DNA of 64,000 nucleotides from Topomyia yanbarensis (taxonomy: Eukaryota; Arthropoda; Insecta; Diptera; Culicidae). Positions 1 through 64,000 of this stretch are shown one piece after another. Numbering within the stretch: position 1 is the first letter of the stretch; each line of letters begins with the position of its first letter. Under the pieces are notes generated by a model. That model saw nothing but the letters and a program-made list of their open reading frames with translations. It was not told where the DNA came from and searched no databases. The stretch covers positions 2,728,001-2,792,000 of the forward strand of contig NC_080672.1 in NCBI RefSeq assembly GCF_030247195.1, read 5' to 3'. A program made the position numbers and the translations under genes.

Positions 1-519
1 TAATGATGAATCGTCTAAATGAACGATTTCACTATCGAGGTACGACTGCACGATCTGCTACTATCGTATAAGTGAAAAGATTACTAGATTTTCGAAATTG
101 AGTTTTTTTGAATTCCTTAGGTTCATATTGTCGTTATTTTCAAAATATTCTTCTCGCCGTGCTGCGTTTGTGTTTAAGTAAAAAAACGTTTGAAATTACA
201 AAAGATCATTTATTTCTCTCGAGCACAAATTTTTCAAAAAAAAGGACAATCATCTGATAACAAAGCTTATCCAAATAAAACGGAGTCCACTTTATTCGTC
301 GAGAAAAATTATCAGAGAATTTGAAATAGATTATTTTTCGGTCAAACCCGAGAGAATAGACATTCAGGATAAATCTACAGTCAAGAGAAAACCTCATTGG
401 ACTACGCCAAACAAGTTTCAAGCCGGAAGATAGTACTGACTCTGGAAGCCCGACTTACGCGCTGCCTACAGATGGTCGATAGGCGTGGGAGATGTGAATT
501 GGTGCTTGGCCATCGTCCT
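1..519. other. AT-rich DNA, no gene seen
   Basis: Only short overlapping frames on both strands. I see no domain, splice pattern or RNA gene here. The part from about 395 is slightly richer in GC but matches nothing I recognise. Confidence 0.5.
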
Positions 520-720
520 GACATGCTCTATTTTTCCTTCTCGACTCGTGTAACCCTGGCTGTGTCACAGACACACAAAGAAGCGGTTTAGAGAAGGCAT
601 AGATAATCGAATAAAGAATGTAAATATATTCGATTATCTCGCTCGCGCCGTCATTCAGATGCCAAGCGATCAACATATTACATATAAACGCTCATGTCTT
701 TCACCATAAAATAAACCTGG
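520..720. repeat. Dispersed repeat segment, copy 1
   Basis: This stretch is nearly the same as 2,925-3,105: both run from a CTTTCTCGACTCGTGT-like start through a shared CACAAAGAAGCGGTTTAG block to AAACCTGGTCA. The two copies have drifted by scattered substitutions. The 2.9-kb copy sits within a longer array of retroposon units, so this is probably a broken end of the same family. No coding content. Confidence 0.6.
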
Positions 721-730
721 TCATGGCTAT

Positions 731-1206
731 ATGAAAAAAATAAAATTTTGCTCCGAGTAATTTTTTGGGTCCCATTTAGCGCCCAGAACAACTCTGCCAA
801 TTTTTAGCTCGATCGGTGAAACTATATTTTTGCGCCCACAGTTTAAAGTTTACATGGGATTTCGTATGGGGAAAGCATCTATTTCAAAATAATTCTTCCA
901 AGAGTCGCTCGTTACCTCCTAAAAATAAGTAGATGTCTGATTTTAATAGGAAATTTATCAAGAAAACAAAGTTTCGAAGATTATGAAACGATCTAATGCT
1001 TGTGGAAAAAGTTATTAAGCAAAAACCGACTGATGCTCTGAAGATTGACGAAAATTTCACTTTTCATAGCATCACTGCTGCAGACGGTCGAGTTGGCGCA
1101 AAAATATAGTTTCAGGGATCGAGCAAAGAATTTGCACAGTTGTTCTTGAACCAAAATGTGACCTAAAAAGTTGCTCGGTGCTGAAATCCAATTTTTGTCC
1201 CACCCT
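731..1206. mobile_element. MITE with ~105-bp imperfect terminal inverted repeats
   Basis: The left arm (about 731-836) and right arm (about 1,095-1,206) are inverted copies. Both contain GAACAACT(C/G)TG, then GCTCGAT, then the identical block GAAACTATATTTTTGCGCC, found in reverse complement on the right. The ~260-bp centre has no long frame. This is the form of a non-autonomous DNA transposon. It interrupts a dispersed repeat: AAACCTGGTCA lies on the left and GTGAACATCTTA on the right, both modules of the 2.6-3.6 kb array. I could not fix the exact left end or a target-site duplication. Confidence 0.7.
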
Positions 1207-1290
1207 AGTGAACATCTTATTATCCAGTAGATCTATAGACACGGTCTCAAGCAGTTTCTATTATATGCACTACGCAAGTTAAGATGGACA
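1207..1290 (+). repeat. Fragment of the long retroposon's tandem unit
   Basis: GTGAACATCTTATTATCCAG followed by a CGGTCTCAAG-like block matches modules seen at 2,710 and 3,165-3,210. Short relic to the right of the MITE. Confidence 0.45.
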
Positions 1291-1299
1291 GCATGCCCT

Positions 1300-1545
1300 C
1301 TTCCATCTTATGAAGCACGTTGTATGTTGATAGATATTCAAACATTGAAACCCTACCCTATTATAGTTCCTTTTAATAAATATGCCCTGAAGAAGGTCCA
1401 CCCCGAGGGTCGAAACGTTGGCGAATATAGTAATATGATCAACGCAATTTGTAACTTTAACTGCACTGCTGAAACTCACCAAAAAACAGGCTATCATCAG
1501 TCGAAAACACCTCATTTTATAAATTACTTATAATGTTACAAAAAT
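1300..1545 (+). repeat. Repeat with CTGAAGAAGG...GTCGAAACGTTGG motif
   Basis: The motif at 1,387-1,420 recurs at 54,730-54,765 with the same downstream context (a short AT-rich stretch, then an AATTTGT/AATTGTTT-like block). Each copy has a short imperfect stem between the CGAAGA/CTGAAGA and GAAAC halves, with sequence changes that keep pairing possible. The family is unassigned; similar motifs are known at the ends of some retroelements. Confidence 0.4.
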
Positions 1546-1849
1546 CGACACAAAATTGTTTATTGAAAAACTACAAAATTTAAAAAAATATTTTACGTAC
1601 GTCACTAAAGAGAGCTATTTTGAGTTTTTTGTGAAAATTTCGAAACGTTGAAAAATGATTTGTTTGAGTTAGAATTCCAGTAAGCTCATAAAAGCTTAGA
1701 AAAAATGCCGTTAAAGTTTTCAGGTCGCCCAGGGTCTCCTAAGAGACGTTGCTGCGAAATTGAAATTTTCGATAAGTTTCTAGTCTAAATTCAGACGTTT
1801 ATTCTACTGAACAAACAAGCACAAACATGTCTACCGGTACAAAATAAAT
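1546..1849. other. AT-rich DNA, no gene seen
   Basis: No frame, repeat end or RNA structure that I can support. Confidence 0.4.
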
Positions 1850-2470
1850 TCTTCAAATGACAAACTAATCTCACTTGCAACTATTTTCGATGTTTTGAAG
1901 GATTATCGTGCTCGCAAACAGCTGGAAAAGAAAAAGAAAAGTAAGGTTCCGAAAGAAAGAAAAATGGGCTGACAAGTGCCAAAAACAATGTTCAACAAAC
2001 AATACGCAAATCTGCACGAATATTTCGATCTCTACTATCCACTGCATTTTGAGGGAAAACGACGTATTTTTTCATAAAAGTAAGCAAGCTCCGAAATATA
2101 CGGAGAAACAACCTAAAAAATACCAATTTGCTGCCATACACTTCACCGTAAACACATTGCGAACGAAATTATGACTATTACACTGACAATATTAAAACAA
2201 CACTGGACGTTGTAGAATCCGTCGACACATCCATATTCGAACCGAAGGTGTATCTCATTCGTAAAGAATGCATAGTTGAGGCGGATTTTTTAAGCTGCCA
2301 CTTTGCGACGGTTTGGCTAAATAAACAAAAATAACATTTGTACTGAAAAGGACCCTCCAAAAGTGCCGCAAAAAGAGAAAAAATCTGAAGAAAAAAAAGT
2401 GAAATTCGAAGTGAAAATTCAAACACACAAATAATAGTTTTCGGACATTTTCCTTCGGTAATCTGCACAT
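1850..2470 (+). pseudogene. Tc1/mariner-type transposase relic, copy 1
   Basis: Frames broken by stops and frameshifts keep family-like pieces: a segment around 1,990-2,110 reading like the linker before the catalytic domain (ISTIHCILRENDVFFHKSKQ), then KYTEKQPKK, then FTVNTLRTK near 2,140-2,170. The downstream part (2,200-2,420) still encodes a CHFA...AWLNKQK-like stretch, corresponding to the conserved segment near the second catalytic aspartate, but with that residue's context destroyed. The same region is duplicated at 3,650-4,375, where different parts survive. Assignment to Tc1/mariner is from family knowledge and the layout; no terminal inverted repeats were found. Clearly nonfunctional. 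Confidence 0.55.
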
Positions 2471-2629
2471 TGGCAGAAAATTTGAAGTTTAGTTAGTAAA
2501 CGATTAAAGTTTCGCGGGTGTTTTTTCAGTGGTGTGTGATTAAAGTATATTTGAAAAAGTGTTCTGAAAATGAGAAGATGAAAAATAAAAGCGTTTCGAA
2601 AAGAAACCCCAAGTAAAGAGGGGCTTTCA
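2471..2629. other. Short AT-rich spacer
   Basis: Nothing recognisable. Confidence 0.4.
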
Positions 2630-3640
2630 CGATAAAACAAACCTAGTCACAAAAGCGAATATCGCGATCATCCGAGATTTTGCAAACACAAAAACGCCCC
2701 GATGATTAGGTGGACATCTTATTATCCAGAAGACGCTACCATCAATCCAAGCAGCTAAGGTCCATACTATCAGCTGGACATTCAAAAATTAAAAAAACGA
2801 CGCTCGTGTACAATAGTTAACACGTTCTAGGTCGATGTGACCGGGGACTCTAGTGATATAGATGAACTCCCTCTTCATGCATCTGAACCGTATACTGAAA
2901 ATGGGAGCAGTCTCACGGTCCTCTATTTTCCTTTCTCGACTCGTGTTACCCTGGCTGTGTCACAGTCACACAAAGAAGCGGTTTAGCTAAGGCATAGATA
3001 ATCGAATGAAGAGTGGAAATATACTCGATTATCTCATTCGCGCCGTCATGCAAATATTACATAGAAACGCTCGTGTCTTTCACCATTAAACAAACCTGGT
3101 CACAAAAGTGAACATGCAATCGCAATCATGCGAGATTTCGCAAACACAAAATCAACCCGATGATGGAGTGAACATCTTAACACTTATAAGTCTATAAAGG
3201 CGGTCTCAAGAGCGTGCATGCAAGCGCCCGTTTTCGCGCGATCATGAATCGGCCACGTCCGGAAGTCGCTACCGTCGATCCTAGCAGCAAGTCCATGTCA
3301 TCAGTTGGACATACACAAAGTTAAAATAAATGACGCTCGTGTACACTAGACAACACTTTTTTTAGTTCGATATGTCCGGGGACTCTAGTGATATGAAAGA
3401 ATTCACTCCTCTTGCGTCTGAACAGTAAAATGAAAATTTAAAAATAAAAATGTGCGTCGAATTCATGGTCCATGCGATCATTCAAGTATACACATCCGAA
3501 TATTCGAATGGTCGCACGGTAATACAGTAGAAATTCTACACACAAACAAACGCTTACGCGATCGAACACGTTAAAATACAGACGCTCGAATCTTTCGCGA
3601 TGATACACGTAATTGCACTCCTACTGCACTATTAAGTTTA
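2630..3640 (+). mobile_element. Two decayed tandem units of the long tRNA-headed retroposon
   Basis: Modules shared with 19,660-21,160 occur in the same order: AAACCTGGTCAC, a CGCAAACA...GATGATTAGG block, CGGTCTCAAG, ATCATGAATCGG plus CACGTCCGGAAGTC, GATCCTAGCAGC, CAGTTGGAC, ACACTAGACAACAC, GGGGACTCTAGTGATAT and a final TTCGCGATGATACACG. GACTCTAGTGATAT occurs at about 2,846 and 3,380, so this is about two units with a 535-bp spacing. A copy of the 520-720 segment (2,925-3,105) lies between them. No tRNA head and no A-tail are present. Confidence 0.65.
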
Positions 3641-3649
3641 AATTGCGCA

Positions 3650-4375
3650 GTTGTTCGCAAACTAAATAAATCCTTCAAATGGCAAGCTAATGACGCTTGC
3701 AACTATTTTTAATGTTTCAAAGCATTGTCGTGATGGCAAACAGCTGGAATATAAAAAGAAATGCGATCGCCCACCAAAGTGAGGTGCCGAAACCAAGAAA
3801 AATGTACTATCGAGTATCAAAAACAGTGTCGGATATTCAATACGCAAATTTGCACGGAAATTTCAATCTAGATTATCCACGACATTTTGAGGAAAAACTA
3901 CGTATTTATTCATAACAGTAAGTGGGCACCAAAATATCCCAATTTGCTGCCGTACACTTCACCGTAAACACATTGCGAACGAAACGATGGCTATTAAAGA
4001 CTATGTTGAAGCAACACTGGATGATGTAGAATTCGACGACACATCCATATTCGAACCGAAGTTGTTGATGTGGCTAGCCCTTTCTGAGAAGGATGTTTCA
4101 GTGCCTCTGATCCTTCCAAACAAAGCTGAATACAGATTGATACAGATAATAACATCAGTGAATGTTTGCCGAAATTAAAGCAAATCATCGAAAAGTACTG
4201 CGCTCTTGAAAAATGCATAGGTAGGCCGGATGTTTCAAGCTGCCATTATGCGAAAAAGGGGTTGGCTAAAAAAAAACAAAAATTTGTACTGGAAAGAACA
4301 ACCTTCCTGAAGTGTCACAAATAGCAAAAAAAATCTGACCGAAAACACGAAAAAAACCATGTTTTTGAAAAAAAA
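3650..4375 (+). pseudogene. Tc1/mariner-type transposase relic, copy 2
   Basis: This is a homologue of the 1,850-2,470 relic. It preserves more of the catalytic core. The frame from 3,987 reads KDYVEATLDDVEFDDTSIFE, then PKLLMWLALSEKDVS, which is the mariner-like stretch around the DDE/D core (V-x-F...K-x-x-WLA-x-S). It continues in shifted frames as PNKAEYR...YR, KCIG...FQAAIMRK and GWLKKNK. At least three frameshifts or stops break it. The pairing with copy 1 suggests either two insertions of one family or a local duplication that also included the retroposon fragments. No TIRs seen. Confidence 0.6.
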
Positions 4376-5268
4376 CTCAACCCTTTTGTCCAGTTCTGAA
4401 ATTTGGTAAATCCGTGTGTCAAACGATAGACAAGGGGATACAAAATAAAATTCTTTTCGATTTTTTTTTTTGTTTCAGATGAATTGTACGGCCGGAATTA
4501 AGTAGGAAATTTTCAAAAGCTCAATATATGGACTTCAGATAAAGAAGCGTACGTTTTCAATCGATCAAAACTTTTAGAAGTTTTTCATTTTCTGGTCGGA
4601 AAAATTGCATTAAATTTCAAATAGTGAGAAATCCGAACATATCTCGATAGGAGCTGTCGATACGCAGCACCAACTAAAATCTAAAATTTTCCTAAGTCAC
4701 GTCATTATCTACCTTTCGGCGACAGTTCAAAGACGATTTCGTCTAAATTTCATAGAGAGGTGCAGTCAGTATACGATGTAGCTTTCAGAGAGCTAAGTTG
4801 TAATTTAATTCCACTGAATGTTGACCATGTGTGTGTTAACTTATCAAATCTCACTTACCGACAGCGATATTATGAAAACATGTCTTCTGTATGTGAGCTA
4901 GTCACCCGATGCAAACAACTCAATCTCGGGATATGGAAGGTGTTAGCTCTACCAATTTTCCAATGATCCATTCCAAGGCCATTTTCTAGTCAATAGAATC
5001 AGTTTTATCACAGTATCATTATTAAACAAAGATGAAATCAGTAACAAGGGATTTCTGAAAGCAGCTCTGAACAATCACTCATAGTACTGAACCGTCAAGG
5101 CGGTGGCGGATTAGGCATTCAAGTTAAGATGGCGTTGCATACGATAAGCAGGATGTATCGGCGTATTTTTGGTTGATCGAATCACTCGCTTGCTTGGCAA
5201 AAGTGATTATAAAATCACTACACAAAATTACGCTATTCTCACTTTAATTTCAGCAATTAGCATCGCCC
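4376..5268. other. AT-rich DNA, no gene seen
   Basis: Short frames only. I see no transposon terminus, RNA gene or conserved protein motif. Confidence 0.4.
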
Positions 5269-5460
5269 TTAGTAAGCGACTTGGTCAGCTGAAAAACTGA
5301 TACGTCCGAGCGAATCGATAGTGCTAACACTCCATGTCTTGAGCTCGAAGTGTAATTCCGCTGAATATTTGCCGGTACCAATGTTCGCTGCTATCGGTTC
5401 GAATGCGACAAAACTGCTGCCGCTGGACCGTACAGAGAAACCGTTTTGAGCAGACTTCAT
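5269..5460 (-). CDS. Small hypothetical ORF (63 aa)
   Basis: The minus-strand frame begins MKSAQNGFSVRSSGSSFVAF and ends FSADQVAY. I do not recognise it. It is noted because its composition (many C- and G-ending codons, balanced amino acids) looks more coding-like than the low-complexity frames around it. There is no signal peptide or membrane segment, and no convincing splice site at either edge. It could be an isolated exon, a relic of a transposon gene, or chance. Confidence 0.2.
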   Translation of the reverse strand: MKSAQNGFSVRSSGSSFVAFEPIAANIGTGKYSAELHFELKTWSVSTIDSLGRISFSADQVAY

Positions 5461-6350
<890 letters not shown>

Positions 6351-7112
6351 AAAACAAATTAGAGTTTATTGAGTTCTAGGTAGGATAAGGTAAATATTCT
6401 AAAAATGTTCACATAAATAAAAGAAATGTGTAGAAAGAACAACTCATGATAAAAATAAGGAAAATATCCACAGAATGTATGGATCAATAACTACAAACTT
6501 TGTAAAAACGAGAATAAATGAATGAACAGTATTCAGTTTAGCACAGAACAAATCACTGTTAACGAAGGGCCAAAATAGGGCGGACCCGTAAATAGAGGCA
6601 TTTACGCGCATTCTGCAGGGAAACAGAGCATCTCCTTCCAGTAATAACATCCGGCCTCCTAATAAAGATTCCTCTGAATCTACGAAACTATTTAAAACCT
6701 TAATTTAAAAGACTGATATTGAACAATTTATTCAGAACAAACCGCGGGGAGCTGTCCAAAGCTACAATCCTCGATTGTCTTCACAGCAGGACTGCCTTCT
6801 ACCGCTCCCAAGCGCCAAACGTCCTTAATTTTCTTCGCCAGCCAGAATACTCCGTTCCCACAGTTTTCTCTCGCAGAGGAAATGAGCCAACGAGGCGAAA
6901 CGGAAAAATTGAGGGTTTCTTTTTCCACAAAGTGATATCCTTTTTTCCTCCTCTGTATGTTAAGCTCACTCTTTCGGATCTCAGCTTCTTTTTTGCGCAG
7001 TTTGTGTCTGCCTTCAGTACCATAGTCCCACTGCACGAGAGGCAGTAGGAAAAGGTAGAAAATTTTCCGATTAGGATTCAACTAAGAGCAATCCCAGACC
7101 GGGTTGGACCGA

Positions 7113-7126
7113 GGGGGGGGGGGGGG
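7113..7126. repeat. G14 homopolymer
   Basis: Fourteen consecutive G within CGAG-rich sequence. Confidence 0.95.
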
Positions 7127-7486
7127 CGAGATAGAGAAAAGGTCAATTTTGCCCGATCCACCGATATCCGAGCGAGTCCTGCAGTAGACGTGTGTGCTGG
7201 GGGATAAAATCAATAAACACATAAAGCGGGCAACAATAGATCTCGTCTTTCCGGCTTTGCCCACCGGTTTTTTTTTGGATCATGGGTTTGGGTATGATTC
7301 CAAGAAGGGCATCGGGATGTGGGTAAGAAAGAAAAGCGCAAATCTGACTGAAACCTACTGAGTGGAGAAATTTTTTTTCTGCCCCATCAGTAGAAACCTG
7401 CCGGCACAGTGATATTTTCCCATTTGCCTTCTTATGTATTGCTGTTTTTTCCCCCGGTAAGATCCGTTCTCTTCTCCGGATCACAC

Positions 7487-7510
7487 TTGCTGCTGCTGCT
7501 GCTGCTGTTG
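7487..7510. repeat. CTG trinucleotide run
   Basis: About seven CTG/CTT-type triplets. Similar runs occur at 22,029, 32,566 and (as CAG) 41,298, all in the single-copy-looking segments. Confidence 0.85.
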
Positions 7511-10500
7511 ATATATGAATGTGAAAGCGGCAGCGGAAACTTTTCCCATTTTATTTGCCCCATTCCTCCGGTCAAATTCCATCCTCTTTTGCGTACATTG
7601 TTCGACACACACAGTTATGGTTTGATTATATCACCATTCGTCCTGTTCTGTCCTGCCCGGTACTCGAAGAAAGGATCAATCCCCCCGCCAGCTAGCACTA
7701 GCAAGCTAAAACGAACAAGTCAGATTCTACGTATCATCTTTCATCATCCGACACACTCTCACTTTCCAAAGTCTAGGAAGGGGGATGTTTTACCCATGTC
7801 ATCGAACAGTTCCTGCTAGGCCGGGGAAAATAAATTTTGGTCCATTATTATGATTATTTAATGCGCTACTGTTTTTATACGAGCGGCCTGGTACTGGGAG
7901 GGTTCAAAAAGAATGGGAGGATAATTGGTTTTTTGGAATTGCAAATCTCAAAATATTGGAAATTTTGGTAACTATTCAAAAAACGAAATAGCAGAACGGT
8001 AACGTCTTCAATATGCTTCAATACCCACCCATACCAAGCTGAACTAATCGGTCGTGTATCGGTGACTATATCAAAGACGACAGAACCGTAGGAAAGTTGC
8101 CGGAAAAGACAAACACAGTTGGGGGACACCAGAGCAACATGTTCTGCCAAGTGACACCGAACGACCAACCGACCGAGAACCGACCCGAGACAAGCGCTAC
8201 AAATAGTCTCTGGTTGGGCGTACGGTGCTTGGGCATGGGCTGGGCCATAAGGCATAAGCAATACATAACAACACTTACTGCCATCCCGGCTCCAAAGGGG
8301 GTGAACGACGTGAACCAAGGAAGGATAATAAATTTTCCCTTACTTCCTGTTGTATTATTCAAAATGTTTCAGTTTCTGTTCACATCTTTGGCTTACTTGG
8401 AGAGCGGGGCTTTGATTGTTGCTGTAACCGAACCAATACACGAACAAGATTTTTGCTCAATTTTACAAACAAGGAACTCAAATTAAGTATCCTTTCCTTT
8501 GACATGTCATTCGATAGAACTGAACCCTTACAATTAATTCTCCCTCTCGCTGAACAACAACCCCCGACAACACTTGGCACCTTTGCCACCACTTAGTGGC
8601 CTTCCGTCACCGACCGTGCAGCCAGCCAGCCAACCGTCCTACCCACTCGTTTCGTCACATTACAATTCCCCGTGGGCACTCCCTGCCACCCTTACAATAA
8701 ACTATTCCGATGCACATTCCTAGTATATAATGCCATTTTTCCACGTTTTTCCAGGCCTTTCATTCTCCGTTACTCACTTTACATATTTACCGAAGCGATA
8801 ACTGAATCCGCATCTGACCTTTTTTTTCTGCTGCCACTGCCTTTCTCAACCCCCCACCCAACCTGCCCTCGCCGTCTCCTCGGTTTAATTCTTGCTCAAT
8901 TCTACAAGCAAAAGTTTTCCATCCTTGCTTAACTTGTTCGCTCGTTCAGCGTGGTTCTTCCTTTTTTTTCGAAGCGAGCTTGCTATTAGTATAGCTAGTA
9001 GCTATACCTTTCTGTACACCCGAACATCGAGGGGTCCCATGATTGTATCGTAAGGTTAACATATTAAATCGGTAAATCTATTTCAAATTCCCGATTTTCT
9101 AACTTGATCGCCACTCTACAACCGGTTTCGGCCGATACCATCCAGTAGCCCCTCGGCGAAAAACTTTCTTCACTATTATTTCCGCCACTAGCATGATCCT
9201 GAATGTCGCCTTCCTTCCTTCCTTCCTATGCCAGTATTACGGATGCTCACACCAGCAATCAGTTCGCCGGTGCTGCTGAGCGCACAACTTTCTTCCGAGC
9301 AATTTTTACTTAAACTTCCAGCTTCTTAACCTTTTGCCAACCACCACCACCTTGGCGGTGCGCTAAGGTTGGTGGTGGAACAACCTATTTGAATTCAACC
9401 CACAGCACAGCATCCTCCCCCCAGGAGACGCGGCAAGATCACGCCCGTCACACGTTTTGGGACTGGGTTAGGACGAAGAGGTCGCCTCATGAATATGTAT
9501 GGAAAAATGTATTTTTATCACATATTTTCACATTTTTCTATCCGCTTGTTAAGCGTTTCGGTTTGGGCTTCAGCTTCAAGCAGCCATTGGGAACAGCTTT
9601 GGTTGCGATTTGCCATTTTTTTTTGGTGGCAGTATGACGTTGTCATAGATTTTGAATGGGGTGGTTTTTCAGAGAAAAATCCTGTAATCGTCACGTAACA
9701 GAGTGAGTTTTGACAAATATCTACAGAAAGTACAGAACTGATACACCGTTTCGATGAGGAATCATAGCATCCATAAAGGATGGTCCTTAACACAAGCCAC
9801 CAGGTAGCTCCATTTCTTTCAATCAAAGGAGTCCATGCTGCGAAACTCTTCTGTACTATTAACCACCAAGTTGACCTTTTCTAGCCCCATTTTCCAATCC
9901 AATTTCATTTCCAGCGCTTTTCATTCCGTTCATATAAAATTCTCCGCCAGCTTTTTGTTTACTCAAACACGACAAGAAACATGAACTGAACATACAACCA
10001 CCTAGTATAACTTTCTCATTCCTACCACCAACAGAGATACAAGTCTCCATTCTTTTTCCTCATCCTTGTCGCCAGAAGTGGATGTCCCCTCTCATCCACC
10101 CTTTACCGGCGGGTGGCGTGGCGATCCTGAAAGAAGACGGGAATACCACCGACCCAGCAGACATGGGGCCGGACGGTTCGGTTCAATGCAGTCCAAGAGC
10201 CTGACCATGTGCACCAGTAGTTTCTGTGTCATCGCTTCTCTCGCCGAGCCCTGCTCAGAATTGTTATTATACATATTGCCATTGTTTCTATTATTGTTGG
10301 CTCTGTTACGGATTCTCCATTTCAAATCACCCGCAATAGAATTGGGGGAAGGTCCTCTGCTTTATCCTGTGGCTGAAATGAATACACAGAACGGTATACT
10401 GATGTTACATCTAGAGTAATTTTCATCTCCCGTAGTTTCCAATCGTATCGCTGGAGTAGTTGTTGAAAGTTTTGCAGTGACTCCTAAAAACCGTCCAAAA

Positions 10501-11513
10501 CTAACTCAATTTCTAGCTCGAGCAGTAATTTTAACATAACCTCGAATTATCACATTGACTGGCAAGTACAATTATTACTATCCGAAAACGGTTTTGAAGA
10601 AACTTGAATCTTTTAAACCTACACCTAACAGTAGGCTATGAAATGTTTAATCACAAAGGAAACTCTCACATTAGCTACAATTTAGGCAGGAATACCTAGG
10701 CGTTCTGAAAATAAGAGTAATTTTCCTCGCCGAACTACTTCTCTTTAAACGCATTGAAAACTCTGTCTGCCCACAAGCTGCCGCCAGCCTGCTTCGGAAA
10801 GAATAAGCTTAGTTCACCTGAAACGCGACGACACGGTACGAGGAGCGGCGGGACACTCAAACATACCGACCAGTTCAATGTTTATGTACGAGTGGGTGCA
10901 GAAGAAAATCAAAAGAAGCACTTTCTTTCTTGTGTGTCTTATCCTTTTACGATTCGGTTTTTGGCTTCTTTGCTTGTCAGCTTGAGGCTACAGTAGCATA
11001 AAGGTTACGGGGACAATGAACGACGGTTGAAGCATCGGGCGGATGGTAGAGGGCATTGTACCGTGGGACGACATGTCAATCAAATTTATTGGGTATCCGA
11101 AAAAGATCATTGTTAATTCCATCTTATATAAATAATGTATAAATATGACAAACTATGCAACAATGTGGAATGTTTTTGTGGGTTAGATGATAATATAAAA
11201 ACTTGTGCCTACTATCCCACAACCTTATAGAGATTGTCTTTTCTGATACCCCATTTTTCAAAAAAAGCAATTACACAAATAAAATTCAAAATATTTTGAA
11301 CAAGCATGTTGAACGTTGATGCTCGGTGTTATTGCTTAGAGTCATTTTATATCATAAAATTTTTCATTTCAAATACAAATCAGTCTACTTTCTACCTTCG
11401 TCCGAGTCAGATCTACAATCGAGCCAAACCAAGCCTGCCGATCTAGTGTGCATTGTCTCGAGAAGAAAGAAAACATTATATATACGCGAACGGAGGTCTT
11501 AGTGGAATGTACG

Positions 11514-11596
11514 TAATGTTTCAAAGATTTTCTTCCATTTAATTCCACTATGTTTCACTATGTGGAATTAAATGGAAGAAAATCTTTGAAACATTA
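11514..11596. repeat. Perfect 35-bp inverted repeat with 13-nt loop
   Basis: The left arm 11,514-11,548 begins TAATGTTTCAAAG and ends TTAATTCCAC. The right arm 11,562-11,596 is its exact reverse complement. The loop holds TATG twice. The 83-nt RNA from either strand would form an uninterrupted hairpin. It lies just before the LINE ORF1 relic at 11.6 kb. It could be a very small foldback element, a small-RNA precursor, or a recent local inversion duplication. Confidence 0.9.
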
Positions 11597-11609
11597 AGAA
11601 AACATTGCC

Positions 11610-12395
11610 AGCATGAGTGAAGTTGACATGAAAGCTCTGCTCCGATCACACGCTGCGGTCGTTGACTTTTAATTTTGATAAATTTGACCTTCTAAAGGTG
11701 AAAATGAAACTTGGGCTTTAGAATGTCGCCTATCTTCAGTATTATCATCTCTGCAATGCAGTATTGATCATTCAATACCTTAGCCCAAGCCGAATGTTTT
11801 GTTCTGCAGAACAACTTAAAGCACGTGATTAAAAATGAAAACGTTGGATTTAAGATTCTCGTGTATATAGAAAATGACTATGTAGAAATAGAGCTACATG
11901 ACTTATCACCCTTTCTGAAAATGCATGTCGCAATACGGAAAGATAGAATCCGTAACACCTGATACTTGGAGAAATTTCTTCCCAATTGTTCGTAATGGTG
12001 TTCTAGTGATAAGGATGTAAGTCGAAAGACCCATTCTCTCCTACTTTACTATAAAACTTAAAACTCGCGGAACTACTATGTTAGGTACCCGTTGGAGGCA
12101 AACTCCCACGTACAGGTACTGTAATCACACAGCTCACCATGGGCAACCTTGCCCGGAAGATGCAGAGGTGAATACATCTCAACCGTTTGCCAACTCATCT
12201 ACGGCAAATCAACCCAAAACGTATATTTTTTATACCAATAGCTAATTCACAAACGGTTGCCAAATTTATGGCAGCTATCCGGGCCATAATGACAACCGCA
12301 AAAACAGCATTCAGCACCCTTAAATCTACTGAAAGTAACATCTGCGAGGGAGTTAATAACACACGAGTTTACACTTGTCACCCGTAAGTACAAAA
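11610..12395 (+). pseudogene. LINE ORF1 relic with zinc-knuckle remnant
   Basis: Broken plus-strand frames keep the pattern of an R1/LOA/Jockey-like ORF1. They read MSEVDMKALLRSH at 11,615, then ILVYIENDYVEIELHDLSPF at about 11,857-11,916, then DTWRNFF/RNGV-like residues near 11,960-12,015, and then a CNHTAHHGQPC zinc knuckle at about 12,118-12,150, matching C-x4-H-x4-C with the first cysteine lost. The 53.1-kb relic has the same knuckle position and a similar Thr/Lys-rich tail. Several stops and frameshifts make it dead. The clade assignment is uncertain; that it is a LINE ORF1 is fairly secure. Confidence 0.55.
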
Positions 12396-12775
12396 TAACG
12401 TGTGATCGCGGGCATCAAAATAACGCGAGAAAATTAAATTAATCCCATGACGGAGTAGGCGAGCAAACAAACGTTTCCCCGCGAAAGTAGCGTGCACGAA
12501 GTCCAACGTATGCTCAAAGATCCACGGCTTCGTTCAGCAACTGCTATGAGTCGTGTCAAGTAAACGAATTGAAAAAAAATCCAATACGAACCTGCCCACT
12601 CACACATAAGAGTGCGTATTCCGACCGCATATTCGATACCGTGTTATTTATGACATTAGTTAGTCATAGTCATATTCAGAACATAAAAAATGACATTTTG
12701 TGTGCTTAAAATGTGCTTTAGGATCTTGAAAAAAATTGTCAAAATGTGTATTAGTGTTACAAATATATAAATATA
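12396..12775. other. No gene seen
   Basis: AT-rich flank between the ORF1 relic and the old retroposon copy. Confidence 0.4.
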
Positions 12776-13129
12776 AATGTTCAATTTTTCAATGCTGCCA
12801 AAACCCTCCCCTGGGTTGATGGGTCTGACAGTATCGCAACATCATCAAGCATATCTATGGATCAGTTTTAAAAAACAGGAAATGATTGCTTTGAGACGGT
12901 TATTGCAGTACGCCTCGTTAGTGGTGCATCGGGCAGACCGAGAGGGCATATGGGCTGTTTTGTTTTGTGTTTTTCCATTCTCTGCACCTGTCGAAACTAA
13001 CGATGAACCACTAGCCTGTGCATGCTGGTGTGGCAGGGTCGACGTAGATTGACTTGCTGTGGGCCATGTTTGCAAAAATTGTTCCACAGCTTAATACACT
13101 GAAGTTTTTTTTATGCGGGGGATACGTAC

Positions 13130-13320
13130 CGCATAAAAAAAAATCCGCATAAAAAAAACCGCATAACTTTGAAAATCCGCATAAAAAAACCGCATAACTT
13201 TGAAAATCCGCATAAAAAAAACCGCATAACTTTGAAAATCCGCATAAAACAAAACCGCATAACTTTGAAAATCCGCATAAAAAACTGCATGATTTTGAAA
13301 ATCCGCATAAAAAACACATA
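13130..13320. repeat. Left subterminal ~32-bp tandem array
   Basis: Repeats of CCGCATAACTTTGAAAAT followed by CCGCATAAAAAA with small length changes in the A-run. Confidence 0.9.
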
Positions 13321-13554
13321 AGGTGTGAAATATTCATTATTAAGAGCCATAGTACTCAAGGAAGAGCAAGGATTTGAAGTAAGAAAGTTTAGAGAAAAGC
13401 GTGGAGTAGGGTATCATGAGCAAGCTTAGAGTTTCATGGCTACTTAACTCTTTTTCTTCTGCAACGCAGGAGTCAGGATCTTTTGGCATTAAATGCGAAT
13501 CACCTGAGTCTGCGACATGTCCAGACAAGCGCAAAGTCACTTAATGACTTATGC

Positions 13555-14210
13555 TATCGGAACCGTGACTCTCTGGAATCGCAAGACTGACCTCGGCACC
13601 TAACCGACCAGCATCGAGATAACGATTTCGAGAGAAATTTCAACGTCGGGAAATTTCTCCGTCGGAGTAGACTAGGCCCACCGCCGGGGACTAGTTCGAA
13701 TAGATCGGGAAGTAGCTCCGGCAGATGCTCATCGGGACGCCTGTCACCTGGAAGTTACCTTCCACCCAGAATCGTAGGACCGACCTCGGCATCTGCCCGG
13801 GTTGTATCGGTTTCGGAAGATCTTCCACTGCCGGGGAACTCTTCGTCGGAGTAGGAAAGATCCACCGCCGGGGACTATTCCGAGTAGTCCGTAGTGAATC
13901 GCCGGCTTGAATCATCGGGGCACCAGTGAACTGGACGCAATCCTACACCGGGAATCGCTGGACTGACCTCGGCATTTTGCCGGACTGCATCTAAGGAAGA
14001 ATAACGCGTCCGTCAACGGTAGCGTGAGACATTCTTTCGTCGGGGAACTCTCCACCGTCAGGGACTACGCCGAGTAGCACCGAACACGACAAACCACCAG
14101 GTTCGTCGGGGCACCAGTGAACCGGAAGCCACCCCCCAACCGGAATCACCGGATCGGCCACGGCATCCAACTGGTCAACGTAGAGAGGAGGGCATGTAGG
14201 ATATAATGCC
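13555..14210. repeat. GC-rich ~190-bp tandem repeats inside the transposon
   Basis: About 3.4 units. The anchor GACTGACCTCGGCA (or a close variant) occurs at about 13,585, 13,778, 13,961 and 14,151, giving spacings of 193, 183 and 190 bp. Each unit has CGTCGG...GGGGACTA...GAGTAG and TCGGG(A/G)C..C..GTGAACTGG-type blocks. Composition is far richer in GC than the host element. Tandem repeats of this size are known in the 5' untranslated regions of some LINEs, so this may be a retrotransposon promoter fragment; that is inference. Confidence 0.8.
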
Positions 14211-14814
14211 GTGCAGGACTGATATGGCGGTTATTAGACAAGCGAAATCTAGCACGACCAGCTAGACCTGGAATCAAGTGACGTGCATTAGCACGCCTCC
14301 CCCCGAAGTAGTCATGTTAAATGGAATTCGGGGGATCAGGCAAATGTCGGACTTTTTGGTGGAGTTTAGAGGAATAGGGTTCAGAGTTATCTTCTCTGTT
14401 CAGAGTCCCTGACTCTGGCACACGATGGACGAAATCGGTAGTATGGTCTAACTACTGAACGTGTGCCGGGTCGGCGTAAAAGTTTTATCACCAAGTAAAA
14501 AAAAATACACGCTCAGAGACTTTTTTCCGATCTCGCCGAATTGAGTCGAATGATATAAGAGATTCGGCTCTGTGGGCCTCCGACCGATTGCATAAGTTTT
14601 ATTATGAGAAAGGTAAAAATGTATTCAGTCATTTTCTGTTTTTATTTTCACTGCATCAAGAATGCTTCTCATATCCTTAACCCAAAGACTAGTAATTTAT
14701 AACCTAAAATAAAAATATGAACATTTTATGTCTTTTGTTTAAGCATGTGCATTCATGAGGATCTATCTTTCGATAAAAGTCGCTTCAGGTGATGCCCTAG
14801 AAATTAAAAGGAAA

Positions 14815-14937
14815 CTGCATAAAAAGAATCGCATAACTTTGAAAATTCGCATAAAAAACTGCATAATTTTGAAAATCCGCATAAAAAAGTCGCATAAAAA
14901 AAATCCGCATAAAAAAACCGCATAAAAAAGACTTCAG
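14815..14937. repeat. Right subterminal tandem array
   Basis: Same GCATAAAAAA / CATAACTTTGAAAAT units as the left end, in the same orientation except for the terminal inverted repeat. Confidence 0.85.
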
Positions 14938-15995
14938 TGTATCGGTGTTGGTGGAAACGACTCACAGTGGAGGTCACTGTGTGTCGATTTATCAGTCGAC
15001 TTCGTTATCGCGTACAGGCTCATTAATTAAAGAAATGGAAAAGCAGAAGTCTATTAGTAGTCGTTTTGTAATAATTATAGGTTTTAGTACTAGCGTGCAA
15101 TGGTTATGTGCTAGTCGTATATCTATATAGCGTATAGCAGACGCGACAAACACGTTAACATACTAACGCTTGAGCTTCTCGTCCCTAGCAGCATAGGTTC
15201 ATTTCTTCAGTTGAACCAATCAAAAAAATGACGCTCATGTCCATTAAACAACGCGTTTCATGGCGACATGATTGGGAACCCTAGTGATATGGGGAATCTC
15301 ACTGTTTTCTAGCATTCGGCACGTCAACATACAAACGCTTAAGACCTTTGCGATCATCCACGCACACCAAAACCCGTGGTTTCGCAAACATGAAAACACA
15401 AAGTTTTAACACTAATAAACTTATAACAGCGGTCTCAAGTGGGAACCTACAAACGCCCATGTTCACGCAATAATGCATCGGTCAAGTCCGGAAATATCTA
15501 CCTTCAGTCTTAGCATACTAGGTGCATGCTTTCAGTTGAACCACAAAAATTCATTAGGTAACACGTTCCATGGCAACTTTGTCACTCTCTTCTAGCATCT
15601 GAACCGTACACCGTACACGAAAATTAAGCATTAGATTCACGGTACGCGCGCGATCATCCGAGAACACACCCGAATATGTGAATGGTCACACGGTTATAAA
15701 TCGAATACATACACGTTAGCACAGGCGACATACAAATGCCCAAGCGATCGAACACGTTAACGTACAAATGCTCGAGCCTTCGCGATAATACACGCGATCG
15801 TGAAGTTCCTACACCCGCACATAGCTGAGCCGTACAATGAATATCACATTCAGAATCACGTTCCGCTGTAATTGGCCTTAAGCAGTGTTTTAGTGAGTAA
15901 CATTTCCCGTCTCGCTTGCATTTGTAGCGAGTGTTTCTGACGGGGAGCCCTTCCGAAACCCTGGCTCTACAGCTCCTGTGGGACAACTCGCAAAA

Positions 15996-16900
15996 AAATC
16001 AATGCCTCCGAAACACCTTTTATGTGAGCCCTGAATGCACCGAAAAATTTATGTGCCGAAACCACTTGTGTGAGCTGGCGGAAAATTTTTACATTATATT
16101 AAAATTACTTTCTCCAACGACGTACGTAGGATTTTATTCTCTTCCGTCAATAATTTTTATTCAATGAGCAATTTTGTTTCGATTTCAAAAACATTTTCAT
16201 GTTTTTCTGTTCAAAAGTGTGCCAAGTCGTGAAAAATCAATATAGCAAACAAAAACTCAACGTACTTCTAAAGAATCTAAATGACTTTAGTTTTTGGTTC
16301 TAGGCCAAAGGTCACGTGAGATAGATTTCCGATCGCGGACACTTTCAAAAAAAAAACTCGCCAGCGGGAAAATACTGCACAGCCGCCATCTTGTGATTGA
16401 ATCAATAGAAAACATTACTTTCTGTATCTCACATTTTCTATCATATATCGCATTCTACAGGAACTCGATTTATCCCTTCATTACTTTAAGAAAAATTTCC
16501 GCGATATGCCTGTTTGTCGCGCACTAAATAATCGAAATTGGTTATTCACCAAGAATTTTATTGATTTTCTTAAAACTGGTCAAAACTGTCAACCTTGGCA
16601 AAAAATCAAAACATAATTGTCACGACAAACCAGTGTGAACAATAAAGCATCGGTTGTTTTGTGAAAAACACACTTCGGTACAATAAAAAGACCGTTTATT
16701 TGTCCGATTAGTGCTCGCGAAGTGAAACATATATTGCCGGTACAACGTTACCTTCATCTAATTCCACCACCTACGTCATTCCGTATTGATAGCGTTGCTT
16801 TGTTATGCTTAACAACATGCCGCTGACAAGTATAATGTTAGAGTCGAAATCCTCGACTACATGATCTATCGCCGTATACTTACGATAAGTTCATTATAAC
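15996..16900. other. No gene seen
   Basis: AT-rich. No terminus or domain recognised. Confidence 0.4.
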
Positions 16901-17262
16901 CTTCATGTAAAAATAGATTCATGTGGATGACCAATCCAATTCAACAATACGAAGTCTCACTCTACGCTGCGTAGTATGACGAAAGCTTGTGAAAAATTCT
17001 GTGCAAATCCCAAGACAGAAACGAATACAGAGACAGTTAAAACTGCTCACAGTATTTCTGACCACCACTGTGCTGCACGTACTACCTTAAACGTCACATT
17101 TACAATGATACCAGTAAAACGTCACGTGCTCAGATCTCAGCTAGTCAAATGCGATTCGACAGAAAAATTGAAAGGTGCTCTAGCGCCAACAACATCCAAT
17201 CAAGATCGTCCAATTATGAAAATCTGTATAACTTCTGCAGTAAAGAGGTTCTCAAAATAAAA
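16900..17262 (+). pseudogene. Possible LINE ORF1 fragment
   Basis: The 94-codon frame at 16,976-17,260 contains CEKFCANPKTETNTETVKTA. The Lys/Thr/Glu-rich stretch after a cysteine pair resembles the segment after the zinc knuckle in the 53.1-kb relic (KTNTETSAQT). This is weak similarity over a low-complexity stretch and the rest is not recognised. Confidence 0.25.
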
Positions 17263-17834
17263 AATTTTTCGTCTGGTAATGCCCCAACCGGATTTTGGAA
17301 ATATAAGCAAGAACACCTTTAAATATTTTTTTCTTTTTCTTTCATTGAAAATTCCGACCGAACCAAGTGGCACAACTCACTGGAAAATATTGAGTTATTG
17401 ACGGTTTTTCCCAAAGAATTCCCGCAATGTTTTTTTTCTCAAAAAAAGTTACTAAGAGACTGCATAAAATTATTCCAGTACACAATAGCTAGATCGATCT
17501 CTTTCATATAGAAAAATCGATAATGTCAATCATCGATCCTAAGAGATCGAATGAAAAAATATGCGAAAATTTTGTTTCGTGGACGAAAAAGAAATCGTAC
17601 GATTAACGAAATATTCGTGCTCTATACAAACAGTTATTAAAATAACGAAACATTTCGCTTCAATCACAAAAAATAGTTTCGTTTTCAATGATAAATTTCG
17701 GGCAACTACACATTTAAAAAACATTTTTTTTTATTCGTGAAATGAACATTACTATGGCCTTTCAACACTCAGGTTTTCCCTTATAATTTATTTGACACGA
17801 CTTAATGCGTTAGCACAACTGAGCCGTGGATCTT
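17263..17834. other. No gene seen
   Basis: AT-rich spacer without recognisable structure. Confidence 0.4.
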
Positions 17835-18260
17835 TCATGTTTTTACAAGAAGTAAAAATAGAAAAACTAAGTTGCTACATGTACATCGGGTATTGTTGAC
17901 ACAGGTTGCTACTACGTGTTGAGTTCTTTTTTCTTGGCGGTTATGCATTAGTTGAGTTACCCTCTGTAACTGGGGGCCAGTCCGTCTGCCTTCTCTCATG
18001 TTGTTATTCACGTCCATGTCGTCATCAGTACTGCTTTCATGCTGTTCATTGCCGAAAGTTCTAGTTTGTTTCTTGTTCCTATGGGTCGCTGTTGTAAATC
18101 CGTCTTCATCGGCATTTGTTTCTTTATTGGTGGTGTTGGTTGATGGTTTGGAGGTATTTGATGCAATCGTTGTTTCTTCATTTTAGGTTAAATCAATTGG
18201 TTTACTGGTACTTGGCACGATCATTATTGATTTATTGTTTGTTGCCACCCGATCCGCAGT
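17835..18260 (-). pseudogene. Possible retroelement ORF1 C-terminal relic (minus strand)
   Basis: Shifted minus-strand frames read NKETNADEDGFTTATHRNKK, then FGNEQHESSTDDDMDVNNNM and REGRRTGPQLQRVTQ. The Asp/Ser/Thr-rich linker ending in DGFTT-x-T is like the GDFTTVINNSKK...DESIDKSDN region of the 53.5-kb ORF1 relic. Function is inferred only from that resemblance. Frame changes between the pieces show decay. Confidence 0.35.
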
Positions 18261-18990
18261 CGTTAGTTTAATAACCGGTTGGGCTCTACACCGCCGCTGA
18301 TCCAAAATGCGCCTGCGCACATGTCTAACTTAGATCAAGCGTGATGTCCCGAAAGAACAGTGTGTAGAGCATGGTTAAATGATTTAAAAGCCCCTGACGC
18401 TATGTGATGTGACAAACTTACTCGAACCTAACGTACTAGCAATGGAAGTTCATTACAGTGTCATTCGTGTCAGACGCTGCCAATAATCACATGTCGGGAT
18501 CTTTAAGTGAAAAAATGGTTTATCGTGAGATTTAAAGAGAATCAAAAAAACTTATTGTATTGCTTTAAAGTTACTGTAAAATCGTGAAAACTCTCGATCC
18601 TTCAAGTTCGAAAATCTATATTAGCCCTCAAAAAGACAAAGAATCTCAGAGGCCCGACTAGTTGCAGTTCTTTAGCTTCAATAGACTTTTAATTTGAAAT
18701 ACAAATGACCAAGCGTTTTCGGGCTTTCGATTCTCTCACTGATAAAACGAAAAAAAAGGCTTTTGATTTCATTGGGTCTTATGAGTGCTTCTTCTTGAAG
18801 TCACAATTTTAGCTGTTTTTTTTTTAGGGATAAATGCCCGAAACATGATCCAAATATACAAACTTATGTTTTTAATTATTTTGTGGTAAAGCGATTCTTT
18901 CTAAATAGACAGTCATGTGTGCAAATAACGGGTGCTTAGCAAAAATTAAAAAAAAATCAACGACTTCAGTATGTTTTATTAAAAACATAA
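18261..18990. other. No gene seen
   Basis: AT-rich flank of the large retroposon. Confidence 0.4.
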
Positions 18991-19016
18991 TGTTTATTCT
19001 TTAAAAAACGTCAATG
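18991..19016 (+). repeat. Left 26-bp target-site duplication of the retroposon
   Basis: Begins TGTTTATTCTTTAAA and ends ACGTCAATG. Identical to 21,181-21,206, directly next to the tRNA-like head. Confidence 0.95.
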
Positions 19017-19092
19017 GGGGTGGGCGTAGCGTAGTTGGTAAATCGATTGCCTTGTACGCAGCGCACCTGGGTTCGAGTCCCGACCCCGCACA
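19017..19092 (+). promoter_or_regulatory. tRNA-like head with Pol III A and B boxes
   Basis: An A box TAGCGTAGTTGG (19,029-19,040) fits TRGCNNAGYNGG exactly, and a B box GGTTCGAGTCC (19,070-19,080) fits GGTTCGANTCC exactly. An anticodon-like loop CTTGTAC sits between GATTGC and GCAGC, with TGT in the anticodon position. The acceptor arm does not pair well, so this is a tRNA-derived promoter rather than a working tRNA. It drives plus-strand transcription through the retroposon. Confidence 0.85.
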
Positions 19093-19659
19093 TAGGGGTA
19101 GAAAAAAAAACCCTCTCGCAGGTTGATGGGATTGACGGTATTGTAAACATCATCAAGCCACAATATATTCAATAGAGTTATCTAAATATAAGGACCTTCG
19201 CTCTTTTTAGTTTTTATTTGCACCAAGTTCTACTACTAGAGGTTAATTAGTTCTCATGTTAATAATCCACCAAACATTATGACTACTGAGGATTTGATTT
19301 ATATAAGAAGCCCGCTTCAAGATGTTGATTACAATACGCCTCGATAGTGGTGTGTCGAGGAGGCCGGGAGGGCTGATATGAGCCTTTTGTTTGTTCTATA
19401 CCTTTCCTCTATTCACCAGCTCATAACCAACAATCAACCAGTAACAAATAGATAATTGAGAAAGGATGTGCTATGTGTGGTGATTGGCTATTCAAGTATT
19501 AGTAGTGTTTGAAGTACTAATGTATGTCTCTTGTGATGATCATAATTTCAGCTGTATCTTGTACCTATCTAATCTATTACGTCTCTCATATATTGTCTTT
19601 TATTTCTTCTTTTCGAGTAGTATACTGCCATTCTACACCCGCCTTCAGCTGAATCAACA

Positions 19660-20990
19660 ACGATGGTGATAGTGAACGTCTTAACACTCACACATTCTCA
19701 AACGCGGTCTCAGCGGGAACCTACAAAAATCCCATTGTGCACGCGATTACGAATCGGTCACGTCCGAAAGTCTATCCTTGATCCTAGAAGCCTAGGTCCA
19801 TGCCTTCAGCTGGACCAATTAAGAAAATACGCCCATACCTATTAGACAACACGTCTCATGGCAACATGACCGGGAACCCTATCGATATAAACGATCCCAC
19901 TCTCTGCCAGAATTCAAACCGCGCACTGAAAATTTAATATCAGACTCACGGTTCGCGCAACCATTCAAGAACACACGTTACAAAATCACGTCAGCGCACA
20001 AACGTTAGAGCCCCTCGCGATTTTCCAAGCAACCTACGAACTCGCAAACATGATTACACCCCGGTGATAAGGTGAAAATCTCAGCACTCATAAACTTACC
20101 AACACGATCTCAAGTGTCAACCTACAAACTCCCGCGCTCGCGCCATCATGAATCGGGATCGTCCGGAAGTATCTATCCTCGGTACAAACAATCTAGGTCC
20201 TTGTTAACTATTAAAAAAATAATAAAATTGAAAAATAACTACCATATCCACTAGACAAAACGTTCCATGGCGACATGACCGGAAACTCTAGTGATATGGG
20301 GTAACTCTCTCCCTGTCAGAATGTGATCCGTACACCGAAAACTAAAGATCAGAATGACGGTCCGCGAATATATAAATCGCCGCAGGGTTTCAAAATCGAA
20401 TTTATACACGCGAAGTCACACGCGAGCACACGGGACAAACACGTCAACATACGAACGCTTAAGCCCTTCGCGATCATCTACGCACACCTATGCCTGCGAT
20501 CGCGTAAACTTGATAACACTGCGGCAATTGTGTGAACGTTTTAGTACTTACGAAGTTACAAACGCGATCTCAAACGCCAACCCGCAAATGCGCGATCATG
20601 AATCGGTCACGTCCGGAAATCTTTAACCTTTATTCTAGCAATTTAGGTCCATACATTCAGTTGGACCAATCAAAAAAAAATAAAGCTCATATCCACTAGA
20701 CCACGCGTTCTACGACATGATTGGGATCTCTAATGATATGGAAGAACCCACTTCCTTCTGGAATCTGAACCGTACACAAAAATTAAGTATCAGATTCACG
20801 GTCCGCGCGCGATCATTCTAGAACACACGCGAATATGCAAAGGCACACGGTTATGAAATAGAATTTATGCACGCGAAGTTACACGTTAGCACACGCGACA
20901 TACAAACGCACACGCGATCGAGCACATTAACGTACAAATATTCGAGCCCTTCGCGATGATACACGCGATTCCGAGTCCCTACGCCCGCAC
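19660..20990 (+). repeat. Three tandem ~400-440 bp units in the retroposon
   Basis: The block ATCG(G)-(T)CACGTCCG(G)AA occurs near 19,756, 20,155 and 20,598. Other landmarks recur in each unit: CCTAGGTCC, TTGGACCAA, CACTAGAC, GACATGACCGGGAA, CTAGTGATATGG and TCACGGTCCGCG. Units are diverged from one another, so the array is old, whereas the flanking duplication is perfect. Confidence 0.8.
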
Positions 20991-21162
20991 ATGCCTGAAC
21001 CGTACAAAGAATATCACATTCAGAATCACGGCCCGCTACAATTGGCCTATTGCAGTGTTTTATTGGGCGACATTGCCTGTCTCGTCTGCAAATTGTAGTA
21101 TGTGATTCTGACGGGGAGCCCTTCCGAGAACCTAGCTCTACAGCTCCAGTAGGACAACCCTC

Positions 21163-21180
21163 GAAAAAAAAAAAAAAAAA
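21163..21180 (+). other. A18 tail of the retroposon
   Basis: Eighteen A immediately before the right target-site duplication. Confidence 0.9.
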
Positions 21181-21206
21181 TGTTTATTCTTTAAAAAACG
21201 TCAATG
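21181..21206 (+). repeat. Right 26-bp target-site duplication
   Basis: Exact copy of 18,991-19,016. Confidence 0.95.
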
Positions 21207-21900
21207 AATATTGGAGAACGGGCTCTGGTCGGCGGTACGACGCAACTTAGTCGCGATGCTTTCACAAAAGCGTTTCGTAAAACCGTACAACACGCTCGCG
21301 GAGTGCTTGCTGTTTCAACGCCATCTTCGATTGAACGGCCAGCACCCGAGCGAAAAGAAATATGCCACCCATTTCAATGCAGTCCAGAGAGCAATTCTAT
21401 TGGAAAGAAAAATTACGCTCTTTACTTTAATTAGAGAAAGGTATTGAAATCATTATCATTTTTTATTGAACACCCGTTAGAATTGAAATTAGACGGAATT
21501 CAGACATGGCTCGTTCAAATCTGCTGTCTTGCACATTAGCAGACGGTTACGGAAACCAACTAATACTTCCTTTCCCGTTTCCGTTATTCTTTCTCAAACC
21601 GCTTACCGTTGAATATTTTACAATTCAAAATTCTATGTTATCATACAATTGGGGTTCATTTTAATGCGAGAATGTGAACTGATTCTTTCTAGTTCACAGT
21701 AGCGGTCAACTTATTAATACACCAAAGAGTTGAAACAACAAACCAGTGAAATTTTCATCAATATGAACCGATCAACGCTCACGGAGTTGATCCTTCCAAC
21801 CTAAAACTGGTTAACCTTTCACAAAGTCGGGAGATCCTTTACCACCAACGGATAAACGCCTTCTCTAGAGCTTACCCCGATAGCAAATTTTCGCCTACCC
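21207..21900. other. No gene recognised
   Basis: Two overlapping plus-strand frames of 76-78 codons (21,204-21,447) have fairly complex composition and RLNGQHPSEKKYATHFNAVQ in one, but no family match that I can name. Possibly a fragment of a transposon gene. Confidence 0.3.
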
Positions 21901-24450
21901 CCGCCACGTTGTTGTGCAGTCTACCATCTAGCGATACAACTGCTTTACAATTTTGACATCCAGAACGAACCAAAGGCATCTAGCACAACTCGTTGTGAAG
22001 TTTCCCAAACTACTCTAACCAGCCTCACGGCTGCTGCTGCTGCTGCTGCTACTGCAAAAGCAAAACAGCAGCAACATTGCCAACCAAGGATCACACAATT
22101 TTCAAATATAAAACCATGTTTATATAGTAGAGCTTTACATAGCAAAACCAAACGAACTTTTGCCTTCCTTCCGTCCCTCTGCCTATGTGCGCACGTCGGA
22201 GCAACACTGCTGTGCAGTCTGCCTCCGTGGCATACATACTTCTACAAACGGCAGAGCGCTCTACCATCCCGTCCCATCCCTGGAGCGCGGATTCCTGGCT
22301 TCTGGGATGAAGCAGGTTGAATGGCAACGGCTACCAGTCAAAGCTAGTTTGAACTCGCATCTTCCTCTTGGTTAACTTTCAACTTTCTCGAGAGTCTCGA
22401 CCTGGTTAGAGTTTTGGCGGAGGTGTGGGGAAGGGTTGGGAAAATGAGATTTTTCGCTAGGGTGGTTCGTGGATAACTAAACACCCTACGAAGGAAAATC
22501 TTTCCTGGGTCATGTTTGGTATTATACATTATGATCGTTGGCCGAGAAAATATCATACAACCACCCTAAGCAATTTATGTACGCTTGCAAACCGCACAAG
22601 GTGTAGGTGCTGAAGGATTTTCCGAACATCATCCTCATCCTTCGTTCACTCCATCAGAGAATTGGGATTAAAAGAGGTTCCGACATTTATAGCATTCGAT
22701 AAAGTTGATGAAGATGAAACTTGTTCCTGCCTTCTCCGGGCATCCTTCCCCGTTTTGCCTTCCAGGTAGGATACGATATAGGCACGATACAATGGCTGTT
22801 GTTGTTGTTGTTTTTGCTGTCCACCTTTCAACCACCCACCGTTTTCCCCCCACACTCCTAAGGCTATGTTTTGAGATTTCTAGGAAAATTTACAATATGA
22901 TTGCTGCCTACCTACCTTCGGGGCACCGAGTTCTGACAGTTTCGGAAGACACCGAAAGGCCAACCGGATAAGTGCCATCTCGCATCCAGAACAGATTTTC
23001 CTGTGCGATATCGGAAAATCTTCGGCAGAGAGAGAGGGAGGGTGTCTGATGGTACCAGAAACTGGGTGAAGTGTTTAAATTAAATTCCATGGAGGCGCAT
23101 TGTGCTTTTCCGAATGGATCCATATTCCGACTAGAGCTCCTTCTACCGCGTTTCCCTGTCGAGTAAAGTTAGTTAGTTGGAGGGTGGGGGTAGGAGAAAT
23201 TTTCACAGATTATATCATGTTAAACGATGGGGAGGGCGGAAGAAGCAGACACTAGCAAAGTTGATCGTTTGGTGAGAAGCTTGGAGCCTTTCGGAAGGCT
23301 CCACTCGGTTGCTATTTAAATGTTAATGTTGTTTAGGAGAAGCTGTGTGACATTTAGATTTTTGCCGGTGGTAATTCCACTGAAAATCCGGCAGATGTTT
23401 GTGACAATTGGGGTGGGACGAAGAATATATTCTGTTTGTTTTCCTCTTCGTTATGCGTTAGAGACCCAGCATATGTTTGAACGTTTCAGTAGCACTTTTA
23501 ACTTTTGAGTTATGTGCTTTTTCACAGATAGTTTTGAATAGAAGTTTTCAGGCGCATATCACCTACTTCTCCCCGATCCTTGATGTAATTAAAGCTTACT
23601 TTAGCATACGCCCAGCTAGCTCCAAACCAAGCCCCGAAAGTAGCAAGTCCAACAAGCGAAACTTACTCAACAAAAAGGAACGAAAATGCCAAGAAAGCAA
23701 AGCCATCAACATTTTCCCCATCATAGTCCTAAAACGAGAAAAGTTTGTACATCTTCCTACCTTTCATCGGTCCCGTGCCTTTTCCCAGGATGAAAGATGG
23801 AAAACTTTTGCTTACTTCCCCCCTCCACCCTCTCTCTTTCTCTACCTCACCCACTTTATTCGCCATCCAACACTGCCAAATGCCACGACAATCCGATTGC
23901 AGCAAAACGGTAGCGCAAAACAACCGATGGAAGAAGTTTCTTCGTTTTCACCCGCCCTGACAACCTTCCCCACACACCACACCTCTCTAGGAATTGGGAC
24001 GTTCTCAGGCTTCCATCAGGTGTGCCACGATTTCTGCCTTCCACTGTTGCTTCCTACCGATCAAGACGAGTTTTTAAGCCGAAACCAGACTACCGTCTTC
24101 TACCATCCAACGTGCACACACCGGCAAGGCAGGCAGGCAGGCAGGTCGGTCGAGCAGAGAATAGATGAGTAGATGAGAGGAAAAGTAGCAATTTTCCTAC
24201 GAATTTGCTTTCGCTAGCTGTAAGCAGTGAAAGAAGCACGGCCACAATTCTGGGAAAGCTATTTTCTGTCCGCCGGGTGAATTGGGCGAATTTGCTTCCA
24301 GGTGAAATGGATGTGCTGCCAAGTTAGGCGATACTCAGCTGGAAAATGTTTTGGGGCGGGGCAAACAGTGCCGAGGTGTGATATTGTTCCGTTTTGTTGA
24401 GTTGGTAAAGTGAGGAAGTGTACAGTGATATATGGTGTTAGAGTATTCTG
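21901..24450. other. Single-copy-looking noncoding DNA
   Basis: Balanced composition with CTG (22,029-22,050), TTG (22,797-22,810) and GGCA (24,128-24,142) runs. It contains the longest frame of the window (23,477-24,172 plus, 231 codons), rich in Pro/Ser/Phe/His, without a domain; I regard it as chance but cannot exclude an unspliced exon. Confidence 0.35.
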
Positions 24451-25285
24451 TCTAATGGTTGTTCATTGTGTCAGGTGGATATTTCCATAACTATTCTTAA
24501 TTTGCAGTAAAATAAGATATATTTCCATCTTTTCAATGAATCAAATTTTAACGTGAATTAAAATTGATGTACCCTAAAGTAAAAGATCGATCCAAACTCC
24601 AATAATTGAGATAACCATACTTCTTTGATCTTATGCTAATGAATTGATCTTGTTTTTGTAAGTCAAAAGGTACCAGCCTTATACTGTGACAGACAGTCGT
24701 TTCAAAATTATATTATTTTATGTATTTATGCTCCATATTTTCCAATAGTGCCAATGCACACTGAGTCACAGATTGGATCTAGCAAGACAAAATTAATAGC
24801 TCGTTGAGCTTACGTTCTAGTTTTCCTTCTTTATTTCATGAGCTGTCCTTTTCAATTTTCAAAACACTGTGATTGCAGTATTTGCCCGGCTTGCTCACAG
24901 CAAGAAAGAAGTGATAGCCATATCAGAAAAATATCCAGCCAATGATTAGCCAAACGCCATTAGGTACTAATGTCCCACACTAAAAATTTCAGTGTGTCGA
25001 TATAGAAGATCATGTTCCACAACAAAGATAAACTCAAGTTGCGTCGTATCTATGACACATGACAAACATATGAAACCAATTTTACAGCTGCCAAATAACA
25101 ATGTTTTATAGTTCAGTAAATAGTGAAAGAATAATTTGTCGGAAGTGGCGGCCCCTCGGAAGCAAACCAACAGTATTAGTCTAAGTTAAAAAAGTGCACG
25201 CTTCATTAAAAACTAATAACTTTTTTAAATATTCTACCAGGCGTTTCTATACTACCAGGCGTTCGGTTCTTCAACCAAAAGATAA
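24451..25285. other. No gene seen
   Basis: AT-rich spacer. Confidence 0.4.
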
Positions 25286-25289
25286 GAGT

Positions 25290-25500
25290 TCGTCTTCGCT
25301 TTCTTGTCAGCAAACCAGAGCTATATTTGCTTCCCGGGACATCACTCGGGACATGTGGCTTTAGGTGTTCACATATGCCGTGTGAACTGTTTGGAATTTT
25401 TTGTGTCTAACTAGTGCTAATTTGGGTACTAGTTTTATATACATCGTCTAACTAGACACCCAGATGGTGCTAGTTACTGACGAGATGAATTCGAAACACA
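25290..25500 (+). repeat. Hammerhead-bearing dispersed repeat, copy A
   Basis: Shares landmarks with 38,262-38,425 in reverse complement: CGGGACA, TATGCCGT(G/T)TGA, a TAACTAGTGCTAATTTGGGT-like block, and ACATCGTCTAACT, followed by the ribozyme-like core. Parts of the same repeat are at 31.5-31.75 kb. No reading frame. Confidence 0.75.
25441..25500 (+). ncRNA. Type III hammerhead ribozyme-like motif, copy A
   Basis: The order fits a hammerhead with open stem III. There is a GTC triplet at 25,446-25,448, then a stem I hairpin: TAACTAGACACC (25,449-25,460), loop CAGAT, GGTGCTAGTTA (25,466-25,476). The stem has 11 base pairs with one bulged A. Next come CTGACGA (25,477-25,483), a short stem II GA...TC (25,484-25,492) and GAAAC (25,493-25,497). 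C97 and A96 can pair with the G and T of the cleavage triplet; stem III beyond that is weak in this copy. All invariant core bases are present. Activity is inferred. Confidence 0.7.
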
Positions 25501-25559
25501 AAAAAGCAAAACTTAATTCTTTTAAATACTGTTTTCAGTTCCAACCGCTCCATTCATCA

Positions 25560-25730
25560 CTCTCTTTGGTCCATTCAGCCTTGTGTCCTTCGGCCTTAGA
25601 GCCATTCGTCCAAATGACTTTTCAACGTTATGACCATTATGACCGCTTCGACCGAATGTCTTTCGGCCTAACGGTATTCGGTCAAAGCACATTCGGCCTA
25701 ATGACCCAGCACCCACACCAGTCAAAATAA
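25560..25730. repeat. Degenerate TTCGGCC-type tandem repeat
   Basis: Repeats of a ~17-bp phrase such as CATTCGGCCTAATGAC and TTTCGGCCTAACGGTATTCG. The same phrase, as TTTGGCCGAATGCC, forms the array at 34,285-34,520. Confidence 0.75.
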
Positions 25731-25801
25731 TGGATAACGGAACCTTGACCCTAATATTGAAATTTCGAGCGAGGATCTAACCTGAAATTTTCCTATTCTG
25801 G

Positions 25802-26036
25802 CAGTGGCGGATCCAAGAGGAGGGTCTTGGGGGTCCGGACCACCTCCGAAACTGAGAATTTTAAAATTAGTTTCCATTTTAATTTGTTTTAAACTCAAAA
25901 TCATTTCAGACCAGATTCGACCACCAAAACTGATTTTTATTAAATAAGGTCATTACTTATTACGAATTGTACAGTGAATATTTCAAAATCGAACTATCTG
26001 ACCCCCTCCGAAATTTTTTTTCTGGATCCGCTCCTG
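25802..26036. mobile_element. hAT-type MITE
   Basis: The left end CAGTGGCGGATCCA and the right end TGGATCCGCTCCTG are imperfect inverted repeats, and both continue inwards into CCCCCTCCGAAA-type sequence. The flanks are TATTCTGG (25,794-25,801) and TAATTCTGG (26,037-26,045), an 8-bp duplication with one added base. CAGTGGCGGATCC termini and 8-bp duplications are typical of hAT elements. At 235 bp it is nonautonomous. Confidence 0.8.
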
Positions 26037-27325
26037 TAATTCTGGTATCGGTCTGCTATATTTTACCGACGGGAAAGGCTTTTTAAAAAAAAAAATGAGT
26101 GGGTGAATTCACAGTTATTCCACAATCCCCAACCCCTTTTCTGAATGTGCCACCTTTATTCGATTGTTCATTCAATAATAACTCGACGAGACACTCATCC
26201 CGATCATAATCGGCGACGGGAAACATTTCTTCCTTATACGGGTGAGCTTATGCAACTTTTACGCTTCGATTCATGGCAAAACCTTTTTTTTCTGTCTCCG
26301 AGAGGCTCTTTCGTGTTATTCACGTTTTTTCTCGGCTGCATCTGGTTCAATATGCCGTACGCTGTTCTGGCGTGTAGCCACTGCAAGCGTTCGGCTCTTA
26401 ACCTTGGGTTTTGTCGGAATTTCAGGTCGAACCAGACGTAACGATAATGACGTACCTTTGTGGTTATTTTATTTTTTTTTCTCCACATTCTCCTTTTGCG
26501 GATGGTCCCATCATGCTTGCCTCACGATATATGATTGATAATTGCGAGGCTAAGTTATAGGATGGTTACATGTGGCAAAATCATTGTTTTGAGCAATATA
26601 AAATACCCATATCCCCTTACTTTTTTTGAAAGCATATTAATTTATCTAGTCTTTTTAAAAAAAAATATTGTGATTATTTTGTTGATACAATGAAAGACGA
26701 TTTTTCGTTTTTTTTGTTCAAATACCAAATCCTTTTTCAACAAAATGATTTGATTTTGTTGAAAAAGGATGGGTCAAGGATAATTTTATATGCCTTAAGA
26801 CCGTTTTCAAATTTTTCATGCGCAAAAAACGTATACAAATTCATATTTTTTTGCATCTTCGAAAAGCCAAAAGGAAGCGAAGAAGGGGTTTTCTTATGCA
26901 AATTGTTATGCAAGATTGAAGTGTTGTACTATGCAAAAAACTCAATCCATTTTGTTTTTCCGTTTTTGGAAAAATAAACCCAGGTAATTATAAGCATTGC
27001 ACAATATTGGCTATAAATTCGCACATATATTGCATAAAAAACGGATTTAAGCATTTACAATTCAACCAAGTTCCATATTAGCATTGTAAATGCATAAAGG
27101 TACTTCTTCCCGAAATATAGGCTCCTTATACATATATAAAACTGATATAACGCATACATGCTTCAAGGATCCTTAAATTATGTATATTTAAATATGCAAT
27201 TAGTGGTACTATAGAGCTAATACGATGACAACACAATGCCAATATAATGCTGTAAAATATTGAATTATTGTTTTACTTAAAACTGTTCTTTATCAAACAA
27301 TTAAGAAGGTATGGTGTATACACAC
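26037..27325. other. No gene seen
   Basis: AT-rich with short overlapping frames; contains the hairpin at 26,729-26,770. Confidence 0.4.
26729..26770. repeat. Perfect 18-bp inverted repeat, 6-nt loop
   Basis: The arms ATCCTTTTTCAACAAAAT (26,729-26,746) and its exact reverse complement (26,753-26,770) enclose GATTTG. Confidence 0.9.
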
Positions 27326-27327
27326 TA

Positions 27328-27925
27328 GACCGGCAACAATTTTAATTATTTTCGGAACACTGTTTAATCAAACGGTAATTGGCTTCACATACCACTTGTC
27401 AAATATGAGCTTTTTTCGATAACTCTAGTCCCTCTCGAGATTTTTCAAGCGTGTATGTGAAAATATATGAAACATAGGCAATAGAAACATTAAATTCAGT
27501 ACAAAATGCCAGGATCATCTTGTGCATTTCAAAATCAGCAGATATATATCTTAAGGTGTAGGCATCAACATTGCTGAAGACTGACAATCGATCCGATTTT
27601 GCAGTAAAAAGATATTCTCATTTAAGATTATATGTTGCCTCTCTTCAAAGTTAAATAACTTTTTAGGGAAACCTCCAATCAGTATGCGATCTTCAACAAA
27701 GCTGTTCGTTATAAAATAAGCTACGTGACCGTAAGTTTTGACGTATGTAGAGTTGCTGTGATTTTTTTTGTTTTAATTTTATATTTCCGAATTTCCATAT
27801 ATATTATTATAAAAACTTTAAACCTCTTATGAGTGAATTAGAGCTATCGGAAAAAGCTCATATTTTGCATATGATTACCATTACCAATTACTATTCGAAT
27901 CAGCAGTGTTCCGAAAAAAAGTGAA
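27328..27925. mobile_element. Long-TIR MITE, copy A
   Basis: The left arm begins GACCGGCAACAATTTT and continues TTTTCGGAACACTG...CAAATATGAGCTTTTTTCGATAACTC (27,347-27,425). The right arm (about 27,840-27,925) is its inverted counterpart, ending CAGTGTTCCGAAAAA. TA precedes the left end. The centre has no long frame. The same element is at 43,257-43,901, with about the same length and diverged sequence. Confidence 0.8.
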
Positions 27926-28340
27926 TATATCGCACGTATCCAATTGTTACGTGAATATATTCGTGCGGGGATTATCATACATGAAGGCGATCTCACAGTG
28001 TACGTGTAAGACCAGGCATTCTTGAAATGAGTCGTTGGATGTGTGATAGAGCTATCACCTTTCATCTCCTGGGCTAAAAACGGTTTGCATCTTTAGATAA
28101 AACCAATTTGTCATTGAAAATCTGTAACCAATTTTCACATAAAAGCACTGCCGGTCAGTGGGAGGTGGATTGTGCGCATACAAAACAAAACAATCAAATT
28201 TCGATTTTGATTATTTGTATGCCAAATTCTATATACCATTCGGAAGGTGTTACAAATAGCTAACTTTCCACCACAGAACATATATAGATTCAAACTGAAA
28301 CGTTTTGGACATTTGTTTGTCATGAACTGGGATTCAGTCA
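27926..28340. other. No gene seen
   Basis: AT-rich; the 73-codon minus frame at 28,135-28,356 has no recognisable motif. Confidence 0.35.
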
Positions 28341-28910
28341 ATACGGCTGTTGACAAGAAATACGTCTATTGTTCGGCACATTGTCCGCATGATGAGCCTT
28401 CTCATGTTTTAATATGGTTGTGACAGACTAAGGCAGAAATGGGCTTCTGCTCATTATCAGCAGTGACTTAAAAGTCCATCACATAATATAAGGCTGATCA
28501 AATATCAATTCAAAGAGCTCTGAATTCATGACATACTTAAACAGTATGGATCTGCTTAAGATTAATGCAGAAAATCACCCAATATTTTCACGATCTGATA
28601 ATGCAGAGGTGTTAGATGTGACTCTCTGCTGTGACAATACACCAACTTTTATCATTTAAACATTTCCTTAGATATCCTCACATATCGTAATCCAAAATCT
28701 ACGAACGGGGACCTCTACGAAGAGGGCTTGGCGACTAGGTTTCATATGTACCTTTCAACGATTAAATCGCCAAGTGACCTGGATGAGATCGTGAATAAAA
28801 CTTACTCGTAGTAGCAGCATACCAAGAGGCTTGTACGCTTGAAGTTATGCTAGACTCAAAAAACTATGTAGACGACAAGCAGTTGTAGGAAAAACATTAT
28901 GTTTCTTATT
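28341..28910 (+). pseudogene. LINE endonuclease-domain relic
   Basis: Broken plus-strand frames retain the C-terminal half of an apurinic-like endonuclease of the R1/LOA/Jockey type. They read YVYCSAHCPHDEPSH (about 28,360-28,405), then HHII.G.SNINSKSSEFMTYLN (28,475-28,540), then FSRSDNAEVLDVTL (28,585-28,625) and RNPKSTNGDLYEEGLATRF (28,690-28,745). These match the family's DxNAHH..WG, LN-x-x-x-x-x-x-x-N and EVLDLTL motifs. The Asn/Asp and Trp of the first motif are partly lost, and there are at least five stops or frameshifts. It would have cut target DNA for retrotransposition; it is dead here. Confidence 0.7.
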
Positions 28911-29369
28911 TTCCCATGCAGTGATAATCGGATCCGTATACTGCCACCTACCTGTGAAAATAAGAGCCATTAGATTTTCACTATTTAAATTATCGAACAA
29001 GCCGATACAACCTTCAAGCATATTTTTTCCGGCAGCTAAACTCGCTAGATTTGGTTCAAAATTGAGGCAACGTTTTGTTCTGGACTTGTCTATACCAGTA
29101 GAAAATTGTGTCCTAGATGGCTGTTTTCAACAAAAACTTTCACGTTGGTTACAAGACTGAACTGTATAGGGAAATATTACGTTCCTATCTATACTGAAGT
29201 TGAAGAACGTTAGCAAGCCATCAGTTGTAATAATAGCGGACCGAATTACCTTCAGGCGTTATCAGCTGATGCAGAAAAGGCACGCAATAGTAGACACAAT
29301 TATTTATTATACAAAAAATAGTTGTTTTTTTCACGCAAGAGGGCACAATATCTAATTTAAAATTAGTTT
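28911..29369 (+). pseudogene. Possible further LINE fragments
   Basis: The 79-codon frame at 28,921-29,160 is not recognised. At 29,225-29,300 a frame reads NNSGPNYLQALSADAEKARN, similar to SGPDDPLMLSADAENASPP in the 53.5-kb ORF1 relic. This suggests that pieces of an ORF1 end lie here next to the endonuclease relic. Confidence 0.35.
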
Positions 29370-29433
29370 TCAGCGTTTCGGATTCTCCTCATCAGTTACT
29401 AGCACCATCTTGGCGCAAATTAGATGTTGAATT
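29370..29433 (-). ncRNA. Type III hammerhead ribozyme-like motif, copy C
   Basis: Read on the minus strand: TTCAAC, cleavage triplet ATC (29,425-29,423), stem I strand TAATTTGCGCC, loop AAGAT, stem I strand GGTGCTAGTAA, CTGATGA (29,395-29,389), stem II GGA-GAA-TCC (29,388-29,80), GAAAC (29,379-29,375), GCTGAA. Stem II pairs perfectly. Stem III can form eight positions (TTCAACAT with ACGCTGAA) with two C-A mismatches. Stem I has several mismatches, so this copy is probably weak or inactive, but the core is intact. Confidence 0.7.
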
Positions 29434-29438
29434 TAAGC

Positions 29439-29865
29439 TATTCTATTCTATTCTAACCCTTACACAGCCAGTATTGAAAAGCATCCTGGAAAACACTTCA
29501 GTTTTTCTGTAGTGTCTTTCTTGTCAACATTAATATTTGAAGCATATTATAATATATCGCAAATATTAAAACGGCCAGGCCTACTGTGCAGAGTTGGGTT
29601 TGAAGATGTTTCAATATTATACGGCAATTGAATTATTCATTTAATGAACAATTCAACCAATGAATCGTTTTGAAACTTGAATGAGGAAGAAACGAGGACA
29701 ACCGTACCGACCGTTTCAGTTTAGAGGGGGTTAGAATAAAACGTTGGGAGTAACTATGCTAAGAAGGTTAATGTCACTCCTTTGGTCCTTTGCGATGGGA
29801 CAAAGGTATTTACACCTTGCCCTGACTCATTGAGCCTAGGTTATAGCGCCTTTACTCGCTCTCCT
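29439..29865 (-). mobile_element. AATAG-tailed retroelement, copy 1
   Basis: On the plus strand it starts with (CTATT)n, then CTAACCC(T)TACACAGCCAG and continues nearly identically to 50,617-51,026 and 36,490-36,838. On the minus strand the element therefore ends in GGGTTAG followed by AATAG repeats, a typical 3' tail of a LINE or SINE. This copy extends further 5' than the others (beyond 29,860) but the true 5' end is unclear. No coding sequence seen. Confidence 0.75.
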
Positions 29866-31480
29866 CAAAACTAATGCTGACTTCGGTCTAATGCTGATTT
29901 CATCCCTGGATTCGAGTCGCCCGAGACTCGCTCTAATATTTATTAAAGCCATATAAAACGACAGTTCAGAGCGAACCTAGAGCGACTGAATCCAAAAATG
30001 AAATAAGCATGAGCATGCACGCGGTGTGTGATAAGTGTTTTATTTTTTACATAACCCCATTATTTTCCCTGCAATGGTATTCTGGAAATTGGTTGATACT
30101 GAACTCTTGCACTACGAGTGTCAACATTCTGGGGATTTCCTCAGTAGATTGATCCTTGTCCTTATGGGCGAATCTGAAGATTTGATTGCGACATGGTCGT
30201 TCCGGAGCACGTTTGTATGAAGCGGTTTTAATATAAATAACGATCTCCTAAGAAAGGCTCATGAATTTTTCAACGCATTTTTCTGAGTTTCCATAGATAT
30301 TCCGTGATCTATTTACGTATTCTAACAGTACTGGCCTCACGTATAACACAAGAAAGAAGACATGTAACAATACTCGCCTATGACAAAAGTATTTTTCCTT
30401 TTTCGATTTTTTATATCCCAGCTTCTTTACAAACTTTACAAATTTTCACTTTTATCAATTAACAAAGACCGTTTTGAAGGCCAAAAATTAAACAGGAAAG
30501 CACTAAAATTTGCGTAGGACGTCGATATTTTCATTAGAAATTTCGGTAGCACGATTATTTCGTAGAAATATGACGGATGATAAACAGAAGGTTTACTACG
30601 ATACTTTCAAAACTTCTAGAGCCAAATGAATCCTTAGCCATCAAAGCGCAACAATCCCACTCAATGCTCCGCCTTCATGCCACCGCATAAAATGAATCTA
30701 GTCGTTGACAGTAGAGATGAATTTGAAGAAACCTACACTACGTGGAATTGTGTAAGCCCAGTATGCTTTGTAGATTACAAACATGACATCAATTCCCGTA
30801 TAAACTACTAGAGGAGCAACGTATGAAAAAAAAACTTCAACAAATCATACAACCGTGAAACAAATAAAATGAAACTGAAGATGCTAGATTCACACGCTAG
30901 GTTTTCCATTTACAATTACAACCTATAAAGGTTTGTGTGGCGTTCGGCTTTCCGAAACAAGCTAACATACAATATAAATATAAGTTAAAAAAAAATCTAA
31001 TGAATTAGGACAACTTTAACAAGAATAAAAGGAAAGGTCTCACCCGATGGCCGTCCGATTAACCTTTTATGAATTACTTCAATCCTGAAAAATTCGTCAA
31101 ATTCACAATCGTAGAAGATCTCCCGGTTAAATTAGAGAAGCATTCGTTTCTTTTTCAAACCGCAGAATTGATGAATTTCGAGTTCCAAAATCATGGTCAT
31201 CCTAACATGATGTATGCGGTCGAATGACATCAATCCGGAATGTGCTTCGATTCCTGTGTTGCTTCAGTTGATAAATGCTAGCTAATATCGTGAATTGTGC
31301 ATGTACGAGTGCTCAGAGTTGTCTTCTGGGGCTGTAATATATGCATTTTGTTGTACTTCTGGATTCACCGACACCAACAACGGAATCCGAACTTGCCCAA
31401 TTCCAGGCGTTGAACTTTGTACTGTTTGATTCTCTTGTTGAACCATTTTTATCTACTTTACAGTTTACACTCAATAACGT
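29866..31480. other. No gene seen
   Basis: AT-rich. Between 29,880 and 29,990 short phrases such as CGAGACTCGCTCT repeat near GAGCGAACCTAGAGCGACT, perhaps the continued 5' part of the AATAG element. The remainder is unassigned. Confidence 0.35.
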
Positions 31481-31489
31481 GAGCAAATA

Positions 31490-31745
31490 ACAGCTTTTAG
31501 ATGTTGAATTTAAACTAGCGCCAAAACGCCTGGCACTACGCAAAAAAATGTCAAACCAAAAAACTGTTTCGGATTCCGCATTATCATGAGCAAACCAGAG
31601 CTTCTCTGCTTGTTTGTCACTCGGAACATGCTAGTTGCTTAGTTCATGCAAGACGTATGACTTGGATTTAGGATGGAGCGTTTAATTTTGGTGCTAGTTC
31701 AGATTTAACATCTAATTGGCACCAAAATGCTGCTAGTTTTAAAAA
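31490..31745. repeat. Decayed fragments of the hammerhead-bearing repeat
   Basis: Phrases TGTTTCGGATTCC, CAAACCAGAGCT, CACTCGG.ACATG and TTTGGTGCTAGTT are shared with copies A to C. At 31,705-31,735 the stem I hairpin (ACATCTAATTGGCACC, AAAAT, GCTGCTAGTTT) is present but the CTGANGA and GAAAC parts are lost. Confidence 0.55.
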
Positions 31746-31931
31746 ACGCGCAGAAACATCCAGCGAAGAAGCAGACGACAAAAACGACGCATCCACAAAT
31801 GCAAAAAGCAAACAAAAAAATTGAAATCACGAAAAATTGCAGATGGGGAAATGCTATTATCATTCTGCTAGAACATTTTCTGATTGAAAAGGGGGAGGAC
31901 ACGAGCCCCTCCCTGGAGCCACCAGTGAGAT

Positions 31932-32158
31932 TGGTGGATGGGCAAGGGTTTAACACAAGTTATTCGGTTGAATCATGTAGTTGTTTAAGCATAGTTGAGC
32001 ATAATAACGAAATAATGTTTCACTTTGGTTGACTTTTAGGCACTATTTAAAAATATTGCTCAGTATGTCTGTTGTTATTTTTAGTGACCGTGCCAGCTCA
32101 TGACACAAACACGGAGACAAAAACCCGGATCACATTCGCTGACGAATCCTTCAATAAC
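31932..32158 (+). repeat. Long inverted duplication, left copy
   Basis: Begins GGTGGATGGGCAAGGGTTTAA and includes TTTGGTTGACTTTT, GTGACCGT, CAGCTCATGACACAAACA and GGATCACATTCGC. The reverse complement, with roughly one base in four or five changed, lies at 39,433-39,643. No reading frame spans it. Its nature (transposon end or segmental duplication) is unknown. Confidence 0.8.
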
Positions 32159-33950
32159 AGTGATTAGTATAGGATCGTATTAATTTCCCAATTCCAGATG
32201 GCCTGCAATCCCTCCAGAGTAATCATCCGCTTTCGTCACGTACAAGGCAACAGTCACATTTTCACCAGTCGCCAAACGGAGAGTACATAAAAGAGCGCTC
32301 CTTATTTCGCATCCTCATGGTTTATATAGTTATAAATGTACATGCTGATAAAATCAGTAACCCAAAACCAGTCCACCTTCTTCTTCATCGTATCCTGGCT
32401 AGATGACGAGGTCGCTATCCATCGTCGCTATATTACTCTTCACGCTCCTTTGTGTCCTTTCTATATTCCAAACAACGAAAAAAAAAAATACAACGCCACG
32501 AAAGATCGCACATTGCTACACTGCTCTAGCGAACGAAACCGATTTCAGCTGCTTTATTTTCTTGTTGCGCTGCTGCTGCTACTGCTGCTATTGCTGTTGC
32601 TGTCGTCTCGACATATTTTCTAGACTACGGTCTTATGTACATACGTACAAAAGTTACACAGCGTTCAGGCCATGCCACAGCTCGTAAAGCACTGAGCCAC
32701 TTGGTAGTGTGTATATTTCCGTACATAAGCAAAAAGCACCAGACATCATCGTCATCGTCGTCTTGTTTTGGGGCCAACCGGTCCAACCCACCCACCACCC
32801 ACTTTTTTGCTTGCGGACGAGGAGTGCTTTACGATCCACATGCCGCCGTGTGGCACTCACTCTCACCCCAGCTGTGCCACTCACTTGTGCGACGATCATG
32901 GTACTCCCCATGGTTGCTGTGATGGTTTTTTTTTTTCAGAGTACATAAGGCGCACGAGGAATGCGAACACGACGGAGAACAAACAAACCGAGAAAATGAT
33001 GGAAAGGAAAAAAAGCTACACGCTCCACTCGGTATATAACACAGAGCCTAGGCACCACGATCTGTGTGAACATGTGGAAAAAGCTTCCTTTTATAGCTAT
33101 TGTGTCCTTTCCCGTTGTACAGTTTCGTGCCAGTGGGAATAAGCACTGTGAGTCCCGAATGCAATGATTGTGGTCAAAATGCATTCCGAAACATTTATCA
33201 GTGTCATACTGCTGTTTGCGGTGATCTGCAAAAATATTATCACTTCCAGCAACAGTTCTACGAATACCAGCAAAAACGATAACAGTCACCGTCGTCGCAA
33301 TGGCCATTCTTCAGCACCGGGTGTTCAAGGATGCAGGTGGCTGAGGCAGGCAGGTCACCACCGACAAACTCTGTCGGTATTCTATATGTACATACATTTA
33401 GTCCTTTTTGCCTGAACCACCTCCTAACCACCCGAAACTCGGAAAACCGATGGAAAGCTAACCCACTTCATTTCACTTGGTGTTCCCCCTTCATCGTCCC
33501 ATTCATCCCCGGAAATGGCACCTTTGCCGACGAACGAACCTCGAGAAAAGCCGTACTACACACAGAGCAGCACAGAAGCGAGCAGCTTGGCAAAAGAAAA
33601 TCACTTTATGTAGATTTGTTTGACGCTCGATTTTGGTGTACATAAAACAGGAGCCGCTCGCTGGAATGACAACGGGGAGGATGTGGTTGTGCTTTACTGC
33701 TTTTTACTGAAAACTTTTACCGCGAGGCGAATATTTCACATGAGCAGAACACAGTTCCACAGCGGCCGGGTGTGTGTGTGTGTGTGTGTTGGCTGGCATA
33801 ATTTCAGGAGGCTGCTGCTTGTTCTCTTGTCGGGCGAGAACACGTATTGAATGAATGTGAAGAAGAGCAGATGGAACGAGTGATGACGGTAACCGGCACA
33901 AGTGTTCTGTTCGGTGGATATCTTCCGGATCAGGGATGTGTACCTATCAG
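32159..33950. other. Single-copy-looking noncoding DNA with trinucleotide run
   Basis: Balanced composition, CTG/CTA/TTG run at 32,566-32,605, GT run at 33,771-33,789. Frames up to 124 codons overlap on both strands without any domain. Confidence 0.35.
33771..33789. repeat. (GT)n run
   Basis: Nine GT repeats. Confidence 0.9.
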
Positions 33951-34284
33951 GTTATGGTTAAGTGAGGGGAATGTTTTCGTAATGATTATGAAATGATGTT
34001 ATTTTGGTATCGTTTATCGGGTTGGAACTTGTGCTTAGACAAATCGAAGATTGGTTGACATCCCTAGTAGCAAAATCAGTTTTAAAGTACTCTTGAAGGA
34101 GTTTTCATACATCGTTCCATGATTCTACGAATCTACGAGAAAACAGTTTACCCATTCCCTGCGTGTGATGCCATACGACATCACCACACATGATGTGCGT
34201 TATTTTATCGTATCAGAGGGCATGAACATATTCGAAGTAGATTTTGTATTTAATAAACAAAGCATAGATTAAGCTCTTATCAAT
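33951..34284. other. No gene seen
   Basis: AT-rich spacer. Confidence 0.4.
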
Positions 34285-34520
34285 TGGCCGAATGCCATTT
34301 AACCGAATGCCGTTTGACCGACTGTCATTTGGCCGGAAGATATTTGGATGGAAGGGCCGTTAAACCGACGGCTGTTAGGACGAATGATCCATTTGATCGA
34401 GTGTCATTCGGCTGAAAAGGTCATTTGGCCGAATGCCGTTTGGCCGAGTGCCGTTTGGCCAAATACCATTTGATCGAAATCCAGTTGGCGACTGCTAGAT
34501 AATCAAAGGCAATTTAATCG
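34285..34520. repeat. TTTGGCCGAATGCC degenerate tandem array
   Basis: About a dozen ~17-bp repeats of the type ATTTGGCCGAATGCCGT with many substitutions. Related to 25,560-25,730. Confidence 0.85.
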
Positions 34521-35164
34521 AATGTTACAATTTTATTGATGTTGTTCCTTTTATTGAACTCACGCATTGTATTGTGTCATTGAATGTCGGATTGAAGAAA
34601 ATACAATAATTTCTGTTCGAATAGCTGATATTAGAACTATCGACAATGTGTTGTTTCTTAGTGGCTGTATTATAATACAAAAATCCTTGACAATCTAGGT
34701 ATGTGTCATTGTGTATAGGACTGAAACGATCCAATTGATACAGAGAATCATTCCTTGTTAGCGAACAGATTTTAGAAGAGCGATTTATGACAAAATTCAA
34801 TGAAAAATGTAAAAAATGTAGTATACTATGTCCATCAATATTCTCGTACTCAATCAATGCTAATCCGAAAATGAATCTTCGTTAAATACTGAAATGTTTT
34901 CTACATTTTATTGGATACATCGATAAGAAAATTCTTCAAATTATGGAGATTCGGTTCGATGCCAATTCATCACTAAATAAATGAATTGCTAAATCGAAAA
35001 GTGCTTTTTGACTATTAATTTATTTACTATTCAATGATTTTGCATAACTGACATAACTGGTGATCAATTTCCGTCGACGAAAATTATTTGCTGCATTTAG
35101 TCCTTCATTTCTGTTTTTGGTATAAGTCCATGTCATTGTCATCACATTTAATTACAAATTCTCT
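34521..35164. other. No gene seen
   Basis: AT-rich; 110-codon minus frame at 34,525-34,857 is unrecognised. Confidence 0.35.
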
Positions 35165-35908
35165 CATATACGTACAAACGTACAAACGCTCGTTGCCTAT
35201 GCGATAACACAAACCTGGTCACAACCGCGAGCATGGAATTGCAATTATCCACACATTCTTACGTCCACTATCTCACCAACATTAAAACACCCCGGTAATT
35301 AAGTAAACGTTACAGTACTATAAATTTACAAACGCGGTCTCAGGAGTAAACATACAAACGCCCCTGTTCGCGCGAAAATCAATCGGTTACGTCCGGAAGT
35401 CCCTTTTTCCGGCCCTAATAGCATAGGTCAAATGCATTCAGGTGGACCAAACAAAAAAATTACGCTCACATCCACTAAACAACACATTCCATGGTGACGA
35501 AAAAATTCGAATTTATACACGCGAAGTCACATACACGCGCAAACAATCAGATTCACGGCCCACGCGCGATCATCTAAGAACACACGCGGATATGCAAAAG
35601 CACACACGGTCATAAATTAGAATTTATACACGCGAAGTTACATACACGTTAGCATGATCGAGCGCGTTCACGTACAAACGCTCGAACCATTCGCCATGAT
35701 ACACGCGATCGCGAACTCCCTACGCCTATACATATCTAAACCGTGTAATGAATATCACATTCAGAATGACGGCCCGCTACAATTGGCCTTAAACAGTGTT
35801 TTAGTGGCTGACATTTCTCATCTCGTCTGAATTTGTTAGTGAGTGATTCTGGCGGTGAGTCCTGTCCTAGCTCTACAGCTCCAGTGGGACAACTCTCAAA
35901 GAAAAATC
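35165..35908 (+). mobile_element. 3' part of the long retroposon, copy 3
   Basis: Landmarks in order: ACAAACGCTCG, AAACCTGGTCAC, CACCCCGGTAATTA, ACAAACGCGGTCTCA, CGGTTACGTCCGGAAGTC, TCAGGTGGACCAA, ACACATTCCATGG, GATTCACGGCCCACGCGCGATC, then the 3' segment TCACATTCAGAATGACGGCC to CCAGTGGGACAACTCTC and a short A-rich tail. The 5' head is missing. Confidence 0.7.
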
Positions 35909-36085
35909 CGCTAGTTTGCAAGATATAACCATCAGAATTTTCAATTCAATGGAACCATTTGAGGAATTCCACGGGGAAGTGGCCGACCATAAAAATCCAC
36001 CATCTCCAATTTTAACAAAAATTTGCAGCTATGTTTGGTTTATGAGTCTCCATGATTTCCACAGGTTATTAGACCATTTTGACTC

Positions 36086-36493
36086 AAGAGCTTTTCTATA
36101 TTGTCCCCCATCTTGTAAATAGAATTGTATCCCTAGTTTTAAAACATCTGTGAAATTTTTCATAAATATTTGTTCCCCCTTTTGTGTACCAAACTATATT
36201 GTTAGTTTTAAGATAACTGTAAATATTTCCTAAAAAACTATTACTATTGAATTCCTTGTTTTAAAAATTTTCATAAAAAAAAATCTTTTGCCCCCTCTCT
36301 TATATATAGATTTTTTTTTTCTAGTCTTAAGATAGCTGTAAAAATTTTTCTCTTTTATAAAAAAAATATTTCAGCATTGTAACCTCCTAGTTTTAAGATA
36401 TTCAAAATGCAAAAACAAAATAATTCGGCACCGCCAAGCTAACGCATTTGTGCCTATCAAATAAACGAAATGAAAAAAAAAGAGCTTTTCTAT
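36086..36493 (+). mobile_element. 5'-truncated Jockey-type LINE tail with 14-bp target-site duplication
   Basis: AAGAGCTTTTCTAT occurs at 36,086-36,099 and 36,480-36,493. The inserted ~380 bp is T/A-rich untranslated sequence with repeated CCTAGTTTTAAGATA phrases, then GGCACCGCCAAGCTAACG, a signal AATAAA (36,460-36,465) and an A9 tail that merges with the duplication. This ending is like the 3' untranslated end of Jockey-clade elements in mosquitoes as I recall; the 5'-truncation and duplication are seen directly. Confidence 0.8.
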
Positions 36494-36838
36494 TCTATTC
36501 TATTCTAACCCTTGCACAGCCAGTATTGAAAAGCATCCTGGAAAACACTACAGTTATTCTATAGTGTTTTTCTTGTCAATATTAATATTTCAAGCATATT
36601 TTCATATGTCGCAAATATTAAACCGGCCAGGCCTACTGTGCAGAGTTTGGTTTAAAGATGTTTCAAAATTAAACGGCAATCAAATTATTCAATTAATGAA
36701 TAATTTGAATGACGAATCGTTTTGAAACTTAAAAGAGGAAGAAACGAGGACAACCGTACCAACCGTTTCCGTTTAAAGGGGATATGATAAATCGTTGGGA
36801 GTGACTTTGCTAAGAAGGTTAATGTCACTCCTTAATAT
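36490..36838 (-). mobile_element. AATAG-tailed retroelement, copy 2
   Basis: Same sequence as copies at 29.44 and 50.62 kb. Its CTATT tail directly abuts the LINE tail's right duplication, so the LINE inserted at the very end of this element. It is 5'-truncated at about 36,838. Confidence 0.75.
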
Positions 36839-37422
36839 CTTGAAAACGACAACATTTTCGAAGATTTTTGTAAAGAGCATTTTGATTCGAAATGACATTG
36901 GGAATCACATTCTATAAAAATATATATCTTTGTCTGTAAAATAGTACAGAATTGAAAAACATGTACAAAGTTATTGTTAGAAAAACTTTTTTATCGATAA
37001 CTTCTCCAACATGAAATTAGACTTAAAATGTTTCTTTTTTATTTAGGTTTTCGCTGGCAAAAAAAAAATTAAAAAAATGTTTTTTTTTAATTTCAATTTT
37101 CAATATAAATTATAAATTTTTTGAAAATCGGTACATTTTTTTTCAGTGTATATTTTTTTTAAAAGATTAATGAATGCCCTGCAACGCATTCTCGAATAGT
37201 TTTGCTGTACAAATTATGGTTCTTGAACAATATTTTTTTGAAAGTAGTGCACGCAAAAACACATACGCCCTTTTAAAAAGTTGCCCTTGAGACAAAATGA
37301 TTTGATTATCTCTTGAATATACTTAATTTCCCACATAGGCGCAACGTAAAAAGTTTCATCAAAATCGAAGATGGTTGGTCACAATTTTTTACAAAAATGG
37401 ACGGCTCTTCGTGGAATTCCTC

Positions 37423-38261
37423 ATTTCAGCTTTCTATTTTTAGTCCGTTTCGCACTTAATCACATTTATACATTTTTCAATTATTCGCCTATGAACAGAC
37501 AAACAGCAAATCGTAGCTGTTGCTAATTAAATCATCGTAACTGCTCAAATTAGATGTTTTTAAATAATTCTGTTTTCATTTTAAGAAATTTTGATATGCT
37601 GAATTAAATTTTGACAAAAGAAATGCTCTTACAGTGCAGGAATTGACAACCTTCTCTGCATTACTGGCGCTATTATAGAGCACGAATTCCGAACTGTTGA
37701 AATAAAAAACCTGTTATCAGCACTAGTTGTTCTATTAGACAGCTTCAATTTGCTGTAATTTTCCGCAATGATTTTGGGACGATTTCCTATGCTATTCTGC
37801 ACTCGCTATGAATAATGATTTACGAAATTCCGTTTTTGAAAATATTAATCTCTTAATTAATTAATTTTGAGGTGATCACCATAAAGCAATTTTTCTGATA
37901 TGATGTGTTAATGAAAAAACGAAAGATCAGTAGTCTTAAGTGACTGCCTTGAGTTAAACATATAAACATTTCAAGTAAGTTTAAGGAGTATCTAAACTGC
38001 ATGCAGGTTCAGGATAACCTTCACTGAATTTCTGAATCTTTTTAGAACTTTCTGAATTTAGAATAAGAATGAGGAAATTTTGTTTGTTGTTTAAATTCGG
38101 CCATTTATGATTTTTCGGATAACATCGACTCCAGCTTCAAAGTTGAGGTTCTTTCGATATATAAGCTGAAATGTTCTTTGTTGCATGTCAAACTGCACTT
38201 AATAGAACTATAACTATATTTAAAGGCAGTCGAACCGTATTGAATTTTTCTGTTTCGAAAT
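37423..38261. other. No gene seen
   Basis: AT-rich spacer. Confidence 0.4.
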
Positions 38262-38310
38262 TCATCTCTTCAGTAACTAGCAGCAATATGGAACCAAGTT
38301 AGACGATGTA
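38252..38310 (-). ncRNA. Type III hammerhead ribozyme-like motif, copy B
   Basis: Minus strand: cleavage triplet GTC (38,304-38,302), TAACTTGGTTCC, loop ATATT, GCTGCTAGTTA, CTGAAGA (38,73-38,267 region), GATGAATTTC, GAAAC (38,256-38,252). The outer five base pairs of stem I are intact and the inner half is mismatched. Core residues C-T-G-A-N-G-A and G-A-A-A are all present. Confidence 0.6.
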
Positions 38311-38425
38311 TCTAAACTAGTACCCAAATTAGCACAAGTTAGATATTAAATTCGATTAGTCAAACGGCATATATGCCTCCTAAAGCAACTGATTTGTCCC
38401 GAGTGAGTGGTGCTAGTTAGGGGAG
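38252..38425 (-). repeat. Hammerhead-bearing dispersed repeat, copy B
   Basis: Reverse-complement relative of 25,290-25,500, sharing CTCGGGACA, ATATGCCGTTTGA, a TAATTTGGGTACTAGTTT block and ACATCGTCTAACT. Confidence 0.75.
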
Positions 38426-39432
38426 ACAGGGTAACGGTGTATCAGCAAGAACTTCGAAGCATTCGCAATAAAATCATAACGCATGAACAGAATCGTCTCA
38501 TTCCCTCATATTTCATGATTTCTAATCACATATTTTGGAAGACTTATGACAACTTTATCTCTTTTAATAGATATTTTTTGTTTTATAATAGCCAGAATAA
38601 ATTTGCAATGAAAAACATTATTCCATTTTTATGTCTATAAATATATATATCGAATAAATGTTTAGTCTGTATAGCAAATTAGGTAACTTGTCATGGATCT
38701 GAGTTATTTCACAATTCTTAAATATACCCATTGGGTAACTGTGAAACGATGACGTATGGGGAACAGTGATTTTTTTTTGTTTCTGTTTTTCTATCTTGAA
38801 ATGTAAATGGGTTCCGTAAAAATGTGTCAATTTGGCCAAGTTTTGTAGAAATTATCTTTTCTTTCGGAATTGTAGCTTATATGCAAATATGGTGATCCGA
38901 TGTTATGCAATGATATAGTAATTTCTTTCGTGAACAAACGATTTTCGCCTCAATATAACATTAATTAGAATCGTTAGTACCTTTGTTCGTAATTTATTCA
39001 ATCTGATCTTCCCGAATGAAACGTATCGAATGAAATTATTGAGCATCGTAAAAAGTGGCCAACGAATTCTAGGAAGGATTACCCACTATTTTTTCATATA
39101 CGCCAGTTCGGCTTCCATTTCCTGACCCAACTGTCACAAATAGACGATCACATACACAGATAGACATACGACAGCACATAGAAATTTTACACTAGTACTA
39201 AAAACTACAATTATCACTACACAAAGGCTAATAGAGCAGATACGGAAATGAATCGTAGGGTCAAGAACGTTCTAAACATGACGCTTATAAAAACCAAAAT
39301 AAGGTCTGTATTATAAAGTCTTGGTAACGATGAATATTAATGAAATGAAATCAATATGCTATCAATTCATTATTTAATATCCCGGAATTATCTGAATCGA
39401 TTGATGGTCGAACTATGAAAACCCATCAAAAA
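38426..39432. other. No gene seen
   Basis: AT-rich; 70-77 codon frames without motifs. Confidence 0.4.
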
Positions 39433-39643
39433 TTGTTAAAGGATTCGTCGGCGAATGTGATCCGGAATTTTGTCTCCTTGTTTGTGTCATGAGCTGATAC
39501 GGTCACTAACTATAACAACAGCCATACTTAACAATATTTTTACATAGTTCCCCAAAAGTCAACCAAAGCGAAACATTTCGCCATTGCTAAAACAACTACC
39601 GAATTCAACCAACAAACTTATATTAAACCCTTGCCCATCCACC
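39433..39643 (-). repeat. Long inverted duplication, right copy
   Basis: Reverse-complement counterpart of 31,932-32,158, from GATTCGTCGGCGAATGTGATC to TTGCCCATCCACC. Confidence 0.8.
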
Positions 39644-40145
39644 ATTCCAACCCCATTCATAAATCTTCTAGCGGTGACCGGCAGCAAAACCGATCCCGAC
39701 AGTCCGGTTATCCCCGATGACTATCGCAGAGCACAATTTAAAACAATACGACTTCAGAACAATTTTCCACAAACAGACAAATATAGAATCTGCCATTCGG
39801 ATTGTCGCAACGGTAAAGGAAGAAAAAATAAAAAAACACGCCAAAGAAAACGAATAAGGAAAAACTGTCTCGCAAAACAATTATACTGATATTTATACCA
39901 GGAGAAAGCACGAGTAAAAGGTACAGCGAGGAATGAGATTCTAGTCCCAATTCCATCTTTCCATTCGGCAAACTTTCAGACCACACACACATACACATCG
40001 CTTGTCAAATCGGTGCACGGTGGTGGCCCTGCAAGCATGAACGATAGACTCTGCCAGCTTCTCCGGAAAACATTCGGTAGCAGCATTGTGTCCTTCTGCC
40101 GTTTTCCCGAACCGCACACCTAGCACCACTTTTTCCACACGCTCA

Positions 40146-40164
40146 CCCCCCCCCCCCCCCCCCC
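40146..40164. repeat. C19 homopolymer
   Basis: Nineteen consecutive C. Confidence 0.95.
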
Positions 40165-41999
40165 TCCATCGATGGTAATCGGAAATAATGGATGGTGAAA
40201 AATTCTCGAAAAATGTACTTCAACTTTACCACACCACACCGGAGTAAAGTTCGAAGCGAAGCGATGGGGGTTTTCCGGTAGAGGCAAAAACTTTCTCCTG
40301 ACTCTGTTTGTGTTTTATTTTTTTTCCTAGTTTGCTACTACCAGTTAGTTTCTGATAGAATGGAAGTTTCGTTTTCCTTGTTCTACAACAGGTGGATTCG
40401 GAGGAAATTGAGCGGAGGGGATTTTGGGTAGTATGAAACCCATTTCAGGTTTGGTGTGAATCCACTCCCCTCCGCTTTAAATAAAAATCAAATTTAATAT
40501 AGACTACCAGCTCGTTTTGCAATATTAAGCAACGCATTTTTTCGATCAATTAAAATAGTTATGCAATTTTGCGTTTCGACCCGAAGTCCTACGTGATGTT
40601 CCGCAAGAAATGGTTTTTAGGTTCATTTTAAGCTTATAAGAACTAATTAAATCGAAACATTTGCTTTGGTGATCACTTTCTTAATAAACCGCAAATTTAA
40701 TTCTGTTACAAAAAAAACCCTTAACCACATTCCCCGCAACCATCAGTACAGCTTCAAACAATAAATTTCGAATCAAACTTTTTCCTCGAACTACTGATTA
40801 CCAGTAACATTTTAAATGGACTCTTTCTCTCCGGTTGAAGAAGGTGGCAACATCCAACATCGCTTTTTCACATTCCGTTGTCGTCCTCATGACGCCTGTT
40901 CTGCACCCAAACGACCTGCTTTCCCCAACCTCCCCCTCCAATTTCTCCCCCTCCCGGTCGACCATTCCGGAATATCAGCTTCAGAGTTACACACATATTT
41001 TATAGTCCTTTCTTCTTCTACGAATCCCAAATCTCTCGCCCTCCCCCATGCCCCTTCGACCCGGATCGCTCAAACGATCCTGCTCTTCCGCAATTTTCCT
41101 GAAGGCTTCGCTTTTTCCATTTTCAAGGAAAAAAAATAGCAAACAAGGAGACAGTACGACCATGCTTGCTTGCTTGCTTGCTTGAAGCAGGCAGAAAAAG
41201 TGCCTGATAGCATAGCACACTGGGATCAGGATTATGGTCCTCGCTTCTGCCTTTGCTTGCTTGCCGGTTACCGACTACCGAGAAGGTTAGGGTGGTACCA
41301 ACAGCAGCAGCAACAACAACATAAAAAAACGAGTCCAGTTCAAGCAAATTGAGTGCTTCCACTGCCGCCGCCACTGTCGCCGGAAGGATAAACTCTGCTC
41401 CGTTTGGTTTATGTTTTCCGAGAATGATTTCATGTGTGGGTTGATTTTTCCCAGTAATACCAACCCATTCAATGGGAGACGACCGTATTCACCGATGGAA
41501 GCGCATGGTGTGCTGCAATGGGTTAGCTTTGGCACGGCACAGGCATAACGTTGGTGACGTTTCCGTGGAAAGGGAAAAAGGTTTTTTTTTTGCTCCGAAA
41601 TATTGTCGTCTCTGTTGGAAGAGTTGGTTCTCGGATGCCTTGCCAACTGCTAGGCTGCTCTGGATGGGCGAAAGGATACCGAGAAGGTAGCAGTAGATAC
41701 ATATAAAATAATGAATAATATAAAAACGTGAAACGAAGATAACACGTTTCAAGTTTTCAAGTGGCTTTGAGGCTGGGTTGCCTTGTGTTTGCCTGAGTGA
41801 GATGCTCTCAAACTGAATCCAAAGACGAGCGCAGGCAATCTGACTACATAATTCAGCCGGTGAAACTTTGGAATACAAGATGGAGTTTAATCTGTGCTTC
41901 GTTTGCTAGCATGTCTATTCGGGTGGTCTTAAATTTCACATCTGGAACTTCATCTTTTTAAAATTTTGAACAACTTTTAAAAATTAAGCTAATGTTTTG

Positions 42000-42050
42000 C
42001 TTTTCTTGTTTTTCAGGTGCGTATACATAGGCTACGAAGTAACCGTAAGT
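42000..42050 (+). promoter_or_regulatory. Candidate recursive splice site or 28-nt microexon
   Basis: A pyrimidine tract (TTTTCTTGTTTTTCAG, ending at 42,016) is directly followed by GTGCGT, a possible 5' splice site. Twenty-eight bases downstream lies CC|GTAAGT (42,045-42,050). The layout fits either a ratchet point with its short downstream exon, or a microexon whose one open frame reads CVYIGYEVT. Supported by motif only. Confidence 0.3.
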
Positions 42051-42654
42051 TTTAACCTTAATTCGATACATCTGTTTTATATCCAAACAAACTTTCTTAA
42101 CGAATTTAAAAAAGTCATCACACTATAAACAAAACTCCAAGCTGAACATACTGCACCAAAAGCGCTTTTTCCTAAGAGGATTCATACAATCGTGGGAGCC
42201 TATTTCCAAACTCTACTTCTTCCTTCCTCATACCAGTCGTCCAACCGACAGGTTCTCGGAACTACATAGCCAAAGCCATTGCAGCAAATCTGCCACCAAC
42301 TCGGAAAATTCGAAACACCCCTCCCCCCGCCGATTCCAACGGCTCTGCTGCTAGAGCGAAAATAATAAAATGCCCCCGAGTAAAACAGCAACAGTGAAAA
42401 ATGTGTGTATATGTACAGAATCAGAACGACCGAACCAGCCAAAAACAACGCACAACAAATGCAAGCCTAAGCTCGGTTCGAATGTACCTAGCTATCCGCG
42501 TGCTCTCACACCAGGGTGGTGCCCGAGGGCTTTTTTCACATTAACACCGGATATTCACGGAGAAATAATTAAAGTAAAGTAACAGTGGATTGTTTCGATT
42601 ATTTGGAATATTATTGCAGTCTGGCCTTTTTCTTGCAAACTTAGAGAACTTAGA

Positions 42655-42693
42655 TTTAAATGTTTCGTGATCCACTCGTCAGTAACTGACACC
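42655..42693 (-). ncRNA. Hammerhead core without 5' partner, copy E
   Basis: Minus strand: GGTGTCAGTTA, CTGACGA (42,682-42,676), GTG-GAT-CAC (perfect 3-bp stem II), GAAAC (42,666-42,662). The upstream half of stem I and the cleavage triplet are absent; the 42.7-kb foldback begins 10 bases away. Confidence 0.5.
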
Positions 42694-42702
42694 AGCTTAC
42701 TG

Positions 42703-42850
42703 CAAGTGGATTTTATTATTAATCATAGCAGCCCTGTTTGGATAGCTGCATCTGTCATACGCAAGCGGTGGGTGGCAAGTCTAATTTACACTTGTATAAC
42801 GATGGAGCTATTCAAACAGGGCTGCTATGATTAATAATAAAATCCACTTG
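42703..42850. mobile_element. 148-bp foldback element
   Basis: The arms 42,703-42,747 and 42,806-42,850 are inverted copies of 45 bases with one mismatch. The left begins CAAGTGGATTTTATTATTAA and ends TTGGATAGCT. The next ~20 bases inwards also pair imperfectly. No coding capacity. Confidence 0.85.
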
Positions 42851-43256
42851 TTTTGAAGTCATGCTGCTTCTTTAGTTAATAACTTTTCTCAGCAAATTTT
42901 CACAAACTTACAATGTTCCACGAATACGTTCAGTAGAAGAATATCTTTAGAATTATGTAGTGTTCTCATGAATTGATTGATGAGGTGATTTTTTAAGAAT
43001 TTATTTTCTATGTTCACCGACTTTTCATACTAGTTTCCATATAAACTTTGAAATTTTTGGAGGGTCCGTAGACACAACCGATCGGTACCAAAATTTTAAC
43101 ATTTACTAAGAGCCATAAAAGGAATCAGTAGAGCCTGGTGGAGCTAATAGTCAAAAATTCAACCAGTCTAGTGTGCACGCTTAATGCAACTGGGTGGTAC
43201 CGAGTGATGTCTCTGTTAGCCAGGCGCCAATTCGGTGTTAGTATGGATATATATTA

Positions 43257-43901
43257 GACCGACACAAAAATTGACTTTTTTTTCGGAACACCACTGAATC
43301 GAATGGTTAATGGTTCCAGTAGTCCCATTTCAATTATAAACTTGTTCGGATGCTTCTGGATTACTCACAAGTTTGTATGTAAAAATATATGAAATGTCGG
43401 TAATGGAAACAATAAATTCAGTAAAAATGCCAGCATCATCTTATGTTTCCTAAAATGCTCCGATGTACGGATCATAATTTCAGTAGACTGAAAACTGATT
43501 CGACTTTGTGGTAGAAAAATATTCTGATATAATGTTACATATTGCCTCTCTTTCTCGCACATGCTTAGAATAGGACATTTTCAAAAATTCCTCTTCGAAA
43601 TCGATCTTCGAAATTAAATAACTTCGTCCTGTAACCTCCAATCGTTATGCAACTTTCAACAAAGTTGTTCGTTATCAAACATGCTACACTACCTGAAGTT
43701 TTGAGGTATGCAGAATAACTGTTTTTATTGAATTTTAATTTTTTATTTCCGATTTTCCATATATTTCACCAAAGAAACTTCTAAACTCTTGTGAATGAGC
43801 TAGAGTTATAGAAAAAAAGCTCATATTTGGCATATGGTTTGTAGGGCTAGTTACCACTTGATTTAGCAGTGTTCCGAAAAAAGTTCAAAATAGCTGCCGT
43901 C
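43257..43901. mobile_element. Long-TIR MITE, copy B
   Basis: Begins GACCGACACAAAAATTGA and ends with the inverted form TTCAAAATAGCTGCCGTC, flanked by TA on both sides (43,255-56 and 43,902-03). The inner TIR contains TTTTCGGAACA and CATATTTG...CATATG-like blocks as in copy A. It inserted into a copy of the hammerhead-bearing repeat. Confidence 0.85.
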
Positions 43902-43950
43902 TAACTGGCAGCAAGCTGATGTCAGTTACTGATGAGTAGAACACAAAATA
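43902..43950 (+). ncRNA. Decayed hammerhead motif, copy D
   Basis: TAACTG...CAGTTA stem I (43,902-43,907 with 43,923-43,928), CTGATGA (43,929-43,935), GTAGAACAC; the GAAAC element is changed to AAAAT. The GTC before stem I is the end of the inserted MITE, so this copy cannot be counted as intact. Confidence 0.45.
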
Positions 43951-45016
43951 TTCAAATTCAACTTAGCTATGTCAGGCATTTCATTTATAACTATTTTGAG
44001 TAAATGAGTCCGAATAATTAGCCACTTCGACAATAAACATTCATATGTTCATAATAAAAGGTATCAGCACTCACACATCTTCTCTGGATAAATAAATCGT
44101 CCAGATAATGAGAGAATGTCTTTACCGTGGTATCCTTTTTGTGCTCATTGTCTACTCCTTTGTCGGTTTTATTCGTAATGAAATGTGTACAAAGTGTTTG
44201 GTTCATGGTGAAGAACCTCTCGAGGGGTGATAGAGGATCATATTAGAGGGAAAAATGTTCTACTCATACCATCAATTCATAACCGTTACAGAGTTATTGA
44301 ATATTTTTCTTTAAATAACTTGTGTGTCGTATACAAGCATTCAATTCATTAATATAACTTTTTAAATATCATCCTATTCCTTAAAAAAGGTTTAAATTAT
44401 CAAAATGGACAACTTTCTACACTACAATATTGGCTGATCTCGTATATTTTCAAAGTAATTGGACAATTTTTGAAAATATAGTGTTTCATACAGTTTACGC
44501 TGAAACGGCTGAATTTACGTCAAAAGGATTTTCAGGATGCTTATCCAAAATATCAAAGCCCATCATTTGCTACTATGACGTAACTGATTATCCTCCTAAA
44601 AGTTAAATTTTTTCTTTGTACATATTATCTAATGTCTTTGAAAAAGTTGATGAGACTGCTTTCGCGGATATCTTTGCTAAACACATTAAGTATGTTCTTT
44701 AAACGCTCTTTTTGCTCGTTATATTTGGATAACCCGCATTTTTTTCGATATCTTTTCAATTATTATTCTCACGAGTTTCATATATTCTAAGAAGTGTGGA
44801 CGATTGGAAGAATCGTCCAAAACCCCAATCGTCCCCAATTAACGCATATTTTTTCCTATCTCAAGTAATTTCGAACATATTGAACATTTTTCGAAAAACA
44901 ATAGTTTTTTTTTCAAATCATCTATAACTCTACTGGAGACATTGAGAGGCATGTGAAAGCCATTGAGTTTTATAGGGCTTATGTAGTAGCCCTTCTACAT
45001 AATTGGAACTAGAGTT
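43951..45016. other. No gene seen
   Basis: AT-rich spacer. Confidence 0.4.
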
Positions 45017-45261
45017 GGTCGGTGTAAAGTCAGACCGGACTAAGTGACAAAATATTGTTTTCGAGAAAAACGAGTTTAAAGTTTGAATCGCAGCATCCTT
45101 TACATTATGATTGGAAATTATTTTTTGCCATAATTCTTGTTTATTGTTACTTATTTCAAATCTGGCAAGAGTCGAATGTTGCTGACGAAATTCTTTATCC
45201 AATGCTATAGTTATATCATTTTTTGATGTTTTGCGACTTAATCCGGTCTGACTTAACACTA

Positions 45262-46632
45262 GGGCATTGCAAAAAAATTTTTTTTTTTGAATTCTCAAAG
45301 CCTCCCCTCCTCTCATATTGTGACAAATGTCAAAGTAAGCTCAGATGCCAAATTTCACATCATTTGGACAATTCTAGACCCCCGCCCACTTCGCTTGAAA
45401 TTTTTGAAATTGATACTGTGGGAAAATCTGGAGGAAAAATATATTAAATGCTATAACTTTTGAAATAGCAATCAGAAAATTAAAATTTATACCTCTTTTT
45501 AAAGGAAATAACCTTAGTATTGGGTATTGGGTCATATTGGTCCCAAAATCCCCTATTTTTTGAATTTTTCTGCTCCGTGGTGCAAACCATACATATTTTG
45601 CAGTTTTTCTAATGTAAAAAAAATCTCAGAAATCGTACGGAACCTTTTAGACTTTTGTCCGAATACGAGAAGTTGGGGTTATAGGGCCTTTTGTCATTTA
45701 TGTTAAATTTTATCATTTTCTCGTGCATCCTTCATTCAATTTTAATAAATTGTACCTTGTTAAACGTTGAAAATTCTTAGAAATACAACAAAAATAGATT
45801 CGTTTGCGTTAAAATTCAAAAACATGAAATTTTTCGACATTAACTCTAACATTTTTTTTCATTAAATGTCCTAATACCTCAACTTCACCTATTTTTCCAG
45901 GTATGAAACTTTTCTCATGTAATTCCTAAGCGCATTTTTCACTATAAATAGTAAATTAAATAAAAATTTTGTTGTTAAGTGGAGTTAATGTGTGCGATTT
46001 TATGATAAAAATGTGAATTCGAGACTATATGTCAGATAATTTGATGTTTCTGAATTTTCCGGTAACGAATCTGTTTTTATTTTGTTTCTTAGGATTTTCC
46101 ACGTTGAACAAAGTACAGTTCATGAAAATTGAATGAGCAATAATAGAGATATATGCACGAGAAAATGATAAAATTTAATATAAATGACAAAAGGCCCTAT
46201 AACCCCAACTTCTCGTATTCGAACAAAGGTCTAAAAGGTTCCGTACGATTTCTGAGATTTTTTTACATTAGAAAAACTGCAAAATATGTATGGTTTGCAC
46301 CACGGAGCAGAAAAATTCAAAAAATAGGGGATTTTGGGACCAATATGACCCAATACCCCACAATCCCGTATTTTTCTAGGAACAGGAATATCTTCATTCC
46401 AATACTAAGGTTATTTCCTTTAAAAAGAGGTATAAATTTTAATTTTCTGATTGCTATTTCAAAAGTTATAGCATTTAATATATTTTTCCTCCACTTTTTC
46501 CCATAGTACAAAAATTTCAAGCGAAGTGGGCGGGGGTCTAGAATTGTCCAAATGATGTGAAATTTGGCATCTGAGCTTACTTTGACATTTGTCACAATAT
46601 GAGAATTCAAAAAAAAATTTTTTGCAATGCCC
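45262..46632. mobile_element. 1.37-kb foldback element with ~480-bp inverted arms
   Basis: The left arm (45,262 to about 45,735) and right arm (about 46,150-46,632) are inverted copies at very high identity: GGGCATTGCAAAAAA... and ...TTTTTTGCAATGCCC at the tips, TACGAGAAGTTGGGGTTAT near the centre. The ~410-bp centre is unrelated and noncoding. It is flanked by TA on both sides; alternatively by a 7-bp ACTTAAC duplication (45,251-45,257 and 46,634-46,640). Confidence 0.9.
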
Positions 46633-46639
46633 TACTTAA

Positions 46640-46767
46640 CCCTTAAATGCGCAATGTTGTTTTAAAACAACATTGCGAAAACCATCTCAAAATTATCATA
46701 GTAACGTATTAAAACTGTTAGACAATTTTCAGAAAATTTGAAAAAAATTGCTTTGCGCCTTTAAGGG
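46640..46767. mobile_element. piggyBac-like 128-bp MITE
   Basis: CCCTTAAATGCGCAA and TTGCGCCTTTAAGGG are near-perfect inverted ends. TTAA lies exactly outside both (46,636-39 and 46,768-71). TTAA targets with CCC... ends are the hallmark of piggyBac elements. Confidence 0.8.
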
Positions 46768-46783
46768 TTAACACCGACCAGTT

Positions 46784-47089
46784 GGCTGCCCGTTTTGCCC
46801 GTTCAAAAGTGATTACTTTTGAAACTTTCGCTAATTTTATCAAAAAACTTCTAATTTTATTCCAACAACTTCTAAGTGGCAAGAAATAGACCAACGTTCT
46901 CTTCTGGAAAGATGCGTATCTTGCCAAGATGAATGACTTTTTGGGACATTCTGAAGCTTTATCTACGATATTTGCGAAATTGTGTTAGAAAGTCTCAGTA
47001 AAAAAGTTGTTAAAAAAGATTCCTTAGAATCATTCACAAGTAACGGTCAATAATATAAATATGAACAAAATTTATCAATACTTAATTAA
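46784..47089. other. No gene seen
   Basis: AT-rich spacer. Confidence 0.4.
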
Positions 47090-48245
47090 AGAATATATAA
47101 CAGTAATGAAAAATGTTTGGAATATGACAACTGGTAATGGAATAAGAAATGGAATCACTTAAAACGGAAAATGTCTCAAAACAGAAGAAATGATATAGAA
47201 CAAGGAATGAATAAATAGATAAATAAAAAGTTCATAGAATAGAAATCGAACAAATGAAACAATTTAGAATTGAAATAATAGAAATGGAATTATATGGAAG
47301 CAATGAAACTGAATAGATTGAAGAAAAAACGAAAACAATAACAAGTGGAAATAGTCCAAAAACAGACAAAAGTGAAATCATAGAAAATATAGAATAAAAT
47401 CAAAATGCTAAGCAAAATGGGAATATTACAATAAGAAAAAAACTAGAGAAAATTTAAAAAAATGAATGGGCTAAATGAATGAATAAAGTAATATAAAATG
47501 AAAATGGAAAATATTTCAAATTTGATGAATTGGAAAAGAAAACAAAATGAACATAACGGAAAAAGGTTCAATTGCAAAAATCAACAAAATAAAAAACAAA
47601 ATTCAAAATTGTTTAAATGGATAAAACTAGAAAATACTAGAGGTAATGGAGTATAGCAATAAAGAAAAATTAGGCCATCCGAAAAACACACAAAAGCAAA
47701 GCATAACATAAAACAGCGAAATAGCAAACAAACAAAAATCACGATCCAAAAAAATAATCTTGTTTTATGGAAGTTGGAAAATATGAAAATAATAGACGAA
47801 AAAATAATAGTAAATAAAAGTTTATGAAATGAAATAAAATTAATGAAATCAATTAAACAAACGGAAGAAAAAGAAACAAATAAAACAATTGATAAAATAG
47901 AAAATCGAAATAAAAATAAAAATATGTAACATATTGAAAAAATGAGAGAAAAATAAAAAAACAAACTTGGTCAAAATAGAAAAATGAAAATATGAAGCAA
48001 AAAATAAAAGAGAAAAATGGAAAATTAGAATAAAATGGAGAACACAAAAATCGAAAAAGGAACATTAAGAATGCAGGGAATTAAAATTTGAAACAATAGA
48101 AAAAGAGAAAAAAATGAATGGATTATTTGAAAATATAGAATTTGTCGGACGACATGTAAAAAAATGAAAAAAATATTCAAATTGACACACAAAGATAGCT
48201 GAAGACGAAAAAACGGGTTTGGAACATTATCCAAAAGAAACACGA
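47090..48245. repeat. Degenerate A-rich tract (AAATGGAAAATAG-like)
   Basis: More than 1.1 kb in which short phrases such as AATGGAAA, AAATAGAAAA and AATAAAATGA recur without a fixed period. The plus strand is strongly purine-rich. The long Phe-rich minus frames here are composition artefacts. The tract at 52,195-52,720 has the complementary composition. Confidence 0.75.
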
Positions 48246-48399
48246 AAAATGCCTAATTTGACCAATTGAGCACTCCAAAAGAAGGATTCTAAGTTTTCTT
48301 CTTCTTGCTAATAAATACTTATGTGATTCATTCAGCAATTACGACGAATTAATAAATTTAAAATAGAAGTCAAATAATCACAGAAAAAATAACAAATCG

Positions 48400-49495
48400 C
48401 AAACTACATAATGACATACGAACGCCCACGCGATAAACAGAACGCGCCCAAACATACATAAACATACATACAAACGCTTCAGTGTTTCGCGATAAACGCT
48501 ATGAATCGTAATCATGAATCACGAAATCATGAATTGTACTAGTCCAGAAGCTCCCACTCTAAAATATAGATATTATATACACTAGATAACAAGTTTTAAG
48601 GCGCCATAGCTTGGGTCTCCAGTATGAAAGAAGAGCTCACATTCTCAGAGCGACGATCCGTGCGAACATTCAGAAGCCCATGCGAATATGTAAGATCAGG
48701 ATTATACCAACGAATTTATATGCGCGAAGTTACATACACGCTACACACACACGCATGTTAACATACAAATACAAATACATGATCTCGCTCTTGTGATTAG
48801 ATGAATTGTCCTACGAAATTATAAACGCGATATCAAATTTCCACACAACAATGAATCCGTGTCCCAGAAGACCCCTAGCGTCGATGGTAACATCCTAGGT
48901 CCATTATTTCAGTAATTTATATTTAAAAAAATCGCTCATATACACTAGACAACAAGTTGCAGGGCACCACAATAGGAAACTCTAGTGATATGGGGAAACC
49001 CACTCTAGTATCTGAACTATACACTGAAAATTAAGTATCAGATTCAGGATCCGCGCGATCCAAGAACACACGCGAAAATACGGTTATAAAATCTTATTTA
49101 TACCCGCTGACACACGCTACACACGTAACGTAAACATACAAACGCTCGATCTCTTCGCGATTATACAAAAAGACGAACATGGCATCGCGATCATCCACGC
49201 ACAAGTACGTTTAAGATTGCGAAATAACCAAAACGCCTCAATGATTTAGTGAATGCTACAGCAGCTATTAAGTGATCAATGCGGGCTAAAGTGCGTACAT
49301 ATAAACGCTCATCCTACACGATTGTGAAGTCCCTAAGCACGCACATCTGAGCCACACAACAAATAACACAATCAAAATCACGACCCGCTGCCATTAATTG
49401 GCTCCAATCAATGTTTTAGTGAGTGACATTTTCTGTCTCGTCTGCAATTGTAGTGAGGGATTCTGACAGGGAGCTCTTCCAAGAACCAATAAAAT
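48400..49495 (+). mobile_element. Decayed copy of the long retroposon, copy 4
   Basis: Landmarks: ACATACGAACGCCCACGCG, TCCAGAAGC, ACACTAGATAACAAG, then a second round with CCATTATTTCAG, ACACTAGACAACAAG, GGAAACTCTAGTGATATGGG, GATTCAGGATCCGCGCGATC, AAGAACACACGCGA, AACGCTCGATCTCTTCGCGAT, CGACCCGCTGCCATT and GATTCTGACAGGGAGC. Both the head and the final A-tail are missing. Confidence 0.6.
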
Positions 49496-50593
49496 AAGAA
49501 TATTTTATTCGTAAAAACGATAAAAGATTTGTTTCTGAATAGTTGTAATTTTATAATAACTCATCATCGTACGTTACATTCGAATTTATCTTGATCGTAT
49601 TCAATTGTAATATGTTGTGAAATTGGACCGAGCTAGACGATCTCTGCCGATTATATTTCACTCTTTTCATTCCCATATGAAAGAAGCCAACTGCAATAAA
49701 TTATTTTCCCAATGAACCCTGTTATATCTTTAGTTCACGATTTTGTGTACAAACCAAAATCCAATAAACCTCGATTGCTCCTTGACAGCATCACAACGCA
49801 ATCAAAAACCTAACGGAAAAGTTTCCTCCACTTTCTTCGAGTGCTAAAACCCGGTAGGCCCATTACAGCCTCAGCTAAAGTAAGGCACACATCAACGCTG
49901 TGAGTGATTTGTGGCGTTCAACGTTAGCTTCTACTGACCGTTCATTCGTGCATAGACGGAGTAGGGTGAGCCCGAGAAATTCGCTTCCAGCGCTGAAGGC
50001 TTCTATTTTTAAGGACGTCAGCGTCAATTTATGTGCTATTTGCTTCGGGTTGCAAAAGCTTCCGTACGACCTATTCGCCATAGGGAACGATTTGCGTGGT
50101 CGCATAAATGTCAAACATTTATAGAACCTTTTTTTTCAATTTCCCCCCTCTTCCCATCAAGATTGCTGCTGCATTTGCTTTCCAATGGTGAGGAAAGAGA
50201 AGCTTTCGCTATGGCTTAGAAGGGAAGGTTTTTTTTGTAGCGAATGCTACTCATAGCATAGAATGGTTGTTTAAGTCCTGGGAGAGCCGTGCGTTGATAA
50301 ATTGAGGCTGTCGTCTCAATCGCGGACCTTCCCCTTGTTTGTTCAACGAATTTGATTGATCACATTACTGGATTTCACTTATTGAGCAGCGAGAAGCTTG
50401 AGTGATGAACCCAATGAGAAGTATTGAAATCATAATGTAAGCATGTTTATGAACGGAAATGGTTTAATTCATTTTTAGTGGAAATTTATTGTTTTTTATT
50501 AACGATTGAAATAAACCATGATTACCAAATTAGTAACGGAATTTGCGTTTCGGCTTCGTCTTATCAGAATCCGACTCTAACTTAGTGACAGGA
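49496..50593. other. Mostly single-copy-looking DNA
   Basis: 49,700-50,300 has balanced composition. At 50,548-50,576 the minus strand reads TCTGATAAGACGAAGCCGAAACG, which resembles the hammerhead-like motif of another retroelement but lacks one invariant G. Confidence 0.3.
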
Positions 50594-51049
50594 CTAAGCT
50601 AGCAGGATTAACGCTATTCTATTCTATTCTATTCTAACCCTTACACAGCCAGTATTGAAAAGCATCCTGGAAAACACTGCGGATATTCTTTAGTGTTTTT
50701 CTTGTCAACATTAATATTTGAAGCATATTACAATATGTCGCAAATATTAAAACGGCCAGGCCTACTGTGCAGAGTTGGGTTTGAAGATGTTTCAATATTA
50801 TACGGCAATTGAATTATTCATTTAATGACCAATTCAACCAACGAATCGTTTTGAAACTTGAATGAGGAAGAAACGAGGACAACCGTACCGCCCGTTTCAG
50901 TTTATAGGGGGTTATGATAAACCGTTGGGAGTGACTTTGCTAAGAAGGTTAATGTCACTCATTTGGTCCTTCGGGATGGGACAGAGGTATTTACTTTAGG
51001 CCTAGGTTAAAGCACCTTTACTCGCTCTAAGCTAGCAGGATTAACGCTA
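50594..51049 (-). mobile_element. AATAG-tailed retroelement, copy 3, with 23-bp target-site duplication
   Basis: A 23-bp direct repeat beginning CTAAGCTAGCAGGATTAACG occurs at 50,594-50,616 and 51,027-51,049. The 410-bp body (50,617-51,026) starts on the plus strand with TTCTATTCTATTCTATTC and ends at ACTCGCT. Read on the minus strand this is a retroelement with an (AATAG)n 3' tail. No reading frame; either a SINE or a 5'-truncated LINE. Confidence 0.9.
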
Positions 51050-52194
51050 GCTCCAAAAAACGAAAATAGTACTGTATGATGTCCCGCAAGAACAGTTTAC
51101 GAAAAATTTTCACCACTAAGGGGTAATAAAGCATAAACATTACAAAACTTTCGAATGACAGAAAAAGAACCTTCAAAGTAATCCAATATGTATCGATTTC
51201 AAATTCTTTGAAAGTAACCATGAACCAATTTCTTAAATAATCACACACTCTTTCTTGTGTGCCTAGAGACTTCGTAACTTATCCCCCTACAGATCTGATC
51301 AGACTCTCGCCTGTAAAACCTCAAATTTACTTAATCGAAAACCCCTAAACATATATAAACCACGTCGTCACACATCCCGTTTGGCAAGGATTCAATTTTG
51401 CCGGGCAAATCATCGACGACAAATTCTCAGCAGCAGAAGGACAAGTGTGCTGAAAGAAGAAGGGTGACATTGACTGGATGGATGGATGGCTGGTTGGATG
51501 GATGGCGTCGAAAAAGTCGATGTCGTCGTTGTCATCTTCGGTCGGTCCCACTCCCATTCCCCAGTTTTATGGGAAAGAAGGGAAGGACGGACGACGGTCG
51601 GCTTCCGAAAAAGGGTGTACGAAGTTGTGAATTTTCTCGAGGCGCAATAACCCTATTTTGCTGCTGATGGAATGGACCTCGGTCGGAGGGAAGAATGACG
51701 ATGATAACTGACTTTCCTATGGGAGTGAAGTTTTACAGAGATTTTCATGTTGAAACAAATTTGTCTTCGTTTGAGTTTAGCCGGGGAATTTGGACCGTTG
51801 TTGCAGTCTGGTAAGTGGTTTTTGTCTGTTTTATGTACAGAGTTGGGTATAGAACTTATTGTCAATTGGATCGAAAACAATTTACGACTACATAGTGTGG
51901 TTGATGTAAGATGCACTAAAGCAATTATCACATTTGCAATGTTAAAAAGTTTTAAATGAATATGATAACGTCTGATATGATTAACGAAGCATTCGACAAT
52001 TTTACGGATCGTCTGAAATTATTCGTTACATCACAAATACATGAATTATCAATCTAAATTTTTATGCTCCTTACAACGAGATTACCATGAGTCACTTGTC
52101 GGACCACACATGTTTACCAATCAATAGTCTGTTTTAGGCACCTTCAGAATTGCCAAAATTCAACAAATTGGTTGTTTTTTGTTGCATTTCATCC
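51050..52194. other. No gene recognised
   Basis: 51,300-51,900 is more balanced in composition with a GGAT run (51,472-51,505). Frames of 70-92 codons overlap on both strands. Confidence 0.35.
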
Positions 52195-52720
52195 AGGTGG
52201 TTTATTCTTTGTATTTTCCCTATTTAGTCCAATTCTCCATTTTTCTATTTTTCCACTATTCTCAAAAATTTCCTTTTTCTGTTTTTACGAATTTTTTTTC
52301 ATTTTGTAGTTATTCCTGTTTTCCATGAAATTTTAGTTTTCGTTTTACCGCTCACCCGTTTCTCATTATTTTAACCATTTGTTCATTTTTTGTTCATCAT
52401 TATCATGTAGTGTAATTTCTTCAAATTTTTAATATATTTTCAAATTTTATCTTTTCCATGGTCTTATGTTTCCATTTTTTGTTGCTTCCCCGTTTCGGAT
52501 TTGTATTCTTCTGTTTCTGATATTGGTAGATCTTTGACTATGTGCATATTATTAATCTTTTTCCATTATTTAAAGTATCATTTTCAACTTTCTCGTTTAG
52601 TTCCATTTCATCCATTTATTTTCTTTTACCCGCTTGATCCTTATTTCTTTTTTTGTTTTTCCTGTCTTTAAATTCCTGATTTTGTTTTTCAATTTATTAC
52701 ATGCCCATTTTGCTACTATT
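52195..52720. repeat. Degenerate T/C-rich tract
   Basis: Phrases such as CCATTTTTCTATTTTTCC and TTTCCATTTTTTG recur. It looks like the inverse-orientation relative of the 47-48 kb A-rich tract. Confidence 0.6.
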
Positions 52721-53072
52721 GTCACAATTCGAACAAAGTTTTTAATATCTTTCATAATATTGTACCAAATATTTAAATGAAGGGCACGGAAACATCGCAT
52801 AAATTAAACCGAAGAAAATGAACTACACTAAAAATGAGTTTCGAACAAGTCCATGCAATACTGACAGCTGGATAAATATGAATTGTTGATAATTGATGGC
52901 TCCTTTTAAAGCCAATAAAATATTTCGAAGAGATATTTAAAGGGTCGAACGATTAAAATGTAGTCCACTTAAACTGTTTGATTCTGATATTTACTCTTTT
53001 GTTATAAAAGTGTCGTACAAGCAAGAGTAGCAATGCCAGATCGCAGTAGGCATATTTTTTAGCGTTGGAATA
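52721..53072. other. No gene seen
   Basis: AT-rich spacer. Confidence 0.4.
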
Positions 53073-53572
53073 GTGAGAATGCGGTTGAAAAGCTCCACCC
53101 CTTCCTTTGTTACCCTGAAAGTTGGATCTGTATTTTCACAGACTACAATGTGTATTTATGATGGTCAATCTCTCACGTGTCAGTACTATGATCAATCGAC
53201 ACACTACGGAAACCCTTCCATGGGAGTACCCAAGACAAAAACAATGATCACAACAAAAACAAATACAGAAACTTCAGCACAAACTATTGTCCTAACAGTA
53301 ACACCTGCTAAACCACCATCAAAAGCTAACTCCGTGACCCCATCATACATCACATTGGCAAACATAAAAGACTGAAAGGTGATTTCACAACCGTGATCAA
53401 CAATTCGAAGAAATAAGTTGATGAAAGCATAGACAAAAGTGACAACCAAGGAAGCGGACCGGATGACCCTTTGATGTTATCAGCTGATGCTGAAAATGCT
53501 TCCCCGCCTAGGAAAAAAGTCTCCACACGTACTGGTAAATTACCTACGAAGAATGCGGTGGAGGAACATTAA
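53073..53572 (+). pseudogene. LINE ORF1 C-terminal relic
   Basis: The frame from 53,079 reads MRLKSSTPSFVTLKVGS, then YDGQSLTCQYYDQSTHYGNP (53,157-53,216), a C-x2-C-x4-H-x4-C zinc knuckle with the second and fourth ligands changed to Tyr and Ser, then a Thr/Lys-rich stretch and LANIKD-stop. After a frameshift it continues GDFTTVINNSKK, stop, VDESIDKSDNQGSGPDDP, LSADAENASPPRKKVS and ends NAVEEH-stop at 53,572. R1/LOA/Jockey-type ORF1 proteins bind RNA through such knuckles. Two stops and one frameshift make this copy dead. The same layout appears at 11.6-12.4 kb. Confidence 0.65.
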
Positions 53573-54849
53573 ATATGTTTGTGTTATTGTTTATTTGTTG
53601 GAAATAGACTAAAGACGCGGCTTCGAGCCGTGCAACCGGATGGAAAAAGTAATTGATATGTTACTGTGAAAATTCGAAAAAAAATCTGGTTTGGCAGGCT
53701 TTCTGTCCCTGTGATTTGAAAAGCGAAAAAAAATTTTTATTGCAACCGAGACCGGCAACTAGTAAATTTAACTGAAAGAGTGCATGAAAAAAACATTTAT
53801 ATCTTCAAATCTTCAGAAATACAGATTAATAAAGTCTTTCGAGAAAGGGTTACACATATTATTTAGTCAAATGTGTAATTTTCTCGTGTAAAATGGGAAT
53901 TTTCACTCAATTATCGGTCAAAAATCAGTTTTTGGGAGCATTCTCCATAAATTGTCATACGGCACCATCTGCAAAGGTTATAGAGTATACACATACCTTG
54001 GGATTATATATCAAAAATTGAAAGACAAACAACTTCGCCGATGAAAGTTTTTTGATAGCATGTCTCTATCGAAAGATAGAAATCATCTAGATAAATTTTA
54101 ACTTATCTAGATCAACATCAAATTTTGTCAAAATAATACACACTTCTACCCAAGAAATTTTTGCTAGGACCCAAACCTCCAGAATAAATACCCAGCGCGC
54201 TAGAAATTTTTATCGACGAAAGTTGTGTCCTGTCCCACTGTCGCCATTCACCCAGTGAGTCTGGGCACAACTCTAACCTAGGTTATTGAAATTTTCCGAG
54301 CTGAAAAATCTATATCTCGTCTTCCTTCGTAAGACAAGTAGAGCCGTTGGTTCTACACGAAAAAATGGTTCCCAAAACCGTGAATAAAGTTGCATGAATT
54401 CTGGAACAATCACGTTTTTATGTTACGAAAACAGAACCTTTTTGTATTTGTTTTGTAATTGTGGTCATTTTCTTTAGGCACAAATCCCCGACTATGTACG
54501 GGGAACGTGCCATTTGAGCCAATATATTCTGATTCTTGAAACAAAATTGACCATAGCTAAAGAATAATTGATGAAATGTGTAAATTCAGCGTTATTGTAC
54601 ATTTGTACTACTCACATATCAGCGATCTTAACCAGGAACGATAACCAGTTTTTGTAAGTTCCTGTAATATATTAATGTAATTGTTTAACGTCCAATTTGT
54701 CTGTTCAATTATTCCATAATATAGTCCCCCTCGAAGAAGGCGCAAACATCGCGTCGAAACGTTGGGATTTAAAAACACAAAAATTGTTTTAATCCACTGA
54801 AGACAGAAAATGCGTTGAAAATTCTAGATTATGCATCAAACCAAAGGTT
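53573..54849. other. No gene seen; includes CGAAGAAGG motif copy
   Basis: AT-rich. At 54,730-54,765 is the second copy of the motif described at 1,387 (CTCGAAGAAGGCGC, loop, GCGTCGAAACGTTGG). Confidence 0.4.
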
Positions 54850-54975
54850 AACTCATTAACATACAATCGCTCGAATCCTTCGCGATCATCCTCGCACACC
54901 CAGGCTTGCGAACTTTTATGTCCAATTCGCTCGGTCCTAGCAGCCTAGGTACAGGCCGTCAGTTGGTCTAATCTA
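54850..54975 (+). repeat. Small fragment of the long retroposon
   Basis: ACATACAATCGCTCGAATCC, TTCGCGATCATCCTCGCACA, GTCCTAGCAGCCTAGGTACA and CAGTTGG are retroposon unit landmarks in the usual order with a deletion between them. Confidence 0.6.
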
Positions 54976-56870
54976 ATATAAAATAGTTTACCAATTTTCA
55001 TTCAATTTCGACCTCCTAAATTTTCAAAAGCTTCCAAGCGGTTCCAAAAATTTTCAAAAGCGACGCAGAAAAACAAAAATTTTCGGCCTATTTCGAGCAA
55101 AGCCATCAATATGGAGCACTATCAGAACTGTAAAGCTTTGTGAAATTTTAATTATAGGTAAGCTGCAGTCTAGCCTGTAATACAATTTAAAGATAGGGGT
55201 TTGGAGGTGATGGACGAAGCATTTTGTTTTTCTGGAGATTTTGTGAAATCAGTTAACGCTAGGTATTTGAAAGCGACGTACGGAGGATTATTCCAGAAAA
55301 CTGTACGTATAGATCACTTTACTGAACAGACAATTTGTTAGAGAATTCAACCCGCCTATGTCATACAACAATGCGAATAATTTATGTGAATATTCTTTCC
55401 TTCTTTAACCGTTACAATTATTTTCGGCGGTTGGAAACTTTCCAAAAGATTCGACCAAAGTTCGATCGATCATATTTGATTGTCACTCACTTCATGCAAA
55501 CTCCAACCACAAAAAGTTAAAGTTAAAGAACTGTCTTTAAATCAGTTAATGCTAGGTTTGAGTAAAAAGGTGATTATCGAACTTTATAACCGGATACACT
55601 TCAAAGTATTAGCACCTCGAAAAACGTTTCTATGTAAAATTTAAGCTCAATCGGACATGGTAGAACAATGGAACCTGTGAATACTTCGAAAACTCAAATA
55701 TCATATCAACTCAAAAAATTTCCTTGCCCCAGAGGGATACATTTTTTTTAAATAACACCAAATCTCCACGGTTCTTTTTTTCTGAATGAGCTCAAATTTT
55801 GCTAGGTGACATTTTTCGAGGAGGTAAATCTTCTGAGGTATGGCTGGTTTGATAATTCAGGATGACCATACATATTGGCACTTTATCGCCTATCAAGACC
55901 TGTATACTGAGTCGACAATTTTTAGGAGTTGTGATCTGATTGGTGACAGCTATCTCGAAAATCCGCCCAGATATGTAAAGAATTGTAATATGCTGTCTAT
56001 ACCATGCAAATGGCGTTACTGGCGATAAGCCTTCTATGAAGGACTACAGTGTCTACATGCCCGCTCAATACATTGAGATCGATGGTGTAGTCACCAACTC
56101 AAATTTTTGCGTATATCTACTACTTTCACCAGTTAGTCAAAATTTTGAATGGTAATCGCACTGGATGGGACTCTCAACTCGTCTCGGTTGACCTTTGCCG
56201 GGACAGCTTTACGTTTGATTACGTTTTCTTTAACAAGAATTATTTGCATGTTCGGCTGTTTATTATCTATTACCATGCCCCGCGTACTAAGAGCGCCCAT
56301 GGAATCTGAAAGGACTCCTTAGAGTTTTAGTTGTACACCCCTTTGGTGTTTACCATGAATTTCTTTTCCAGTTGGACTTTTTAACCAATAATTTAGTGTG
56401 AACTCGGAAATGGCATAACTTATCCTCACTTATTTTATAAAACATATCAAGATTTCAGTACCCTCCTAAGGTTGGAACCCTTGCCGGGGGCCAACCGCAA
56501 ACTACGAGCCTACCTATAGTTCGGTCTAATTCCATAACATTTTACAACTGTATACGAGTGATTCAAATTCGAAAGCAACCGCAGAACATCCAATCATAAC
56601 TAATTATCGAATTTTTGTATATTAATGTCATTAATGATGATTTATCAAAAAATTACAACCATCAAATGATCCCTTTGCGTACTTTTAACTAACACATTCC
56701 ATATCTAACTCAAACATATCGCGCGCAATCAGAACCCACGAATGCACGGAGTATCAATCAATAAACAAGTAGCCTTTATCTATATCGATTCCCCCGATTA
56801 CAGTCAATAAAATAACCAACACATAACAAACAGTAAGCAAACAGAAGGGGAAAATTTTCTAAAAAGGAAC
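54976..56870. other. No gene seen
   Basis: AT-rich, with no frame, repeat end or RNA gene that I can support. Confidence 0.4.
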
Positions 56871-58150
56871 ATCAGTCGGAAACTAGTTCTCCGCTCACTG
56901 AATTACTGCCGAAAACGGAACAAAGAGAGTCGCTCGCTCGAGTGAGTCAGAGTGAGGATATCCTTTATGAAGATGGGAAATAATCACTTGACTTTCCCGC
57001 TGGCACTTTTTGGCAAGTGAGCGGAAGATCTAATCTGCTTACCATTTACGATTGGTACAGTCCTGTGTGCATCAATTCCAACCAAGCTGAGCGAAAGATG
57101 CCTCGGGCTAATTCATTTCAAGTACATATTGAATCTTAATTAGAATTATTGTTATTTGCAGTTGCTTCCAATACAATCAAAACTCTGCTAGACCATGATA
57201 GAAAAGCATCGATTTCAAAACCACCAACTAGTTTTCAGCAAACTAATTAATCGCCTCATAATAACAGAAAACTCCCATCTCTTTGCTGCTTCCCCTACTC
57301 GAATAACATCAATCACGCCGCACTCCCGACCGAAATTCCTAAAAAAAATAAATTCCCCGTTGCACCCGCGGTGAGCGCAAAAATTGTCGAACCCCAACCG
57401 AAAGCAGCGAAGGTAGGCAGGCAGCCACGGATGAAGCGAAACGGTTTGAAAGCGCTAAATTAAGTTGAAAACAAGCAAATCAATATGCACACATGTTCGA
57501 CAAAACCGAGCAACATTGGCGAAATATCACATACCCTACTAGTGGAGATGATGGGGGGACGGAACAGCCGAAGGGAAAAAATCAGCATATGTAACTAAAC
57601 ACGCGCGCTCAATTCGCCGACAGTGGGCAGCAGCAGCAACACACAGAGAGCGACACTGTGAACGAGTGGCACCACATGTAACGAAGCATCCCGTTTGTTG
57701 AAAATTCAACCAACAAAGTCCGGATTTGGCACCCTCCTCGCCCGAAACACCAACTCAGTCAGCTCCCGTGGAAAAGCCACTCAATGGGATAGAAAAGAAA
57801 AAAAAACAAAACAAAGCGGAAAGAAAAATGCTCTGGTCAGTAAAATACCGCCGCGGGAACAAGCGCTCGCTTTCGCGCACGGAGAGCGCCTGCAGGACGT
57901 TAGAGCCACTGCTGATGGTTGGGTGGGGAGGGGGGCGGGAGAATGCGAGAGTGATTTTGTTGCTTCCTGACGGTCGCGTTACTGAGAGCGTATTAGCCCT
58001 AAATAAATCAAATTTATTCATAAACCAACAACACCCGACGCTAACTGGGTTGGCCTGCCTGACTGCCTGCTTGCCAAGGGTACTTCCCATCCCGGATTGA
58101 ATGGTGGAAGCTAAGCTACTTTCCTCCGAAGCAGCGAAGGAGGAAGGAGG
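56871..58150. other. Single-copy-looking, GC-balanced DNA
   Basis: Contains GCTCGCTCGAGTGAGTCAG (56,930-56,948), CAGCAGCAGCAAC near 57,630, and overlapping frames of 91-124 codons at 57,695-58,100 without a recognisable domain. Confidence 0.35.
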
Positions 58151-60700
58151 TGTGACAATGTTGCCAGTTTTGTTCTTTATGAAATTTGATGTTTTATCAC
58201 AGATTGTGATTTTCTCTTCGTATTGATCTAACTTTCATTCAAGCACGGGTTTGTTTCTCATTTTCAAGGTTCTCGAATTCGAGAAGTTCCAAATCGGACC
58301 AGACAACTCATGAGATTTTTTGCTTATTAAAAAAAAATCGTTCATTTAATGTTCGTAGTTTAAGCAAATTTGCATTACGATCTGCAGCTACGAATTGCTT
58401 GCCAAACAAATTATTCCACAAAATATGTTTGTTAATCCTCATACAGCTCTCTTGAATCCAAGACAAGAAAATTGAATTCTTCTACCAAACAAAGTTTACT
58501 AGCTAACTAGAGTCTGACGAAGGAAATGTGTCGATCTCAAATCAAATCATTTTTAACGGCTTTGTTGCTTATCCAGTGCACAACTAGTACAGTAGCGTAG
58601 AAAATTATTGAGTGCCTGGATTATAAAAACGGTGAAAAAAGTTTTCGTCAAGGTTTCCAGTTAGCTGAACCACTGTGCAAAATTTTCTGGATGATATCAA
58701 TGGATAAGCTCGGATAGAGTGAGGATGAGCTAACTGTAACGGTCGATATATTGGGATGACAACCAATGGGAGAGCGTAGAGGAAAGTTACTGATAGCCTC
58801 AGAGATCTACTGATGGCTGGTTAAGATTTCATCGGAAAACCTCTACTAAAGGTCTTACAAAATCGATTGCAAATATTAGATATTTGAACGTCATCGTTTT
58901 TTTTGCGAACGCAAAAGCATAAAATTATTAAAAACATTCCATCGAGCCGTAGCCAAATAAAACTGGCCGTGAACTTCCACAAATCAATAAGTAAACGTCC
59001 CTCTATCTTCGTTAGTGCCTTGTAATAAAATATACGAACAGCTCTTTTAGTTACCAGATACTGTTTTACCGTTCGATTTTGTTGCTTTCTGGCAGACGGA
59101 TTCTCCGGATGATTGGTGCTATTTTGTTGCACAAGAACGATAGTGTGTCGTTCATGGAAACGTTTAAGGATTGTGCGAGTTTCAACCAATTTCGTGAAAT
59201 AAAAAAAAAATCGATTCCCAGCCCCGCACATACGGTCGGAGATTTTTCTAGCCCGACAAAAGAGGCAAATGACCCGATGGTTAAAACCTCTATAATAAAA
59301 ATATTTATCAAAAATGGTTCTTTGTTGCATTTTGTGTTTCAGAATGAATTGTTCCAGTAAGTTCTTTGCTATAGGTTTCGACAAAAATTTAATCTAACTA
59401 GTTCACGCAGATGTATAAAGCGAACTGAGCTATTCATCGAAAAACCATTCATACTTATCCAGTTTACATTTTCGTCATACGAAAGAACCATATTTAATGC
59501 CTTTCTTTGGTGAAGTTGGATTAAAATTGCTTTTAAAGTGAAACATCAAAAATACTCGAATCTATAAATATAAGCGGTGCAACTCATTCAAGACCCTTTG
59601 GGTATAACAAACGAAATAGAAAACCTGTAGTATTTTGTGCCGATACTCATAATTTGCTTTCACGACTGTCGGTAGTAAATTGAACAAATCTTTTCTGCAC
59701 GCGTCTACATCCGAAGGTTGCATGATGAGAACTCCAAATAGTGCGAATCCTTGAAGTTCTAACTAAACGTGTTCTTTTGAACTTTGGCCCGCTGATGTTG
59801 TAGCCGTAATAACTGATAACATTTGGCAATACCGACTATGTGCCAGATTCGTTGACACCAGGCAACGAATATACCCAAGAAGGATGCAGTCATTGATTCA
59901 AATTGTCTGCCTAAACCTATTGGCATCCAACACCAAGCAGTAAAGCGGCGGCATTAAAGAGCAGCACAGCAATCGATTCGATCCCTTTTTGCATGAATTT
60001 GGCTTTTTTGGGCAATGTTTCTAAAAATCTACGTAATCCATAATATTGCTTGAAACAAAAAAAACCTTGTTTTTTACCAGCAGCTGCAAATTCCTTGCCA
60101 AATCAGGAATTTATGAGTGAACGCAATGTTAAATTGCTGGAAGCATCCCAAACTTTTACCCGGAAAACTTCCCAAAATCGCCTTTTCTACGCAAAACAAT
60201 CTTCGTACACTGCTACTGTTTTGGCGTCCGGTTTTGTTGCTTTCTGATACGACAAGAATGATGATCACCTTCTTGCAGGTAGATTTTCCCAGTGGTACTC
60301 TGACTGGTACCGTATTCTATGGCGATATCTCCTACCCGAACGTCCGGAGTTTGCACAAATTGATTTAATTATCTGCTAGAACAGCTGCTAATCGTAGTTG
60401 CTATTTCAATTCACAAGAACGATAGTATGTTGCTCACGGAAACGCCGAAGGATTTCAACCAATTTCGTGATTTTTGGAATGGAGTAATTCAGTTTTCTTT
60501 TTCAAGCCTCCACATGCATTTTAAACGGTGCATATCGTAACGAAATGTGTCAGTACTAAAAAAGGAGTATATTATAAAGAACCTGGTGTTTGAGTCTTTA
60601 CTCTTTTTCCAGTTGATTAAACTGATTTTTACAATTTTAAATTTATTTTGAGGAAAGGGAATTGATACTTTTTTGGTAGTATCCGACAAGGAAACAGATA
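58151..60700. other. Unassigned repeats, possible transposon gene traces
   Basis: A 187-codon minus frame (58,821-59,384) includes VETRTILKRFHERHTIVLVQ. A diverged second copy of this stretch is at about 60,405-60,475 (minus: FREQHTIVLVN). Because the phrase occurs twice it is probably part of a transposon gene, which I cannot name. Confidence 0.35.
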
Positions 60701-60731
60701 GAAATGATGAGTGAATGGAAGCAATTACGTG

Positions 60732-60816
60732 AAAAAAATCCGCCCAGACGCAGAATTCGAACATGCAACCCTAGGGACTCCGGCCCAATGCACAAACACT
60801 TGTGCTATTTCTGGGC
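60732..60816 (-). tRNA. tRNA-like locus or tRNA pseudogene
   Basis: Minus strand from 60,816: acceptor arm GCCCAGA pairs perfectly with TCTGGGC (7 bp), D arm GCAC/GTGC (4 bp), an anticodon-like arm TTGGG-CCGGAGT-CCCTA (4 of 5 pairs), and T loop TTCGAAT with a weak stem. An A-box-like TAGCACAAGTG and B-box-like TGTTCGAATTC are present, and seven T follow the 3' end (60,738-60,732), a Pol III terminator. Four bases rather than two lie between acceptor and D arm and position 33 is C, so it is likely a decayed tRNA or a SINE head; the anticodon (GGA by position) is not reliable. Confidence 0.45.
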
Positions 60817-61088
60817 TATGACGATGTCTCAGGAAAAACACATGATTATTGCATTAGGGATAGTGAACGTACCACTGCCTTTAGAGAGATATCACACACC
60901 CCCCGCTGCCATCCAACACATGGAAACTGTCGGTTTCTGGTCCTTTGCCCAGTTAACAGAGGTATGACGTAAGCAAACAATTAATTCATTTTGTTGAATT
61001 TTGGCGTAGCGTCAATACATTATTTAAGGCTTTTTTGGTGACATCCAAATTGATTCTGTACACGTCATTATCGTCATCGTGGTTGAAC
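60817..61088. other. Short spacer
   Basis: Nothing recognised. Confidence 0.35.
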
Positions 61089-62205
61089 AATCGGGATACT
61101 CCGATTCATGTATTTTAGATTTCCAGATTACTCGATGTTGGGTCACCAGTCTTCTTGAACATCCATTGCATACGTATCGTCCTCGATTGCACAGTCAGTG
61201 GTGCGTGTCCCGAAGTCGATCTCTTCCAGGTTTTCTGCTGAGCATAACTTTCACTTTTCTAACATTCGCGCTTTTATTATGCGACTTCTTCAATCTTCAT
61301 TATCTACTGTGCCGCAGACTATCAAACGCAGAATCCTTCTCTCAAGCACGTAGAGCACTCGATAGTCTGCTTTCTTTAACGCCTATGCCATACAGAGAAA
61401 CAGGGGATGTCAGCGATTTGCGGCTAACATCGTTATCACAACTCACTAGTATTCCAAGATCTAAGAATTCGTCGACAACCTCGTGCCGTACTCCATCAAT
61501 TTCCACCAGTTCCAGTTCTCGCCTCCCTTTTAAAAGGCTCTTCCACTGCTATGCGATCAACGCCACTGATTTCGATTTCATCTGTGAAGCATGTGGTTTC
61601 GTTCCTTTGCACAGATCTTCGTATCGCACCTTAGAGCACAATGTTGAACAATAGACTAGAGAGTGCATCGCCCCACTTCAATCCATATAACGTCACAAAT
61701 GAGTTGGATATCTCTCCAGCTATTTTGACGCTTGGTTTTGACCAACCCTGCGTCTTACGAATAAGCTTACCCGGTTTTGTTGGAAAACCATGTTCGAGTA
61801 TTATTTGCCACAGTTCGTTTCGTTTGACTGAATTGTACGCAGTCTTAAAATGGTTAATCCGCAAGTTGTATTACCGGAGTTCATCCCGAACTTGTCGCAG
61901 GATAAACATTTGGTACGTCTTTAATCGTCCTTCTAGAAACACACTTTTGTATTTGCCGACAAAAAAAACTCAGCTGGCGGGTGGCATTGAGGGTCACTGT
62001 GTCTCAATTGTCACTACATTCGAGTTTGTGGTCCTTCTTGAAGATAGGGCATGTAAGGCCATCCAACCAATTCGAAGACACCAAGATTATCCAAATCACA
62101 CAGTACATTGCTTAGTACACCAGGCCACTCTTGAATTTTAGCAGATCGACCTAGATTCCGTCCTTCCCAATAGCCTTACCATTTTCATCTATCGAAAAAA
62201 ATGGA
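61089..62205 (-). pseudogene. RTE-clade LINE reverse transcriptase relic
   Basis: Minus-strand pieces in order: ENGKAIGKDGI (about 62,190), WLDGLTCPIFKKDHKLEC (about 62,075-62,020), RLKTYQMFILRQV (61,930-61,895), INHFKTAYNSVKRNELWQII (61,860-61,800), HGFPTKPGKLIRKT, SVKIAGEISNSFVTL, GLKWGDALSSLLFNIVL (about 61,680-61,635), then VEIDGVRHEVVDEFLDLGIL (about 61,510-61,450) and RRILRLIVCGTVD (61,340-61,300). These correspond to reverse-transcriptase blocks and the C-terminal region of RTE elements. The YADD box is lost between LFNIVL and VEIDG, and many frameshifts and stops occur. The 191-codon plus frame here is an antisense artefact. Confidence 0.85.
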
Positions 62206-62344
62206 TTTGTTAAAATTATAACAATTAATATCCACATGAATTCTTGACTTTTCGAAACGATTTTTTAGTTTTTAAATTATAATATTTTAGCAATTGTCCC
62301 AAGACAGTACCGATAAACTGATCATGGCAAGAAATACTCTTCTC

Positions 62345-62382
<38 letters not shown>

Positions 62383-62734
62383 ACCATCCTAACTCCCACT
62401 AGCTGGTGGTGATTTACAGAAAAAAGTTGTTTGCATGTATTTTAACATATGCATGCAAATAACTTGGTTCAAGGATTTAGGTAGGTGTTAGCTCAATTGA
62501 CTTTCCGATGACCCATTTCGTGTACAGAGCCAGACATGTTCCGAGGTCATCGTTCCATCAACCAGCCCCGCCTTACTGTAATGTTTGTATCAAATGGATT
62601 ATAACATTACAATAAGACTTTCGATTCCTTACATGAGGTAAGAAATCGACGCGTATTTAGTGTATTTATTTGATTTTTGTATATATAAATTGGAATGTCT
62701 GTAGAAAAATATACCAGTTTTTCTATTTCCTTCC
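62206..62734. other. No gene seen
   Basis: Contains the (TG)n tract at 62,345-62,380. Confidence 0.4.
62345..62380. repeat. (TG)n microsatellite
   Basis: About 18 TG units. Confidence 0.95.
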
Positions 62735-63480
62735 TCATCTCCTACTTACGCGAGTGACTGATACTTGCTTATCCATTTTTCGTCCCATTCCAAACCTTCT
62801 CCAGATATCCTCAAAATCTCCAGCTTCTTTCTCACGCATCAAACAGCCCGAGCAATCCTTTCTCTTTCTCACGTTTGCAAGTACAGCGCAATTTATCAAC
62901 AACAGTATGCATGCAGCAGATACAGAAGACTCCACTGGCCACGCACGTGGTCCTGACCCGAAAAAGGCTTGGAAAATGTCGGAAGAAAAAGAAAAACTGA
63001 CCTGCAGGTTTCCGAATGTGGAACTAATAAATTGGTGCGACACCTGTCGGGCGATAGCTACGGGTAACGCGCTGATAATTTGGAATCGCCACTTTTTTCA
63101 TCAAGTGACGTCGTAAAATTTTCACTTTTTGGGAAAGATTTATCACTGGGAAAAAACACTTTTTTTGTGAGTTTTTGATCTCCACTATTATTATTTACGT
63201 TGTTAAAACACTTTTTTCTTTCCCGCATCGGGAATAGACGGCCCGTATTGCGGGGGGAGCACTTTTGACACTAATGCTGTGTGGCTTTGAATCACTTTAC
63301 GCCGGGATGAAACTCCAAAAAAATCACTGAATTCCACTTCCGATTTACGAAAACTGTTCACCGAGTCGTTCTTTGTATTTAAAAACACTTTTGTTTGATA
63401 ATCCGTACCGAAAAACTACGATTTTGGACCGACTAGCGAGGAGCTCCAAAACAGTCGACCGATCGCGGCTAAGGTACACA
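62735..63480 (-). other. Possible transcribed 5' region (host first exon or retroelement leader)
   Basis: On the minus strand 63,480-63,050 is a leader with many AAAAGTG and GTGTTTT phrases, then an ATG at 63,043 opens 102 codons (MSHQFISSTFGNLQVSFSFS to VSVTRVSRR), with a hydrophobic stretch VSAACILLLINCAVLANV before RKRK. Near its end the minus strand has CGC|GTAAGT (about 62,752-62,747), a good 5' splice site. No family is recognised; an overlapping plus frame of 148 codons exists. Confidence 0.25.
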
Positions 63481-63754
63481 CTCAATTCAGAAATACTCTT
63501 CTCTTGTAAGGTAAAAAGCCTGCTACTTATATTATCGCTTTTACATATCTTTTTTTTGTTAACGGAATATCTTATAAGGCACTAGTTTTCAACCTTTTTC
63601 ATTCCATTTACCCCTTATCGAATATTCTCATCATCGTGTCCAACCCAATGTAATGAATCTGTAAACCGCGTAATTTTATAATGTTTACATACTAGAACGC
63701 AATAAAGTATAGTGCATATTGCATTGGTCTGCTAAGCCAAATCGAGTTACCAGC
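63481..63754. other. No gene seen
   Basis: AT-rich spacer. Confidence 0.4.
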
Positions 63755-64000
63755 GAACAGGCAATCCACATGCTTCACGTTCGACTAGCGAGCGACGAAT
63801 GTGGCACTAAACTACATGCGGGACTTATATAACTTCCCAAAATTCAACTAGAACGCTTAGGTGCCTCATATTTATGGCCGCTTAAATTAAAAAAAAAATC
63901 CAGTGTGCTTTGTTGCCTTATTGTACCGTCTGAACAGGGCATCCGCATGCTTCTCGTTCGACTAGTGAGCGACGAATGAGCTACTAAAATACATGCGGGA
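63755..64000. repeat. Direct repeat, ~177-bp period, running off the window
   Basis: GAACAGGCAATCCACATGC...TTCGACTAGCGAGCGACGAATG at 63,755 recurs as GAACAGGGCATCCGCATGC...TTCGACTAGTGAGCGACGAATG at 63,932, followed in both by ACTA(A)A..ACATGCGGGA. A tandem satellite may continue beyond the right edge. Confidence 0.75.

Follow-up and report, generated by a model that had tools for sequence, protein, structure and literature searches.

A one-off fusion of part of a SINE with a 2-kb noncoding retroposon in Topomyia yanbarensis

We report a one-off fusion of part of a SINE with a copy of a 2-kb noncoding retroposon. The fusion lies in a 64,000-nucleotide stretch of a 1.168-Gb assembly (G000:C3:2728001-2792000, referred to here as the window), where a 26-bp perfect direct repeat (18991-19016 and 21181-21206) flanks a block of 2,164 bp. 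On the + strand this block consists of an 88-bp head (19017-19104), six A's (19105-19110), a 2,053-bp noncoding body (19111-21163), and a tail of 17 A's (21164-21180), which an earlier note on this DNA had counted as A18. The same note had described the locus as a tRNA-promoted, SINE-like element of more than 2 kb; the genome revealed instead that the headless body is the family and that the head is joined to it only here.

The bracketing repeat noticed earlier was borne out. The 26-mer has exactly two + strand occurrences in the window, at 18991 and 21181, and measures 28 bp (18989/21179) if two A's that are indistinguishable from the A-tail are counted. Its match score of 28 compares with a best of 8 for random pairs of window stretches (0/300 as high). 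A larger local duplication, which the earlier note had named as an outcome that would speak against it, was rejected as the source of the repeat, as a repeat finder lengthened the 26-bp match no further than a 36-nt pair, by way of A-rich bases. Head, A's, and the complete body all lie inside this one duplication and were therefore inserted together, in agreement with the earlier view of a single unit.

The body is a young 2-kb noncoding copy-and-paste family of its own. A genome search gave 44 matches among the best 40 of 7,382 candidates scored. Besides this copy, 37 places were near full length and 97-99% identical. Their matches open at query base 84-97, corresponding to CCCTCTCGCAGG at window position 19111. 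Two further copies matched as two pieces each, and the remaining matches were one of 80% adjoining the copy L007 and a short one of 79%. Because 37 other places show that CCCTCTCGCAGG is the true start of the family, we rejected 5' truncation as the cause of the headless state. This start, also given as CCCTCTCG, is pyrimidine-rich and fixed, and the 3' end reads ...CAACTCTCG-An. Pairwise identity among ten copies, including this one, was 98.7-99.9%. Genome pattern counts, with up to 2 mismatches allowed and controls of 0 each, came to 770 for a 5' 32-mer, 1,100 for unit 3, and 3,427 for a 3' 32-mer.

Some features of the distribution of copies were observed along the way. L007 is a copy inserted at the A-tail of an older, oppositely oriented copy, while those at C2:176.47 Mb and C2:310.77 Mb share the loss of 61 bp in unit 3 (query 1727-1787), as if they were either a sub-lineage or a duplicated locus. 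The 100 exact 5' ends listed for contig C1 extend to 176 of its 218 Mb; 45 of them are in the first 16 Mb, and each of the other ten 16-Mb bins contains 2-15. The window lies 2.7 Mb into C3. Young copies apparently cluster close to a chromosome end.

The head derives from a SINE that exists on its own in the genome: it corresponds to the first 88 bp of an element of ~165 bp and, among body copies, was found only here. Strict matches to the A-box (19027) and B-box (19070) motifs, in what we take to be their consensus form, are the sole ones on the + strand of the window, and they confirm the exact boxes previously seen at the opening of the block. The tRNA label of the head rests on these boxes: ARAGORN found 0 genes, Rfam at gathering scores gave 0 matches, and the head is not predicted to fold as a cloverleaf, although its fold is stabler than 197/200 shuffles. 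With 19017-19110 as the query, the locus and 39 other places were found among the best 40 of 57 candidates; the matches of these 39 stop at query base 84-90, and two SINE places match all 88 bp of the head exactly. We fetched 19 of the other places. They are ~165 bp long, most continue past base 88 as TTTTTCATA..., and they end in CGAAATAAAA or similar A-rich sequence; several have flanking repeats by eye, and three with common flanks represent a single locus. The donor of the head is accordingly a short dispersed element with boxes, a body of its own, and an A-rich tail, as expected of a SINE. At the fusion, the SINE breaks off one base before its first TTTTT, likely a Pol III stop, and AAAAAA stands where the SINE itself reads TTTTT.

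The junction between the two elements is private to the locus. A junction pattern allowing up to 3 mismatches occurred at 4 places in the genome, exact only here and with A-rich flanks in the other three. A 174-bp query across the junction matched end to end only here among the best 40 of 1,193 candidates, its other matches covering SINE or body alone. These counts rest on pattern and best-N searches, so that a chimera with another SINE break could escape the pattern, less so the 174-bp query. One weak match of that query is an 85% SINE piece ~93 bp upstream of the copy at C1:186.36 Mb, antisense to it. In 64 loci, representing 52 distinct copies, a SINE within 300 bp upstream was seen in this copy only, and the head is absent both from the 37 other near-full-length places and from the 300 bp upstream of the 51 other copies. 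A and B boxes, which a tRNA-derived SINE would carry at the 5' end of its copies, are not a feature of the 2-kb family. A giant tRNA-headed SINE family was therefore rejected, given that the body copies are headless and the junction occurs at one place. The earlier note had itself stated that its reading would fall if no other copy joined the head to the units; as far as was searched, the single exact junction is the one described here. The locus thus combines two separate elements, one duplication, and a junction found nowhere else, the makeup of a chimeric retro-insertion.

To characterize the family, 29 other copies were read at both ends: 9 chosen by score and 20 from the 100 listed exact 5' 32-mer places, all on C1, for which the start was fixed by selection and the duplication was not. 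A duplication ending no more than 2 bp from the start was present in 21 of the 29 (17-35 bp, median 22), and eight had no clean adjoining one. Additional sequence is present at both ends of L010, the duplication of L068 contains mismatches, and L081 is a weak case; L071 and L082 are sited in TA repeats, L072 and L078 are without the standard 3' end, and L076 shows T18 between duplication and start. A T-run in this position was also observed in L095 (about T9), and such runs could reflect either untemplated addition or another type of jump. At the 21 sites, the duplication opens with A in 19 (leading A's being partly ambiguous with the A-tail), T or C precedes it in 20, and T prevails further upstream; most targets consist of a T-rich stretch followed by a pyrimidine and AA.

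Among exact 3' ends, 50 of the first 100 in the list are paired with an exact 5' end at a distance of 1.9-2.3 kb. Six 3'-end places without a listed 5' end were fetched, of which four were longer copies of 82-98% identity; the two others were reduced to their final ~300 bp, and one of them had its own 17-bp duplication. This truncated copy and the imbalance of the ends (770 vs 3,427) fit LINE-type 5' truncation. Target duplications, an A-tail, and 5' truncation, the marks of TPRT, are all found in the family, upholding the earlier identification of a retroposon.

Within the body, three tandem units of about 330-480 bp, 66-72% alike, are followed by a part-unit and a 3' domain (20960-21163). 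Unit 1 (19651-19977) was delimited by its match to the unit model, and unit 2 (19987-20439) and unit 3 (20440-20922) by the repeat finder and the unit model. The earlier note was right in recognizing three diverged units and in considering them old, but its size of ~400-440 bp did not hold. An independent satellite as the identity of the units was rejected, since the unit-3 probe, the one unit probed, found fewer places than there are 3' ends (1,100 vs 3,427). Coding content was also rejected, in accordance with the missing reading frame noted before: the two longest frames gave no Pfam match above the cut-off, and the longest ATG frame in ten copies was 60-90 aa. The predicted RNA fold of the body 5' end was no better than shuffles, that of the 3' end displayed a two-sided change in 1/25 pairs over 4 sequences, and searches of viral contigs for exact patterns returned 0 and 0.

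The window itself contains relatives of the body. Copy B (12804-15998), an old full-length member, shares both its 5' and its 3' end with the body and is ~72% identical to it over the last 730 bp; two shared ends at this level of identity indicate that the lineage is old. A degenerate 16-bp duplication (13/16 alike; 0/300 random pairs as high) borders copy B at 12789 and 15999, and the idea that this copy was 5'-truncated was dropped once CCCTCTCGCAGG proved to be the true start of the family. Copy C (35175-35906) retains unit parts, the 3' domain, and a short A-run, and copy D (48545-49487) unit parts and the 3' domain; neither has a convincing duplication, 98/300 and 127/300 random pairs scoring as high, respectively. 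The 3' domain is common to copies B, C, and D and the body (copy E); E, B, and C finish in the same sequence plus A's, and D is without the last ~40 bp. Copy F (2662-3609) comprises unit parts only, and two short unit fragments are located at 54858-54983. All family pieces in the window (2662-54983) are on the + strand, in contrast to the even strands of 5' ends genome-wide (378 vs 392).

Other repeats were observed in the window. An element of ~1.85 kb with ~25-bp inverted ends (TACACTGAAGT...TTATGCGG) and CCGCATAA minisatellites inside both ends splits copy B at about 13095-14941, probably at a TA target. Another repeat, in three ~90% identical copies (29438-29862, 36484-36833, and 50613-51028), opens with (TTCTA)n on the + strand; a flanking direct repeat of about 22 bp, seen by eye at 50613-51028, gives this repeat the appearance of a retroposon whose tail, on the opposite strand, is (TAGAA)n. 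A 75% direct duplication (1839-2251 / 3661-4065) brackets the unit fragments of copy F, and the interval 47001-48000 is very A-rich (GC 0.228, AT skew 0.456).

As to the nature of the body, a real though tentative possibility is that it derives from a LINE, internally deleted and non-autonomous, of which 5' and 3' untranslated parts are left and whose old promoter-type repeats are the units. The A-tail, the duplications, and the coexistence of full-length and truncated copies are as in LINEs, but no LINE with the ends of the body was found. The places that bear on this, six fetched from the best 150 of 56,979 reverse-transcriptase places, yielded no helper LINE; they looked like LTR elements, which makes this a poor test, and had no match to the 3' ends of body or SINE. 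Elsewhere, G000:C73 has 886-aa reverse-transcriptase frames every ~11.1 kb (6670, 17814, 28937, and 40092), as if a retroelement were arranged in a tandem array.

We consider it rather unlikely that the body is a long-lived, purely noncoding lineage using a LINE in trans, in which the ~450-bp units would attract the LINE machinery like the VNTR of SVA, which is flanked there by Alu-like and SINE-R parts, and the locus would represent the gain of a Pol III promoter in one step. Still less do we favor processed copies (retropseudogenes) of one host noncoding RNA gene. Such copies would share the noncoding content, the fixed 5' start, and the A-tail, and only the 5' start hints at a promoter belonging to the body; however, copy B, with the same ends and about 28% different, and the 82-98% copies argue for sources that changed repeatedly over a long time, and no intron-bearing source was seen among the copies read for other purposes.

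The locus itself very likely arose by chimeric retroposition, in which body RNA was copied and a template jump to SINE RNA followed, all in one insertion. A noncoding RNA of ~2.05 kb, its 5' end fixed and its 3' end A-tailed, would be copied at the nicked target by a LINE-type reverse transcriptase (TPRT). On reaching the 5' end of the body RNA, the enzyme would switch to a short SINE RNA and copy it as far as the 5' end of that RNA, and a single 26-bp duplication would enclose the joint cDNA. That the SINE stops one base before TTTTT points to a short Pol III SINE transcript as the second template. The six A's at the join may be untemplated or an added tail; as they are absent from the SINE, they weigh against the jump by needing an added step, as do the missing terminal U's usual for a second template, if they were present there. 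The body RNA is an unlikely product of Pol III because of TTTTT at 19204 and 19211, in line with the earlier remark that Pol III would have to pass T-runs over 2 kb. The fixed pyrimidine-rich start suggests, as a prediction from sequence, an internal Pol II-type start as the putative promoter of the family RNA. A very improbable alternative is 5' transduction, a read-through RNA of a source body and a SINE upstream of it: the sense orientation, the complete SINE 5' end, and the A's at the join, as possible remains of the SINE A-tail side, would suit it, but the junction searches found the SINE-body order nowhere else in the assembly (a source could since have disappeared), the SINE part halts at base 88 of ~165, short of its own tail, and Pol III starting in the SINE would hit TTTTT at 19204.

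Chimeric retroposition by a template jump has been proposed for mammalian Alu/LINE-1 and tRNA/LINE-1 chimeras (PMC13174262); the fusion is an event of a recognized type between unexpected partners. The Alu/LINE-1 chimeras, as presented in that source, amount to 452 cases, mostly sense and with full-length Alu, whose partners were active simultaneously (PMC13174262). Like both kinds of mammalian chimera, the locus unites two retro-RNAs in one duplication with an A-tail; unlike the Alu/LINE-1 cases, the partner is a complete noncoding 2-kb retroposon, the SINE is cut at base 88, and the host is not a mammal (PMC13174262). PittSINE of passerine birds is similar in that a reverse transcriptase is proposed to have switched to a tRNA-type RNA, creating a new head, but that fusion founded a family, whereas the one here has no detected descendants (PMC5729268). 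The locus provides a base-resolution view of a reverse transcriptase joining two RNAs outside mammals and birds. The donor SINE resembles SINE200 of Anopheles gambiae, a tRNA-related SINE of about 200 bp with A and B boxes, and differs, by description, in its A-rich tail from the AAG-repeat tail of SINE200 (PMC2546427).

The noncoding 2-kb family, with its tandem units, holds more interest than the fusion. It may already be catalogued in Repbase or Dfam; the portions of the literature on similar families that we drew on cover Sadhu and primate VNTR elements, none recognized as the body family. Like Sadhu of Arabidopsis, the body is noncoding, carries poly(A), is flanked by target duplications, lacks Pol III motifs, and belongs to a diverged old lineage with an unclear helper, a likeness in layout (PMC2848041). 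Sadhu is described with duplications of 7-16 bp, average identity below 75%, and 39 related sequences in A. thaliana (PMC2848041); by that description, the 2.05-kb body with tandem units and the thousands of 3' ends set our family apart (PMC2848041). A looser likeness is to SVA/LAVA, described as specific to hominoid primates, which are noncoding, A-tailed, moved by a LINE in trans, and built around central tandem repeats (PMC4432496), although the units here, compared with SVA by description, are ~450 bp and diverged (PMC4432496). If the noncoding lineage is real, it would be an animal equivalent of Sadhu and SVA, present as hundreds of complete, near-identical 2-kb copies, and would offer a system for testing which features of a noncoding RNA attract a LINE.
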